56,122 bases of DNA from positions 1 through 56,122 of the forward strand of contig CAIZMI010000055.1 in assembly GCA_903934015.1 (NCBI GenBank), written 5' to 3'. The notes below the pieces were generated by a model. It saw only the letters and a list, made by a program, of their open reading frames with translations. It was not told the origin of the DNA and did not search any database. The position numbers were made by a program, and so were the translations under genes. The DNA is from an uncultured bacterium. Its GTDB lineage: Bacteria; Patescibacteriota; Andersenbacteria; UBA10190; CAIZMI01. This document shows positions 1-56,122 of this stretch, one piece after another (within the stretch, counting starts at the first letter, position 1; the number at the start of each line of letters is the position of its first letter).

Positions 1-40
1 CAGGCCTGTCCAAGGTTCAACCCTGGTCTAACTCAAAACT

Positions 41-1918
41 ATGAATGAAAACTTATCAAGCAACGAACTACGTGAAAAATTTATTGCTTATTATAAGGAA
101 AAAGGGCACGCGGTGTTGCCTTCGGCGGCGCTGATTCCGGAAAACGACCCCACCACGCTTTTTACCGGGTCGGGAATGCAACCATTGATTTCCTATTTGT
201 TGGGCGAAAAACACCCGCAAGGAACACGGCTCGTCGACGCCCAGCAGTGTTTTCGCGTAAATGATATTGAAGAGGTTGGTGATAGTCGACATACGACATT
301 TTTTGAGATGTTGGGTAATTGGTCGCTGGGCGATTATTTTAAGAAAGAACAAATTCCGTGGATATTCGGTTTTCTTGTTGATGTGGTCGGTATTGACCCA
401 AAGCGTCTTTATGTAACAGCTTTTTCAGGGGATCCGTCCATCGGAATTCCGAAGGATGAAACGTCAGTAGAAATTTGGACGAATCTTTTTACACAAAAAG
501 GAGTGACGGCGACTGCCGTTGATTTGGGAACGGAAGAAAATGCTTATATAGTCGGTATGCAAAACGGCCGTATTTTTTATTATGGTTCAAAAAATTGGTG
601 GAGCCGGTCCGGCACGCCGGAAACGATGCCTGTTGGTGAACCCGGCGGTCCTGATTCGGAAATGTTTTATGAGTTTCCGGACGTAGACCACAATAAAAAA
701 TTCGGTGAACACTGTCACCCTCAGTGTGATTGTGGACGCTTTATTGAAATCGGAAATTCAGTTTTTATGGAATACAAAAAAGAGGGCGAGGGAGTGTTTG
801 CAAAACTTGCGCACGAAAACGTAGACTTTGGCGGCGGGTTTGAAAGAATGTTGCAGGCTATTAATGATAGTTCCGATATTTTTTTGGGTGTGGACAATTT
901 GAAAAAGATTTTAGATGTATTGGAAGAAAAAAGTGGACGAAAATATTCTGATAGTACGGCAAAAAAATCATTTCGTGTGATTGCTGACCATATGCGCGCG
1001 GCCGTTTTTCTGATTTCGAACGGAATTGCTCCTTCAAACACTGACCGAGGCTATGTGTTGCGCCGTCTCATAAGACGCATGGTTCGCCATTGTGATTTGA
1101 TTGGAGTAGAAGAAGGTTTTCTTGCGCCTATCTCCAGGATCGTTGTCGACAGCTATGTTTCGATTCGTCCTATTTTGAGCGAGCAGTCCATGGTTATTTT
1201 GCAGACCATAAACGATGAAGAACAAAAATTTAGAAAAACTCTTAAGAGCGGATTGAATGAGTTTGGAAAAAAAGTAATCGGAGCCGGTAAAAAAAGTCTA
1301 AACGGCGAAGAATCCTTTTATTTTTATCAATCATTCGGTTTTCCCGTGGAAGTGATGCGCGAATTGTGTCAGGAAAATAATATTACTTTTTCCGAAGAAG
1401 AATTTAATAAAGAATTTGAAAAGCACCAGAAATTATCTCGTTTCGGGACAGATAAAAAATTCGCAGGAGGATTAGCGGATACTTCGGAACAAACCACAAA
1501 GTTGCACACCGCGACCCACCTTTTGCATACCTCACTGCGAAAGGTTCTTGGTGAACACGTTGGACAAAAAGGATCGAACATTACCGCTGAACGATTACGG
1601 TTTGATTTTTCGCATCCGACAAAAATGACTACGGAAGAAATTAAAAAAGTTGAAGAGATAGTAAATGAACAAATCAATCGGGCACTTCCTGTTATAAAAG
1701 AAATTACCACTCCGGATAAGGCAAAAGAATCAGGTGCATTAGGTTTTTTTACTGAAAAATACGGCGATCAAGTGAGTGTTTACTCGATGGGAGATTTTTC
1801 AAAAGAAATCTGCGGCGGGCCACATGTTCAAAACACGAGTGAATTAGTTAGTTTCAAAATTCTAAAAGAAGAGGCAGTTTCGGCGGGAATAAGGCGTATT
1901 AAAGCAACGGTGGGATAG
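41..1918 (+). CDS. alaS: alanyl-tRNA synthetase, short form
   Basis: Charges tRNA-Ala with alanine and clears mischarged Ser/Gly. The N-terminal class II catalytic core is clear (motif 2 region RHTTFFEMLGNWSLGDYF). The editing domain has its zinc site intact: HTATH at about residues 489-493 and CGGPH at about 591-595. The protein is 625 residues and stops just after the editing domain, whereas most bacterial AlaRS are about 870 residues and carry a coiled coil plus C-Ala domain. The ORF ends in an ordinary TAG with no frameshift downstream, so this looks like the short AlaRS form of CPR bacteria rather than a broken gene. An FtsA/PilM-like gene follows after a gap of 86 bp. Confidence 0.96.
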   Translation: MNENLSSNELREKFIAYYKEKGHAVLPSAALIPENDPTTLFTGSGMQPLISYLLGEKHPQGTRLVDAQQCFRVNDIEEVGDSRHTTFFEMLGNWSLGDYFKKEQIPWIFGFLVDVVGIDPKRLYVTAFSGDPSIGIPKDETSVEIWTNLFTQKGVTATAVDLGTEENAYIVGMQNGRIFYYGSKNWWSRSGTPETMPVGEPGGPDSEMFYEFPDVDHNKKFGEHCHPQCDCGRFIEIGNSVFMEYKKEGEGVFAKLAHENVDFGGGFERMLQAINDSSDIFLGVDNLKKILDVLEEKSGRKYSDSTAKKSFRVIADHMRAAVFLISNGIAPSNTDRGYVLRRLIRRMVRHCDLIGVEEGFLAPISRIVVDSYVSIRPILSEQSMVILQTINDEEQKFRKTLKSGLNEFGKKVIGAGKKSLNGEESFYFYQSFGFPVEVMRELCQENNITFSEEEFNKEFEKHQKLSRFGTDKKFAGGLADTSEQTTKLHTATHLLHTSLRKVLGEHVGQKGSNITAERLRFDFSHPTKMTTEEIKKVEEIVNEQINRALPVIKEITTPDKAKESGALGFFTEKYGDQVSVYSMGDFSKEICGGPHVQNTSELVSFKILKEEAVSAGIRRIKATVG

Positions 1919-2004
1919 TGCTTGGGATACAAGGTTTTTCTGATGTCGATTAAAAAGATTTGACATTATTCTTGTGTATTCTTTTGTGCTAAAATAAGCG
2001 CATT

Positions 2005-3105
2005 ATGGCTTTCTGGAGGAAAGACAATCTTCAAAAAAATGCCAGCACTGTGGTGATTGCGGTGCGTGGTGACAGCTTTTATGTCATAAGGGGTTATCGT
2101 GATAAAAATGCGCGTGCGATTAAAATTCAAGGGGAGGCTACTTTTTCGATAGAAAACAGTGAGCGACTAGAGCAGTTATTGCAGGAAAAATTAGGTTGTC
2201 AGGAAACTGATATAATTTATTATACAAAACCGTCGCCACTTCTTTTGGGTGTATCTTTGACAGTTAATTTGCCTCGTTATGAAGCCGGTCATCCTGTAAT
2301 TTTGGATACCCGAGAGGCGATGCATCGAATAAAGTGGAAGACTGCGGATTTTGTGCGTGAAGAGGCCTCTCATTATTTTGGTTGTTCCCTTGAAGAGGTT
2401 GGTAATTTTGGTGTTACAGTTGAAAAATGGAAGGAAACAGATGATGAGGTTGAAGCAACTTTGTTTCATATCTGCGTGCCAAAATTTAGTAATGAAGATA
2501 ATGGATTAATACAACTTGGAACAAATCAATTTGTTCTCCCGATTGTTTTGAGTCAGGAAGTTGGGAGTGGTGACGATGTGGAAGCGGTTTTACATACGGA
2601 AGATAATTTATCAACGATCGCTATTCGTCAGAATAATCAATTAAAGCATTTGCGATCGCTTAATTGCGGTATCGGTGTAATTCGTGATCATTTGGAAAAA
2701 AGTTTAGATTGTTCAAAAAACGAAGCCGAGGTGTTGATGAAAAATTGTCTGGAAGGAAAACTGTCTGAAGCAAATCAAAAAGTAATAATTCGTTTGATGC
2801 GTCAACTTTTGCCGTTATGGGCGGGCATGTTTTCTGTGGCGATGGACAATATTCCAATATCAGAAAGACCACTGAAATTGTTGATTACAGGGCTTTTCCC
2901 CAAAATGATTGCGCAACTGTATTGTCGTCCACAGTTGTTGATGCGTTGGTCTCATATTCCCGTAAAAGTGACAACATTAATGAAGGATGATGATTTGTTG
3001 GGAATGCGGTCGTCACTTCGTGTTGCACTGAAACAGATGACACGTGAAAGTAACGGATTACAAATAGGCACATCGGTGCGGTCATTCCAGCAGGTAGTTT
3101 CTTAA
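2005..3105 (+). CDS. FtsA/PilM-like actin-fold protein (putative)
   Basis: A 366-residue protein whose pattern suggests the FtsA/PilM (actin-like ATPase) superfamily. The central segment around residues 210-250 (LKHLRSLNCGIGVIRDHLEK, then a helix and an EAN..I turn) resembles the strand-loop-helix of FtsA/PilM, and a later LLITGLFPKMI strand resembles the adenosine-binding region. No signal peptide or membrane segment is seen. It sits 4 bp upstream of a single-pass membrane protein with a baseplate-J-like domain, an arrangement reminiscent of PilM with a membrane partner. An extended -10 (TGCTAAAAT, 1987-1995) lies 9 nt before the ATG. The family assignment is inference; a role in pilus or envelope assembly is possible but unproven. 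Confidence 0.55.
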   Translation: MAFWRKDNLQKNASTVVIAVRGDSFYVIRGYRDKNARAIKIQGEATFSIENSERLEQLLQEKLGCQETDIIYYTKPSPLLLGVSLTVNLPRYEAGHPVILDTREAMHRIKWKTADFVREEASHYFGCSLEEVGNFGVTVEKWKETDDEVEATLFHICVPKFSNEDNGLIQLGTNQFVLPIVLSQEVGSGDDVEAVLHTEDNLSTIAIRQNNQLKHLRSLNCGIGVIRDHLEKSLDCSKNEAEVLMKNCLEGKLSEANQKVIIRLMRQLLPLWAGMFSVAMDNIPISERPLKLLITGLFPKMIAQLYCRPQLLMRWSHIPVKVTTLMKDDDLLGMRSSLRVALKQMTRESNGLQIGTSVRSFQQVVS

Positions 3106-3109
3106 AAAA

Positions 3110-4621
3110 ATGATCGACATGGAAGGAGAAAAATCAATACGTTCGGAATATCATGTGACGTCAGAAGACACATTAGCCTCGCTTTTGGAAAGAATAAGGG
3201 AAACACAGGGAACGGAGTTATTGTTGGATATTACGGATAATACTTTATTGTTGAAGGATGGTTCATTGAGAAGGACGTTGGTTTCGGCGGCAAGCGAATT
3301 TGAAAAACATGTTGCCTTTTCTTTTTCGGAAAAACAGAATATTCGCAGAAGTGAACGCACGGAGGAAATAAAACGACCCGTTTTGGATGATTCACAAAAA
3401 TTTATTGGTAAAGAAGGTGGGTCTAAGTCCGTACCGATCCCTGTTTCCGCACAGACTAAGGCGATGCGTCCCGTACTTAAAGAATTGCCAAAGATAAAAT
3501 TAGGAGAATCCGGAAAGAAGATTGCCGTCTTTTTTTCATTTTTTGCCGGCATATTATTAGCTGGTGGAATCTTTTTCATTCTGCCTCGGGCAGAGATAAA
3601 AATAACGCCCGATGTTGAACCGATTAGTATGAATTTGGCGCTTACCGCAACATTATCGGCATTAAATGTTGATGTGGATAAAGGTTTTATTCCGGCGCAG
3701 GTTTTAAGTTACGAGGAGGCGGTGAATGAAACTTTTCCCGTAAAAGGTGTGTTGCAACAAGGAGAAAAAGCCGGAGGACAAGTGGTTATTGTTAATAAAA
3801 CAGTGACAGAACAGAAAATTAAAGGGAAAAGTCGTCTTGGTGGAACTGGCGACATGGTGTTTACTATGGATGAATCGGTTGTAGTTGAGCCAAAAAGTTC
3901 TGTAAATGTAAAAATAAGTGCGGATAAAGGGGGAACGTCTGGCAACATGAAGAACGGCCGGCTTTATTTTCTGGCTCTACCGGAAACGGATCGGAATATT
4001 TTATATGCAGAAATTGTAAAACCTTTGGAGGGTGGTACGGATAAAACTGTTTCCGCGCTAAGCGGGCAGGATATTGAGAGTGCAAAAAAACAACTTCTTG
4101 CCGATAAGCAAGATAAATACAAAAAAACATTGTCGGATTCGCTGACGGATGACGTGGTTCGGGATGATCGTTTTTTGCAGTTTGATTTTTCCGATCTCAC
4201 TGCCGTCGAGTCGGAAGGTACGCAAATTTCTGAGTTTCACTTAAAAGGGAAAGCGAAATCAAAATACTTTGTATTTAAACTAGGTGATGTGACGGAATTA
4301 GTTAAAAAAAGAGTAGCCAAACTGGTGGCTGAAGGAAAGATATTAAGTAAGCCTTTGGGTGAGTCTGGTTTGACGATAAATAAGATAGATTGGAAAGACA
4401 ATTTGGTTAGTCTTAATTATTCCGTGCAGAATTCCACGCAGAATAATTTTGATTTTACGGAAATACAAAAGAATTTAGTTTCTCGTACTCTGGATGGTTC
4501 CAAGACATATTTGCAAAGTATTTCTGGTATAAAAGATGTTTCAGTGAAACTGAGTCCGTTTTGGGTAAAAAGAGTGCCTGGTTTTAAGAGAAATATTCGG
4601 ATAGAAATGATAGCGCCATAA
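3110..4621 (+). CDS. single-pass membrane protein with baseplate-J/gp47-like domain
   Basis: This 503-residue protein has a cytoplasmic N-terminal part of about 135 residues, one membrane helix at about residues 141-160 (FFSFFAGILLAGGIFFILP), and a long outside domain. The outside domain contains the motif VIVNKTVTEQKIKGKSRL followed by ADKGGTSGN, a pattern common in CPR proteins annotated as baseplate J/gp47-like. The gene starts 4 bp after the upstream actin-fold gene, so the two are probably cotranscribed and may form a complex spanning the membrane. Another possibility is a structural cell-surface protein unrelated to phage baseplates. The domain match is recognised by eye only. Confidence 0.6.
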   Translation: MIDMEGEKSIRSEYHVTSEDTLASLLERIRETQGTELLLDITDNTLLLKDGSLRRTLVSAASEFEKHVAFSFSEKQNIRRSERTEEIKRPVLDDSQKFIGKEGGSKSVPIPVSAQTKAMRPVLKELPKIKLGESGKKIAVFFSFFAGILLAGGIFFILPRAEIKITPDVEPISMNLALTATLSALNVDVDKGFIPAQVLSYEEAVNETFPVKGVLQQGEKAGGQVVIVNKTVTEQKIKGKSRLGGTGDMVFTMDESVVVEPKSSVNVKISADKGGTSGNMKNGRLYFLALPETDRNILYAEIVKPLEGGTDKTVSALSGQDIESAKKQLLADKQDKYKKTLSDSLTDDVVRDDRFLQFDFSDLTAVESEGTQISEFHLKGKAKSKYFVFKLGDVTELVKKRVAKLVAEGKILSKPLGESGLTINKIDWKDNLVSLNYSVQNSTQNNFDFTEIQKNLVSRTLDGSKTYLQSISGIKDVSVKLSPFWVKRVPGFKRNIRIEMIAP

Positions 4622-4745
4622 TGAATAAAGTTGTTGTTCTGTGGTGTGCTATTGGTTAGGGTCGGTTACGGGTTAATAAGGTGTTTGTGGCGCCGTCTGG
4701 ACAACAGTATTTGCTGGTTATAAGCTCACAGTACTAATCCTTCTC

Positions 4746-5672
4746 GTGAAAAATATGCCTATCGAAAAGATGAAAAAAGCGGAAATAATGGAGGAATATG
4801 AGTTGTTGAAAAAGCGTTACGATGAACTGCAAATGTTGGCAAACACGGCCTACGATCCCAAAAATCAAGAAATTCTTGGCAAAACCAAAGAACAAACAAC
4901 GGAACAAATTTCCAAATCCGTCGGCGAACTAAAGTCTGGGATTGAAACAACTATTGTTGATTTGGAGAAAAAGCTGTTGGCGGAAGCCCAACGTTTGTCT
5001 GAAATGCAAAAAGCGATAGAAGTATCACGCGTCGTTTTGGAAACTCAATACAATGTACAGGTGGGCGCGGAAGCGCTAAAAAAAATAATTGAAGAAGCGG
5101 AAAAGAAAACGCGGGAACTGGAAACCGAAATCGCGCAAAAGAAATTGGTATTGGAAACGGAAATGCAAAACCAAAAACGCGATTGGACGCGCGAACAAGA
5201 AGAATATGAATATGCCACGAAATTGAAACAAAAGCGGACGGATATTCAAGTTTCCGAAGGATTGGCGCAAAAAGAAAAAGCGTTTGCGGAGCGGGATTTA
5301 TTGTTAAAGAATCGTGAAACGGAATTGGTAACTTTGCAAAAACAAGCGGAAGAATTTCCCAAGAATCTGGAAAAGCAGTTAAGCGAAAAAGAAAAAGCCG
5401 TCAGTTTTATGGTGCGACAAGAACAGAGCGCGATAATGAGTACGGCAAGAAAAGAGTGGGAGTCGGCGAAAGCGATTCAAGATTTGAAAATCCAACACCT
5501 GCAGGAAAAAGTTGCCGAGCAGGAGGGAATTATCGCCAAGCTTCAACAGGATCTTAAACAAGCGTCGACGCAAGCGCAAGAGTTGGCAGTGACGGTGATT
5601 AGACATGGCGCGACCATGCCAACCACAGAAGAAAGGGTTGTGCAAGAACACCAAAAAACTATCGGTATATAA
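4746..5672 (+). CDS. coiled-coil protein, unknown function
   Basis: 308 residues, very rich in Glu, Lys and Gln and almost wholly predicted coiled coil from about residue 10 to 285, with no membrane segment or signal peptide. The first start is GTG at 4746; an in-frame ATG at 4755 (MPIEKMKKAEIMEEY) is an equally good candidate. Long coiled coils of this kind give false similarity to many families (SMC, myosin-like), so I assign no function. The next small gene begins 11 nt after the stop and is probably cotranscribed. Confidence 0.75.
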   Translation: MKNMPIEKMKKAEIMEEYELLKKRYDELQMLANTAYDPKNQEILGKTKEQTTEQISKSVGELKSGIETTIVDLEKKLLAEAQRLSEMQKAIEVSRVVLETQYNVQVGAEALKKIIEEAEKKTRELETEIAQKKLVLETEMQNQKRDWTREQEEYEYATKLKQKRTDIQVSEGLAQKEKAFAERDLLLKNRETELVTLQKQAEEFPKNLEKQLSEKEKAVSFMVRQEQSAIMSTARKEWESAKAIQDLKIQHLQEKVAEQEGIIAKLQQDLKQASTQAQELAVTVIRHGATMPTTEERVVQEHQKTIGI

Positions 5673-5682
5673 TGTAAGACAG

Positions 5683-5997
5683 ATGAACGACAGGCAGTTA
5701 TCAAGACCGGAAATAATTTCAAAAATTGATGGTTTTTTGGATATGCTTTCTTATAACGAACTTCAATTTTTTAATCGTCGTGTTTATGAAAAACTGAAAG
5801 AACGTCGCGCGGAAGAAGCGAAAAGAAGTTTGGTTAATTTTCATATCGGTGACAAAGTATCGTTTGAGCATACAAGCGGAACAATCGCCGGCATTATTGT
5901 GCGACTAAATCAAAGAACGGCCGGTATCTTTACCGAAGACGGGCACAACTGGCGCGTAGCACCAAGTTTTCTTAGTAAAATTATTATTCAAAAATAA
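5683..5997 (+). CDS. small KOW-like protein, unknown function
   Basis: 104 residues starting at the ATG at 5683. A longer in-frame start overlaps the end of the coiled-coil gene and its extra 26 residues look non-native. The N-terminal half is helical; the C-terminal half (FHIGDKVSFEHTSGTIAGIIVRL, shortened here to its GDKVSFEHTSGTIAGIIVRL core) reads as a small beta barrel of KOW/Tudor type, which often binds nucleic acid or a protein partner. Function unknown; it may work with the coiled-coil protein upstream. Confidence 0.7.
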   Translation: MNDRQLSRPEIISKIDGFLDMLSYNELQFFNRRVYEKLKERRAEEAKRSLVNFHIGDKVSFEHTSGTIAGIIVRLNQRTAGIFTEDGHNWRVAPSFLSKIIIQK

Positions 5998-6026
5998 ATG
6001 AAAAATTGTTTGTTTCATCGCAAAGG

Positions 6027-6080
6027 GTCCGTCCCTGGGGCGCAGGGTCGGATCCTGATTGGCGTTAAAACGCCTATCAG
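6027..6080. repeat. short palindromic repeats before the restriction island
   Basis: The gap between 5998 and 6187 holds GGGTCCGTCCCTGGGG with a matching GGATCC-type return arm and a second small hairpin, GGCGTTAAAACGCC. The AGGGTCCG/CGGACCCT word recurs in the palindrome at 15639-15674, so this is probably a member of a dispersed repeat family marking the island boundary. Confidence 0.4.
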
Positions 6081-6187
6081 CGTGAGAGGATATTTCGTCG
6101 TCCATCGCCATCATTCGTCCCAAAAAACAGCCTTAAATACCTCAAAAACCAGTTGATTATATCAGCATATCGGAATAAGCTTACTGT

Positions 6188-6796
6188 ATGAGTGATATAG
6201 TATATATTTTAACAAACGAGGCGATGCCGGATTATATCAAGGTTGGAATAACCAACGATATTGAAAGGCGAGTATGCGACTTGGATTGGACAAATATCCC
6301 GCTTCCTTTTCAATGTTATTATGCCGCGAAGGTTGAAAACGCATCGTTTGTGGAATCACAAATTTTCAGCATCTTTGCCGATCAGCGCGTAAGATCAAAC
6401 CGTGAATTTTTTCGCGTTAATCCGGAAAGAGTAATCGCGGCGATTAAACTGGCAAAACCCGAAGACATTACACCGGAAAAAGAAATTATTGAAACTCCAG
6501 CCATACATGAAGAATTAGAGAAAATTTCTAGTTTTAAAAAAAGATTTAACTTCGAAGCGGCAAAAATCCCCGTCGGTGCGGAATTGTCATTTATCAGAGA
6601 CGAAAGTATAAAGGCGAAAGTTTTGTCGAATAGCAACATTGAATTAAATGGGGAAGTGGTAAGCCTGTCGGCCGGCGCGAAGAAACTATTAAATAAGCCG
6701 TGGCCGGCACAGGGTCCGATTTATTGGCTTTACGAGGGAGAAACATTGTTTGAACGGAGACAGCGGATTGAAGACGAAAATTTAGAAGAAACATAA
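6188..6796 (+). CDS. GIY-YIG (T5orf172-type) nuclease with RAMA-like C-terminus
   Basis: 202 residues. The N-terminal domain (about 1-90) begins VYILTNEAMPDYIKVGIT and continues with RV..LD and ESQIFSIFADQRV, matching the T5orf172/MUG113 branch of the GIY-YIG fold, with YI in place of a full GIY motif. The C-terminal domain (about 118-200) has IPVGAELSFI, LNGEVVSLSAGAKKLL and a WLYEGETLFERRQR ending. That pattern resembles RAMA, a domain linked to restriction and methylation proteins. It lies 19 bp upstream of hsdM, so it is most likely an accessory part of the type I island, perhaps sensing or cutting modified DNA. The RAMA call is by eye. Confidence 0.7.
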   Translation: MSDIVYILTNEAMPDYIKVGITNDIERRVCDLDWTNIPLPFQCYYAAKVENASFVESQIFSIFADQRVRSNREFFRVNPERVIAAIKLAKPEDITPEKEIIETPAIHEELEKISSFKKRFNFEAAKIPVGAELSFIRDESIKAKVLSNSNIELNGEVVSLSAGAKKLLNKPWPAQGPIYWLYEGETLFERRQRIEDENLEET

Positions 6797-6815
6797 TTAT
6801 GGTAACAACAACAAT

Positions 6816-8378
6816 ATGACAAAAGAACAAGAACGGGCGGAATTGCACCGTGCTATTTGGCAGATTGCCAATGATTTGCGCGGAAGTGTGGATGGTTGGG
6901 ATTTCAAGCAATACGTGCTGGGAATACTTTTTTATCGTTTTATCAGTGAAAATTTGACCAATTACATTAATGAAGATGAGCGACGGCTGCCAGGAAAAGA
7001 AACTTTTGATTATGCTAAACTTACTGATAATGAGGCGGAATTTGGTCGCCATGAAACAGTTATCAACAAAGGTTTTTACATCCTTCCGAGCGAGCTTTTT
7101 ACAAATGTGAAGAAAAATGCCCGCAATGACGCCAACCTTAACGAAACCCTTACCACTGTTTTTCGTAACATTGAAAATTCGGCGAAAGGTGCGAGCAGTG
7201 AAGATGATATTAAGGGATTGTTTGATGATCTTGATGTGAACTCTAATAAATTGGGTGGCACAGTAGAAAAACGAAATCAGAAACTTGCAAAACTCTTTGA
7301 ATCTATTGGCGATCTTCGTCTGGGCAATTATTCCGACAACACCATAGACGCTTTTGGTGATGCGTACGAGTTTTTGATGACTATGTATGCCTCAAACGCC
7401 GGTAAGTCCGGGGGCGAATTCTATACTCCACAGGAAGTTAGTGAGCTACTAGCCGAAATCACTACGGTTGGCAAAAAAGAAGTGAACAAGGTTTATGATC
7501 CGGCTTGCGGTTCGGGTTCGCTACTTCTAAAATTTGCCAAGGTTCTCGGTAAAGAAAATGTTCGGCAGGGCTTTTTTGGACAGGAAATAAACCTCACCAC
7601 CTACAACCTTTGTCGTATCAATATGTTTCTGCATGACATCAATTACAATAATTTTGACATTGCGCATGGCGATACACTCATCGATCCGAAACATTGGGAC
7701 GATGAGCCGTTTGACGCCATTGTTTCCAATCCGCCGTATTCGATTCATTGGGAAGGCGATGCAAACTCGCTTTTAATCAACGATCCGCGTTTTTCTCCGG
7801 CAGGAGTACTTGCGCCAAAGAGCAAGGCCGATCTCGCGTTTACTATGCACATGCTTTCGTGGCTATCGACAAGTGGAACGGCAGCGATTGTTGAATTTCC
7901 CGGCGTTCTCTATCGTGGTGGCGCGGAGGGTAAAATAAGAAAATATTTGGTAGACAATAACTATGTCGATGCCGTTATTCAACTTCCTCCCGACCTCTTT
8001 TTTGGTACGACAATCGCCACCTGCATCATCGTGCTCAAGAAAAGCAAGAAAGATAATAAAACACTTTTCATTGATGCTTCTGTCGAGTTCGTCCGTGGCG
8101 GTAACAAAAACAAATTAAGTGAAGAAAATCGCAAAAAGATTTTGGACGCTTTTACTACTCGTAAGGATGCGGAGTACTTTGCCAAGCTTGTTGATAATAA
8201 AACCATTGCCGAGAATGACTACAATATAGCCGTATCGAGTTATGTGGTGGGCGAGGATACTCGCGAAATAGTGGATATCACAGAACTCAACACAAAAATC
8301 GCCAAAATAGTCGCAAGACAAAATGAACTCCGTACCGCGATTGATGAGATCGTGGCTGATATTGAGGGTGATAAATAA
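6816..8378 (+). CDS. hsdM: type I restriction-modification system, DNA methyltransferase subunit
   Basis: 520 residues; N6-adenine methyltransferase and core of the HsdM2-S complex. The N-terminal helical domain (WQIANDLRGSVDGWDFKQYVLG) is the typical HsdM_N. The SAM-binding motif DPACGSGSLLLKF starts near residue 228 and the catalytic NPPYS motif near residue 305. The C-terminal tail (TKIAKIVARQNELRTAIDEI) is a helix expected to pack against HsdS. That tail is repeated as a free-standing remnant after the next gene (see 9410-9499). rhuM starts 6 bp after the stop. Confidence 0.97.
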   Translation: MTKEQERAELHRAIWQIANDLRGSVDGWDFKQYVLGILFYRFISENLTNYINEDERRLPGKETFDYAKLTDNEAEFGRHETVINKGFYILPSELFTNVKKNARNDANLNETLTTVFRNIENSAKGASSEDDIKGLFDDLDVNSNKLGGTVEKRNQKLAKLFESIGDLRLGNYSDNTIDAFGDAYEFLMTMYASNAGKSGGEFYTPQEVSELLAEITTVGKKEVNKVYDPACGSGSLLLKFAKVLGKENVRQGFFGQEINLTTYNLCRINMFLHDINYNNFDIAHGDTLIDPKHWDDEPFDAIVSNPPYSIHWEGDANSLLINDPRFSPAGVLAPKSKADLAFTMHMLSWLSTSGTAAIVEFPGVLYRGGAEGKIRKYLVDNNYVDAVIQLPPDLFFGTTIATCIIVLKKSKKDNKTLFIDASVEFVRGGNKNKLSEENRKKILDAFTTRKDAEYFAKLVDNKTIAENDYNIAVSSYVVGEDTREIVDITELNTKIAKIVARQNELRTAIDEIVADIEGDK

Positions 8379-8384
8379 AAATAT

Positions 8385-9407
8385 ATGAATAAAGAAAACA
8401 GCAGCGAAATATTAATCTACGAAGGTGAGGGAGGAAAGCCGAAGGTTTCAGCGCGTATAGATGGACAAACAGCATGGTTAACACAGGCGGAGTTGGCGGA
8501 GTTGTATGGAACATCACGACCAAATGTTACGATGCATATCAAGAACATTTTCGAGGAGGGGGAATTGGATATGCATTCAGTATGTAAGGATTTCTTACAT
8601 ACTGCCGCTGATGGTAAGAATTATAAGACAAAATCCTATAATCTTGAGCTTGTTGTCGCCCTTGGTTACCGTGTAAAATCTGAGGCCGGTACGAGATTCC
8701 GCCAATGGGCAACAGCGCGACTGAGCGAATACATTGTGAAAGGCTTTACTATGGACGACGCACGGCTTAAGGGTTCTGGTGGTGGAGCGTACTGGAAGGA
8801 GCTTCTTGAGCGTATTCGCGACATCCGTTCGAGTGAAAAGGCGCTCTACCGCCAAGTGCTCGACCTGTATACAACAAGCATTGACTACAGTCCAAAAAGT
8901 AAAGAAACAACCCTTTTTTTCAAAGTGGTGCAAAACAAAATTCATTACGCCACCAATAAACAAACTGCCGCAGAACTTATTCACTCCCGCGCAGACGCAG
9001 AAAAGGATTTTATGGGACTCACCACATTCGCAGGAGCTCTACCGGTGCGGAGCGAGATAAGTATTGCAAAAAATTATCTGAATAATGAGGAGCTCTTTCG
9101 CATGAACAGACTCGTGAACGCCTTCTTTGACCTCGCAGAATTGAAAGCGCAAGAACAAACCCCAATGCATATGAAAGACTGGGTCGCCGAACTCGACAAG
9201 TTTTCAAAAATGTACGGCAAGGGATTACTGCTTGATGTGGGCAAAGTGGGCCACGAGCAAGCGATAGATAGAGCAGAAAAAGAATACAAAAAATATCAGG
9301 CCAAAACCCTTTCGCCAGTTGAGGAAGCGTATCTTGACAGCATAAAAGAAATTCAAAAAAGGGTTGAGAAAAAAGTAAAAAGCGACAAACCAAGCCGTAA
9401 AAAATAG
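8385..9407 (+). CDS. rhuM: RhuM family protein inserted in the type I RM operon
   Basis: 340 residues. The start of the domain, ILIYEGEGGKPKVSARIDGQ, and the following WLTQAELAELYGTSRPNVT..HIKNIFEEGEL give the winged-helix DNA-binding region that defines RhuM; VALGYRVKSEAGTRFRQWA follows at about residue 88. The C-terminal half resembles a Fic/DOC-like helical region but lacks a clear HPFxxGNG motif. RhuM genes are commonly found between hsdM and hsdS in type I loci; their role is not settled. A copy of the hsdM 3' end directly after this gene suggests it arrived as a cassette. Confidence 0.9.
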   Translation: MNKENSSEILIYEGEGGKPKVSARIDGQTAWLTQAELAELYGTSRPNVTMHIKNIFEEGELDMHSVCKDFLHTAADGKNYKTKSYNLELVVALGYRVKSEAGTRFRQWATARLSEYIVKGFTMDDARLKGSGGGAYWKELLERIRDIRSSEKALYRQVLDLYTTSIDYSPKSKETTLFFKVVQNKIHYATNKQTAAELIHSRADAEKDFMGLTTFAGALPVRSEISIAKNYLNNEELFRMNRLVNAFFDLAELKAQEQTPMHMKDWVAELDKFSKMYGKGLLLDVGKVGHEQAIDRAEKEYKKYQAKTLSPVEEAYLDSIKEIQKRVEKKVKSDKPSRKK

Positions 9408-9409
9408 CC

Positions 9410-9499
9410 ATGTCCACTATTCACACAAAAATCGCCAAGATTGTCGTGAGACAAAATGAACTTCGTACGGCAATTGATGAGATCGTTGAAAAAAATTGA
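9410..9499 (+). pseudogene. duplicated 3' remnant of hsdM
   Basis: A 29-codon open frame (ATG 9410 to TGA 9497-9499) translating to MSTIHTKIAKIVVRQNELRT followed by AIDEIVEKN. It matches the last part of HsdM (TKIAKIVARQNELRTAIDEIV) with one residue changed over the core. The DNA differs mostly at third codon positions, so it is not a recent exact copy. It lies between rhuM and the small ORF upstream of hsdS, exactly where the original hsdM end would be if rhuM plus a new hsdM tail had been inserted. Confidence 0.8.
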
Positions 9500-9514
9500 A
9501 GGAGGAAAATAACT

Positions 9515-9715
9515 ATGGAAAAGCCTATCAATGCTGAAAATTTTATGAAATTTTTTGAGAAAACTGCTGGTGTGCAGTTTATTGATGTTGATACAGGTAA
9601 ACCGGCGCTAGAGGTCGTCTCCAAAAAGAATGGGGAACAAAGGTCTGATTACGATATATGGCTTGAACAACAAGACGAGGATTTGCGTGGTGAACATGAA
9701 ATGGGAGCTATATAA
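9515..9715 (+). CDS. small acidic protein in type I RM operon, unknown
   Basis: 66 residues, start ATG at 9515 preceded by a good ribosome binding site (GGAGG at 9501-9505). The sequence begins MEKPINAENFMKFFEKTAGV and ends DYDIWLEQQDEDLRGEHEMG. It has no membrane segment and is strongly acidic at its C-terminus. No family recognised. Its position between the hsdM remnant and hsdS suggests it belongs to the original hsdM-hsdS operon. Confidence 0.55.
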   Translation: MEKPINAENFMKFFEKTAGVQFIDVDTGKPALEVVSKKNGEQRSDYDIWLEQQDEDLRGEHEMGAI

Positions 9716-9755
9716 TAATAAATATGACAATGTCTGGCCAATTGAACAAATAATT

Positions 9756-10937
9756 ATGATAAACAACCAATCAAAAATTGAAAAACTGATCGCTGAACTC
9801 TGCCCGAATGGAGTGGAGTTTAAGAAGTTCGGGGAGGTTTGTGAAATTGCTGATAACAAAAGGAGGCCGGTAGCGTCAGGTTTACGCGTAGTTGGTAAAA
9901 TACCTTACTATGGCGCAAATAACATACAAGACTATGTTGAAGGTTTTACCCATGAGGGAGATTTTGTATTGATTGCTGAGGATGGATCCGTAAGCTTAGA
10001 AAATTATTCGATTCAATTTGCTACTGGAAAGTTTTGGGCGAACAACCACGTTCATGTCGTTAGAGGGTTAGACAAATTGAATAATAGATTTCTGTTTCAT
10101 TATTTAAGAAGCATGAGTTTCGTACCATTTTTAACAGGTGGAACTCGTGCAAAACTTACCAAAAGTAAGATGCTGGAAATTAAAATCCCTCTTCCGCCGC
10201 TTGCAATCCAAGAAGAAATTGTCAAAATTCTTGATAGTTTTACAGAGCTGGAAGCAGAGCTGGAAGCAGAGCTGGAAGCAGAGCTGGAAGCAAGGAAGAA
10301 GCAATATAGCCATTATCGATCGGAGCTTTTGACGTTTGGTGATGATGTAAAAACAATGACTCTTGGTGAGTTTTGTGAATTTAGATATGGTTTTACAGAT
10401 AAAGCAAAAGAGAAAGGAGACGTTAGATTTGTAAGAATTACGGATATAAACGAAAACGGGAAATTGAGAGCAAGTGACAGCAAATATCTCGATTTAACTG
10501 AAATAAACAAAGATTATCTTCTTGAAAAGGGAGATGTTTTGATGGCTCGAACAGGTGCTACATATGGAAAAACAATGCTGTTTAATGAGGATTATACTGC
10601 TGTGTATGCTTCATTTTTGATAAGAATACGATTTAAAGAAAATGCTATTTTACCTGCGTATTATTGGCATTTTGCTCAAAGTAGTTTTTATTGGGAACAA
10701 GCAAAAAAATTGGTTGGTGGTGGAGCTCAACCACAATTTAATGCTAATGTTCTAAAATCAATTCAAATCTCCGTCCCACCGCTCGCCGAGCAGAAACGCA
10801 TAGTTACACTTTTAAATAAATTTGATGCACTAGTGAACGATATTTCAATCGGCTTACCAGCCGAACTTAAAGCTCGTAGACAGCAATATGAATATTACCG
10901 AGGTAAACTATTAACTTTCAAAGAATATGTCAGATAA
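9756..10937 (+). CDS. hsdS: type I restriction-modification system, specificity subunit
   Basis: 393 residues from ATG 9756 (MINNQSKIEKLIAELCPNGV). An upstream in-frame start at 9630 would overlap the small ORF and add non-homologous sequence. Two target recognition domains (about 20-150 and 205-340) each end in a conserved helix: IPLPPLAIQEEIVKILDSF and ISVPPLAEQKRIVTLLNKF. These are followed by RKKQYSHYRSELLTF and RRQQYEYYRGKLLTF, the pseudo-twofold layout of HsdS. The first spacer helix contains four perfect in-frame copies of a 12-bp unit (10245-10292). It overlaps hsdR by 11 bp. Confidence 0.95.
   Translation: MINNQSKIEKLIAELCPNGVEFKKFGEVCEIADNKRRPVASGLRVVGKIPYYGANNIQDYVEGFTHEGDFVLIAEDGSVSLENYSIQFATGKFWANNHVHVVRGLDKLNNRFLFHYLRSMSFVPFLTGGTRAKLTKSKMLEIKIPLPPLAIQEEIVKILDSFTELEAELEAELEAELEARKKQYSHYRSELLTFGDDVKTMTLGEFCEFRYGFTDKAKEKGDVRFVRITDINENGKLRASDSKYLDLTEINKDYLLEKGDVLMARTGATYGKTMLFNEDYTAVYASFLIRIRFKENAILPAYYWHFAQSSFYWEQAKKLVGGGAQPQFNANVLKSIQISVPPLAEQKRIVTLLNKFDALVNDISIGLPAELKARRQQYEYYRGKLLTFKEYVR
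10245..10292 (+). repeat. 4 x 12-bp in-frame tandem repeat in hsdS spacer
   Basis: Four identical copies of GAGCTGGAAGCA, coding (Glu-Leu-Glu-Ala)x4 in the central conserved helix between the two recognition domains. In EcoR124-type HsdS, gain or loss of a four-residue repeat (TAEL) at this place changes the length of the non-specific spacer in the DNA target. Perfect repetition, including third codon positions, points to recent slippage. Confidence 0.9.
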
Positions 10938-13900
10938 AATTATTCATTACAACGTAGTTGCACAAAATCCTGAAAGTACGGTGGTCGCGCAGTATCCTGT
11001 CGGTGGAAATATTCTTCATGATGCGAATTATCAAAGTGAGGCGGATTTGGAGCGAGCTTTTATTAAACAACTTAAGACGCAAGCATATGATTATCTGTCC
11101 ATCACCACCGAAGCTGATTTGATATTGAATTTGCGTAAACAGCTGGAGAAACTCAATGAGTTTACTTTTACCGATGGCGAATGGGAACGGTTTTTTGCCA
11201 GTGAACTTGCTAACCAAAATCAAAGTATTGCCGAAAAGACCGCCACTATTCAAGAAGATCATAGGAAGATTCTAAATTTGGACGATGGTAATTTTAAGAC
11301 AATTGATTTGATAGATAAGAAAAACATTCATAACAATAGTTTGCAGGTAATCAATCAATACACAACAGACGAAGGTCAACGCGCTAATCGCTATGACGTG
11401 ACGGTGTTGGTGAATGGTTTGCCTTTGGTGCACATCGAGCTCAAACGCCGTGGTGTGGCGATTGCCGAAGCATTTAATCAGATCAACCGTTATAGTCGTG
11501 AAAGTTTTTGGTCAGCGTCAGGGCTTTTTGAATACGTTCAATTGTTTATTATTTCCAATGGCACGCATACAAAATATTACAGCAACACCGTCCGCTCCGA
11601 GCATATCAAAGAAACTGGTGAGGGTGCGGTTAAGAAAGGTAAAAGATCAAGCAATAGCTTCGAATTTACCAGCTGGTGGGCGGATGCCACCAATCGACCG
11701 ATTACGGATTTGATGGATTTTGGGAAGACTTTCTTCGCTAAACATGTGCTTTTAAATATCTTAACCAAATACTGCGTATTCACGACTGATCGACAGCTTT
11801 TGGTAATGCGACCTTATCAGATAGTAGCGACAGAGAAAATTTTGAGTCGTATTGAAGTAAGCACAAACTACAAAAAACTTGGTACCGCTGAGGCTGGTGG
11901 CTATATATGGCACACAACAGGATCGGGAAAAACATTGACGAGTTTCAAGACTGCGCAACTGGTAAGCAAGTTACCTTATATAGATAAAGTAGTTTTTGTG
12001 GTTGACCGTAAGGACTTGGATTATCAGACAATGCGCGAATACGATAAGTTTGAGAAGGGTGCGGCCAACAGCAACACCAGTACGGCGATTTTGAAACGGC
12101 AATTGGAAGATCCAAATGCTCGCATAATAATTACAACTATTCAGAAACTTGATAGATTTATTGGACGCAATGCGGGGCACGGCATTTTTAATGGACACGT
12201 CGTTTTGATTTTTGACGAGTGTCACCGTTCGCAATTTGGTGATATGCACGCGGCGATTACCAAGACATTCAAGAATTACAATCTGTTTGGTTTTACCGGT
12301 ACGCCGATATTTGCCAAGAATGCTTCGTCCGGCGGACGACCGGATTTAAAAACTACCGAGCAGGCATTTGGTGACAAATTGCATACTTACACAATCGTGA
12401 ACGCAATCGCAGATAAAAATGTTTTGCCGTTTAAGGTTGATTATGTTTCTACAGTTCATGAGGCGGAAAATATTGAGGATGAGCAGGTTCGGGATATTGA
12501 TCGGGAGGCCGTGCTTGCATCGCCAAAACGCTTGGCAAATATTGTTAAGTATATTCGCGAACATTTTGACCAAAAGACCAAGCGCAATAGTTTTTATAAG
12601 CTGAAGGATCGGCGATTGGCGGGGTTCAACTCCATTTTTGCCGTTGCGTCTATTGATGTGGCAAAAAAATATTACGCAGAATTTATGAAACAACTTTCAG
12701 ATGTGCCCAGTGACAAGCGACTGAAAGTAGCAACAATTTACAGTTTTGGAGTGAATGATGAGGATGCGGATGGGATGATTGATGAAAACTCCGAGGACAC
12801 GAGTGGGCTGGATGTGAGTTCCCGTGATTTTCTTGATAAGGCCATTGTTGATTACAACGCGATGTTTGGGACGTCCTATGATACTTCATCTGATAAGTTT
12901 CAAAATTATTACAAAGACGTCAGCCTTAGAGTAAAAAATCGCGAGATTGATGTGCTTATTGTGGTTAATATGTTTTTGACCGGTTTTGATGCCACGACTC
13001 TCAACACGCTATGGGTGGATAAAAATTTAAGATTGCATGGACTTTTGCAGGCATTTTCGCGTACCAATCGAATTTTAAATAGCGTGAAGACCTTCGGAAA
13101 CATTGTTTGTTTCCGTAATTTAGAGAAAGCAACTAATGAATCCATTGCTCTCTTTGGTGATAAAGAAGCGGGCGGAGTAGTGCTTCTAAAAGCATACGAA
13201 AATTATTACAACGGCTATATCAAGGACAATAAAGAAGTGCGCGGATACAAAAGCATGGTAGTCGAACTATTGGAAAAGTTTCCTGTTGGCGAACGAATTG
13301 TGGGTGAGCAAGATCAAAAGGATTTTATTAAGCTCTATGGTGGGATATTGCGAGTGCGTAATATTTTGACTACTTTTGACGAGTTTGCCGGTAATGAGAT
13401 TTTAACCGAACGGGACGTGCAGGATTATCACAGTATGTATATCGACCTTTACAACGAATTTCGTAAAGGCACAGATGATGAGCAGGAAAATATTAATGAC
13501 GATTTAGTATTCGAAATGGAGCTTATCAAGCAAGTGGAAATTAATATTGATTTTATATTGGGGCTTATCAAGAGGTATCATGAAGACCACAACAAAAATC
13601 GCGAAATTTTGGTTGATATCAATAAGGCGATAGACTCCAGCGTTGAATTACGAAACAAAAAAGATCTTATTAACCAATTCATTACCTCACTTGATATCCA
13701 TTCAGTGGTTGACGATGATTGGCAGAAATTCGTGGACAAGAAAAAGGTTGAGGAGCTTGAAAAGATTATTGATTATGAAGGACTGGATCGTGATGCAACG
13801 TATCAATTTGTTAAAAATTCATTTCGTGATGGAAGCGTGGCGACAACAGGAACCGCAATATCAAAAGTTTTACCACCGGTAACTCGCTTTTCACCGACAG

Positions 13901-13995
13901 GAGAACGTACTAAAAAGCGTGAGAGCGTTATTGATAAACTGACAAGATATTTCGAAAGATTCTTCGATATTTCAGGCGGTAAGTTTGCGGAATAA
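10927..13995 (+). CDS. hsdR: type I restriction-modification system, restriction/translocase subunit
   Basis: 1022 residues; ATP-driven DNA translocase and endonuclease of the type I complex. Nuclease motifs near residues 160-173 (RYDVTVLVNGLPLVHIELKR, with the catalytic E and K of ELK at about 171 and 173). Walker A HTTGSGKT at about 329-336, helicase motif II DECHR at about 430-434, motif III FTGTP soon after, and motif VI region LLQAFSRTNR. Length and motif order are normal for HsdR. The start overlaps the end of hsdS, so it is translationally coupled. All core genes are intact and the system is probably active. Confidence 0.97.
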   Translation: MSDKIIHYNVVAQNPESTVVAQYPVGGNILHDANYQSEADLERAFIKQLKTQAYDYLSITTEADLILNLRKQLEKLNEFTFTDGEWERFFASELANQNQSIAEKTATIQEDHRKILNLDDGNFKTIDLIDKKNIHNNSLQVINQYTTDEGQRANRYDVTVLVNGLPLVHIELKRRGVAIAEAFNQINRYSRESFWSASGLFEYVQLFIISNGTHTKYYSNTVRSEHIKETGEGAVKKGKRSSNSFEFTSWWADATNRPITDLMDFGKTFFAKHVLLNILTKYCVFTTDRQLLVMRPYQIVATEKILSRIEVSTNYKKLGTAEAGGYIWHTTGSGKTLTSFKTAQLVSKLPYIDKVVFVVDRKDLDYQTMREYDKFEKGAANSNTSTAILKRQLEDPNARIIITTIQKLDRFIGRNAGHGIFNGHVVLIFDECHRSQFGDMHAAITKTFKNYNLFGFTGTPIFAKNASSGGRPDLKTTEQAFGDKLHTYTIVNAIADKNVLPFKVDYVSTVHEAENIEDEQVRDIDREAVLASPKRLANIVKYIREHFDQKTKRNSFYKLKDRRLAGFNSIFAVASIDVAKKYYAEFMKQLSDVPSDKRLKVATIYSFGVNDEDADGMIDENSEDTSGLDVSSRDFLDKAIVDYNAMFGTSYDTSSDKFQNYYKDVSLRVKNREIDVLIVVNMFLTGFDATTLNTLWVDKNLRLHGLLQAFSRTNRILNSVKTFGNIVCFRNLEKATNESIALFGDKEAGGVVLLKAYENYYNGYIKDNKEVRGYKSMVVELLEKFPVGERIVGEQDQKDFIKLYGGILRVRNILTTFDEFAGNEILTERDVQDYHSMYIDLYNEFRKGTDDEQENINDDLVFEMELIKQVEINIDFILGLIKRYHEDHNKNREILVDINKAIDSSVELRNKKDLINQFITSLDIHSVVDDDWQKFVDKKKVEELEKIIDYEGLDRDATYQFVKNSFRDGSVATTGTAISKVLPPVTRFSPTGERTKKRESVIDKLTRYFERFFDISGGKFAE

Positions 13996-14112
13996 ATAAT
14001 ACGTAATAATCAGTATTTAGAACTCTGGGCAAACACGGAAAGGGAAGAATAACTTTGTAGTTTATCTCGTCGTTTGCCGTTTGGTAGTGTTTAATATTAA
14101 TATGAATGTAAT

Positions 14113-14523
14113 ATGATTTTCGTTCCATTTATTAACAAATTTCCGGAAGTCGCGGAACAGGAATCTTTAATCGTCAGTATTTTGGACGATGGTTTAAGTA
14201 TTCCGCGTGGCACCTATTGTTTTCTGGAAAGTTTTTGCGACGATCCAAAGTGCGATTGCCGTAAAGTGATGATTAATGTTTACGACATAAAAAATCCCTC
14301 ACAATTACTGGCCACCATCGGCTTTGGTTGGGAGAAAGCGAATTATTATGTTAAATGGATGCATGGTGATCCGCTTGGGCGTGAAATGGTTGGGGCATAT
14401 TTGGATTCGGCCGGTAGGCAAACGGAGAATGCTTCGAAATTTCTAGAAATGTGGCAGAAAATGATTTTGGATGAGGAGTATCTGGAGAGAATTAAAAAGC
14501 ATTATAAGATGGTGAAAGAATAA
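14113..14523 (+). CDS. conserved hypothetical protein with Cys-rich motif
   Basis: 136 residues, soluble. It contains FLESFCDDPKCDCRKVMINV (about 35-54), with three Cys in C-x5-C-x-C spacing that could bind a metal, and later WEKANYYVKWMHGDPLGREM. I recall similar proteins of unknown role in diverse bacteria but cannot name the family. It lies 117 bp after hsdR and may be independent of the RM island. Confidence 0.7.
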   Translation: MIFVPFINKFPEVAEQESLIVSILDDGLSIPRGTYCFLESFCDDPKCDCRKVMINVYDIKNPSQLLATIGFGWEKANYYVKWMHGDPLGREMVGAYLDSAGRQTENASKFLEMWQKMILDEEYLERIKKHYKMVKE

Positions 14524-14552
14524 TTAACCAGAATTAATAATTAATCCAAAAA

Positions 14553-14849
14553 ATGACTAATCTTAAACAGCGGTTACTCGAAGATGTGAATAATAGAATC
14601 GCTAAAATGGAAATAGAAATTAAAGCATCAGATGAAGAGTCGGAAATATTAATCGCGAAACAGGGAATTGAAAATGTTTTGATGAATAAACAAGACATCG
14701 GGGCAGAATTAAGGGAAGATTTCAAATATTCCGCCATGGCGCTTGAAAGTATGATTATTATGGAAAAAGAAAGAAACATGGAGCTCAAAAAAGATTTGGA
14801 GATGGCAAAATACAGGAAAACAGCAATCGAAAACGCGCAAAACGAATAG
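14553..14849 (+). CDS. small coiled-coil protein, unknown
   Basis: 98 residues of charged helix with alternating acidic and basic residues and no membrane segment; probably a coiled coil. No family recognised. It is 29 bp downstream of the Cys-motif protein. A reverse-strand frame of similar length overlaps it but has no translational signals. Confidence 0.5.
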   Translation: MTNLKQRLLEDVNNRIAKMEIEIKASDEESEILIAKQGIENVLMNKQDIGAELREDFKYSAMALESMIIMEKERNMELKKDLEMAKYRKTAIENAQNE

Positions 14850-14928
14850 AATACCTGCACCACCTACGAGGTGAAGCAAAGGTGGATGTTTGAACAAAAA
14901 TGATTTTTTGTTTTATCGTGTGGAGTGA

Positions 14929-14939
14929 TAAAATATAAT
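14929..14939 (+). promoter_or_regulatory. -10 boxes abutting the start codon (leaderless)
   Basis: An extended -10 (TGA then TAAAAT, 14929-14934) ends 6 nt before the ATG at 14941, and a second TATAAT overlaps it (14934-14939). Transcription would begin at or next to the start codon. Confidence 0.5.
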
Positions 14940-14940
14940 T

Positions 14941-15252
14941 ATGATTGTGGATATCTTACTTAAATTAATAGGGGAGAATCCTGAACAATTTCAAAATGAT
15001 ATTCAAGATAAATACATAGTTATATTTTTGGAATTATTTGATTTGTTCTTGATTGTGTTGCCATACTTAATGTTTTTGCTTCCATGGTTATGGGTTTATG
15101 GGAGAAAAAAGAAAAATAAATTAATTACGAGGAGCTTAGTTTTTGTAATTTTTGTATTAAGTATTGTACTTCTTATTGCTGGTTTTTATGTGCCCGACGT
15201 GGTTGATTATCTTGTCGCAATAATTGGTATTCGTAGCTACTATGGTATGTAG
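14941..15252 (+). CDS. small membrane protein, unknown
   Basis: 103 residues with an N-terminal helix, then two to three hydrophobic segments (about 30-52 with LFDLFLIVLPYLMFLLPWLW, and 62-85 with SLVFVIFVLSIVLLIAGFYV). No family recognised. Its end overlaps the start of the decayed hydrolase gene. A -10 box lies immediately upstream, so the mRNA is probably leaderless. Confidence 0.6.
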   Translation: MIVDILLKLIGENPEQFQNDIQDKYIVIFLELFDLFLIVLPYLMFLLPWLWVYGRKKKNKLITRSLVFVIFVLSIVLLIAGFYVPDVVDYLVAIIGIRSYYGM

Positions 15253-15618
15253 CAAAAATAGAAACTTACTGCTTGTAATTTTTTCGCTGTTTTTTCTTTT
15301 TTCCACTGCACCGGTTCACGCTGAGGAGGAAAAACCCGAAATCCAACGTCCCGTTGTGATAGTTCCTGGCATGATGGCCTCTTTTGATAAAAAGCTGATG
15401 TATCAGGATATTGAAGATAATAAATGGGGGCTTATGAAACGGCCTTGGCTGGGAAGAAAACAAAAACAGCCGTGATGTTATTACAGGAAATAAAAGGTGA
15501 TTATCGGGATTTTGCCAACAAGGTTGAGAAATTGATTGCGAGTGGGAAGTTGAATAAACAAACCGTGAATGTTTTGACAGCTTTGGTGCAACGATTAGGA
15601 AACGCGGGGTTGCGATAA
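15242..15618 (+). pseudogene. decayed secreted alpha/beta-hydrolase (lipase-like)
   Basis: The first frame (from ATG 15242) has a signal peptide (LLLVIFSLFFLFSTAPVHA) and then RPVVIVPGMMASFD, the oxyanion-hole start of a lipase/PGAP1-like alpha/beta hydrolase. It runs out of frame near 15425, at a run of five G. The reading continues in another frame as AYETALAGKKTKTAVMLLQE and a helical tail ending near 15618. The whole catalytic core, including GxSxG, is missing. This is best read as a gene with a large internal deletion plus a frameshift. Confidence 0.65.
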
Positions 15619-15638
15619 TAACGACTGCTGTGCCAACC

Positions 15639-15710
15639 AGGGTCCGGCCCTGGCTTCGGCCAGTGACGGACCCTACTGTGCGACGCGGATTCCTGCTCAC
15701 GGGCAGGAAT
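15639..15710. repeat. two palindromic hairpins (dispersed repeat family)
   Basis: The first palindrome has outer arms AGGGTCCG (15639-15646) and CGGACCCT (15667-15674) and an inner CTGGC-TTCG-GCCAG with a UUCG tetraloop. The second has arms ATTCCTGC (15689-15696) and GCAGGAAT (15703-15710). The second matches the repeat at 22823-22842, including flanking words (GACG-GGATTCC and GGATGATTTGG). The rest of 15619-15917 holds two TACCCCCTACAC-type direct repeats and the gapA promoter, with no gene. Confidence 0.7.
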
Positions 15711-15905
15711 GACACGGTGGATGATTTGGCTAACGCGGGACTGCCCAATAACACAACGGTTACTTTATGGATTCTCCTGCGAAAAGAAAAACCTAAAATA
15801 TTATTTTGATGCCAAGCAAGTTCGACCCTGAACCCAATGTGGTTTAGGGACAGACCCTCAACGACGCATTAGCCTACCCCCTACACGCTACCCCCTACAC
15901 CCTGC

Positions 15906-15911
15906 TATAAT
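15906..15911 (+). promoter_or_regulatory. extended -10 of the gapA-pgk-eno operon
   Basis: TGC-TATAAT ends 6 nt before the gapA ATG at 15918, so the start point should fall at or very near the A of the ATG. No ribosome binding site is present, consistent with a leaderless mRNA. Confidence 0.7.
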
Positions 15912-15917
15912 GATTTC

Positions 15918-16922
15918 ATGACTACAAAAATAGCAATCAATGGATTTGGTCGTATTGGGCGTGCGGCGTTGAAAATTGCCCTCGAAAAAAAAGAATTGGA
16001 AGTGGTAGCGATTAATGATTTGACGGATACTAAAACGTTGGCTCACCTACTTTCGCATGACACGATTTATGGTCGCTATGGCCGTTCGGTTAGTTTTGAT
16101 CAAATCAATCTGATTGTGGATGGGAAAGCGATCCCTGTCACGGCGGAAAAAGATCCAAAAAATTTGCCTTGGTCGAAATTGGGTGTGGACGTTGTGTTGG
16201 AATGCACCGGTTTTTTTACGACCGGTGAAAAAGCTGACGCACACATTACGGCGGGTGCGAAACACGTAATTATTTCCGCTCCGGCGGATGGTGAAGGTGT
16301 AGATACTATTCTGCTGGGTGTAAATGAGGATAAATTAGTTGATCAAAAGATTATTTCCAATGGTTCTTGTACGACGAACTGTATTACACCCTTGGCACAA
16401 ATAATTGAAGAAAATTTTGGGATTGAAAAAGCGATGATGACGACGGTTCACGCAATGACATCGGCGCAAAATTTGGTAGATGGTCCGAGTAAGGATCTAA
16501 GACGCGCAAGAGCCGCAAGTTATAATATTGTTCCAACTACTACGGGGGCCGCGAAGGCGACTGCACAAGCAATGCCGGGGTTAACGGGAAAATTTGATGG
16601 TCTTTCGATGCGTGTTCCCGTGGCAACAGTTTCTATTGCCGATTATTGTATTTTAGTAAAAAAGGACACTACCAAAGAAGAAATTAATGAGGTGCTAATA
16701 ACGGCTTCTAAAAGCGAACGATATGAAGGAATAGTGGCGGTTACGGATGAACCTGCTGTTTCAAGTGATTTTATTGGTGACCCCCATTCGTCAATTGTTG
16801 ATCTTGGATTAACTAATGTTGTGGCTGGTAATTTAATCAAGGTTGTTGCTTGGTATGATAATGAATGGGGTTATACTAATCGTTTGGTTGAACAAGCTGT
16901 TGTTATTGGTTCAAGAAATTAA
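15918..16922 (+). CDS. gapA: glyceraldehyde-3-phosphate dehydrogenase, type I
   Basis: 334 residues, full length. Catalyses oxidation and phosphorylation of glyceraldehyde-3-phosphate with NAD+. N-terminal Rossmann motif INGFGRIGRAAL; catalytic Cys at about 151 in SNGSCTTN; the general-base His lies in TVHAMTSAQNL. The C-terminal WYDNEWGYTNRLV is intact. It is the first gene of gapA-pgk-eno, with a gap of 9 bp to pgk. In CPR cells with reduced central metabolism this lower glycolytic segment is usually a main ATP source. Confidence 0.98.
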   Translation: MTTKIAINGFGRIGRAALKIALEKKELEVVAINDLTDTKTLAHLLSHDTIYGRYGRSVSFDQINLIVDGKAIPVTAEKDPKNLPWSKLGVDVVLECTGFFTTGEKADAHITAGAKHVIISAPADGEGVDTILLGVNEDKLVDQKIISNGSCTTNCITPLAQIIEENFGIEKAMMTTVHAMTSAQNLVDGPSKDLRRARAASYNIVPTTTGAAKATAQAMPGLTGKFDGLSMRVPVATVSIADYCILVKKDTTKEEINEVLITASKSERYEGIVAVTDEPAVSSDFIGDPHSSIVDLGLTNVVAGNLIKVVAWYDNEWGYTNRLVEQAVVIGSRN

Positions 16923-16931
16923 TCTAAGAGT

Positions 16932-18119
16932 GTGTCAGGTTTACGAACAATAAATTCTAACGTCGAAGTAAAAGGAAAGCGTGTTTTGGTGCGTATTGAT
17001 GGTGACGTTGCCATTGAGGACGGTGAAGTAGAACTTGGTGGCGAGGTTCGTCTTTTTAGTTGTACTGACACAATAAGAGACTTGGTTAGTCGTGGTGCGC
17101 GAGTGATTTTGATGACGCACATGGGGCGCCCCGGAGGAAAGGTGAATGAAAAATTATCGGTAAAAACAATCGCGGAAAAACTAGCTACGCATTTGGGATT
17201 TGAGATAATGGTGTTAGATAAAACAGTTGGTCTAACGGTTCATGAAGCGGTTTCAGCGATGAAGAATGGTCAAATCGTATTTTTGGAAAACCTTCGGTTT
17301 GATAAACGAGAAGAAAAAAACGACCATATTTTTGCAAAAGAGTTGGCCGTATTAGGTGATATTTATGTAAATGAGTCGTTTGCTAACTCTCATCGTTCGC
17401 ACACGTCAATGTTGGGAATAACAAGTTTATTGCCTAGTTACGCGGGGTTACATTTTTCAAAAGAGGTGGCAGTGCTTGAGAAGGTAATGTCTGATCCGTT
17501 ACGTCCCGTAGTTGCGGCAATTAGCGGTGCTAAAATTGAAACAAAGGCTGCACTTTTAAAAAATTTGCTTCCACAGGTTGATCATTTGATTACCGGAGGA
17601 GGAGTTGCGAATATGTTTATTCAGGCGCAAGGATTGCATATTGGTAATTCAATTTCTGAGCCGGGAATGCTAGATTTTGTGAAGGAGCTGTTAGTTCAAT
17701 ACGGTGGAAAAATTCATGTTCCAACCGATGTCAGAGTACTACGTACGGATATCGCAACGGGCACCAGTCGGGTTTTGGTCCTGAAAAGCGGTACTGTAAC
17801 TGCAGAAGATTCTATTTATGATATTGGTCCGGAAACAAGCGAAGATTACGCGAAAATCGTTAGTAAGGCCGGGACGTGTGTTTGGAACGGTCCAATGGGA
17901 AAAACTGAATTACCTGATTTTATGGAAGGTACACGAGAATTGGCAAAAGCGATGCACTCGGCGCATGTATACGCTGTTGTGGGTGGTGGTGATACGGTAA
18001 TTGCTCTTTATAAGATGGATTTAATAAATGGTTTTAATCATATTTCTACAGGGGGTGGGGCGATGATCGCTCTAATGGAAGGGGATAAGATGCCGGTAAT
18101 AGAAGTTCTTCGTTCTTAA
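16932..18119 (+). CDS. pgk: phosphoglycerate kinase
   Basis: 395 residues from a GTG start 9 bp after gapA. Transfers phosphate from 1,3-bisphosphoglycerate to ADP. Key motifs: VRIDGDVAIEDG where most PGKs have RxDxNVP (the usual Asn-Val-Pro is altered to Gly-Asp-Val), THMGRPGG, ENLRFDKREEKND, and C-terminal nucleotide-binding VVGGGDTVIAL and ISTGGGAMIALMEG. The altered first loop (DGDV rather than DFNVP) is a mild oddity. Otherwise complete. Confidence 0.96.
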   Translation: MSGLRTINSNVEVKGKRVLVRIDGDVAIEDGEVELGGEVRLFSCTDTIRDLVSRGARVILMTHMGRPGGKVNEKLSVKTIAEKLATHLGFEIMVLDKTVGLTVHEAVSAMKNGQIVFLENLRFDKREEKNDHIFAKELAVLGDIYVNESFANSHRSHTSMLGITSLLPSYAGLHFSKEVAVLEKVMSDPLRPVVAAISGAKIETKAALLKNLLPQVDHLITGGGVANMFIQAQGLHIGNSISEPGMLDFVKELLVQYGGKIHVPTDVRVLRTDIATGTSRVLVLKSGTVTAEDSIYDIGPETSEDYAKIVSKAGTCVWNGPMGKTELPDFMEGTRELAKAMHSAHVYAVVGGGDTVIALYKMDLINGFNHISTGGGAMIALMEGDKMPVIEVLRS

Positions 18120-18129
18120 TTTTACAAAC

Positions 18130-19392
18130 ATGTCGACAATTAAAAATATTTTCGCGCAAGAAATTTTAGACTCTCGTGGTAACCCGACCGTTAGAGCGAA
18201 TGTTGTTTTGGAAGATGGGGTAATTGGAGAAGCATCTGTCCCGTCTGGTGCTTCAACCGGTATTCATGAAGCTCATGAATTACGCGATGGTGATAAAGCA
18301 CGGTTTGGTGGAAAAGGGGTTATGAAGGCAGTGAATAATGTGAATGGAGAAATTGCAAAGTTACTTATTGGAAAGGATCCTGAAGATCAAAAAGCACTTG
18401 ATCAATTAATGATTGATGCGGATGGTACTAAAAATAAAGAACGTTTGGGAGCTAATGCCATTTTAGGAGTGTCTTTGGCGGTAGCAAGGGCGGTAAGTCA
18501 ATCTCGCGGGCTACCATTGTATGAATATTTAAGGAAAATTTCGGGCATAAAAGAAAGTAGTTATTTATTGCCTACTCCAATGATGAATGTTATTAACGGT
18601 GGCGCGCACGCTGATTCCGGTTTGGATGTGCAAGAGTTCATGATTATTCCTCAAGCCACTGATTTTAAAGACAAATTACGTGTTGGTGTGGAAATATTCC
18701 ATACATTGGCCGGTATTTTGAAAAAGAATGGTTATTCTACCGCAGTAGGAGATGAAGGTGGTTATGCTCCAAAATTACAGCGTAACGATCAAGCGCTGGA
18801 AGTTTTGGTGCAGGCAGTAGATCAAGCGGGTTATAAACTTAATACTGATATTAAATTCGGCTTGGATGTTGCGGCAAGCGAGTTTTATCGTGAATCGGAA
18901 GACGCTTACATGTTAGCTGCTCCGGCGGTAAAACTTTCGCGGGAAAGATTGATTTCACTTTATGGCGAGTGGGTGCAAAAGTTTCCAATTTCATCAATTG
19001 AGGATCCACTAAGTCAGGATGATTGGCAGGGTTGGACGCAGGTGACCGAAAAATTTGGAACGCAAGGGATCCAAATTGTCGGAGATGACTTTTTTGTCAC
19101 CAACATTGAACGATTACAAAAGGGAATTGATGTTAAAGCCGGAAATGCAATTCTTGTAAAAGTAAATCAGATTGGAACACTTTCGGAAACTTTAGCGACA
19201 ATTTCTTTGGCGCAAAAAAATAATTACGGTGTAGTTATTTCACATCGTTCCGGTGAAACTTCGGATACGTTTATTGCGGATTTGGCTGTTGGTACAAATG
19301 CGGGACAAATTAAAACTGGGAGCTTGTCGAGAAGTGAACGTGTTGAAAAATACAATAGGTTGCTGGCCATAGAGCGAGAACTTGCGCAATAA
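18130..19392 (+). CDS. eno: enolase
   Basis: 420 residues, full length. Converts 2-phosphoglycerate to phosphoenolpyruvate. It begins IKNIFAQEILDSRGNPTVRA and has GASTGIHEAHELRDGD, GDEGGYAPKL with the catalytic Glu, metal ligands in SIEDPLSQDDW and GDDFFVTN, the catalytic Lys in ILVKVNQIGTL, and SHRSGET at the end of the barrel. Third gene of the glycolytic operon, 10 bp after pgk. Confidence 0.98.
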   Translation: MSTIKNIFAQEILDSRGNPTVRANVVLEDGVIGEASVPSGASTGIHEAHELRDGDKARFGGKGVMKAVNNVNGEIAKLLIGKDPEDQKALDQLMIDADGTKNKERLGANAILGVSLAVARAVSQSRGLPLYEYLRKISGIKESSYLLPTPMMNVINGGAHADSGLDVQEFMIIPQATDFKDKLRVGVEIFHTLAGILKKNGYSTAVGDEGGYAPKLQRNDQALEVLVQAVDQAGYKLNTDIKFGLDVAASEFYRESEDAYMLAAPAVKLSRERLISLYGEWVQKFPISSIEDPLSQDDWQGWTQVTEKFGTQGIQIVGDDFFVTNIERLQKGIDVKAGNAILVKVNQIGTLSETLATISLAQKNNYGVVISHRSGETSDTFIADLAVGTNAGQIKTGSLSRSERVEKYNRLLAIERELAQ

Positions 19393-19443
19393 AGTACTTC
19401 AAAAATAAAGGCATCGCTGAAAACGCAGTGCGCAAAGGATTTT

Positions 19444-20487
19444 ATGGAAAATAAATTCATGGTTTCTGTTGTAATTTGTACCTATAATACTGAGCGTTTT
19501 ATTGTAGAGGCAATTGATAGTGTTTTTGCGCAAGATTATCCACTCGCGAAGGTTGAGATTATTGTTGTTGATGATGGTTCAACAGATAATACGGCGAAAA
19601 TACTTAAGGAAAAATATTCCGGTAAAATTAAATATTTTTACAGGAAAAATGGTGGGCATTCGGCCGCAATAAATACTGCCATAGAGAAGATGAGTGGTAA
19701 GTACGTATGTTTTTTAGACGCTGATGATTTTTGGGACAAAAATAAATTACGTGAAGTGGTTGGATTATTTGAGAGCGATAATGAGATTGATGTTGTTTAT
19801 AATTATTTGCGGGTAATAAACGAGGCTAAAAAAGTAATCGGCGCGTACCCAAATAAAGATGTTTCAAATCCCGATTATCTATCAGAGGATCATTTGCATG
19901 AATATCTTGTTGGTCGGATACCCTTTGCGCCTCCCACAAGTGGGATATCGATCAGAGTGGAATGTTTGTTGCAAATTGGAAAAATACCGGAAGAAAGGGC
20001 ATATCCCGATATTGTTTTGCAGAGTGTTATTCCTTTTTACGCGAAAAAAATACGATTTATTAAAAAACATCTACACTCTTACCGAATTCATGCTAATAAT
20101 ACTTGGGAAAATAAGCCCTTTAGTATAAAAACACTAGAGCGCGATATTGCTACTTATGTTGAATTGCGTGAACAGATCAAGTTTCATTCTCAGAAAACAG
20201 GTTACCGGGCTAAAAAATATATCGCACGAATGGATTTGGAGATAAATCAGAAACGTATTTTGTGGTTGCGCATGAATGGCAAAATTTTCTCGGCCGTTTG
20301 GCTTGCTTTGACTGGGAGTTATCCGGTATTTGAACGACATCGGTATGCGTTGACGTATCTGCTATATAGAAGACTGACTATTTTTGCATCCGCGTTATTG
20401 TCGGATAAAGCCTATTCTAAACTTCATGCAACATATATAGATACCAATTTGTATGGAAGGTTGCACCTCTTTTGGCTCAGAAAATAA
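19444..20487 (+). CDS. glycosyltransferase, family 2
   Basis: 347 residues. GT-A fold with VSVVICTYNTERFIVEAIDS at the start, VVDDGSTDNT (nucleotide-sugar binding) and the metal-binding DADDFWDKNK. The C-terminal 130 residues are basic and helical without clear membrane helices. It transfers a sugar from a nucleotide donor, probably to a lipid-linked or surface glycan; the substrate cannot be read from sequence. It may belong functionally with the polysaccharide genes at 23471-26639. Confidence 0.9.
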   Translation: MENKFMVSVVICTYNTERFIVEAIDSVFAQDYPLAKVEIIVVDDGSTDNTAKILKEKYSGKIKYFYRKNGGHSAAINTAIEKMSGKYVCFLDADDFWDKNKLREVVGLFESDNEIDVVYNYLRVINEAKKVIGAYPNKDVSNPDYLSEDHLHEYLVGRIPFAPPTSGISIRVECLLQIGKIPEERAYPDIVLQSVIPFYAKKIRFIKKHLHSYRIHANNTWENKPFSIKTLERDIATYVELREQIKFHSQKTGYRAKKYIARMDLEINQKRILWLRMNGKIFSAVWLALTGSYPVFERHRYALTYLLYRRLTIFASALLSDKAYSKLHATYIDTNLYGRLHLFWLRK

Positions 20488-20613
20488 ATTACTTGCTTTG
20501 CTTAATTTGAATAATGAGACATGAATAATATCGAGCAATTAATTGTCATCGTCATTACTAGTTACCGTCAAAAATCGGCATTGAAGGAGATGACAGGAAA
20601 GAAATTAAAATAA

Positions 20614-22278
20614 ATGATAAATGAAAATAAATGGGAGAGTTTCATAAGTTCCGTAGGTGGAAATACTGTAAATACAGCATTAATTAACCTGGCCAGTATT
20701 CGTGGTTTGACTATGTTGAATGGGGAAATAGTTAATCCCACCTATGAAGAAGCTTTTTTAAATGCGGATGATATTCCGGATTTTCGTCAAAGTATTGATC
20801 GGATAATTATTGCAAAAGAAAAAAAAGAGCGAGTCGCAATTTACGGGGACTATGATGTTGATGGTGTTACTTCAACGGCAATACTCGCAGAGACTTTTGA
20901 AAAACTTGGAATTTCCGTTAAGGTGTTTCTTCCTCATCGTGAAGATGATGGCTATGGGTTGAGTGTGTTGGCTGTGGAAAAGATTGTAAAAGTGGCGGAT
21001 TTATTGGTCACAATCGATAATGGTTCTTCCGCGCATCAGGCCATTGATTTAGCTGTGCAAAGTGGTGTAGAGGTTGTCGTTATTGATCATCATGTTGTTC
21101 CTGGTATTTTACCGAATGCTCTAGTCGTTAATCCACATCGTACCGATAGTAAGTATTTATTTCCAGAATTGTGTGCGGCAGGGTTGGCCTTTAAGTTCGC
21201 GCGAAGCTTGTTGGCATTTTTTGATCGAGAAGATGAAGCAAAATGGCTTTTGGATTTAGCCGCTTTGGGAACAATCGCGGATCGAGTATCTATGAACGGA
21301 GAAAATCGACAAATTGTTAAATTTGGTCTTAAAGTGCTTGCTGTTACAAAACGTCCAGGATTAGTTTCATTAATGGCCCGTTCCGGCATGTATAAAAACA
21401 ATTTAGATGCAGAAAATTTGGCTTTTAAAATTATTCCTCGCTTGAATGCCGCGGGAAGAATGCAACATGCCGATCTTGCTTATGCTTTGATTAGAACGAA
21501 AGATCATCTTGAGGCAGAAAAATTAACTTTGGAATTAGATGCATTGAATAATAGACGGCGCGCGATTACTTCTGATGCAATAAAAGAAATAAAAGAAGGA
21601 TTAAAAAACACCACAAATCTTCCCAGTGTTATGTTTGTGGCGGGTCATTGGCCGATTGGTATCTTGGGTATTTTGGCGGGTAAATTGACTGATGAATATA
21701 ATCGTCCAACGGCTGTCGTAAACATTGGAGAAGAAAATTGTACAGGCTCTATTCGTGGTGATGGATTGGTTGACGTAGTAAAAATTCTTACGGGTGCGAA
21801 TGAAATTTTAGTGAAATATGGTGGGCATTTTACCGCCGGCGGTTTTTCTTTCCTTACTAAGAATCTAGCGTCAGTTGTTGATTATTTTAATGAATTGAAA
21901 TTTGATACAAAAATCAAAAATAAAATAGTTTCATACGACATGGAGATCGAAAAAACGCTAATTGATTTGAATTTTGCTCAGGTTTTGAAGTGTCTGGAGC
22001 CACACGGAGAAGGGAATGATCGGCCGATATTCATGCTCAAAAATTTGGAAATAAAGGAAATGCGAGATATTGGATCGGCAAAAGAGCATAAAAGATTTGT
22101 ATTTTATCATCCCGATTTTAGTAATGGAACAATGGCGGGGGTATGTTTTTATTGGAATAAAGATGTTGAATTAACTATCGGTCTAACAGCGGATGTTTTG
22201 TGTGAATTGAAAATTAATGAATTTAGGGGGAATACTACCGTAGATCTGATGGTTGTCGATATTCAGGTCTCCGATTAG
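20614..22278 (+). CDS. recJ: single-stranded-DNA-specific exonuclease RecJ
   Basis: 554 residues. 5'-3' ssDNA exonuclease of recombination and repair. DHH-family motifs in order: YGDYDVDGVTSTAIL (about 78-92), LVTIDNGSSAHQ, VVIDHHVVPG, ALGTIADRVSM and RLNAAGRMQHADLA. The DHHA1 region carries GHWPIGILGILAGKL and GGHFTAGGFSF. The C-terminal OB-like region is present. Full length for the short RecJ type. An RNase H gene follows closely. Confidence 0.95.
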   Translation: MINENKWESFISSVGGNTVNTALINLASIRGLTMLNGEIVNPTYEEAFLNADDIPDFRQSIDRIIIAKEKKERVAIYGDYDVDGVTSTAILAETFEKLGISVKVFLPHREDDGYGLSVLAVEKIVKVADLLVTIDNGSSAHQAIDLAVQSGVEVVVIDHHVVPGILPNALVVNPHRTDSKYLFPELCAAGLAFKFARSLLAFFDREDEAKWLLDLAALGTIADRVSMNGENRQIVKFGLKVLAVTKRPGLVSLMARSGMYKNNLDAENLAFKIIPRLNAAGRMQHADLAYALIRTKDHLEAEKLTLELDALNNRRRAITSDAIKEIKEGLKNTTNLPSVMFVAGHWPIGILGILAGKLTDEYNRPTAVVNIGEENCTGSIRGDGLVDVVKILTGANEILVKYGGHFTAGGFSFLTKNLASVVDYFNELKFDTKIKNKIVSYDMEIEKTLIDLNFAQVLKCLEPHGEGNDRPIFMLKNLEIKEMRDIGSAKEHKRFVFYHPDFSNGTMAGVCFYWNKDVELTIGLTADVLCELKINEFRGNTTVDLMVVDIQVSD

Positions 22279-22328
22279 AAAAAATTTTGGCGCAATTGAA
22301 TGCAGATGATAAGATTGTCACACAAGAC

Positions 22329-22721
22329 ATGAAAGCAATTATTCATTCCGATGGTGGTTCGCGTGGCAATCCCGGCCCGGCGGCAATTGGCGTGGTTATT
22401 GAATTGCCACATAAGAAAATAGAAATTGGGGAAAAAATCGGGATTGCTACAAACAATGTCGCGGAATATCGTGCGATTATTCGTGGCCTTGAAGAGGCGC
22501 AGAAAAACAATGTGACCGAGGTTGAATGTTATTTGGATAGTGAATTGGTTGTAAAGCAAATAAAAGGAGAATATAGAATTAAGGATCCCAAAATGATTGA
22601 ATTGGCCAGTAAGGTTTTTGCGTTGAGGGATACATTTGATTTTATTGTTTTTATTTCAATTCCTCGCGAAAAAAACAAGGCGGCAGACAAATTAGTGAAC
22701 ATGGCGTTGGACACGAAATAG
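22329..22721 (+). CDS. ribonuclease H-like protein (RNase HI family)
   Basis: 130 residues from ATG 22329 (MKAIIHSDGGSRGNPGPAAI). A TTG start at 22287 is possible but adds residues outside the domain. Catalytic carboxylates are visible: D in HSDGGSRGNPG, E in NNVAEYRAIIRGLEEA, D in YLDSELVVKQIKGEYRI, and a C-terminal D/N in NKAADKLVNMAL. This is the RVT_3-type stand-alone RNase HI that cuts RNA in RNA-DNA hybrids. It lies directly after recJ. Confidence 0.9.
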   Translation: MKAIIHSDGGSRGNPGPAAIGVVIELPHKKIEIGEKIGIATNNVAEYRAIIRGLEEAQKNNVTEVECYLDSELVVKQIKGEYRIKDPKMIELASKVFALRDTFDFIVFISIPREKNKAADKLVNMALDTK

Positions 22722-22778
22722 TAACTGCTCACTCGCTTGAAAGTTCGTGGTTATTATCAAATTACTTGAAAAACCACC

Positions 22779-22842
22779 ACCCCCGTAAAAACGGGGGTCC
22801 AAGCGCTATTGTTACGACGTGGATTCCCGCTCAAGCGGGAAT
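22779..22842. repeat. palindromic repeats between rnhA-like gene and rnpB
   Basis: Perfect hairpin ACCCCCGT-AAAA-ACGGGGGT (22779-22798), then ATTCCCGC-TCAA-GCGGGAAT (22823-22842). The second is the same family as 15689-15710. Read in one frame it gives the WIPAQAGMDD string that often turns up as a false protein, so the open frame across 22766-23041 is not a gene. Confidence 0.75.
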
Positions 22843-22915
22843 GGATGATTTGGAGAGGTTTTTATGCATAACTGGTACCAACTTTTATTTGAGTGAGAGG
22901 TTGCACGAAATAAGT

Positions 22916-22944
22916 TTGACAAAAAAGAGAAAATACATTACTAT
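22916..22944 (+). promoter_or_regulatory. promoter of the RNase P RNA gene
   Basis: Canonical sigma-70 type promoter: -35 TTGACA (22916-22921), 17-nt spacer, -10 TACTAT (22939-22944). The predicted start, near 22951, coincides with the first base of the RNase P P1 helix. Confidence 0.85.
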
Positions 22945-22951
22945 ATTGAAT

Positions 22952-23397
22952 GCGGAAGGTGGTGGATGGTCGCCCGAAAGGGAGGAACGTCCGGGCACCC
23001 GTTGTTCACTTAATTGTGACAACGACAAAGGCGATTGGTAACACCAACCAGCCGAATCACGAAAATCGCTTCGCGATCACGCGGTGAAGGCTAGGGACTC
23101 TGCTTTTGCAGGGCGAAGAGTGCAACAGAAACAAACCGCTTTTCGATAAGTTCAGGATAAGCTCTGAATCGAAGAGTAAGGGTGAAATTGTGGCGTAAGA
23201 GACCACACGTTGTCCTGGTGACAGGACGGCGGGGCAAACCCCACCTGGTGTAATCGCAAACAAAGGTAGCGAGCTCTCTGTTTAAAAAGCAGAGGAGGTG
23301 TACTGCAAAGTATGCTCAAGATAGATGACTATTGCCAAAGTATTATTGCGCTCCTGAATAATTTTGGTACAGAACCCGGCGTATAGCCACCCTCCGC
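22952..23397 (+). ncRNA. rnpB: RNase P RNA (bacterial, type A-like)
   Basis: Catalytic RNA that matures the 5' end of tRNAs. Universally conserved blocks are in order: GAGGAACGTCCGGGCACC (P4 5' side), GAGTGCAACAGAAACAAACC, AGGGTGAAATTGTGGCGTAA then GAGACCACAC, GGGGCAAACCCCACCTGG, and near the end ACAGAACCCGGCGTATAG (P4 3' side). The ends pair as P1: GCGGAAGGTGG (22952-22962) with CCACCCTCCGC (23387-23397), one mismatch. P3 is reduced to a tiny CCC-GAAA-GGG hairpin. No T-rich terminator is obvious after the 3' end. Confidence 0.95.
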
Positions 23398-23470
23398 TGG
23401 AGCATCTTCATTCTTGTTATATTGTGATAATTGGAGTTAAATAATTTTAGGAAAGAGTACTATATATTTT

Positions 23471-24856
23471 ATGAAACGTTCAGAAATATTTTTTGACGCA
23501 ATCCTTGTGCCTGTGGATTTGGTAGCCATATTGGCGGCAAGTTTTTTAACATACATAATTCGTGTAAGTCCTTTTTTTGCTGAAATCAGACCGGTTTTGT
23601 TTAGATTTGATTTACCATTGCGACAATACTTGGTGCTTGTGGCGATTGTTGCTGTTTTAACGGTGGTAATATTTGCCTTGTTGGGTCTTTATTCTATGGG
23701 GTCAACACGGCGGGGCTTTGAAGAGTTTACTAAAATTTGCGCCGGCTCTACTCTAAGTGTCGCAACAGTAATCGGTTGGATGTTTTTTAGGGCTGAATTG
23801 TTTCAATCACGGTTCTTGTTGGTTACGGCATGGCTTTCATCGATTGTTTTAATAACAATTGTTAGAAGAATTATTCGTTATATTCAAATTAGATTGTTTG
23901 AAAAGAGTGTGGGGGCGCATTTGATTGTTTTGGTTGGTGATACTGTTGTGGCGGAAAATTTAAAGAAGAAATTTAAGGAAGAAAAAAGAATAGGCTATAA
24001 AGTCATTGCTCATTTAAAGCATGTTGATGAAGTTAAACTTAATGAGCTTAACAATAAACACTTAATTGATGAAGTAATTCAGTGTGATCCATATTTGCCT
24101 GAAAAAGAGACTTTTGTGCTACTTGATTTCTGTGAAGACTATAAAATTGAATATAAATATGTTCCAAATCTATATTCGACAAGAACATCCAATGTAATAA
24201 CGCGCACGTTGGCGGGTTATCCGTTGGTGGAGCTACGACGTACCCCGTTGGATGGGTGGGGTCGCGTTGCAAAGAGAATATTTGATTTATTTGGGGCGAT
24301 TACTGGTTTAATTTTATTGTCGCCCTTTTTCGCTGTTATTGGGTTTTTAGTTGCTTGGGATTCTCCTGGAGCAGTATTTTTTAAACAAAAAAGAATAGGG
24401 AAGAATAAGAAAATTTTTAGAATTGTTAAATTTAGAACAATGGTTGATGACGCGGAGAAAAAAAAGAAAGAGCTGATGTCGCAAAATGAGAGAAATGGAC
24501 CACTATTTAAAATGCGTAATGATCCAAGAATAACTCGGGTCGGAAGAGTGCTTAGGAAATATCGAATTGATGAAATTCCACAACTCTGGAATGTTCTTCG
24601 CAATGAAATGAGTTTGATTGGACCTCGTCCTCATCTGCCGGAGGAAATTGCTCAATACCGTAAAGAACATCGCCGTTTGTTTACAATTAAACCGGGTATG
24701 ACCGGTCTTGCGCAATCGAGCGGTAGTTCTGAATTGTTGTTTGAAGATGAAGCAACTATGGATACGCAGTACATTGAACAGTGGAACATGAAGTTGGATT
24801 TGCAAATATTTTTTCGCACAATCTGGAAGCTATTGTGGGACCGCACGGCCGTTTGA
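23471..24856 (+). CDS. polyprenyl-phosphate sugar-1-phosphate transferase (WbaP/EpsL-like)
   Basis: 461 residues. Starts glycan assembly by moving a sugar phosphate onto the lipid carrier undecaprenyl phosphate. Four N-terminal membrane helices (about 10-130), a Rossmann-like CoA-binding-type middle domain, another membrane or re-entrant helix (FGAITGLILLSPFFAVIGFL), then the catalytic bacterial sugar transferase domain. Catalytic signatures: FFKQKRIGKNKKIFRIVKFR, RKYRIDEIPQLWNVLRNEMS, LIGPRPHLPEE, KPGMTGLAQ. Heads the polysaccharide cluster with the GT1-type gene and PCP-like gene that follow. Confidence 0.95.
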   Translation: MKRSEIFFDAILVPVDLVAILAASFLTYIIRVSPFFAEIRPVLFRFDLPLRQYLVLVAIVAVLTVVIFALLGLYSMGSTRRGFEEFTKICAGSTLSVATVIGWMFFRAELFQSRFLLVTAWLSSIVLITIVRRIIRYIQIRLFEKSVGAHLIVLVGDTVVAENLKKKFKEEKRIGYKVIAHLKHVDEVKLNELNNKHLIDEVIQCDPYLPEKETFVLLDFCEDYKIEYKYVPNLYSTRTSNVITRTLAGYPLVELRRTPLDGWGRVAKRIFDLFGAITGLILLSPFFAVIGFLVAWDSPGAVFFKQKRIGKNKKIFRIVKFRTMVDDAEKKKKELMSQNERNGPLFKMRNDPRITRVGRVLRKYRIDEIPQLWNVLRNEMSLIGPRPHLPEEIAQYRKEHRRLFTIKPGMTGLAQSSGSSELLFEDEATMDTQYIEQWNMKLDLQIFFRTIWKLLWDRTAV

Positions 24857-24909
24857 GGATAGGAAACAGATTATTCGCCAGCGAAATGGTCGCGTAGTAT
24901 ATTGGTCGC

Positions 24910-26034
24910 ATGCGAATAGCTATTGTTTACGATTATTTGACGCAATTTGGAGGGGGTGAGCGTGTCTTGAGTGTTTTGATGGATATGTTTCCTGAGGCTC
25001 CGGTTTATACTCTTGTTCATGATAGAAATATTACAGAAGGCCGAATTGACGCATTTCGCATTAAGACAAGTTTTTTGCAAAATATTCCCTTGGCGCGATC
25101 ACGCCACAGACTATTTCCGGTGTTGATGCCGATTCTTATTGAACAGTTTGACTTGTCAAAATATGATCTAGTGATTTCCGCGTCTCATTCATTTGGTAAG
25201 GGAGTCATAACGGGCCCAAATACTTTGCACATTTCTTATTGTTTTACGCCGATGCGTTACGTGTGGGATGATAGCCATCGGTATGTTCGTGAATTTACCG
25301 TTCCTTTTTGGTTGCGTTCACTTATTCCATTTCCTTTAACCTATGTACGCCTCTGGGATTCATTCGCGGCTGATCGAGTGGATACATTTGTCGCTATTTC
25401 CAATTTTGTGGCAAGGCGCATTAAAAAATATTACCAACGCGATGCAGAGGTAGTTTATCCGCCGGTAGATTGTGAATTATATGCAATTGCCAATGTTGTT
25501 AGCGATCGTTTTCTTGTTGTTAGTCGCTTAATGTCATACAAACGAATTGATCTTGCAATCGAAGCTTTTAATCGCCTTGGGTTGCCATTGGATATTGTCG
25601 GGACCGGTCCCGAAGAAGAGAAATTAAAAAAAATTGCTTCTCCTAATATTAAATTTCATGGTTTTTTATCAGATGAAAAAGTTAAAAAAATGTTTTCTGA
25701 ATGTCGAGCATTTGTTTTTCCTCAAGAGGAAGATTTTGGGTTAACAATTTTGGAAACAGCAGCGTCAGGGAGGCCCGTCATTGCCTTTGCTGGCGGAGGA
25801 GCCCTTGAAACTGTCGACAGTGGAATTACCGGTATCTTCTTTGCTGAGCAAACAGTAGATTCGCTTTGTGAAGCAATTCAGAAACTTGAAAATATCAAAA
25901 TTGATTCAAATGAAATAAGACGAAAAGCGTTGCAATTTAGTACCGAACGATTTAAGGTAAATTTTATGGAAATGATAAATAGGGAATGGGCGCGTTTTCC
26001 TCGTAAACGAGTACATGATAAAGTTTTAATATGA
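24910..26034 (+). CDS. glycosyltransferase, GT4-type (GT-B fold)
   Basis: 374 residues. N-terminal acceptor domain starts MRIAIVYDYLTQFGGGERVL. The C-terminal donor domain has FLVVSRLMSYKRIDLAIEAF, IVGTGPEEEKL and the EX7E region FPQEEDFGLTILETAASGRP. Adds a sugar to the growing lipid-linked glycan. The stop overlaps the start of the next gene by 4 bp, so the two are coupled. A TAGTAT -10-like box lies 9 nt before the ATG. Confidence 0.93.
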   Translation: MRIAIVYDYLTQFGGGERVLSVLMDMFPEAPVYTLVHDRNITEGRIDAFRIKTSFLQNIPLARSRHRLFPVLMPILIEQFDLSKYDLVISASHSFGKGVITGPNTLHISYCFTPMRYVWDDSHRYVREFTVPFWLRSLIPFPLTYVRLWDSFAADRVDTFVAISNFVARRIKKYYQRDAEVVYPPVDCELYAIANVVSDRFLVVSRLMSYKRIDLAIEAFNRLGLPLDIVGTGPEEEKLKKIASPNIKFHGFLSDEKVKKMFSECRAFVFPQEEDFGLTILETAASGRPVIAFAGGGALETVDSGITGIFFAEQTVDSLCEAIQKLENIKIDSNEIRRKALQFSTERFKVNFMEMINREWARFPRKRVHDKVLI

Positions 26035-26639
26035 CTCAGTTTAATGAAATAATTCGTAAGTGGACTAAGACAATTATTATTACCGCCATTATTGCAATGA
26101 TAGCGACGATTATTATTGTTCCACGTATGTCGAAAGAACAAAGCGCATCTGTAGATATTACGATCCCTGTTCCAGTAAGACCAGCGACAGAAAATTATGA
26201 ATATGATGGTTATTATGCATTGCAGGCGGCGGACTTGTTTACCAGTACCCTAGTAAGCTGGTTTAGGTCACCTGATTTTGTGGCACGCATATATGCGAAA
26301 GCAAACGTTCCGTTGGTGGTCGGTTCAATGAGAAAAATGGAAAAAATATTTTTGGTTAAAAAAGTATCCGGCCAATTTGTCACCGTGTCCTATTCTGCTA
26401 GTAATGAAAAACAGGCAATAGATCTTGGGAGCGCAATTTCGGATAGCCTGAAAGAGCGCGTGGAGCAAATGAATAATCAAGGAAGTTCATCTCTTCGCTT
26501 TTCCGTTCTTGTCGGTAAGCCATTGGTCGTATTGGAACAAAGAAATAAATTTATTGACGCATTGATAGTGGGAATTATTGTTTTAGTGTTTGGCTTAAAT
26601 ATTGTAATTATTGCCGACGCACTGAAGATAAAACGGTAG
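26031..26639 (+). CDS. Wzz-like polysaccharide co-polymerase family membrane protein
   Basis: 202 residues with an N-terminal membrane helix (about 15-32), a mixed external domain of about 140 residues and a second helix near the C-terminus (about 176-196). This two-helix layout and the repeated SASNEKQAIDLGSAISDSL segment fit chain-length determinant (Wzz/PCP) proteins. The start overlaps the GT4-type gene (ATGA overlap), supporting a role in the same polysaccharide pathway. No kinase domain is fused to it. Confidence 0.7.
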   Translation: MTQFNEIIRKWTKTIIITAIIAMIATIIIVPRMSKEQSASVDITIPVPVRPATENYEYDGYYALQAADLFTSTLVSWFRSPDFVARIYAKANVPLVVGSMRKMEKIFLVKKVSGQFVTVSYSASNEKQAIDLGSAISDSLKERVEQMNNQGSSSLRFSVLVGKPLVVLEQRNKFIDALIVGIIVLVFGLNIVIIADALKIKR

Positions 26640-26706
26640 TTTTCTGGATATTTGTTAATTATGATACAAGGTTGTGGTGTTATTGATTGTGTGTTAATAA
26701 ATAAAT

Positions 26707-27492
26707 ATGGAAATACAATCATATATTGAAACCCTCGGGTTGACGGAAAAAGAAGCGGCGGTATATCTGGCGTTGCTTCAACTTGGACAAGCACCTGTTC
26801 AAACGATATCGAAAAAAGCAATTATTGTGCGTCCTACGGCGTATGTTGTATTGGAATCATTGATTCATAAGGGTCTTTGTAAAAAAGGCTTGATCGGTAA
26901 AAAAACGGTTTTTATCGCTTCACCACCGGAAGATTTAGATGTCCTTATTCGCAAACGAGAACGCGATATCCATGAGCAACGAGTGCGCTTACAGCACTTG
27001 TTGCCTGAATTAAGGGCATTGTACGCATTGTCTGAGGAACGACCGTCTATCCGTCTTTTTGAGGGTAGGGAAGGGTTAAAGAACTTACAACGTGAATTTA
27101 TTGAAATTAGTAGCGAGCCAGTCTACAGTATGGGTTCTGATGATGTTATGGAGGATCTTTTTCCATCGTCCTCGAATGAATATGACGAAGAAATTCGTGG
27201 TGTAAGAGTAAAGGCGGGGATAAAGTCATATAATATTTACACAACAAGTAAGGGAGTACATCGCACTATTGAGTCGGATAAAAAAGCACTTCTTGAAAGT
27301 AGATATATTCCGTGGGAAAAACTACCGATTAAAGCGCATTTTTCAGTTCATGGACCATTGTTGTCTATTGTTTCTTTTCGCAAGAAAATTATCGGAGTAT
27401 TAATTGAACACGTGGATATTGCGGACTCATTTAAGGCAATTTTTGATGTTGCTTGGAAGCAATTAGAAGAAAAAAAAGACAAAAGGGCTTGA
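26707..27492 (+). CDS. TrmB-family transcriptional regulator
   Basis: 261 residues. The N-terminal winged helix reads YIETLGLTEKEAAVYLALLQ, then PVQTISKKAIIVRPTAYVVL and a LIHKGLCKK wing. A short coiled coil follows, then a C-terminal sensor-like domain (SIRLFEGREGLKNLQREF). TrmB-like proteins usually respond to sugars in archaea and also occur widely in CPR. The target is unknown; the polysaccharide cluster upstream is a candidate. Confidence 0.9.
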   Translation: MEIQSYIETLGLTEKEAAVYLALLQLGQAPVQTISKKAIIVRPTAYVVLESLIHKGLCKKGLIGKKTVFIASPPEDLDVLIRKRERDIHEQRVRLQHLLPELRALYALSEERPSIRLFEGREGLKNLQREFIEISSEPVYSMGSDDVMEDLFPSSSNEYDEEIRGVRVKAGIKSYNIYTTSKGVHRTIESDKKALLESRYIPWEKLPIKAHFSVHGPLLSIVSFRKKIIGVLIEHVDIADSFKAIFDVAWKQLEEKKDKRA

Positions 27493-27516
27493 CAAAATAG
27501 ATAATACTGTTAGTAT
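27489..27516 (+). promoter_or_regulatory. sigma-70 type promoter
   Basis: TTGACA (27489-27494), 16-nt spacer, TAGTAT (27511-27516), overlapping the stop of the TrmB-like gene. It would drive the small ORF, DUF5652 and possibly xseAB. The downstream leader contains a small TTGGCG...CGCCAA hairpin and CCATGGG...CCCATGG arms. Confidence 0.6.
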
Positions 27517-27577
27517 TTTGATGTCCGTCATGTAGGCGGGCACTTGGTGCGCACTTCTGCCGAAGGAGGTGATTTGG

Positions 27578-27826
27578 GTGGTAATGGAAGGCACCATTAG
27601 TCTTGGCGTAAAAAAACGCCAATTAACATCGAAACGTTGTTCTTTAAAGAAGGGGGGAAAAGGGCCATGGGTAACTGACCCCGCACTGGCCCATGGACGA
27701 AGCCACAACTTGGTCAATGATCGACCTTTCCGCCGTATTTCGCTTAGTTTGCCATTGGGCAGAGTGATTGCGGCGGTTTTCACTATTCTCGGACTTGTAT
27801 TTAAAATAATGGCCGAGCATAATTAA
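27578..27826 (+). CDS. possible small protein with C-terminal hydrophobic segment
   Basis: An open frame of about 80 residues with a strong GGAGG (27565-27569). GTG 27578 gives the best spacing; ATG 27584 is the alternative. The N-terminal half is basic, and the C-terminus has a hydrophobic stretch (LGRVIAAVFTILGLVFKIM) that could be a membrane helix. The stop lies 3 nt before the DUF5652 ATG. The region also has inverted repeats, so it could instead be an mRNA leader. No family recognised. Confidence 0.4.
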   Translation: MVMEGTISLGVKKRQLTSKRCSLKKGGKGPWVTDPALAHGRSHNLVNDRPFRRISLSLPLGRVIAAVFTILGLVFKIMAEHN

Positions 27827-27829
27827 CAA

Positions 27830-28051
27830 ATGGAAACGAACTATGTATTACAAATTATTAATGATCCGACAAAAATGCAATGGTTGTTTTTGTTAATGAT
27901 CTGGACTATCCCATGGAAGGGGTTTGCGCTTTGGCGGGCCGCCAAAAATAAACAACTACCATGGTTTATTGGAATTTTGCTTATTAATACATTCGGTATC
28001 ATCGAAATAATTTATCTGGCATTTTTCCAAAAGAAGAGCGAGGAAAAATAA
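27830..28051 (+). CDS. DUF5652 small membrane protein
   Basis: 73 residues, two membrane helices. It carries the family pattern WTIPWKGFALWRAAKNKQLP followed by WFIGILLINTFGIIEIIYL. DUF5652 proteins are small membrane proteins frequent in CPR genomes and of unknown function. It ends 3 nt before xseA. Confidence 0.9.
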   Translation: METNYVLQIINDPTKMQWLFLLMIWTIPWKGFALWRAAKNKQLPWFIGILLINTFGIIEIIYLAFFQKKSEEK

Positions 28052-28054
28052 TTC

Positions 28055-29422
28055 GTGACCGGAATGCCACATCACGAGGAAGGTTTAGAGGATAATGTTA
28101 AACCGCTAACGGTTACGCAGTTTATCGAACAAGTAAATTCGGTAATGGCTGATCAGGTGGCATGGGTCGAGGGGGAAGTTTGTGATTTACACATTTCACA
28201 GGGGAAATGGATGTATTTCAGCCTAAAGGATGAATCGGCAATTATTAATTGTTTTGCGATGCTTTTTCGCGTAAAAACACCTATCGAGGAGGGAATGAAA
28301 GTGCGGGTTTGGGGTGTTCCAAGAATTTATCCAAAATTTGGCAAATTCAGTATTAACGTGGAAATTATTGAGCCTTCCGGAGAGGGTGCTCTTAAGCGAG
28401 CCTTTGAGTTAATAAAAAAGAAGATGGAAGCAGAAGGGCTTTTTGATACGGCACGAAAAAGACGATTACCGCGTTTTCCCGAAAAAATTGGGCTGATTAC
28501 ATCTTCTGATGCGGCGGCATATACAGATTTTATTAAGGTACTTAAAGCGCGACGAGGTGGAATTGAAATTAATTTCGTTTCGGTTTCCGTGCAGGGGCGT
28601 GAAGCTGTGACGGAAATTTGTTCCGCCATCGATAAACTAAATGAGGTATCGCCAGATTTAGATGTGCTTATTTTAGTACGTGGTGGCGGTAGCATTGAGG
28701 ATTTGCACGCTTTTAATGACGAGACTGTCGTGAGAACTCTAGCACGGTCACGAATACCAACAATGACCGGTGTTGGGCACGAGCGTGATGTAACCCTTGT
28801 CGATTATGTTTCTGATGTGCGAGGATCAACTCCGTCCAATTGCGCGGAATTGCTTACCCCGACAAGAGAAGAGTTGGTATCGGCAATTAATGAATTAACG
28901 GGAAAGCTGTCGGCAAATGTACAGGAAAACATTCTTCTTAATGAGCGTGGTGTGCAAAGAGCGGTAAATCGTTTACACGAATCCGTGACGGGGTCTGTGG
29001 AAAAAGTGCAGTTTCTTGCACAGCAAATGGCGAATGTTGGAAGATTTTTTTCACTTTCTCTGCAAAAACATTCTTCCGGTCTACAAAATCTAAATAAAAA
29101 TCTTCAAACAAATTATATTGAAACACTTAATCGTTATGGTCAAAAAGTTTTAATGGTGGAGCGCGTGCTCAGTTCAATCCATCCCGAAAAAACATTAGCA
29201 CGCGGGTATTCAATCACAAAAACTTTAGCAGGTAAGGTTATTCGAGACGCTAGTGAATTGAAGAGCGGTGATGGTATCAAAACAGTACTTCATCGTGGTA
29301 CAATTAATTCAATCATAAATTCATCAGAAATATGTCATCCAAACCAACCCAAAATTTTACAAAATCCTACGAAGAGCTCGAAAAAATCGTCGCGGAGTTT
29401 GAAACAGGCAACATTGATTTAG
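28055..29422 (+). CDS. xseA: exodeoxyribonuclease VII large subunit
   Basis: 455 residues from GTG 28055. Degrades ssDNA to oligonucleotides. N-terminal OB fold (WVEGEVCDLHISQGKWMYFS), then the nuclease core with KIGLITSSDAAAYTDFIKVL-type sequence (here EKIGLITSSDAAAYTDF), LILVRGGGSIEDLHAFNDE and PTMTGVGHERDVTLVDYVSD. A long coiled coil follows. The last ~30 codons overlap xseB by 91 nt in another frame, an unusually long overlap; the overlapped tail (Ser/Lys/Asn-rich) looks non-essential. Confidence 0.96.
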   Translation: MTGMPHHEEGLEDNVKPLTVTQFIEQVNSVMADQVAWVEGEVCDLHISQGKWMYFSLKDESAIINCFAMLFRVKTPIEEGMKVRVWGVPRIYPKFGKFSINVEIIEPSGEGALKRAFELIKKKMEAEGLFDTARKRRLPRFPEKIGLITSSDAAAYTDFIKVLKARRGGIEINFVSVSVQGREAVTEICSAIDKLNEVSPDLDVLILVRGGGSIEDLHAFNDETVVRTLARSRIPTMTGVGHERDVTLVDYVSDVRGSTPSNCAELLTPTREELVSAINELTGKLSANVQENILLNERGVQRAVNRLHESVTGSVEKVQFLAQQMANVGRFFSLSLQKHSSGLQNLNKNLQTNYIETLNRYGQKVLMVERVLSSIHPEKTLARGYSITKTLAGKVIRDASELKSGDGIKTVLHRGTINSIINSSEICHPNQPKILQNPTKSSKKSSRSLKQATLI

Positions 29423-29568
29423 AACGCGATTTGCCAAAGTTTGAGCGTGGATTAGAATTGGCAAAAAGTTGTCGAGACCGTTTAAAAGAATTAGAAAACC
29501 ATGTGCGCAAAATTGAGAATACTTTCCACCTGAAGACCGACGCGATTCAGGAAAATAAGGAAGCGTAA
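29332..29568 (+). CDS. xseB: exodeoxyribonuclease VII small subunit
   Basis: 78 residues. Two-helix protein that binds the XseA coiled coil. Typical motif SYEELEKIVAEFETGNIDLE, then LPKFERGLELAKSCRDRLKE. It starts inside the 3' end of xseA, consistent with coupled translation of subunits that act together. Confidence 0.92.
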   Translation: MSSKPTQNFTKSYEELEKIVAEFETGNIDLERDLPKFERGLELAKSCRDRLKELENHVRKIENTFHLKTDAIQENKEA

Positions 29569-29579
29569 CTACAAAAAAT

Positions 29580-30305
29580 ATGCGCAAATCAACAAGAAAA
29601 CTTTTCTTCTCGGCAACGTCGGGAGCTTTTTTGGGCGGAGTGCTAATCCTTCTGATCCTTTCTATGATTGGCGCCGGTAATCGGGTTGCTAATAATAGTC
29701 CTGGTTCGCAAGTGTCGGTTGTTGGTGGTAATCCCACGGCAATGCCGGTTTCTTCTGCTAGCGCACCTGTGGCAAGTATTTTTGCGAGCCCGGAAAGCAC
29801 TGCTACTCCAAAGGCGGAAGTCAGCAGTTTTTTGGATGGAAAGTTTGTTTACAGCTTGCCAGCGGGTTATCGTGTTGCATCTAAAATTGTCTCAATGGAT
29901 GCAAAGAATTCACCAAAAATATTTTCCGTGCTCACAATTACAAAGGGTACAGAAAAACAGGAAAATGATTATGTCAGTTTGGTAAAACAGATTCAGGGTG
30001 GAGAGGAAATTCCTTCGGCAAATGAATTACCACAATTTCTTCCAGGTAAAACAATAACAATCCTTACAACATCCAAGAACGCGGAGGATTCAGATGCTAA
30101 ATTGTCTAAAGGTCAAGAAAAAATAACTACATCGCAGGGAAATTCAGGGATGCGCTACATTCGCGTAGAAGGATCGACGCCATATGATGTCGTATATCTA
30201 AAACTATCAGAAGGAAGGTTGGTTTCGGTGCAAATGAGTTATGGTTCCGAAGAGCCCGTTTTTGATGAAACAGCATTTATGGCGGTCGTAAATTCGATCA
30301 AGTAA
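29580..30305 (+). CDS. membrane-anchored extracytoplasmic protein, unknown
   Basis: 241 residues. N-terminal membrane anchor (about 10-32: FSATSGAFLGGVLILLILSM), a Ser/Ala/Pro-rich linker of about 50 residues, then a compact domain beginning LDGKFVYSLPAGYRVASKI and ending FDETAFMAVVNSIK. The second part resembles small beta-sandwich domains of PsbP/DUF type found in CPR secreted proteins, but I cannot name it. It lies 11 nt after xseB. Confidence 0.65.
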   Translation: MRKSTRKLFFSATSGAFLGGVLILLILSMIGAGNRVANNSPGSQVSVVGGNPTAMPVSSASAPVASIFASPESTATPKAEVSSFLDGKFVYSLPAGYRVASKIVSMDAKNSPKIFSVLTITKGTEKQENDYVSLVKQIQGGEEIPSANELPQFLPGKTITILTTSKNAEDSDAKLSKGQEKITTSQGNSGMRYIRVEGSTPYDVVYLKLSEGRLVSVQMSYGSEEPVFDETAFMAVVNSIK

Positions 30306-30371
30306 CAAAAGTTATTAGTATTCTTTTAAAAAAGAGTGGTATAATAAACCCATTAATTAACATAAACTCGC

Positions 30372-31118
30372 ATGCTCCAACAAGAAAAAAACAAACTAAA
30401 GTTCATCACCGTCGCCTACTTCTTCTTGCCGATCCTCTTTTTTCTCGCCTCTTCCGTTGAAAAATTAGATAGTGTTTTATATTTTGCCATCGTGATTCTG
30501 TGCGCCGGCCTTCTTCTGCTTAAGTTTCTTCCCAAGCGCACTCCCCAACTGGTATTGTTAATTTGGGCATTATTCATTTGTGCGTTAGTCTCCGTCACCG
30601 GCTGGTTTTTCTCTCCGTTCTTCTTTACCCTCTACCTTCTCGGTGTTGGTCTTGCTTTCATCTATCCGTTTCGTGTCTCTGTCGCTTATGCACTCTCTGT
30701 TATCTTAATCTTTCTTTTCTCCGGTGACGTGAATGGCAGTTTCGACATCATGCTTCTCCTTTCTCTTCTTTCCGTTATCCCCGTCTCCCTCGCCTTAAGA
30801 CGCGATTTTCTTAAGGTGCAACAAGATCAAAAAGACATCCTCGTCCTGGAGACAGGAGACAGCAAAGACAGCACCGCGCTGGAAAATCTTCTGCAAAACT
30901 CCATCAACAGAGTCGGCATAAACTTAAGACAGCCGGTAACCTATCTTAAACAAGGTTTAGCCGAACTGGACGAAGCAGAACTTTCGCCAAAAGAAGCCAC
31001 CACTATGCTTAAAAAGATGCGTAACACGGTGGAAGAGATTTTCACTATCATCCGTGAATTCGAGCACGGAGCCACAAAAAATCTCTTCTTAGCCAATAAA
31101 GACAAGAAAAACAAATGA
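30372..31118 (+). CDS. polytopic membrane protein with degenerate histidine-kinase DHp helix pair
   Basis: 248 residues. About five or six membrane helices fill residues 10-150. The C-terminal ~75 residues look like a histidine-kinase dimerisation domain (NLLQNSINRVGINLRQPVTY, then LKKMRNTVEEIFTIIREFE). However, the phospho-acceptor His of the H-box is absent (GINLRQPV in place of HELRTPL) and there is no ATPase domain. It overlaps a response regulator by 4 bp, so it is probably the regulator's membrane partner. The + strand is markedly C-rich here, unlike neighbouring genes. Confidence 0.65.
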   Translation: MLQQEKNKLKFITVAYFFLPILFFLASSVEKLDSVLYFAIVILCAGLLLLKFLPKRTPQLVLLIWALFICALVSVTGWFFSPFFFTLYLLGVGLAFIYPFRVSVAYALSVILIFLFSGDVNGSFDIMLLLSLLSVIPVSLALRRDFLKVQQDQKDILVLETGDSKDSTALENLLQNSINRVGINLRQPVTYLKQGLAELDEAELSPKEATTMLKKMRNTVEEIFTIIREFEHGATKNLFLANKDKKNK

Positions 31119-31504
31119 CCACCGATACGACAAAATCCATTCTTCTTATTGAAGACGATGAAGCGTTAAGAGAGATGTATACGCTAATCATTACAAAAGC
31201 GGGATATATTTTAGAAACAGCCACCGATGGGGTACAGGGTATCGCCAAATTGCGTCAAGGCGGATACAGTCTTGTTCTTTTAGACTTGATGATGCCTAAT
31301 TTGGATGGGGTTGGTGTTCTTAAATCAATGCAGGTTGTCAGCAACAGACCAAAAAAACAAAATGGCCCTATTATTATTCTTTCCAATGCCGGCTACGACA
31401 AAGTGGCGGAAGAAGCAACAAAGCTTGGCGCTAAAGGTTTCTTAATGAAAGCGGAACTGACGCCTAAAGAATTGATCAAGGAAATACAAGACAGGATCGG
31501 GTGA
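31115..31504 (+). CDS. single-domain response regulator (CheY-like)
   Basis: 129 residues. Receiver fold with acidic pocket (LIEDDEALREMY), phospho-acceptor Asp at about 57 in LVLLDLMMPNLDGVGVL, switch residue in IIILSNAGYD and Lys in LGAKGFLMKAE. No output domain. It is translationally coupled to the degenerate sensor upstream. With no kinase domain beside it, the phosphodonor must come from elsewhere or be acetyl phosphate. Confidence 0.93.
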   Translation: MTTDTTKSILLIEDDEALREMYTLIITKAGYILETATDGVQGIAKLRQGGYSLVLLDLMMPNLDGVGVLKSMQVVSNRPKKQNGPIIILSNAGYDKVAEEATKLGAKGFLMKAELTPKELIKEIQDRIG

Positions 31505-31583
31505 GTGTGAGCCATTACGCGTCGGTTATGTTTTTTTAGTACGTATTAATTGTATATCGTTTTGGAAGTTTTTCGATTCGTGA

Positions 31584-31589
31584 TATGAT
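31584..31589 (+). promoter_or_regulatory. extended -10 of the MNT/HEPN pair (leaderless)
   Basis: TGA-TATGAT ends 6 nt before the ATG at 31596, matching the spacing seen at 15906, 42835 and 47104. Confidence 0.55.
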
Positions 31590-31595
31590 AAAATC

Positions 31596-32006
31596 ATGCT
31601 TGAATTTGACAAAGAAAAACTAAAAGAAATCGCGGAAAAATACGGTTTAGCCGATGTTTATTTATTTGGCTCAAGAATTTCCGGTTTTGCAAGAGCAGAT
31701 AGCGATCTTGATGTTGGAATAAGATTCAAAAACGGTTTGCCTAAAGAAGAAGAAAGAGGGAAATTGTATGGCGACATTTTTTCTGATTTGTCGTTGTGTT
31801 TTGCAGAAGTAAAGATTGACTTGGTTTTTATTGATGAAGTTTTGTTGCATTTTCAGTATAAAATTATCAACGACGGTCAATTGATTTATTCAAAAAATGA
31901 AGAAAATTCGATGAATTTTGAGGAACAAATTGGAAATTATTACAGGGATTATAAATATTTTATCGATGAATATTTTAAGGGTGTTTTAGCTTTTTCTGCC
32001 AAATAA
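31596..32006 (+). CDS. mntA: MNT-domain nucleotidyltransferase antitoxin (MntA-like)
   Basis: 136 residues. Minimal nucleotidyltransferase with GSRISGFARADSDLDVGI: Gly-Ser at about 25-26 and the metal-binding aspartates D37 and D39, with a third D in IDLVFID. In MntA/HepT modules the MNT protein polyadenylates and silences the HEPN toxin. The active site is complete. The partner hepT begins 1 nt after the stop. Confidence 0.9.
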   Translation: MLEFDKEKLKEIAEKYGLADVYLFGSRISGFARADSDLDVGIRFKNGLPKEEERGKLYGDIFSDLSLCFAEVKIDLVFIDEVLLHFQYKIINDGQLIYSKNEENSMNFEEQIGNYYRDYKYFIDEYFKGVLAFSAK

Positions 32007-32007
32007 A

Positions 32008-32445
32008 ATGATGGAAGATAATTTCAACAAAGAAAAAGTTGTTGAGCGGATAGGTGATATTAAAAACTCTGTTTTGGAATTGGAGAGATTCCAAAAAATG
32101 GATTTGGATGAATTTTTGAAAGATAATGACAATTATAATCTGTCTGCCTATCATTTGAGGATTGGTATTGAAGCGGTTTTGACAATCGGAACGCACATTT
32201 TGTCGCGGATTCCGCAAAACGGAAAGAAAAAGGATTATACCCAGGTCATTTTGTCATTGGCTGATTATAGTGTCTTGCCGAAGGATTTTAGTCAAAAAAT
32301 TAAAGGAATGGCGGGCTACAGGAACCGTTTAGTGCATCTTTATTGGAAAATAGAACCGAAAGAGCTCTTGACGGTGATCAAAGAAAATTTGGGCGATTTA
32401 GAGGAATTTATCAAATATATCGAAAAGTTTTTGAAAACTCTCTGA
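32008..32445 (+). CDS. hepT: HEPN-domain toxin (HepT-like, DUF86)
   Basis: 145 residues, all helical. The RNase motif of HEPN toxins (R-x4-6-H) is present as RNRLVHLYW (R105 and H110) after the conserved MAGYRN segment; YW follows as in DUF86 proteins. Member of an MNT/HEPN toxin-antitoxin module that acts as an RNase under stress or phage attack. Confidence 0.9.
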   Translation: MMEDNFNKEKVVERIGDIKNSVLELERFQKMDLDEFLKDNDNYNLSAYHLRIGIEAVLTIGTHILSRIPQNGKKKDYTQVILSLADYSVLPKDFSQKIKGMAGYRNRLVHLYWKIEPKELLTVIKENLGDLEEFIKYIEKFLKTL

Positions 32446-32628
32446 AGATTGGGATTGATTGGGTTTGAAAAATTAGTCTTACGAGTCAAAAAAATATTGT
32501 GGAGCTTTTTTCCGAGTTGGCTATTTTGGACGTCTTTGAAAATGTGCTAAGATTGCTCACAGTGCCGGTGTATTTTTGTACTATTATTTTATTACGCATT
32601 ATTCAATAAAACAAACACAATTCTTATA

Positions 32629-33177
32629 ATGTCTTCACATTCTTCACATTTCATTGTTGTCTTGGCTTTATTATTTTTAGGAATTGGAGGTATTTTGTTT
32701 GTTAATCAACGGTTTTCGAATAAAAATAACGTGATACAGGAACAAATAATCTTTTCAGATGAAGAACAGAATCAAATACGGAATGTAGTCAGCGATTTTG
32801 AAAATAGTATGAAAGACGATGTTAGACAAGAAAGATTAGATAGTTCACTAGCATTTTTTGTTGCGGATAATCGGGAAAGTGATAAAACATATCGGGAAAA
32901 ATTTTTAGCAGAATTGGCAGGGAAAAGTTATAGTTTCAAGATCATAAGCTATAAAATGATTTTGCCGTCGGAATCTATAAATGGGGTGGTTACGGTACTG
33001 GTGGAAGAAACGCGCGATTATGAACAAAAAAGTAATTATGGAGTAAAATTTTCGCGTCAAATTAGATTAAAAAATATTGATGGTTGGAAGATCGAGGCGT
33101 ATAAAAATATGAGTTCGGGTAATATTTATTCGGGTAGCTTATCAGGCAGTGAAAAATATAGTGGTTTTTATCCTTAA
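32629..33177 (+). CDS. membrane-anchored extracytoplasmic protein, unknown
   Basis: 182 residues. N-terminal anchor (FIVVLALLFLGIGGILFVN, about 8-26), then a soluble domain of about 150 residues with a helix followed by strands (GVVTVLVEETRDYEQKS, KNIDGWKIEAY). The layout is like NTF2-type or DUF4878 domains, but this is a guess. It lies upstream of the DGR target and may share its transcript. Confidence 0.6.
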   Translation: MSSHSSHFIVVLALLFLGIGGILFVNQRFSNKNNVIQEQIIFSDEEQNQIRNVVSDFENSMKDDVRQERLDSSLAFFVADNRESDKTYREKFLAELAGKSYSFKIISYKMILPSESINGVVTVLVEETRDYEQKSNYGVKFSRQIRLKNIDGWKIEAYKNMSSGNIYSGSLSGSEKYSGFYP

Positions 33178-33291
33178 TAATTGTTCATACTTTCTTTGGT
33201 CGGTGAGTGGGTTATATGCTTGCGTATCTGTTCCGATGCGGTGAAGCGAGAGTCGTGCTATATTGTGGATAAGGTTTCAATTTTAAAAATT

Positions 33292-34641
33292 ATGAACATT
33301 AAACATTTCTCTAAAAATCATCTAGTTTGTTTGGCGTTATTTGTGTTTTGTACGGCATCCTTATTTCTGGCAAATTCCGCTTCAGCTAATAACGTCGCGG
33401 TAGCAAATGTGTCTTTGCAAAATATCAACACAAGTGCAAAAACTGTGCAGATTAAATTTGATTTGTCGCAAAGCAACGCGTTTGGCGATCTTACTTGGGA
33501 CGGCAATGCTTTTTCAGACTACTTGTGGATAACCGTAAAATACAGCGCGGACGTGCTTAATTTGCCTAACGATGGTTATAAACACGCCACACTGGCGTCG
33601 GGAGGAACAATTACGCCGTCATCGGATAATCAGGGTGCCTTTGTTAAGGCTTCAGACGCGACAACAAATATGACTGTGGTTTGGAATTACGGTGCAAACA
33701 GCGTCGCGGATAACGCGATTGTTAATGTTAAAGTTTTAGCGTTGGAAACCGTTAAAATTCCCGAAGGCGCGTTTATTTATAACGCCGGTGGTATTGGCGG
33801 GGCACTCTTTAATAATTATGGTGGTGGCGCGCAAGCAACGGTCAGTTCCGTCGCAAATATTCCCACAGGAGCCGCTTCCGGGTGGCCAAACGGATTTGGT
33901 TCATTTTATTTGGCAAAATACGAAGTTTCGCAAGGGCAATATGCTGATTTTTTGAATATGCTTTCTACTACCGACTCTACTGCACGTTTTGGCGCCACTT
34001 CCGCAAATGGGTATACAATAACCTACACTGCCGGCAACGCGTATGGTAGTAGGTACTCAGCCAGTGTGCCCAATCGCGCCAGTAATTTTATTTCATGGGA
34101 CGATGCCAAAGCGTACGCCAGTTGGCTGGCGATGCGACCAATGACGGAAATGGAGTTCGAAAAGGCATCCAGGGGCACCACCCTTGGTGGTACAAACACA
34201 AATACGTATCCGTGGGGCAACACCGCGCCGGATACTGCCACATACTCGTATAACGACGGTTCCGGAGCGGCCACGATGAATAAATTTTTCGCTTCCTACA
34301 ATAGCACGCTAGCTCGTCCGGTTGACGTTGGGCATTTTTTGAGAGGAGATATCGCGCGAACAAATGAGCAAACCGGCGCCTCGCCTTATGGTGTAACAGA
34401 CTTGGCCGGTAACAATTGGGAGCATTTAATAAATTGCGCGCAAACTGTTGTGCCGGCCAATGGTGGTGGCACTGTTACCGCGCCTGCTTCATGGCCGGTG
34501 GCCTCCGCTGGAAAAGGCATTCGTGGCGGGTATTGGAACGGCGGTGCCACTTACTTGCGTGTGTCAGACCGTATCGACGCCGGCTACACGAGCGCGGTTC
34601 GCTACGGCAATGTCGGCTTTCGGCCCACCAGGACTAATTAG
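33292..34641 (+). CDS. DGR target: secreted SUMF1/C-type-lectin-fold protein
   Basis: 449 residues from ATG 33292 (MNIKHFSKNHLVCLALFVFC). An upstream in-frame start at 33181 would bury the signal peptide, which ends near SANSASA. An N-terminal beta domain (about 28-185) is followed by a formylglycine-generating-enzyme (SUMF1) type domain with FYLAKYEVSQGQYADFLNML, FISWDDAKAYASWLAMRPMT, EMEFEKASRG, YPWGNTAPD, GVTDLAGNNWEHL and the final NVGFRPTRTN. This fold is the commonest DGR scaffold. It most likely binds ligands at the cell surface rather than acting as an enzyme. Residues 414-441 contain the 13 diversified codons. Confidence 0.93.
   Translation: MNIKHFSKNHLVCLALFVFCTASLFLANSASANNVAVANVSLQNINTSAKTVQIKFDLSQSNAFGDLTWDGNAFSDYLWITVKYSADVLNLPNDGYKHATLASGGTITPSSDNQGAFVKASDATTNMTVVWNYGANSVADNAIVNVKVLALETVKIPEGAFIYNAGGIGGALFNNYGGGAQATVSSVANIPTGAASGWPNGFGSFYLAKYEVSQGQYADFLNMLSTTDSTARFGATSANGYTITYTAGNAYGSRYSASVPNRASNFISWDDAKAYASWLAMRPMTEMEFEKASRGTTLGGTNTNTYPWGNTAPDTATYSYNDGSGAATMNKFFASYNSTLARPVDVGHFLRGDIARTNEQTGASPYGVTDLAGNNWEHLINCAQTVVPANGGGTVTAPASWPVASAGKGIRGGYWNGGATYLRVSDRIDAGYTSAVRYGNVGFRPTRTN
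34515..34634 (+). repeat. DGR variable repeat (VR)
   Basis: 120 bp at the 3' end of the target gene, ending 4 nt before the stop codon. Aligned without gaps to the template repeat at 35261-35380, it differs at 15 positions, all of which are A in the template; no other base differs. Changed codons are Y414, G417, G418, Y421, L422, I428, D429, Y432, S434, V436, Y438, G439 and V441. The last 22 bp (34613-34634), GC-rich TCGGCTTTCGGCCCACCAGG plus AC, are identical and fit an IMH-like initiation site. Confidence 0.97.
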
Positions 34642-34703
34642 CCGTTTGATCGTTTTGCGTCGCGTAGTGAAAATTTGTTTTTAATTTTATCTAAATATAA
34701 ATT

Positions 34704-35042
34704 ATGGCTAATCTCGCGCCTGTCGTTCTAAAACATTATGATTTAATCTTGTGGATGTTTCCAAAAATTTCAAAGTTTCCGCGTGATCATAAATTTTTGC
34801 TCGGGGATAGGATAGAAAATTTGTTGTTGGATATTTTGAAAAACCTAATGACCGCAAATTATCAACCCAGCACGCGCGTAAAAAATTTAACGGATGTAAA
34901 CCTAATGTTGGATTATCTGCGTATTTTGACGCGCCTTTGTAAAGACCTGAATTTTTTTAATAATAAAGAGTATGAGTTTCAGGCGAAGGCCGTCGATGAA
35001 ATTGGTCGGATGGTGGGAGGCTGGGCTCGCGCGCAAAAATAA
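34704..35042 (+). CDS. avd: DGR accessory variability determinant (Avd-like)
   Basis: 112 residues, all helical, consistent with the four-helix bundle of Avd proteins. Conserved-looking features include an aromatic first helix (YDLILWMFPKISKFPRDHKF), LLGDRIENLLLDILKNLMTA, and a basic tail (MVGGWARAQK). Avd binds the DGR reverse transcriptase and template RNA and is needed for mutagenic cDNA synthesis. It lies between the target gene and the template repeat, the usual order. Confidence 0.88.
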   Translation: MANLAPVVLKHYDLILWMFPKISKFPRDHKFLLGDRIENLLLDILKNLMTANYQPSTRVKNLTDVNLMLDYLRILTRLCKDLNFFNNKEYEFQAKAVDEIGRMVGGWARAQK

Positions 35043-35075
35043 GTTTTAACCGGCGTGGGGGAGAATGCTAGAGTT

Positions 35076-35156
35076 TCCGGATCATAAAAATAATCCGGAG
35101 AGCAGGCAATTTTTAGTCCAAAGTCAATTTCCTTGGCTTTAAAACTTTAAAGCCAA
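35076..35156 (+). other. hairpins in the DGR leader between avd and TR
   Basis: Two stems: TCCGGAT (35076-35082) with ATCCGGA (35093-35099), and a perfect 11-bp stem TTGGCTTTAAA (35133-35143) with TTTAAAGCCAA (35146-35156). They precede the template repeat in a non-coding stretch (35043-35260) and may shape or end the transcript that supplies the template RNA. The second could also act as a terminator, though it lacks a T tail. Confidence 0.6.
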
Positions 35157-35260
35157 AATAGGGCGAAGTATGTTTTGTTTAGCCGGTAGCTGTAATTACG
35201 GTGAAAGTTATTCAAAAGTAAGGAATCGCCGCCCAGATTATCAGGGAGTTGGCTTCGCAC

Positions 35261-35380
35261 AGGCATTCGTGGCGGGAATTGGAACAACGATGCCACTAAC
35301 ATGCGTGTGTCAGACCGTAACAACGCCGGCAACACGAACGCGGATCGCAACAACAATATCGGCTTTCGGCCCACCAGGAC
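35261..35380 (+). repeat. DGR template repeat (TR)
   Basis: 120-bp non-coding template, 746 bp downstream of VR and 30 bp upstream of the RT start. It is rich in AAC (11 codons are AAC or AAT in the VR frame), a codon whose A-to-N changes cannot create a stop. 15 of about 35 adenines are changed in VR; C, G and T are never changed. It supplies the RNA that the RT copies with errors at A before the cDNA replaces VR. Confidence 0.97.
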
Positions 35381-35410
35381 GCTACTTCTCCACGCCAGTT
35401 AAAACTTGCA

Positions 35411-36421
35411 ATGATTACGTTTAAAAACCTATTTGCCCAAATAATCACTTTCCAAAACCTAAATAAAGCTTGTCATGAAGCGGCGCGTGGAAAGAAAAAT
35501 AAATACGGTGTTGCGGATTTTATCTTGAACAAGGAGAAAGAAATATTGCGTTTGCAAAATGAACTGGAGAATGGCTCATACGCGCCCGGCGGTTATCATA
35601 CGTTTTGGATCGCGGAATATGCCAAGAAACGGGAAATTAGCGCGGCGCCGTTTCGTGACCGCGTTGTTCATCACGCTTTCTGTCAAATTGTCGAACCAAT
35701 CTTTGATAAACGCTTCGTTTTTCATTCATTCGCGTGTCGCATAGACAAGGGAACACACAAGGCTTTGAAAGTTTGTCAAAATTATTTAAGGCGGAATAAT
35801 TTTGTTTTTCAGGGCGATATTGTTAAATATTTCAACAATATCGATCAGGATATTTTGCTTGGTATTTTGAGAAAAAAAATCAAGGATGATAAAACTATGC
35901 GGTTGGCCGAGCTGATAGTTTTTTCTTGGAATAAAGATACCGGAAAGGGTGTACCGATTGGTAATTTAACGAGTCAGTTTTTTGCCAATCTATATTTGAA
36001 TGAATTGGATTATTTCGTAAAGTTTAATTTGCGCGAGTATTTTTACTTACGCTATATGGATGATTTTTTAATCTTCGGCACTGATAAAAAAATTCTCCAG
36101 GCGCGTCAGTTGCAAGTAACAGAATATATTTCAGACAAACTGAAACTGGCTCTGCATCAAAAGAAGACGTTAGTTTATTTTTGTTCCCTTGGGGTTCCTT
36201 GGCTTGGTTTTCGTATTTTTAATCATTATCGGCGCCTAAAGAGGGCGAACATTCTGCGCTTCTTGAAAAAAATACGGATATTGCGCAAGCGGAGTTTGCG
36301 AACGGGGCATGAATTTGAGGAAATATTAAAGGCCGTGAATCGTTGGATAAATCATGCTGAAAGCGGAGATACTTACTGTTTAAGAAAAAAGCTATTTCGT
36401 GGTATAATTCTTAACAAATGA
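35411..36421 (+). CDS. DGR reverse transcriptase
   Basis: 336 residues. Group II-intron-like RT of the DGR class. Catalytic carboxylates: D136 in FQGDIVKYFNNID, and Y215-M216-D217-D218 in LRYMDDFLIFG. Motif 4 reads IGNLTSQFFANLYLNELD (G184-Q189), the SQ-containing form typical of DGR RTs rather than QG of retroviruses. A basic thumb follows (RRLKRANILRFLKKIRILRK). No maturase or endonuclease domain. The stop overlaps the start of the next gene (ATGA). Confidence 0.97.
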   Translation: MITFKNLFAQIITFQNLNKACHEAARGKKNKYGVADFILNKEKEILRLQNELENGSYAPGGYHTFWIAEYAKKREISAAPFRDRVVHHAFCQIVEPIFDKRFVFHSFACRIDKGTHKALKVCQNYLRRNNFVFQGDIVKYFNNIDQDILLGILRKKIKDDKTMRLAELIVFSWNKDTGKGVPIGNLTSQFFANLYLNELDYFVKFNLREYFYLRYMDDFLIFGTDKKILQARQLQVTEYISDKLKLALHQKKTLVYFCSLGVPWLGFRIFNHYRRLKRANILRFLKKIRILRKRSLRTGHEFEEILKAVNRWINHAESGDTYCLRKKLFRGIILNK

Positions 36422-39120
36422 TGGTGTGGCAAATAAATAAAGAAAAAATATCGGTTTTAGGTGGTATTTGCATATGTTTTGTTATGTTTTTATTGGCGTT
36501 TCCAGGCATTGCTTTTGCTGATCAATATACGGGCGGTTCCGGGGACGGCTTTTCCCAAAGCGAAACGGGGACAATACGGTTAAATACACTTCTTTCTGAA
36601 GATCCTTTTTTTAGAGTTTCGTATCTGGGGGGTTCCGGTGACGGTTGGGTAAGTAGTGGCGTGAGTAGTGTTGTTGATACAATCGCTCCAAGTGGTGGGT
36701 CGGTTAGTTATACAAATGGTTTCTATACTTCAATCAGTGTGCCGATTACATATAACACTGGTTCTGACACTGGTTCCGGCCTCAACTTAACAACGGGAAA
36801 AATTCAGCGTTCCAGTGCCACTTTAACCAATGGATTGTGTGGGTCGTATTCAAGCTTTTCTGAACTTGTCATGGAATATGATGGTGCATACACAGATATA
36901 ACTGTTAGTACGGGTAATTGTTACAAATATCAATATCTTATTTCGGACGTTCAAGGTAATCAAGCGATTTTTACTTCTACAAATGAGGCTAAGGTTGATA
37001 CAATTCTCCCAACCATTACAACTGTTTCATCCGACAAAGCCAATGGAACATACGGCGTGGGTACTGTTATTGATATCGACCTCACCTTCTCCGAACCGGT
37101 CACATCTACCGGTACCGGTACAATTACGCTCGAAACCGGCGCAACCGATCAAACTTGCGATTTTACTGTCACTAATTCCAGCACCGCTACTTGTAACTAC
37201 GTTGTGCAAGCGGGAGACCAAAGCAGTGATCTCACTGTTAAGACAGTGGCGGGAACAATCAAAGATTCCGCGGAGAATGCCGTCACTAACTTTGTTCCCG
37301 CATCCAACCTTGCCGTCACTAAACAAATCGTCATCGATACTTCTCCCACTGTGCCATCCGGTCTAACCGGCACCGTTCTCTCCTCCACCTCAATCAGATG
37401 GGACTGGACGGATAACAGCAGTGATGAAACAGGTTTCAAACTGTATTCCGGTACCGGCACGTTAATCACCACACTGTCCGCAGGAATTGCAACATACACC
37501 GAGACCGGTCTTACTAAAGGAACAACATACAACCGCAAGCTTCTTTCATATAACGCCGGTGGTAATTCCGCCTACACAACAACCGTCTCCGTCCTCACTT
37601 ACGCCGAACCAACCGCGCCCTCAAGTTTTACTGGAACGGCAATTTCTTCCACTGCCATCACGTGGAATTGGTCAGACAACAGTAATTACGTAGCTGGTTT
37701 CAAACTATACGACGAAAACAATAATCTTATCACCACGATTGAAGAAGTGAATCAACAGTCATATACCGAAACTGGGCTCACCAAAGGAATTAGCTACACC
37801 CGCCAAATCACGGCTTATAATGATGCTGGTATCTCTGCTAAATCAAATTCTGTTACGGTTGAAACACTCTCAATCGCCATGGCTTCACCGAAACTAAATT
37901 CTCCCACTCCTGATAGCGAACTCACTACCGTTACGCCCACCTTTTCTTTCAACCGCGTCACCGACGTCGACGGCGTTAAATCATACACCCTCTTGATCGA
38001 CGAAGGAAAGTCTAATGAAATGTCGTACACAATTGATAATATCCCCGATGGCTCAACAGTTAACAGTTCCGACTATACCGCGCAGGGCAATCAAGATTCC
38101 ATTACTATAACCCTTAAAACTCAAGCGGGAATGGTGAGAGGCGCTCACACCTGGAAAATTCGTGCCATGGACAATCTGAGTGAAACAGGGGACTCCGACT
38201 TTGCTTCTTTCACAGTTGTCTTGCCGGTAGCGGTTACCAATCAAGAAGATCAAGTAACGGCAGATCAGCTGATTATCAGAATTCCTCTGTTACAAAAATT
38301 AGCCCAAAAAACCCTTACCCCCAAAGAAGTAACCAAGCAGTACCAAGAAGGAAAGACTCCCTCTCGCACCAGTCCCTCGCTCTGGCTTGATAATTTAGAG
38401 AAACAAGCGGAACTAAGAGCGGATAAGCAAACAGAGAACATGGATCAATTCTTGAGCAAACTTATTACAATGCTTGCCCCGCGAAGCTTTAGCGGAGTGG
38501 GGAAGCAATTGCAAGCGTTTAACGATGGCGTGGAAGCATTTAGAAAAGAAACGCAAAGTAAAATCGCCGGTTGGTTTAATACCCTTAAAAACCAAGTTAT
38601 CGCTTTCTTTACGAGAACAACTCCCGCAAGCGGACAACGGTTTTTCGCTTTCCTCTCTTCCTCGTTCCACAATACGGGAAATTGGTGGAATGAACTAACG
38701 AAGCAGGGAAGAAACAATCGTTTGGCCTTGGCGGAACAAGGAGAAAAATTTGCCAACTTGGCGCTTAATCCGACACAACGCACGCTTGAAAGAGTTCGTC
38801 TTGCTTCGGTTGGTTCATTTGAAGCGTTAAGCGGAAATTACGAAAAAGGACTTAGTATCGGCGACATCCATCTCTCCGAAATTGCAAACAACGAAGCTAC
38901 ACTTAAATGGACCACCAATCGCTTAACCCGCGCCAAAGTCAACTACGGCGAATCGTTAATGTACGGTGAGGAAATCTTCATCGACCGTTATGACAAAAAG
39001 CAAACAACCAAATTAACAAACCTAAAACCCAACACCAAGTATTACTTTGAAATTATCGTTACCGACCTGCAATATAAACAAACATACGACGCCTATTACA
39101 GCTTTGTGACGAAAGAGTAG
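36418..39120 (+). CDS. large secreted protein with Ig/fibronectin-like domains
   Basis: 900 residues. Signal peptide (VLGGICICFVMFLLAFPGIA), two GGSGDG motifs near the mature N-terminus (YTGGSGDGF and YLGGSGDGW), then a series of Ig-like/FN3-like domains (about 80-610). A helical region (about 625-790) with KTLTPKEVTKQYQEGKTPS follows, then a last FN3-like domain (DIHLSEIANNEATLKWTTNR to YYSFVTKE). The start is coupled to the RT stop. From about 37000 the + strand becomes C-rich, suggesting a composite origin. It may be the surface partner or anchor of the diversified lectin; this is inference. Confidence 0.8.
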   Translation: MMVWQINKEKISVLGGICICFVMFLLAFPGIAFADQYTGGSGDGFSQSETGTIRLNTLLSEDPFFRVSYLGGSGDGWVSSGVSSVVDTIAPSGGSVSYTNGFYTSISVPITYNTGSDTGSGLNLTTGKIQRSSATLTNGLCGSYSSFSELVMEYDGAYTDITVSTGNCYKYQYLISDVQGNQAIFTSTNEAKVDTILPTITTVSSDKANGTYGVGTVIDIDLTFSEPVTSTGTGTITLETGATDQTCDFTVTNSSTATCNYVVQAGDQSSDLTVKTVAGTIKDSAENAVTNFVPASNLAVTKQIVIDTSPTVPSGLTGTVLSSTSIRWDWTDNSSDETGFKLYSGTGTLITTLSAGIATYTETGLTKGTTYNRKLLSYNAGGNSAYTTTVSVLTYAEPTAPSSFTGTAISSTAITWNWSDNSNYVAGFKLYDENNNLITTIEEVNQQSYTETGLTKGISYTRQITAYNDAGISAKSNSVTVETLSIAMASPKLNSPTPDSELTTVTPTFSFNRVTDVDGVKSYTLLIDEGKSNEMSYTIDNIPDGSTVNSSDYTAQGNQDSITITLKTQAGMVRGAHTWKIRAMDNLSETGDSDFASFTVVLPVAVTNQEDQVTADQLIIRIPLLQKLAQKTLTPKEVTKQYQEGKTPSRTSPSLWLDNLEKQAELRADKQTENMDQFLSKLITMLAPRSFSGVGKQLQAFNDGVEAFRKETQSKIAGWFNTLKNQVIAFFTRTTPASGQRFFAFLSSSFHNTGNWWNELTKQGRNNRLALAEQGEKFANLALNPTQRTLERVRLASVGSFEALSGNYEKGLSIGDIHLSEIANNEATLKWTTNRLTRAKVNYGESLMYGEEIFIDRYDKKQTTKLTNLKPNTKYYFEIIVTDLQYKQTYDAYYSFVTKE

Positions 39121-39200
39121 GATTGCTAACAGGGTTGAGCCCTGTAAGTGGATATCCAAGAGTAAAAGTGCCCGACACCTTCTGTCTTCCAGAATTTGAT

Positions 39201-39830
39201 CTACGTTGCTTCCAAATCTTTTTTTGTAATTGATCCTTGACGAAGAATTATCCATTTGCCATCCTCAAATTTTGCGACGGTTGATGGCGCGTTAGTAGGA
39301 AGTTTTCCTCCATCGACCGCCATAAAAGTTTCTTTTGTAAACATTTTTGTTAATTCATCTATGGTATAGGCGGGATTTTCGCCCATATGATTGGCAGAGG
39401 TGGCGGTAATGGGAAATTCTAATAAATCGACTAGGGCTTTTGTGAACGGATGGTCTGCCGTTCGTACGCCAATTTTACCGTCTTTTGCGAGGTGCGCGAG
39501 GATTGGTTGTGGTTTAACCAGTAAAGTGAGTGGTTTATCGTTAAATTTTTCTAATACCATTTTTTCCTGTTCAGAAATTTCCACGAATTTATTTTTGTCT
39601 TTTGTGGGGAGTAAAATACTGTAAGCTTTTTCACCCGTACGACCCTTGAGATCAGATAGTTTTTCAAGCGCTACCTTATCAATCACATTTACGCCTAATC
39701 CGTATGATGTGCCGGTAGGAAAAGCGACAATCTCACTTTTCTTCAAAAGAAACAATACTCGTGAGTGGTGGTGAATGGGGAGAGTGTCGATCATTCTTTG
39801 AAGTTTATTCTTCAAATAGAAACTCTTCAA
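39201..39830 (-). CDS. tsaC: L-threonylcarbamoyladenylate synthase (Sua5/YrdC/TsaC)
   Basis: 209 residues. Makes threonylcarbamoyl-AMP for the t6A37 modification of ANN-decoding tRNAs. Motifs: EIVAFPTGTSYGLGVNVID, KGRTGEKAYSILL (KxR-type site), GVRTADHPFTKAL and ITATSANHMGENPAY. The start is TTG at 39830: a strong AGGAGGT lies 7 nt upstream of it, while the internal ATG (39794) has no such site. One of few minus-strand genes; it interrupts the + strand run after the DGR. Confidence 0.92.
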   Translation of the reverse strand: MKSFYLKNKLQRMIDTLPIHHHSRVLFLLKKSEIVAFPTGTSYGLGVNVIDKVALEKLSDLKGRTGEKAYSILLPTKDKNKFVEISEQEKMVLEKFNDKPLTLLVKPQPILAHLAKDGKIGVRTADHPFTKALVDLLEFPITATSANHMGENPAYTIDELTKMFTKETFMAVDGGKLPTNAPSTVAKFEDGKWIILRQGSITKKDLEAT

Positions 39831-39847
39831 GGGAATGACCTCCTAAG

Positions 39848-39970
39848 TCATAATTTTCAATGATCAAATATTAATTTTCAAATAATGATTAAATTTTCAA
39901 GCAAGTAACTCTTTTTGTTGGTTTGGAAATTGGTAATTATTTGAAAATTGAAAATTGAGCATTGAAAATT
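39848..39970. repeat. large AT-rich imperfect inverted repeat
   Basis: The left arm (ATTTTCAATGATC, AATTTTCAAATAATG, TTTTCAA) and right arm (TTGGAAATTGG, TTTGAAAATTG, CATTGAAAATTT) are imperfect reverse complements around a non-palindromic centre. The same vocabulary recurs at 54322-54409 and in degenerate form at 46275-46335. It fills most of the gap 39831-40126, which has no other feature apart from the leader of the zinc-ribbon gene. Confidence 0.65.
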
Positions 39971-40126
39971 TGGGAAGTCAATAAATGCTAAATAATTAAA
40001 TTTGATCTCTGAAATAAATAGATTTGTTTGGGTAAATATGTTCCCTGTTGTGTTCTTTTAAACTCGTTGCTATTATGCCAAACAGTTAAAACAAATGGGG
40101 GGATTATTATTATTAAGAGAAATAAA

Positions 40127-40327
40127 ATGGCAGAATATGATATTTCAGATACAACTCCGAAGACAGGAGAATATGTCTGTACATCATGCGGGGAAATGAC
40201 CGAGTTTGAGCGGGATGATGATTTTTCGGTTTGTCCATCCTGCGAGGACGATAATGGTAAGTGGGTCCACGCCGTTGTGGAAGATGAAGATGAAAAGAAA
40301 GAAGAAGACGAATTTGGTGATGAGTGA
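40127..40327 (+). CDS. small zinc-ribbon protein
   Basis: 66 residues from ATG 40127 (MAEYDISDTTPKTGEYVCTS). Two knuckles, CTSC (about 18-21) and CPSC (about 36-39), form a zinc ribbon, followed by a very acidic tail (VVEDEDEKKEEDEFGDE). An upstream in-frame start at 40028 adds unlikely sequence. Function unknown; it overlaps the next gene by 4 bp. Confidence 0.75.
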   Translation: MAEYDISDTTPKTGEYVCTSCGEMTEFERDDDFSVCPSCEDDNGKWVHAVVEDEDEKKEEDEFGDE

Positions 40328-41295
40328 AAAATAGCTATATGTGTTTAGCAGTAGTCGCAAGGTGGGTGGTTGTGGTCGTGGGGGTGTTTGCGATTATCTT
40401 TGTTGGGTTAAGAATTTTATATTCTCGTGACCTAAATATTGTTGAGCATGATGATGGGGCCCTATCTTCATCTGGTAAGCAAGAGGTGTTTAAGAAGGGT
40501 CTTGCGGAGAACGAAAGTTCTGATTATGTTCTTCCTGTTAAAACATTGCACTCTAAAGCGGGTGTTGTGATTAATGCCAATACTGGCAAGGTAATCTATG
40601 CCGAGAATGCTTTTGAGGTGTTACCAATGGCTAGTATTACCAAGCTGATGAGCAGTATGGTTGCGATAGATAACAAGATAGGCCTAGAAGCCGTTGTTAC
40701 GATACCGCCGGATGATTACACGATTGGCGGGAATTTACGTATTGTGGCCGGTCGTGAAACGGTTTCCGTGAAGGATCTTTTTTATGCGAGCATTACCGGT
40801 TCAGCCAATAACGCGGCTTTAGCAATTGCAAAGCTCGCAAAACTAAGTGAGGTGGATTTTGTATCAGTCATGAATCGTAAGGCGGTGGAGTTGGGGCTGG
40901 AATCATTGCATTTTCAAGAAGCCAGCGGGCTTTCTTCTAATAATTCCGGTTCTGCGTATGATGTTGCTCGAATGGCCGGGTACGCGTTTCTCCATTATCC
41001 GTTAATAATGGATGCCGCGTCGCAAAAAGAATATAAAATCACGACGAAAAATACAAAACGTGAACACATAATAAAGAATCCAAATGAACTATTTGCGCGC
41101 GCAAGCGGGCAGTTTGTGGCCAGTAAAACCGGTTATCTTGATGAAGCGTTGTATTGTCTTGTACTGGCAAAAAATACTCAAGGAGGTATGATTGTAGCCG
41201 TAACGCTTGGTAATGCCGATAAACAAGATGGCGAAAATGAGACATTGGATCTATTGAAAAAGGGGGAGTCGGCGTTTCTTGGCGCGGTTAATTAA
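40324..41295 (+). CDS. D-alanyl-D-alanine carboxypeptidase (peptidase S11)
   Basis: 323 residues from GTG 40324. N-terminal membrane anchor (about 10-28), then a penicillin-binding domain with the three active-site motifs: S104-x-x-K107 (SITK), S160-A-N162 in place of the usual SGN, and K268-T-G270 (KTGY). Trims the terminal D-Ala of peptidoglycan stem peptides outside the membrane. It overlaps the zinc-ribbon gene and is 17 bp upstream of an HtrA protease, forming an envelope maintenance group. Confidence 0.93.
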   Translation: MKNSYMCLAVVARWVVVVVGVFAIIFVGLRILYSRDLNIVEHDDGALSSSGKQEVFKKGLAENESSDYVLPVKTLHSKAGVVINANTGKVIYAENAFEVLPMASITKLMSSMVAIDNKIGLEAVVTIPPDDYTIGGNLRIVAGRETVSVKDLFYASITGSANNAALAIAKLAKLSEVDFVSVMNRKAVELGLESLHFQEASGLSSNNSGSAYDVARMAGYAFLHYPLIMDAASQKEYKITTKNTKREHIIKNPNELFARASGQFVASKTGYLDEALYCLVLAKNTQGGMIVAVTLGNADKQDGENETLDLLKKGESAFLGAVN

Positions 41296-41312
41296 TTCAT
41301 AATCATAAAAAC

Positions 41313-42536
41313 ATGGAACAGAGTCAAAACATTATTGAAAATAAAGATCGCGGTACAATGATGCTTTTGCTCACATGTGTCGGACTTGGTTTTATTGGGG
41401 GATTAGTTGGTGCCGGATTGGTGAACGAAAAAGGAGGCAAGCTTTTCAGTGCAATTGGCACTAATCAGTCTGAGCCCGCTTTACGGATAAGTAATAGCGA
41501 TGATCCCATTGTTGGTGTTGTCGATCAAACCAGTTCCGCGGTTGTTGCTATTTCGATTATTAAAAATATTCAGCAAGTAAAAAATGTTCCCGTTGATCCT
41601 TTTGGTAATGATTTCTTTGGACAATCGCCTTTTAGAATTCAAATCCAGCAACCATCCGGAACACCGATTCCGCGCGAAGTTGGAAATGGGTCTGGGTTTA
41701 TTGTTGACAGTAGCGGTTTGATAATAACCAACAAGCATGTCGTTAGCGATGAAACGGCAAGTTATGAGGTGACTTTAAAAAATGGGGAACGTATGAAAGC
41801 AAAGGTTGTCGCGAGTGATCCTCTTTTTGATTTGGCAATATTAAAAGTTGAAAAAATTAATTTACCTACGTTGAAATTTGCCGATTCCGGTAAGGTAAAA
41901 GTTGGACAAACTGTAGTGGCGATCGGTAACCCTCTTGGAGAATTTCCCAATAGTGTCAGTGCCGGGATCATTTCTGGTATCGGTAGGCAGGTGCAGGCAG
42001 GCAATTCTTATACCGGTGAAGTTGAGACTTTAAATTCTGTGATTCAAACAGACGCGGCGATTAATCCGGGGAATTCCGGTGGACCATTATTGGATTTGAG
42101 CGGACAGGTGGTGGGGGTCAATTCAGCAACCGCGGGAAGCGCGGAAAATATCAGTTTCGCCATACCATCAAACGAAGCATCGCGTGTGATTAATGATTAC
42201 AAAAAAGAAGGTCGCGTAGTTCGTGCGATTCTTGGTGTTCGGTATGTAATGATCACTTCCGAAATTAAAGAACAGAATAAACTTTCTGTTGATAAAGGGG
42301 CATTGGTTGTTAGCGGTGGCATACAAGCACCTGCCGTACAGCCTGGTAGTGGCGCGGAACGCGCGGGTATTAAAGAAGGTGACATTATAACAAAAGTTGG
42401 AGGGAATGATTTAACGGCCGAAAAAACACTGCAATCATTTATTGGTGAAAAAAAACCGGGTGAAACGCTTGTGTTGACGATTTTGTCCGGTGGTCAGGAA
42501 AAAAATATTACAGTCACTCTCACCGAAGCAAAGTGA
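41313..42536 (+). CDS. HtrA/DegP-type serine protease with one PDZ domain
   Basis: 407 residues. N-terminal membrane helix (about 15-36), trypsin-like domain with catalytic triad H142 (NKHVV), D173 (DLAIL) and S255 (GNSGGPLLD), then one PDZ domain (about 315-405). Membrane-anchored quality-control protease of the envelope (S1C). An inactive relative is encoded at 47865-48923. Confidence 0.95.
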   Translation: MEQSQNIIENKDRGTMMLLLTCVGLGFIGGLVGAGLVNEKGGKLFSAIGTNQSEPALRISNSDDPIVGVVDQTSSAVVAISIIKNIQQVKNVPVDPFGNDFFGQSPFRIQIQQPSGTPIPREVGNGSGFIVDSSGLIITNKHVVSDETASYEVTLKNGERMKAKVVASDPLFDLAILKVEKINLPTLKFADSGKVKVGQTVVAIGNPLGEFPNSVSAGIISGIGRQVQAGNSYTGEVETLNSVIQTDAAINPGNSGGPLLDLSGQVVGVNSATAGSAENISFAIPSNEASRVINDYKKEGRVVRAILGVRYVMITSEIKEQNKLSVDKGALVVSGGIQAPAVQPGSGAERAGIKEGDIITKVGGNDLTAEKTLQSFIGEKKPGETLVLTILSGGQEKNITVTLTEAK

Positions 42537-42544
42537 AAATGCGT

Positions 42545-42742
42545 GTTCGCATTTTCATCCTCGACCGAGATCGAGGATCCAAGTTCGCATTTTCATCCCC
42601 TAGCGCCATAGGGGATCCAATCCTCGACTGAGGTCAAGGATCAGTCGTCCCCTCTCTTTGTTAAGGGCGATGGTCACTCCCATTAACTTAAGGGCTTTTA
42701 AAGCCTCGTTGTTTCGTGGGGGAGCACCTCTGTGTGCTCCCG
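42545..42742. repeat. cluster of tandem hairpins upstream of lgt
   Basis: GTTCGCATTTTCATCC occurs twice (42545 and 42583), each followed by a hairpin: ATCCTCGA...TCGAGGAT and ATCCCCTA...TAGGGGAT. A third hairpin has ATCCTCGA...TCAAGGAT. Further on is GGGAGCAC...GTGCTCCC. The gap 42537-42846 contains nothing else but the lgt promoter; the open frame from 42658 into lgt is a by-product of these repeats. Confidence 0.7.
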
Positions 42743-42834
42743 CGCAGGCGGATACAGAGGTCCGCCCCTACTGGGTAAGTCTAAACACTAGAAAAACGTA
42801 CATAGCGGTTGCGTGCGCGAAAGAAGAAAAAAGC

Positions 42835-42840
42835 TATAAT
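42835..42840 (+). promoter_or_regulatory. -10 box of lgt (leaderless)
   Basis: TATAAT ends 6 nt before ATG 42847; no ribosome binding site is visible. This supports the internal ATG as the true start of lgt. Confidence 0.6.
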
Positions 42841-42846
42841 TCATAC

Positions 42847-43602
42847 ATGATCCCGTATTTCTACATCGATCATTTTTATCTCGGTTCATTAGAAATTCAT
42901 GTCTGGGGATTTTTTGTCGCACTTGGAATAATAACCGGTGCGTTGATTGCGATAAAGCGGGCAAAAATATTCAACATAAAGTCAGGGGAAATTATCGATT
43001 TTGTTTTTTGGCTTACTTTTGGCGCGTTTATTGGTGGCAGGGTACTTTTTGTATTAATAAATAATGGTTTCAGTCTAGGTGGAGTTTTTGAACGATCCGG
43101 CAGTGGTTTTTCGAGTCTTGGGGCAATTGTGGTTGGAATAATTATTACTTTCTTCATTATCCGAAAACGTCGTATTTTGCCAAGCGTGTTTTTGCAAATA
43201 TTTGCCCCAGTTTTTCTTTTAGTGGAGGGCGTTGGTCGTATCGGTTGTTTTTTGATTCATGAGCATCTGGGACGCATATCAAACTTTTATTTAGCTGTTA
43301 GAATTGGCGATGCTTCGCGTCACGATCTCGGCTTATATTTTTCCATTTCGGCATTGTTTGGTTTTATCATAATTATCGGATTGAAAAAATATCAAAAAAT
43401 ACCAACCATTGCGGTTGGTTGGTTATCGATAATTTGGTATTTTGTCGCACGTTTCTTATTGGAATTTTTATATGAAAATGGCGGTCAATTTGGGGTCGTG
43501 AAGTACGCGGGGTTGACGTTAATGCAATACATTTCACTTTTTGTAATTTTGGGGGTTACTTCAATGATCATTATTAAAATAAAAAAACCGCGTCGTTGGT
43601 GA
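42847..43602 (+). CDS. lgt: prolipoprotein diacylglyceryl transferase
   Basis: 251 residues from ATG 42847 (MIPYFYIDHFYLGSLEIHVW). Moves diacylglycerol onto the lipobox Cys of prolipoproteins. Seven membrane helices. The Lgt signature is recognisable as VEGVGRIGCFLIHEHLGR (commonly GRxGNFxNxE..G, here with Cys and Ile-His changes). Conserved Tyr and Arg positions lie in WYFVARFLLEFLYENGG. The upstream extension to 42658 is rejected because it translates palindromic repeats. Confidence 0.9.
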   Translation: MIPYFYIDHFYLGSLEIHVWGFFVALGIITGALIAIKRAKIFNIKSGEIIDFVFWLTFGAFIGGRVLFVLINNGFSLGGVFERSGSGFSSLGAIVVGIIITFFIIRKRRILPSVFLQIFAPVFLLVEGVGRIGCFLIHEHLGRISNFYLAVRIGDASRHDLGLYFSISALFGFIIIIGLKKYQKIPTIAVGWLSIIWYFVARFLLEFLYENGGQFGVVKYAGLTLMQYISLFVILGVTSMIIIKIKKPRRW

Positions 43603-43606
43603 CGCG
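43575..43606 (-). terminator. intrinsic terminator of the minus-strand gene
   Basis: Stem CCGCGTC (43588-43594) with GACGCGG (43601-43607 region) around a GTTGGT loop. On the minus strand it is followed by a T-rich tract (the complement of AAAATAAAAAAA at 43577-43587). It ends transcription of the gene at 43612-43887 and also lies at the end of lgt. Confidence 0.75.
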
Positions 43607-43611
43607 GGTTA

Positions 43612-43887
43612 TTACAGTAGCACGTCGTTCTCGAACGTGAGAACGATTGGTTCGATCGTACGAAAACTCAATGCGAAGATCAATTGGCCGATATTTTCAT
43701 AAAGAGTTGCTTCAAGACCGGTGTCCTCATTGAATTTCCTCAGCAAGAAGTCTGGACCATGCTCAAGACCTTGCTTGATTCGAATGGCTTCATGTCTTCG
43801 TTCGGTCTGTACCCAGAGAGTGACGTCGTGCGCCTTTTCTATCGGTATTACAATATCACGTAGAGGAATCACGAGATATCTAATCAA
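43612..43887 (-). CDS. hypothetical protein, unknown
   Basis: 91 residues, soluble, starting at TTG 43887 with GAGAAG a few bases upstream. It begins MIRYLVIPLRDIVIPIEKAH and contains LRKFNEDTGLEATLYENIGQ. Despite no recognisable family, it has a full transcription unit of its own: a consensus promoter at 43944-43972 and an intrinsic terminator just past the stop. I therefore regard it as a real gene. Confidence 0.7.
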   Translation of the reverse strand: MIRYLVIPLRDIVIPIEKAHDVTLWVQTERRHEAIRIKQGLEHGPDFLLRKFNEDTGLEATLYENIGQLIFALSFRTIEPIVLTFENDVLL

Positions 43888-43943
43888 GGCTTCTCTTTCA
43901 GATTTTTTTGGGTGTGTACCAATTAAAAAACAAACGATAAGTT

Positions 43944-43972
43944 ATTATACTTTTTTTGAGGAAATATATCAA
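43944..43972 (-). promoter_or_regulatory. consensus minus-strand promoter
   Basis: Reading the minus strand: TTGATA (43972-43967), 17-nt spacer, TATAAT (43949-43944). Predicted start near 43937, giving a leader of about 50 nt to the TTG start at 43887. Confidence 0.8.
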
Positions 43973-44061
43973 GCGGTCGATATGCTTGCCCTTCTTTACG
44001 GTAGTAGTATTCTTAATGCAATATCTCTTTTTGGGGGATCCTAATTATTACTTTAAACACA

Positions 44062-44313
44062 ATGAAAAACGTTACAATCTATACCACTTCCGCTTGTATT
44101 TACTGTAAAATGACTAAAGAATTTTTTGCGGAACACAATATCACATATACCGAGCAAAATGTCGCTACCGACCAGTCCTCTGCTCAAGAAATGATTAATA
44201 AAAGCGGACAAATGGGCGTACCGGTAACAATTATATCCGAAGATGGAAAGGATGAATTGGTTGTTGGTTTCGATGAAGAGCGCTTAAGCGCATTATTGGT
44301 CGTAACAGCGTAA
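44062..44313 (+). CDS. glutaredoxin/NrdH-like redox protein
   Basis: 83 residues, thioredoxin fold. Redox motif C12-I-Y-C15 near the N-terminus (TTSACIYCKMTKEFF), cis-Pro in MGVPVTII. Next to trxB, so it is probably reduced by the thioredoxin reductase and acts as a general thiol reductant. Confidence 0.92.
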   Translation: MKNVTIYTTSACIYCKMTKEFFAEHNITYTEQNVATDQSSAQEMINKSGQMGVPVTIISEDGKDELVVGFDEERLSALLVVTA

Positions 44314-44323
44314 TTTAAAAAGG

Positions 44324-45280
44324 ATGCAGGAATTAAATAATTCAATTTACGACATAATAATCGTTGGGTTGGGGCCGGCCGGCGTAACCGCGGGTCTTTA
44401 TTCATTAAGAAACAATCTCAAGACTTTGATGATTGGAGAAACTTTTGGCGGGGCAACGCTCGTTTCGGGGGAAATCGAAAATTGGCCTGGTGCTGTAAAC
44501 ACAAATGGTTTTGAGATGGCCGAAAAGTTTGAAGAACAAATTCGACATTATTCCCCAGATGAATCATGTATTAAGCGGTCGCTTGTTAAAACAATTGATA
44601 AGCAAGGGAACTTATTCCGTGTTTTAAATAAAGACGGCACGGAATTTTTCTCCAAGGCGGTGATATATTCTACCGGAAGTGAGTCTAGGAAATTAAATAT
44701 TCCTGGTGAGCAAGAATATCGCAACAAGGGTGTGACATATTGTGCCACTTGTGACGGTCCGCTTTATCGCAACAAGGATGTTGCTATTATCGGTGGTGGT
44801 AATTCCGCCATGAAGGCCTCTTTGATGATGTTGAATATTGCCAAAAGTGTCATTGTTGTTTCAATTAATCCGCAGTTTAGTGGCGAACAAATCAGTATTA
44901 AGCAACTCGAGAAAGCTGAGAAGGAAGGGAAGGTTCGTATGATTGTGAGTGGCAAAACAAGCGAGGTAAGGGGTAATGGAAAATTTGTGGATAAAGTTGT
45001 TGTTGAACATGTGGACACGGGTGTTGCAGAAGAAATCGCCGTTCAAGGTGTTTTTGTGGAAATTGGATTAATCCCGATTACCGAACCGGTAAAGGAATTG
45101 GGACTTAAAATGAATCGAATTGGAGAAATTGAAACTAATCGCGAGATGACCACAAATGTCCCGGGGTTCTTCGTTGCCGGTGATGTTTGCGATGTGCGTG
45201 ATAAACAAATTATTGTCGCTTCCGCATTGGGGTGCACGGCCGCCTTATCGGCCGCGGAGTATGTGCAGAATTTCGAATAA
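44324..45280 (+). CDS. trxB: thioredoxin reductase
   Basis: 318 residues. FAD-binding GLGPAGVTAGLYS at the N-terminus, redox-active C140-A-T-C143 (YCATCDGPL), NAD(P)-binding IIGGGNSAMKASLMM, and C-terminal FVAGDVCDVRDKQIIVASALG. Uses NAD(P)H to reduce thioredoxin or the adjacent glutaredoxin-like protein. Full length. Confidence 0.95.
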   Translation: MQELNNSIYDIIIVGLGPAGVTAGLYSLRNNLKTLMIGETFGGATLVSGEIENWPGAVNTNGFEMAEKFEEQIRHYSPDESCIKRSLVKTIDKQGNLFRVLNKDGTEFFSKAVIYSTGSESRKLNIPGEQEYRNKGVTYCATCDGPLYRNKDVAIIGGGNSAMKASLMMLNIAKSVIVVSINPQFSGEQISIKQLEKAEKEGKVRMIVSGKTSEVRGNGKFVDKVVVEHVDTGVAEEIAVQGVFVEIGLIPITEPVKELGLKMNRIGEIETNREMTTNVPGFFVAGDVCDVRDKQIIVASALGCTAALSAAEYVQNFE

Positions 45281-45292
45281 TCAAATTTTGGT

Positions 45293-46261
45293 ATGAAAAG
45301 TCCGGAATATGTTGCTCATGGGACTGCCTCGTCTGAAAGTGTTTCTTCCATAAAAGAGGATGGATTCAAGTTTGAAGAGGGCAGGGAGACTGTGTCGGAA
45401 GATTTCTTTATGGGAATGGATTTTGCACAACCAAAACCGGACACATTGGCCGGTTCACGCAATGTAAACAAGGTTTCAGATGAACGATCAGGAAGCATTT
45501 TTGTTATGAAAGCGCCAGAAGGATATAAAATTGACTATGGTACCGAAACTGGCATAAGCGTTGACGAAGGTCAGAAAATAATTGCGGGGCATGTCGGAAA
45601 GTATTCTGGTGGTAGAAAACAACTTGGTATTTATCGAAAGGAACTGGAAGACTTGGGGTTGGTTGTTGATGTTGTAAAAAATGAAGAAAATCCTATTAAA
45701 ACCGCATCAGAAATACTTGGTAATGATATTGATTTAACAAGTAAGGTTGAGGCTTTAAAAAAGCTTGATGAAGTAATTCATTCTGAAAATATTGTTGCTG
45801 AAATTGTAGCAACGCCGGGAATTATTGAAGTATCTAATAAGCTTAGAGGAGAAGTTTTATCGCTCAATAAAAGTATTCCCGAGGCAGTCCTAGAGCTCGC
45901 CGTTGAAATCGAGCGAGAAAATATTGAAACAGGAGTCGAACTTCATTCCTTTGGAAGCAGGGAAGAGTTGGATAATATTCTAGGTAAATTACTTGGCGGA
46001 TCATTGAAAAATTCAATTCAGGAAAGATTAAGGCTTCTTTCTCTGGACATCAAAATGTTACAGGGTTATGAGGTGAATGATGTGGATAAAATTCCAGGTA
46101 GAAATTTTATTAAGCCAACTAAAGAATCAGTGGGTGAAAGATTGAAAGTGTATCGGGAAGTTGTTGGCAAAGAAGGGTTTACAACAGGATTACCGGAAGT
46201 GGACCGTTACTTGTTGAAATATTTACCTCAATTGCAAAGTGAATTTGGTAAGGTCGAATAA
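45293..46261 (+). CDS. unknown protein, possible ADP-ribosyltransferase-fold N-terminus
   Basis: 322 residues, soluble. The N-terminal ~115 residues start EYVAHGTASSESVSSIKEDG, followed by VSEDFFMGMDFAQPK, SIFVMKAPEGYKIDYG and a GISVDEGQKIIAGHV segment. A His-Gly-Thr near the start followed by a helix (SIKEDGF) is the pattern of ART-fold proteins. The remaining ~200 residues are helical and unlike anything I recognise. This is a weak structural guess: it may be a host- or self-directed ART or merely share local features. Confidence 0.45.
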   Translation: MKSPEYVAHGTASSESVSSIKEDGFKFEEGRETVSEDFFMGMDFAQPKPDTLAGSRNVNKVSDERSGSIFVMKAPEGYKIDYGTETGISVDEGQKIIAGHVGKYSGGRKQLGIYRKELEDLGLVVDVVKNEENPIKTASEILGNDIDLTSKVEALKKLDEVIHSENIVAEIVATPGIIEVSNKLRGEVLSLNKSIPEAVLELAVEIERENIETGVELHSFGSREELDNILGKLLGGSLKNSIQERLRLLSLDIKMLQGYEVNDVDKIPGRNFIKPTKESVGERLKVYREVVGKEGFTTGLPEVDRYLLKYLPQLQSEFGKVE

Positions 46262-46274
46262 GTAGGGTATTTTT

Positions 46275-46335
46275 TGAAATTCGATAATTTGGTCATTATT
46301 TGGAAATTGGTTATTGGGATTTGGCAATTTTGGAC
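46275..46335. repeat. degenerate AT-rich repeat arm
   Basis: Stretch of the GGTCATTATTTGGAAATTGG / TTTGGCAATTTTGG type, sharing words with the inverted repeats at 39848-39970 and 54322-54409 but without a paired second arm. Confidence 0.4.
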
Positions 46336-46405
46336 GTCTATATATTTAAAACAACCACGGGAATTATCCGCAGTCGTTTTTGATTCTATTTACTTTAGGT
46401 GTTAC

Positions 46406-46591
46406 TTAGATGTCCTGTGGTTTTACTGTTGAACGTTTGTTTCCTTTGCACCTTAAAACTGCGTCTTCAAGTAAGACGTAAACTTTTTTATTTAATGCGT
46501 CTATAAGGTCGCCCGACATCATCGCGTCTTTTGTTTTTAAAAAAGCGCGAACCTTGCTTACTACCACTAGTGTTTCGGTTTCTTCTGCCAT
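46406..46591 (-). CDS. bacterial histone-fold protein (putative)
   Basis: 61 residues from ATG 46591, preceded by AAAGGAGGTG at perfect spacing; the upstream GTG at 46600 falls inside that ribosome binding site. The layout is helix (LVVVSKVRAFLKTKDAMM), SGDLIDALNKKVYVLLEDAV as the long central helix, then RCKGNKRSTVKPQDI. The last part closely resembles the archaeal histone ending (AxxxxRKTVxxEDI). This is the short bacterial singlet-histone pattern, as in the Bdellovibrio protein. A TATAAT on the minus strand (46661-46656) lies upstream. Probable nucleoid protein. Confidence 0.75.
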   Translation of the reverse strand: MAEETETLVVVSKVRAFLKTKDAMMSGDLIDALNKKVYVLLEDAVLRCKGNKRSTVKPQDI

Positions 46592-46833
46592 TTTAAACAC
46601 CTCCTTTATTAATAATAGTCAATTATGTTCTATGAGTCATTTTACCATAGGACGCATTATAGTGCACCTATACGCCAAATTGAAAAATCGATATAAATTA
46701 ATTATACTACTCAATTGCAATAAAAATAATGATTTTAACCTCAAAAAAATTTGTAAAATATATCTTTCAGTTTAACTCGTTGTGGTAGAGGGTAGAAAAA
46801 CATTTTTTTAAAAAATTGATAATTAGAACATAT

Positions 46834-46862
46834 TTGACTTGATTTTGCAATAGTGCTATAAT
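46834..46862 (+). promoter_or_regulatory. promoter of the DUF5679 gene
   Basis: TTGACT (46834-46839), 17-nt spacer, TGC-TATAAT (46857-46862). Divergent from the minus-strand promoter of the histone-like gene. The gap 46592-46891 otherwise shows only AT-rich sequence. Confidence 0.85.
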
Positions 46863-46891
46863 GCTCATATTGATTCTTAAGTAAAATTCCA

Positions 46892-47035
46892 ATGGAAGCG
46901 TATTGCGTGAAGTGTAAGGCAAAACAGGAAATTAAAGACGCACAACCTGTTACGTTGAAAAATGGTAAGCCTGCAACAAAAGGCGTATGCCCAGTTTGTG
47001 GCACAGGGATGTTTAGAATCGGAAAGCCCGCGTAA
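46892..47035 (+). CDS. DUF5679 zinc-ribbon protein
   Basis: 47 residues: MEAYCVKCKAKQEIKDAQPV, then TLKNGKPATKGVCPVCGTGM and FRIGKPA. Cys pairs CVKC and CPVC make a compact zinc ribbon. This matches the DUF5679 pattern (EAYCVKCK...ATKG.CP.CGT), a tiny family common in CPR and Chloroflexi. It has a consensus promoter upstream and an intrinsic terminator directly after, so it is a monocistronic gene despite its size. Confidence 0.92.
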   Translation: MEAYCVKCKAKQEIKDAQPVTLKNGKPATKGVCPVCGTGMFRIGKPA

Positions 47036-47055
47036 TTTCAAACAGATAAATAAAA

Positions 47056-47086
47056 ACAGTCGATACTGAGGTATCGGCTGTTTTTT
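47056..47086 (+). terminator. intrinsic terminator after DUF5679 gene
   Basis: Stem ACAGTCGATAC (47056-47066) with GTATCGGCTGT (47071-47081), one G-U pair, loop TGAG, then a run of T (47081-47086). Confidence 0.9.
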
Positions 47087-47103
47087 GTATATTCAATTTG
47101 TGA

Positions 47104-47109
47104 TATGAT
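47104..47109 (+). promoter_or_regulatory. extended -10 (leaderless)
   Basis: TGA-TATGAT ends 6 nt before the GTG start at 47116. Confidence 0.5.
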
Positions 47110-47115
47110 TTATTT

Positions 47116-47856
47116 GTGAATATTCATTTGGCGGATAAGGCATCTCTTACTTTAACGTTTTTGTTTTTCTTGTTTCTTGAGCTTCTCACGATCCCTTTGG
47201 ATTTTTATTGGGGCTATTTTGCGTTATTCTGCATTTTAATGATTATTGGAACGGTTTTGACACAGCGTGATGATGTTCGTATTCGTGGGATGTATGTTGC
47301 TATTTTACCATTGGCATACATTGGAAGCGTTTTTTTGTTTAGTTTGTTTGTTTCTCAGGGGTTGTTTCAACAGGTATTTATCGTCGCTAGCACGATCGGT
47401 TTTTTCTTATTGGTTGCGCGCGGTATCGAATGGGCGTTTCCAACATGGAATTGGTTTTTTACGTCTGTAACGTTTTTTTTGATTACTGCCGGATCATATG
47501 GCCTCCGTTTTCATTTGCAGGTTTCTTTGTGGATCGTCTTGTTGCTTGTTGGGGTGGCGACATTTTTACTTTCCTTGCATGTTTTAGGGAGGGCGACATT
47601 GTCACGCTCAGGAATATTTTTTTGGAGTATTCTTCTTTCTTTGTTGATGTGTGAGTTTTTGGGCGTATTTTCATTTTTGCCACTGTCTTATTTGGTGGTT
47701 AGTGGCGCGTTGTTCATTATCTTTTATGCGGCAATCCATTTACTTCAAAGTCATATATATGCCACATTAACTCCTAAATTAGTAACGGAATATGTTCTTT
47801 TTGCGACAATTGCAATTTCGCTAATTTTGGGCACTGCTCGCTGGTCGGTTATCTAA
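47116..47856 (+). CDS. polytopic membrane protein, unknown
   Basis: 246 residues from GTG 47116, with about seven membrane helices over nearly the whole length and short charged loops (TQRDDVRIRG, GRATLSR). No conserved polar motif is apparent and I do not recognise the family. It lies 8 bp upstream of the inactive HtrA-like gene, so it may share its function. Confidence 0.75.
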   Translation: MNIHLADKASLTLTFLFFLFLELLTIPLDFYWGYFALFCILMIIGTVLTQRDDVRIRGMYVAILPLAYIGSVFLFSLFVSQGLFQQVFIVASTIGFFLLVARGIEWAFPTWNWFFTSVTFFLITAGSYGLRFHLQVSLWIVLLLVGVATFLLSLHVLGRATLSRSGIFFWSILLSLLMCEFLGVFSFLPLSYLVVSGALFIIFYAAIHLLQSHIYATLTPKLVTEYVLFATIAISLILGTARWSVI

Positions 47857-47864
47857 AAATAATT

Positions 47865-48923
47865 ATGAACAACCAAGAACACTCATATATAATAACGGTC
47901 AAAGTAATTTTGGTTATCTTGCTTGTTGTCGTTGCATTGGGGTTAGTAACTGGTGTCATTAGTGCAAGGCTTGAAACTCAATCATTTTTAAGACGAAATC
48001 CACAAGGAACCAGTGTAATACAAACTATTCAAACACAATCTCAAGTAGCGTCATCATTTTCAGGCGTAATTGATGAACGCAAGGGAGGCGTGGTTGGGGT
48101 GCTTGATGAAAGTAAATCAGTGATTCGAATTGGTACGATTTTAACTGCGGACGGAGTCTTTATTACGCCATCTACCTCTGACCAAAAGGAAACATTATCG
48201 GTAATTATGGCAGACGGTAAAATTGATAGTGCGATACTTGTACGTGAGTATCCTGAAAAAGGGGTTTCTTTCTATCGCGTTAGAAGTTCCTTTTCTGCTC
48301 CGCAATTTCTTGCATCAGAAGTGATTTCTCCCGGAGATGAGGGAATATTTATTGGTCTAACTGATAATAATCCACGTCTCGCAATTTTCCCCGGAATGAT
48401 TCAGCGAATTTCGACAGAGGAAAACATGGATGGAGTAGTTTTTAGAGAACGACAGGCAAAGCTGGTGTTTAGACCGGGCAATGAATTCTTTGGAGCACCA
48501 TTTTTTGATAAGCAGAATAATCTTTTGGGTATTGTGGTTAATGCGGAACAATCACTGCTTCTACCGATAAGTGAAATTAATTTCTTACTACAGGATTACT
48601 TAAAGCATGGCGCAGAAAGCGTGGTCACTCTTTTTAATGGGTTATCTGGTTCATGGGTTATGAGGGAAAACTCGGATGGAAAAATGGGGGCGTCTTTTAA
48701 GATAAATTCAATTGAAAAAAATTCATTATTCGCAAAAGCAGGATTAACAAATAATGACATTATATATTCGATCAACGATATAAATTTTCCAGATATTCAA
48801 CTGTGGGGCGCATTTTTGGAGAGCGCGCGTTCGTCTAAAACCGTTACGTTAGGTATTGCTAGAAAAAATGAAATACTAAAAATACCTGTAACAATTATAA
48901 TTCAAAATGCAACCCAACAGTAA
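47865..48923 (+). CDS. catalytically inactive HtrA-like protein with PDZ domain
   Basis: 352 residues. Membrane anchor (VKVILVILLVVVALGLVTGV), then a region that aligns with the trypsin-like domain of HtrA by pattern. GTILTADGVFITPSTSDQKE stands where GIILTNxHVV would carry the His, and FRPGNEFFGAPFFDKQNNLL stands where GNSGGPLLD would carry the Ser. Both catalytic residues are lost. A C-terminal PDZ domain (about 265-345: IEKNSLFAKAGLTNNDIIYS) is intact. Probably a substrate-binding or regulatory pseudo-protease. It overlaps the FtsB-like gene by 17 bp. Confidence 0.7.
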   Translation: MNNQEHSYIITVKVILVILLVVVALGLVTGVISARLETQSFLRRNPQGTSVIQTIQTQSQVASSFSGVIDERKGGVVGVLDESKSVIRIGTILTADGVFITPSTSDQKETLSVIMADGKIDSAILVREYPEKGVSFYRVRSSFSAPQFLASEVISPGDEGIFIGLTDNNPRLAIFPGMIQRISTEENMDGVVFRERQAKLVFRPGNEFFGAPFFDKQNNLLGIVVNAEQSLLLPISEINFLLQDYLKHGAESVVTLFNGLSGSWVMRENSDGKMGASFKINSIEKNSLFAKAGLTNNDIIYSINDINFPDIQLWGAFLESARSSKTVTLGIARKNEILKIPVTIIIQNATQQ

Positions 48924-49308
48924 AAAAAGAAAATTAAAGCCGTGGCGACTGTTTATCGCTTTTGTGGTGGGAATTGTCGTAGTTTTTATCATGATGTCTT
49001 ATGGTCAGGAATTGAGAAGAAGAGTGGAATTGCAACAACACGTAAGTGATTTAAAAAAAGAAATTACTGACAACAATCAGCGAATCGCCGATTTGAGAAA
49101 TTTGCTGGAATATCTAAAGACAGATGATTATGTTGAAAGGGCCGCGCACGAAAAGCTTGGTTTTCAGGTTCCCGGAGAACATGTGGTTATTGTTCCTGGC
49201 GGTGGAAGCGTGGCCGGCGCGCAAAATATTCAAGAGCAAACAGTGGAATCTCAAGTATCAGTGCCACATCAATGGTGGAATTTATTTTTTGAAACAAATT
49301 TTCAATGA
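48907..49308 (+). CDS. FtsB/DivIC-like septum formation initiator
   Basis: 133 residues. N-terminal basic segment, one membrane helix (LFIAFVVGIVVVFIMMSYG), a coiled coil (LKKEITDNNQRIADLRNLLE) and the DivIC-type end YLKTDDYVERAAHEKLGFQV with PGE. Cell division complex component that would pair with FtsL. The C-terminal tail is extended by about 45 residues. It overlaps the next gene by 4 bp. Confidence 0.85.
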   Translation: MQPNSKKRKLKPWRLFIAFVVGIVVVFIMMSYGQELRRRVELQQHVSDLKKEITDNNQRIADLRNLLEYLKTDDYVERAAHEKLGFQVPGEHVVIVPGGGSVAGAQNIQEQTVESQVSVPHQWWNLFFETNFQ

Positions 49309-49850
49309 AAAACCTGGGTGTATTGCTGATTTGGATGATTTTGATTTTTGTCGCGATTACGTTTAGTGTGGTCGGTTTTTCACCCTATTTAAGCGCGCCA
49401 TTTAGTCTGCATAATTGGGTGCCCTTGCCTGTGGCTTGTGCCGGTTATTATTGCGTCACCTATCGGGAGTGGACACAGACGATTGGAAGAAGCGGAATTG
49501 AAAGCAAACCGGAGGTAGTTTTATCCGCGCTTCTTTTAGATAAAGCAACGCAAACTACGGCTTATTATGAAAAAGTGCGGATTAGTAAGGAGGATATCAA
49601 GCAGGCAAGTTTGGCGGTTGAAGAAACCATTAATGCTATTCCGGGAGGGAAAAATATGCTTAATGAGATTTATGGCGGTAAATCGGCAACCTATCTATCT
49701 GAAAAGGGTATTAAGGCGATATTGTTGCGTGAAAAAATGTCGGCGCTGGGAATTGAAAGTCCTTGGGTAAGTAAGTACGCACCCAACGTAACAGTGTGGA
49801 ATATCGGACTCAAGTGGGATGAGGTGTCGAGATCTGTAGTGATAAGGTAG
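49305..49850 (+). CDS. membrane-anchored protein with SurA-N-like helical domain, unknown
   Basis: 181 residues. N-terminal membrane helix (about 4-25), a short WVPLPVACAGYYCVTYREWT segment, and a helical domain (KPEVVLSALLLDKATQTTAY to ILLREKMSALGIE). This resembles the N-terminal chaperone part of SurA/PrsA-type foldases but has no PPIase domain. Coupled to the FtsB-like gene. The similarity is weak. Confidence 0.5.
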   Translation: MKNLGVLLIWMILIFVAITFSVVGFSPYLSAPFSLHNWVPLPVACAGYYCVTYREWTQTIGRSGIESKPEVVLSALLLDKATQTTAYYEKVRISKEDIKQASLAVEETINAIPGGKNMLNEIYGGKSATYLSEKGIKAILLREKMSALGIESPWVSKYAPNVTVWNIGLKWDEVSRSVVIR

Positions 49851-49874
49851 GAAATGATTTTTTAAAATACTTTA

Positions 49875-50375
49875 ATGGAAAAGGAAATTTTTAAAGGTAA
49901 GTTCCTTCGTATCACGACTGAAGAAAAAAACAGTGCAATTTATGAACGTGCATATCGCCGTAACGGTGTTACAGTAATTGTCGTAACTGCTAATGGGTGT
50001 GTACGTTTTATTAAAGAAAAATTATGGCATCAGCCTGATAAAGTAGTTATTAAACCTGTGACAGGCTTTGTTGATGATGGAGAAAATGTTTCTATTTGTG
50101 CACAACGAGAGCTTGCGGAAGAATTGGGATTAGTAGCTAAGAAATGGCGGGAAATATCTCATCACAAAAGCAGTGGTGCGATTAATTATGATCAATACTA
50201 TTTTGTGGCCTCCGATCTTGCTGATTGTGTTGCTAATCCTGAAGAAACTGAACAGATTGTTGGTTTTCTTGATGTTCCTTTTGCTGATTTACCCGAAAAA
50301 ATATTTAATGAGGAATTTGGTAATACTGGCACAGCATTCGTATTACTTAAATTTCTGGAAACACAAGCAAAATAA
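49875..50375 (+). CDS. NUDIX hydrolase
   Basis: 166 residues. The Nudix box runs from about residue 64 to 86 (G-x5-E-x7-REL-x-EE-LG-L; key part CAQRELAEELGL). The fold and lengths resemble ADP-ribose pyrophosphatases (NudF-like). It hydrolyses a nucleoside diphosphate linked to another group; the substrate is uncertain. The start has no strong ribosome binding site. After it, 50376-50528 holds no gene. Confidence 0.92.
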   Translation: MEKEIFKGKFLRITTEEKNSAIYERAYRRNGVTVIVVTANGCVRFIKEKLWHQPDKVVIKPVTGFVDDGENVSICAQRELAEELGLVAKKWREISHHKSSGAINYDQYYFVASDLADCVANPEETEQIVGFLDVPFADLPEKIFNEEFGNTGTAFVLLKFLETQAK

Positions 50376-50528
50376 ATTTAGTTGTGATTCTTTGGGATCA
50401 CACGCAAAACAGGATAGTCATTAGGACAAGTAAGAAAACGCGTTTTTGCGAGCCATTGGACATTTTCAAGTGGACAAGGCGAAGCAATCTTTGGACGTGA
50501 AAGATATGTGTTGTATTTACCACGAAAT

Positions 50529-51140
50529 TTAATCGATCGATTGTCTTAGGATTGTACGCAATTTTTCAGGTTTGGTTTTTCTCATATCGCTAAGATAAAT
50601 TTCATGATGTTTTTGAATTAGTCCATCAAAAGTATGTCCATTTTCTTTTATGAAAGCGTGAAGACGGGCAATTGTAGCACCTTCATCTTTGTAGGCACCT
50701 ATATATAAAATTTGCGCGCATAATCCCTCATTGATTGTCTCAAATTTAAGTTTGCTTAATGCGCGTGGTTCTTTTTTAGATTTTACTTCCTCAAAAACCT
50801 CGTCGAATAACTTTTGAGTGACAAAATTTGGTTGAACAATAAAAATTTTCCATTTCCATAAATTCTTGTTTTTGATAGTAAAATTTTTCATGTCATCCAT
50901 CCACCATAATCCTTCGAGTGGCATGACAGTGTAATTTTTGCCTAGTTTTTTACAGGCGAATTTAATTTTATACGCCATAGGATAAAGTGCCTCTACTGCA
51001 TGTTTAAATTCTATAGACGTATTGGGATTACCTTGTCCTACTATCGAAATGATGGTTTGTTTAGGTACAGTAACAAACACAGGGTGCTTGCTTGACGAAT
51101 TGTAAAATTGTTTAAATTCTTTCTTAAGATCAATTTTCAT
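50529..51140 (-). CDS. GyrI-like small-molecule-binding domain protein
   Basis: 203 residues. The sequence pattern (MKIDLKKEFKQFYNSSSKHP, GQGNPNTSIEFKHAVEALYP, then MPLEGLWWMDD and later YIGAYKDEGATIARLHAFIK) matches the GyrI-like SBMCL/DUF family. Some members of this broad superfamily bind or hydrolyse small xenobiotics. The fold pairs two related halves. Stand-alone gene on the minus strand, next to the tRNA-Gly locus. Confidence 0.75.
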   Translation of the reverse strand: MKIDLKKEFKQFYNSSSKHPVFVTVPKQTIISIVGQGNPNTSIEFKHAVEALYPMAYKIKFACKKLGKNYTVMPLEGLWWMDDMKNFTIKNKNLWKWKIFIVQPNFVTQKLFDEVFEEVKSKKEPRALSKLKFETINEGLCAQILYIGAYKDEGATIARLHAFIKENGHTFDGLIQKHHEIYLSDMRKTKPEKLRTILRQSID

Positions 51141-51178
51141 GTTTTGAACTTGAATACTTAATTGCGCTAATCTCGAGA

Positions 51179-51248
51179 GCGGGTGAGGGGAATCGAACCC
51201 CTATCTGTTCCTTGGGAAGGAGCTGTTCTACCACTGAACCACACCCGC
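51179..51248 (-). tRNA. tRNA-Gly (anticodon CCC)
   Basis: 70-nt cloverleaf on the minus strand: acceptor GCGGGTG/CACCCGC, D arm GTTCAGTGGTAGAAC, anticodon loop TTCCCAA (CCC), T arm AGGGG-TTCGATT-CCCCT, discriminator T. The anticodon stem has one C-A mismatch (GCTCC against GGAAC). CCA is not encoded. Confidence 0.92.
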
Positions 51249-51259
51249 AAATTTTGCTG

Positions 51260-51511
51260 CTATTTATTGTTTAAAGTGTTTTTTAGTTGTTGAATTAAGT
51301 CTTTTCTACCATCACCTGATTTTAGATATATCTCTCTTGATGTGGCATCTGATTTGTCCACATATGCTTCGTAATATATCAATTTGGGAGTCAGTTTATT
51401 TGTAGAACGCACTTTTCCAGTTTTATGTTCAATAATTCGTCGTCTTAAATCGTTGGTGTATCCAACATATTTTGTTCCATTTGATCTTAGTAGAATATAG
51501 ACATAATACAT
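51260..51511 (-). CDS. GIY-YIG nuclease family protein (YhbQ-like)
   Basis: 83 residues. GIY-YIG core: MYYVYILLRSNGTKYVGYTN, then DLRRRIIEHKTGKVRSTNK and YYEAYVDKSDATSREIYLKS, including the conserved Arg in LRRRI and Glu in SREIYLKS. Small stand-alone GIY-YIG proteins of this kind are very common in CPR. This one sits between an intact tRNA-Gly and a truncated tRNA-Gly, all on the minus strand. Confidence 0.9.
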   Translation of the reverse strand: MYYVYILLRSNGTKYVGYTNDLRRRIIEHKTGKVRSTNKLTPKLIYYEAYVDKSDATSREIYLKSGDGRKDLIQQLKNTLNNK

Positions 51512-51525
51512 AGTTTGATTATAAG

Positions 51526-51572
51526 GCTGGAATCGCCCGCTATTCCAGCGGGCGCCCGCCGTGCTGGCGGGC
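51526..51572. repeat. nested GC-rich hairpins breaking a tRNA-Gly copy
   Basis: Arms: GCTGGAAT (51526-51533) with ATTCCAGC (51542-51549), overlapping GCCCGCT (51535-51541) with AGCGGGC (51547-51553), then GCCCGCC (51554-51560) with GGCGGGC (51566-51572). They begin just where the T arm of the neighbouring tRNA-Gly sequence should continue. Confidence 0.8.
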
Positions 51573-51574
51573 GG

Positions 51575-51626
51575 ACTCGTATCTCAGCCTTGGGAAGGCC
51601 GCGTTCTACCACTGAACCATACCCGC
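51575..51626 (-). pseudogene. truncated tRNA-Gly (CCC)
   Basis: Minus strand. Acceptor GCGGGTA, D arm GTTCAGTGGTAGAAC, anticodon arm GGCC-TTCCCAA-GGCT and the first T-stem strand ACGAG are present. The T loop, second T-stem strand and 3' acceptor are missing and replaced by the hairpin cluster at 51526-51572. The missing CTCGT/TACCCGC does not occur before the GIY-YIG gene. Likely a decayed copy. Confidence 0.8.
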
Positions 51627-51714
51627 ATGTTACGCGACTGAACACGAGCATGATAACAATAAAGTGTGTACTTTGTGAACAGGCGATATTTGAATCTTGA
51701 TGTAAAATGGGTGA

Positions 51715-52467
51715 GTGTTTACAAGAAAGGAAGTTACTGACGGATTAGGGAGGGCTATTTCTTGTTTGGGTTTGTCTGATTGGTATCTTATTTTGCATTA
51801 CAAGCGCTTTAAAAAAATAATTTGTAGCTTATCAAAGCAAACAGCGAGGGGTGCTTCGGGTCTCGAAATTGGTGCTTGGCCGGGGTATTTAGGGCTATCT
51901 TTAAAAAATCTTGGATATAAAGTAACCGGTACTGATCTCGAACCGGAAAGATTGGGTGATTTGGGTATTCCGGTTGTTAAACTAAATCTGAATTCAGAAG
52001 TAATACCGTTCGCTGATAATTCTTTTGAATTCGTAGTATTTTCGGAGGTGGTTGAGCACCTTCAGTCAGACCGCGTAATTAGTGCTTTAAAAGAGATTAA
52101 TCGCGTGTTGGTACCGGGTGGCGTGTTGGTAATTTCTACACCAAACAAGACTCGACTCGGTGCTATTTTCCACAACGAAAAACATCCCGCAAGCGAACAC
52201 GGCCACGGTCATGAAAAAGAGTATCGTCTCGACGAAATAGTGCGATTAATGAATGAAATTCAGATGATAATTGTGAGTGCGCAGACAGTAAGTCTTTATG
52301 CGGGGGTGGGCAGGGAAGAGACTAATAAATATTATTATCCGCTCATTGATTTTATGTGGCATCCAAGAATGGTAAGTAATTTTGCGAAAACTCTATTGTA
52401 TCCGCTGCTTAAGTTTGTTCCGCAGTTTCGCGATTCGTTATTGATTGTCGCAAGAAAGGAATTATAA
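51715..52467 (+). CDS. class I SAM-dependent methyltransferase
   Basis: 250 residues from GTG 51715. SAM-binding motif I is LEIGAWPGYLGLSLKNLGYK, with an acidic residue in VTGTDLEPERL. Motif post-II is IPFADNSFEFVVFSEVVEHL, then LKEINRVLVPGGVLVISTPN. It resembles UbiE/type 11 methyltransferases acting on small molecules or lipids; substrate unknown. The C-terminal part has a hydrophobic stretch but no clear membrane helix. Confidence 0.92.
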   Translation: MFTRKEVTDGLGRAISCLGLSDWYLILHYKRFKKIICSLSKQTARGASGLEIGAWPGYLGLSLKNLGYKVTGTDLEPERLGDLGIPVVKLNLNSEVIPFADNSFEFVVFSEVVEHLQSDRVISALKEINRVLVPGGVLVISTPNKTRLGAIFHNEKHPASEHGHGHEKEYRLDEIVRLMNEIQMIIVSAQTVSLYAGVGREETNKYYYPLIDFMWHPRMVSNFAKTLLYPLLKFVPQFRDSLLIVARKEL

Positions 52468-52475
52468 AACTGAGG

Positions 52476-52503
52476 TTGCATTTAATATGGATATTGTTAT
52501 ATT
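52476..52503 (+). promoter_or_regulatory. promoter of the unassigned ncRNA
   Basis: TTGCAT (52476-52481), 16-nt spacer, extended -10 TGT-TATATT (52498-52503). Predicted start near 52510. Confidence 0.6.
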
Positions 52504-52509
52504 GGCTTT

Positions 52510-52690
52510 ACCGTAAGCAGTCTTCGGCCAGAGGCTGTTCTAGCGCCACGAGCACAATGGTATGGCTACCACCAGTTGCGGGGGGCAGAGTAGCGGCGAG
52601 CGAAACGCCTTTGTATATATTGTCCGTACACAGTACTGCAAAATAGTGGCTGTGAAGGCAACATGAAGCCTTACTGGTGGCTTCTTTTTT
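52510..52690 (+). ncRNA. unassigned structured ncRNA of about 180 nt
   Basis: Has its own promoter and a terminator (GAAGCC...GGCTTC followed by six T, 52665-52690). No supported protein on either strand. The ends can pair: GTAAG with CTTAC and CTTC with GAAG. Inner pairings are GCCAC/GTGGC, ACAAT/ATTGT, GCTAC/GTAGC, GGCG/CGCC and a small GTAC-ACA-GTAC hairpin on the 3' side. Size and an end-to-end rod with a central opening recall 6S RNA, but no diagnostic 6S, SRP or tmRNA sequence is visible. Left unassigned. Confidence 0.55.
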
Positions 52691-52750
52691 ATAAAAATGG
52701 ACTGGACTAAGGCTAATTTTTAACTTATTCTTTTCGTGTTGCATATGTAT

Positions 52751-52820
52751 GCCGGAGTAGCTCAATGGCAGAGCAATGCTTTCGTAAAGCAGAGATAAGG
52801 GTTCGATTCCCCTCTTCGGC
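52751..52820 (+). tRNA. tRNA-Thr (anticodon CGT)
   Basis: 70-nt cloverleaf: acceptor GCCGGAG/CTTCGGC, D arm GCTCAATGGCAGAGC, anticodon loop TTCGTAA (CGT), T arm AGGGG-TTCGATT-CCCCT. CCA is not encoded. Decodes ACG. Confidence 0.95.
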
Positions 52821-52832
52821 TCTCTTTGACTA

Positions 52833-52851
52833 GGTTTCGCGAAGCGAAACC
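52833..52851 (+). other. hairpin directly after tRNA-Thr
   Basis: Perfect stem GGTTTCGC-GAA-GCGAAACC. No T tail; may protect or help process the tRNA 3' end. Confidence 0.6.
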
Positions 52852-52858
52852 ATAATAA

Positions 52859-53153
52859 TGTACACAAAACGACTCAACGTCCTGTTGAGTCGTTTTGCAC
52901 ATGAGTCAAAGAACTCCGAAAAATTCGTCCGCTGACGTATTTTTCGGAGCTACCTTTAGAGTGCGAAGCAAAAAAAATCAAGTGTACATAAAACACCTTC
53001 ATGTTCTGTGAAGGTGTTTTACACAACAATCAATGAACTCCGAGACTCTGGGTGCTCGAATGCACCGAGTCTTGGAGCGACCTCCCATATTCATTCGCTT
53101 CGAGAAACTATCCAATGAACACAAAACGACTCAACGTCTCGTTAGGTTGTTTT
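52859..53153 (+). repeat. tandem array of paired RNA hairpins with tiny ORFs
   Basis: Two and a half units of about 123-133 bp. Hairpin type A: AAAACGACTCAAC-GTCCT-GTTGAGTCGTTTT (52866-52896, written here as arms of 13 around a loop of 5), AAAACACCTTCA/TGAAGGTGTTTT (52990-53020), and AAAACGACTCAAC/GTTAGGTTGTTTT (53123-53153). Hairpin type B: CTCCGAAAAATTCGTC/GACGTATTTTTCGGAG (52914-52949) and CTCCGAGACTC...GAGTCTTGGAG (53038-53077). Each type A stem overlaps a short open frame starting at 52859, 52982 or 53115. Lies between tRNA-Thr and prfB. Confidence 0.8.
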
Positions 53154-53213
53154 GTGTAAGATCCGAAGACTCTTAAAGTTGTCCGGCATGCTTATTTCTG
53201 CTACTCTTCCCCC

Positions 53214-54294
53214 ATGAACGCCAAAGAAGCAAGCGAATTAGCACTGAGACTGCAAACAGTTTCAGACCGTCTTTGAGTTAGAGAAAAAGCGGGCGCGATT
53301 AATCGATATTGGTAAGAAACTTGAAGATCCGGCTCTTTGGAGCGACCAAAAACAGGTTACTCAGTTACAACGTGAGCAAACTGCTTTGCAAAAAGAGTCG
53401 GCCAAGTTGGACGGGCTCAAAAAAGAAATTGCGGACGCAATTGAATTACAGGGAATGATTGCGGAAGATGACGAAGTGTCGAAAAAAGAAATTGAAGCAA
53501 CTTTTAGAAAAATCATCAAAGAGTTATCAGGTCTGGAGTTGTTGACATATTTTTCCGGAAAGCATGATAATTCTCCGGCAATTATTACGCTATCTGCCGG
53601 TGCGGGGGGCACAGAAGCGCAGGATTGGACCGCCATGCTCTCGAGAATGTATTTGCGGTATGCAGAGGCACAAGGATGGAACTCACAAGTCTTAGACGAA
53701 AATCGAGGTCAAGAAGCGGGTTATAAACACATCACAATTCGTATGGAGGGGGATTATGTTTTTGGCAAAATAAAACATGAAGCAGGCGTGCATCGACTTG
53801 TGCGTCAGTCGCCGTTTAATGCGGATAATTTACGCCAAACATCATTTGCTTTGCTTGATGTAATTCCGGAAGTGGGGAAGGAAGAGGTAAATATCCGACC
53901 GGAGGATCTGGAGTTTGAGGCATTCAGAAGTGGTGGAAAAGGCGGACAGAACGTCAATAAAGTTTCCACTGCGGTTCGCATTAAACACGTCCCGACAGGA
54001 ATCACAATTGCTTGTTCAACGGAACGTAGTCAAGCGCAAAATCGTGAACGCGTAATGACAATGTTGGCTAGCAGATTAGAACACTTAAGAGAGAAACAGC
54101 ACGCGCAAAGTATTGCAGACGTGAGAGGTGAAGTGAAATCTGCCGAATGGGGCAATCAAATTCGTTCGTATGTTTTGCACCCTTATAAAATGGTGAAAGA
54201 CCATCGAACAGAGGTGGAAACGTCGGATGCGGAAGGTGTGTTGGATGGAAAGTTGGATGAGTTTGTGGAAGCGATGGTGACAAGGGGAAAATAA
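53214..54294 (+). CDS. prfB: peptide chain release factor 2, with programmed +1 frameshift
   Basis: 359 residues after frameshifting. Frame 1 runs from ATG 53214 for 20 codons to CTT-TGA (53271-53276). Translation then continues in the +1 frame from GAG 53275 ([15 protein letters not shown]). This is the autoregulatory RF2 switch: slow reading of UGA at low RF2 favours the shift. No strong internal Shine-Dalgarno precedes the site. RF2 features: SPF stop-codon recognition motif in [10 protein letters not shown] and the GGQ loop ([15 protein letters not shown]243-Q245). Followed by ftsE-ftsX. Confidence 0.95.
53271..53277 (+). promoter_or_regulatory. RF2 +1 frameshift site
   Basis: CTT TGA G: the slippery CTT and in-frame UGA shared by nearly all frameshifted prfB genes. 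The next base here is G rather than the common C. Confidence 0.93.
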
Positions 54295-54321
54295 TCAATT
54301 TTCAATGACCAATTTTCAAAT

Positions 54322-54409
54322 AATTATCAATTTTACAATTTTCAAACACGACGCCATTTTTGAACATTAAAACATTGATAATTGATTGAAAATTGTAAAA
54401 TTGATAATT
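54322..54409. repeat. perfect 24-bp AT-rich inverted repeat
   Basis: Left arm 54322-54345 (AATTATCAATTTTACA...TTCAA) is the exact reverse complement of 54386-54409. Flanks extend the pairing imperfectly with AATTTTCAA words. Same family as 39848-39970. It occupies most of the prfB-ftsE gap and could form a long hairpin. Confidence 0.85.
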
Positions 54410-54482
54410 GAAAATTAGCCAAAATCGAGTTGTCAAACAGGATAGAATTGCCTCATGAATTATCTTTCATCAATGAGTGTGC

Positions 54483-54488
54483 TATAAT
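54483..54488 (+). promoter_or_regulatory. extended -10 of ftsEX (leaderless)
   Basis: TGC-TATAAT ends 7 nt before the GTG at 54496 and fixes the ftsE start; an upstream in-frame TTG (54430) would start before the promoter. Confidence 0.65.
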
Positions 54489-54495
54489 TTCTCCT

Positions 54496-55176
54496 GTGAT
54501 TCTCTTCCAAAATGTAAGAAAAAATTATACTAAGGGAACATCCGCGTTGGACGATATAAATTTAGAAATACAAACAGGTGAATTCGTTTCAATTGTCGGC
54601 CAAAGTGGTGCTGGAAAAAGCACACTTTTACGCTTATTGTTCGCGGAGGAATTTCCCACTAGTGGTTCCGTGGTTATTGATGGTTGGGACATAACAGCCA
54701 TTAAATCATGGCAAATACCTCATTTGCGACGACAGATAGGGGTGGTTTTTCAAGATTTTAAGTTAATTGGTGATAAAACGGCTTATGAAAATGTTGCTTT
54801 TGCAATGGAAGTAACAGGAGAAGACAAAAGAGAGATAAGACGTACCGTTCCACAGCTTCTAAAATTAGTAAATCTTGCGGATAAAGAAGATAACTATCCT
54901 TGGCAAATGTCCGGTGGCGAACAACAGCGTGTTGCCCTGGCGCGGGCTTTGGCCTTTAAGCCACAGATCATTTTAGCCGACGAGCCAACAGGCAACCTTG
55001 ATGCTTTACATGCTTGGGATATTATTCAGTTGTTGTTAAAGATTAATAAATTAGGCACGACAATATTACTTGCTTCTCATGATGAGGCCATTGTAAACGC
55101 CGTTAAAAAGCGGGTTGTTACGCTTGATAAAGGTAAGGTTGTGCGTGATCAGAAGACAGGGAGGTATGCATTATGA
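54496..55176 (+). CDS. ftsE: cell division ATP-binding protein FtsE
   Basis: 226 residues from GTG 54496 ([20 protein letters not shown]). ABC ATPase with Walker [10 protein letters not shown] (from about G35), Q-loop VVFQDFKLI, signature [15 protein letters not shown], and Walker [12 protein letters not shown] (D162-E163). With FtsX it controls peptidoglycan hydrolases at the septum. It overlaps ftsX by 4 bp. Confidence 0.95.
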
Positions 55177-56093
55177 AATTACAAGCACTAGGTCGCGCCG
55201 CACGCTCGGGGGCAACCCATTTCTGGCGGAACATTTGGTTATCGTTGGCGGCAACCGGCGTCATGGTTCTTACGTTGGCAATGCTTTCTTTGTTATTGGC
55301 TGTTTCCATTCTGGGACAAAATATTCTTAAAGGGATCGAATCAAAAGTAGATATTACCGTATTTATGGCAGATGATGCCGCAGAAGTTGCCGTTATGGCG
55401 GTTAAAACAGATATCGAGGGTTTTAAGCAGGTTTCTGAAGTAACTTATGTTTCAAAGGATCAATCATTATTGGCTTTTCAAGATAAACATAAAGATAACC
55501 CAAGAATTGCTCAGGCTTTAAATGAGTTGGGCAGTAATCCCATGCAAGCGGCATTGGTTATTCGTGCGGAAAATATTGATGCCTATAACAGTATTAATGA
55601 ATCATTAAAAAGCCCAAAGTATCAAAGATTAATTGCGCGTGTTACTTATGAAGACAACAGTGAAATAATTTCACGTTTATCCGCGCTTATTAGAACAACA
55701 AGAAAAGTGGGGATGGCGATTACTCTTGCCTTGGCGGTAATCGCAGTGCTGGTTACATTCAATACTATCCGGTTGGCAATCTATGGTTACCATCGTGAAA
55801 TTGAAATAATGACTCTTGTTGGGGCATCTCCGTGGTTTATTAAGGGGCCGTTTGTAATTGAAGGAATAATTTCCGGATTTGTTGCTTCCGTGTTTACAAT
55901 TCTATTATTTTATCCATTCTTGCGAATTGTTTCGCCTAGTGTTGGCGCATTCTTCGTAGATAATCAATTTAGTATTTACAATTGGGCAAATGAAAATTTT
56001 GTGATAGTGTTCGCGTTAATTGGTAGCGCAGGGATTTTGCTTGGTGCAATTAGTAGTATTATTGCCGTTCAGAGGTATTTAAAAGCACAGTAG
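55173..56093 (+). CDS. ftsX: cell division protein FtsX
   Basis: 306 residues. One N-terminal membrane helix (LSLAATGVMVLTLAMLSLLL), an extracellular domain (about 50-165), then three C-terminal helices of the FtsX permease type (AITLALAVIAVLVTFNTIRL, region of FVIEGIISGFVASVFTILLF, and a last IVFALIGSAGILLGAISSII). The cytoplasmic YGYHREIEIMTLVGASPWFI is the typical coupling segment. Partner of FtsE. Confidence 0.95.
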   Translation: MKLQALGRAARSGATHFWRNIWLSLAATGVMVLTLAMLSLLLAVSILGQNILKGIESKVDITVFMADDAAEVAVMAVKTDIEGFKQVSEVTYVSKDQSLLAFQDKHKDNPRIAQALNELGSNPMQAALVIRAENIDAYNSINESLKSPKYQRLIARVTYEDNSEIISRLSALIRTTRKVGMAITLALAVIAVLVTFNTIRLAIYGYHREIEIMTLVGASPWFIKGPFVIEGIISGFVASVFTILLFYPFLRIVSPSVGAFFVDNQFSIYNWANENFVIVFALIGSAGILLGAISSIIAVQRYLKAQ

Positions 56094-56122
56094 AAAAGGA
56101 TAAACGGGGTATATAAATAATG

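Follow-up and report, generated by a model that had tools for sequence, protein, structure and literature searches.

The window, a 56,122-nt stretch of DNA from an uncultured bacterium of the Patescibacteriota, contains a diversity-generating retroelement (DGR) which is, beyond reasonable doubt, a genuine chromosomal DGR. It is a new element in a CPR-like genome and belongs to a kind that is itself known. The structured RNA found 5' of its template repeat (TR) makes this element, together with a larger set of DGRs, a new variant in RNA anatomy. We regard it as likely that the element has a closed RNA whose 5' domain would bind the complex of reverse transcriptase (RT) and accessory protein (Avd) and prime cDNA synthesis, and that the variable repeat (VR) of a secreted target would thereby be rewritten. 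The features are listed in Table 1.

Table 1. Features of the DGR and of the gene preceding it, in window coordinates
Feature	Position	Strand	Description
Gene of unknown function	32629..33177	+	182 aa; probable N-terminal membrane segment
Target gene	33292..34641	+	449 aa; signal-peptide-like N-terminus; N-terminal beta domain; C-terminal FGE-sulfatase/C-type-lectin domain
Variable repeat (VR)	34515..34634	+	final 120 bp of target; 15 mismatches to TR
Avd accessory protein	34704..35042	+	112 aa; NF033474 (E 1.3e-30); bAvd PF22296 (1.3e-18)
5' arm (a1)	35041..35063	+	23-nt inverted repeat; would close the DGR RNA
Structured RNA domain 5' of TR	35066..35160	+	GCYAGAg motif, P1, GUCC-A joiner, P2
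Hairpin P1	35074-35101		part of the 5' RNA domain
GUCC + A35120 (joiner)	35116..35120	+	GUCC predicted to pair with GGAC at the TR end (35377-35380)
Hairpin P2	35134-35155		part of the 5' RNA domain
Template repeat (TR)	35261..35380	+	ungapped alignment with VR, offset 746
3' arm (a2)	35385..35407	+	23-nt inverted repeat; between TR and RT start
DGR-type reverse transcriptase	35411..36421	+	336 aa; YMDD and IGNLTSQ in translation

Cassette and adenine-specific repeats

The cassette is ordered target, Avd, TR and RT, and each of its three proteins was confirmed by profile. The RT matches PHROG 1423 (E 1.2e-102), its best solved relative is chain 8ub7 (8.8e-51), and the Avd score exceeds the NF033474 cut-off. 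A retron-type RT was considered and rejected, as the St85 model gave 49.9 of the 235 bits needed and the DGR RT profile and structure fit far better. The earlier note had described a complete DGR with an Avd gene ahead of the template and a DGR-type RT (YMDD, SQ motif) behind it; profiles and translation confirm this arrangement, and VR/TR pair, Avd, RT and target are all present.

The target combines an N-terminal beta domain (residues ~35-156) with an FGE-sulfatase domain (204-444, E 3.6e-21). This match fits the SUMF1/C-lectin fold proposed in the earlier note, as assigned by family. VR corresponds to residues 408-447, at the C-terminal end of the C-lectin-type domain, and the genome holds one FGE-sulfatase gene. 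Two AlphaFold runs on the target were both poor (pLDDT 42.9 and 31.2): the N-terminal beta domain alone was well predicted and the lectin domain failed. A fold search with these poor models returned no match. Because both runs failed on the lectin domain, the clustering of variable residues was taken from the family, by which they would lie on one binding face. Surface exposure of the target is suggested solely by its signal-peptide-like N-terminus.

Every one of the 15 VR/TR differences falls on a template A; eight are A>G, seven A>T and none A>C, and the first non-A mismatch of the ungapped alignment falls just beyond the repeat, at 34635/35381. Of the 120 nt of TR, 35 are A, and 15/15 differences at A would arise by chance with a probability of ~7e-10. 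The absence of A>C (0/15) was not significant against the spectrum of relatives (P ~ 0.07) and was set aside. In the 118-nt TR core, the 34 A are spread over codon positions 1, 2 and 3 as 19, 14 and 1, and no stop codon can be created by A substitution in TR. Thirteen codons, corresponding to target residues 414-441, have changed between VR and TR, and TR contains nine AAC codons. The 23 variable codons could give ~10^19 possible proteins. The repeat coordinates, the gapless alignment with its 15 template-A differences, and the 13 varied codons with AAC templating had all been read from the letters alone in the earlier note and were confirmed, the coordinates being exact. A search for TR across the 1.34 Mb genome gave no match besides itself and VR. 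In the Bordetella phage, a GC-rich hairpin directly after VR is required (PMC3240598), whereas a search of 34615-34720 in the window found no stem of at least 6 bp with a 3-6 nt loop.

Relatives of the element and copying of the template

In the RT tree, the window is paired (100/100) with its nearest orthologue, which comes from genome G016 of another family of the same order (locus L066, G016:C36). The pair stands beside a Brocadiia row (95/69) and an Omnitrophota clade (100/100), and outside a group of 33 CPR-type rows, among which are C54 and C19, two further DGRs from the genome that contains the window. By this tree, the window RT is not of the usual CPR clade and groups with Brocadiia/Omnitrophota DGRs. 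The Omnitrophota/Brocadiia DGRs compared (L016, L018, L020, L021, L023 and L031) share with the window the gene order, the RT clade and a 5' RNA with P1. Their targets are FGE-type proteins that share the N-terminal domain of the window target, and the aligned targets are 38-52% identical.

DGRs are frequent in CPR (PMC8144416), as the earlier note had said, and RT matches in 126 of the 380 genomes of the phylum, about one third of those sampled, fit this. Several DGRs per CPR genome, and a link between CPR DGRs and AAA ATPases, are also known (PMC10907252). CPR-type DGRs, which are probably RT clade 2 of PMC8144416, resemble the window in their A-only VR/TR differences and Avd, and many have the P1 motif 5' of TR. 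Unlike the window, they have their Avd gene on the opposite strand, in the interval from TR to RT, and form a separate RT clade. Both CPR-type elements of this genome have their own TR/VR pairs differing at A and adjoin AAA-type ATPase genes. In L049 (G000:C54), next to an AAA_5 gene, TR lies at 8286-8424(-) and the candidate VRs at 8733-8871(-) and 2237-2339(-), one of which, with 4 to 6 differences at non-A sites, would be an older or remote target. L050 (G000:C19), the third DGR of the genome, has TR at 1186-1294 and VR at 773-881 with 11/11 differences at A; here, too, Avd occupies the opposite strand between TR and RT, with AAA_5 and transglutaminase-domain genes downstream. L051 (G000:C29, 7579-8157(-)) is a 192-aa RT fragment without its N-terminal part and without TR/VR, and is a probable relic of a fourth DGR.

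The RT, Avd and target of G016 are 63%, 68% and 70% identical to those of the window. G016 has 17 VR/TR differences, all but one at an A of its TR, and the TRs of the two elements differ at 18/118 sites. Ten of these sites have no A in either TR, and in nine of the ten both VRs equal their own TR. Since each VR has kept to its own TR as the TRs diverged, template copying appears to have continued after the lineages split, and repeated copying in each lineage would be the best explanation. The earlier note had argued for recent activity from the intact RT and the A-only divergence of this one locus. The comparison with G016 strengthens that suggestion, for which the single locus gives weaker support.

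In a congener (G001), the NTase-HepT genes and an fn3 gene adjoin without a DGR, and the cassette is absent at the matching site. This absence, as well as the fragmentary C29 RT, would suit a decaying or silent DGR whose A-only differences are a record of past homing. Such a state is distinctly unlikely, given that the parts are all intact, VR and TR agree wherever the template base is not A, TR is free of stop-prone codons, and the RNA keeps its fold across two families, with a compensatory change. Directly upstream of the cassette, the NTase (MNT-like) and HepT pair (31596-32445), kept in the congener, is probably a toxin-antitoxin module. The gene that follows it, at 32629-33177, was found within the order in no genomes other than the two carrying this DGR, and it adjoins the DGR in both. 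Its protein ends in SGSLSGSxKYSGFYP and is a possible partner of the target. Downstream, the start of the fn3 gene (36418-39120) overlaps the RT stop (ATGA); its homologue in the congener is ~2,440 aa, and the window gene, at the DGR junction, is much shorter. We do not count this gene (36418) among the parts of the DGR, because the congener, which has no DGR at all, also carries it.

Structured RNA ahead of the template repeat

The Avd gene is separated from TR by 218 nt, and TR from the RT gene by 30 nt. The 218-nt interval is conserved in G016, with compensatory changes. The two arms listed in Table 1 form the sole inverted repeat in 34640-35600 and enclose the structured RNA and TR. They score 49, while 1000 shuffles gave 21.2 +/- 3.0 and none exceeded 35. 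Counterpart arms (GGCGUGGGGGCG/CGCCCCCACG) are found at the same place in G016; compared by eye with those of the window, one A-U pair has become C-G, three pairs show a one-sided change and 0/12 are broken. The RNA units of window and G016 adopt the same closed fold (z -5.87 and -4.97), and VR folds no better than shuffles (z +0.74).

The first covariance model was built from six other loci, and the window and G016, which were kept out because MAFFT misaligned their P1, served as held-out tests. With this model the corresponding place is found in L020 (3.9e-6), in L066 (0.0013) and in the window, where it is the best match in 4 kb (0.0085). P1 is paired in 94-96% of cells versus 63-70% in shuffles, and 7/8 pairs have changed on both sides. 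The 96% goes with 70% in shuffles and with at most 50% when P1 is slid, and a set of 16 loci behaves likewise. A wider model, applied to 361 genomes of the phylum, gave 28 matches of which 26 lie at DGR parts; nine of the 28 are training loci, and 17 of the 19 others lie at DGR parts. In this search the motif stood 5' of TR in 19/19 matched loci with a detected TR. The E-values throughout come from a shortened calibration, and model R3 was partly trained on loci found. Two matches in G161 (L135 and L149), near contig ends, have no RT, Avd or TR in reach and are possible orphan template RNAs. The 5' RNA has no Rfam match, and no description of the domain was found in the literature searched; an earlier description is possible.

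In the window, this block begins just past the avd stop codon, as might be expected of a terminator or regulator in the avd mRNA, unrelated to reverse transcription. That role is highly improbable. The distance between block and TR is regular (161-207 nt from motif start to TR start in 17/20 loci), and CPR-type DGRs keep the block 5' of TR, although their avd lies across TR on the opposite strand. A domain belonging to the template RNA is the reading we prefer.

In Bordetella phage BPP-1, the 144 nt between TR and brt fold and prime, an internal adenine of this 3' spacer priming at the TR 3' end (PMC12875486). In the window, the structured RNA lies 5' of TR rather than 3', and no Bordetella-type structured priming spacer was found 3' of TR, the RT gene being 30 nt away. 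A canonical DGR would require that the 3' priming spacer be hidden in the start of the RT gene and that the 5' RNA merely stop cDNA synthesis. The RT gene follows directly behind TR, and therefore RNA and coding sequence could overlap; priming from the 3' spacer and termination of reverse transcription by a motif at the 3' end of avd are both known from the Bordetella phage (PMC12875486). This explanation is unlikely, however, as TR in G016 has no RT gene behind it, only ~40 nt and then palindromic repeats. In addition, the motif is found weakly 3' of TR, 19-29 nt past it, in L025 (E 0.05), L078 (0.17) and perhaps L044 (2.9), and in L025 and L078 no upstream terminator is possible. Because of these loci, the domain seems, on weak scores, to have changed sides relative to TR among DGRs.

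The G016 locus is rearranged: the RT gene points the opposite way from target, Avd and TR, Bro-N and RhuM genes lie between Avd and target, and the gaps are filled by palindromic repeats. Inverted-repeat arms, RNA domain and TR remain together despite this inversion. Palindromic repeats around 'GGATTCCGGCTCAAGGCCGGAATGACG' are numerous between the DGR genes (L066, 6600-13700), and they may be behind the inversion of the RT gene.

Pairing between 5' and 3' flanks was scored by a compact-helix test against swapped partners, which replaced an uninformative generic duplex-energy test. The six DGRs with the best own 5'-3' pairings, among 49, all belong to the window/Brocadiia/Omnitrophota group, with the window first. 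In the predicted fold, GUCC (35116-35119) pairs with GGAC (p ~ 0.8; 4 bp only), and in the window and G016 joiner-TR pairing is no better than with swapped partners. This pairing is much longer in Omnitrophota loci and is convincing there only. The TR 3' end pairs with the joiner after P1 in Omnitrophota, whereas in the window, G016 and L031 it pairs mainly with the arm before P1.

Proposed mechanism and its meaning

In the mechanism proposed for the closed RNA, the Avd-TR intergenic region and TR would be transcribed as a ~370-nt RNA closed by the 35041-35063/35385-35407 helix, and the covarying domain just 5' of TR would bind the RT-Avd complex. This domain would bring the TR 3' end beside the conserved UCCA, whose A would prime cDNA synthesis. 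The RT would then misread A while copying TR, and the resulting cDNA would take the place of VR in the last part of the secreted FGE/C-lectin target, so that up to 23 residues of the presumed binding face could be varied. A35120, the A of UCCA, is suggested as the primer because a spacer adenine primes at the TR 3' end in the Bordetella phage. The priming adenine of that phage is A56, with its local pairing. Binding of RT-Avd, priming by the UCCA adenosine, and the cell-surface role and ligand of the target are all what we infer for this element.

The BPP-1 element (mtd-avd-TR-brt) resembles that of the window in gene order, Avd, A-only TR/VR changes, RT family (chain 8ub7) and C-lectin-type target. 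Retron ncRNAs have the layout a1-msr-msd-a2-RT. Like the window, they have inverted-repeat arms around a 5' structured part and a template, followed by the RT. The window RT is of DGR type, with VR and A-specific mutation, and the RNA layout alone is similar. It is tentatively suggested, with slightly less than even confidence, that the Omnitrophota/Brocadiia-type and CPR-type elements form a DGR class whose RNA is a circular permutation of the Bordetella RNA and in which a conserved adenosine on the 5' side of the template primes the cDNA, in a retron-like layout. The order in such a permuted RNA would be closing arm, structured RT-binding/priming domain, TR and closing arm.

The start of DGR reverse transcription is known from one phage, by way of the RNA behind the template. 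The conserved RNA ahead of TR in many chromosomal DGRs predicts another presentation of template and primer, and in G016, where the RT gene has been relocated, this RNA and TR are still together. Together, the 5' domain and TR make up a small, testable RNA unit, and the covariance model can be used to find template RNAs without a nearby RT. Finally, a link between DGR and retron RNAs is possible.
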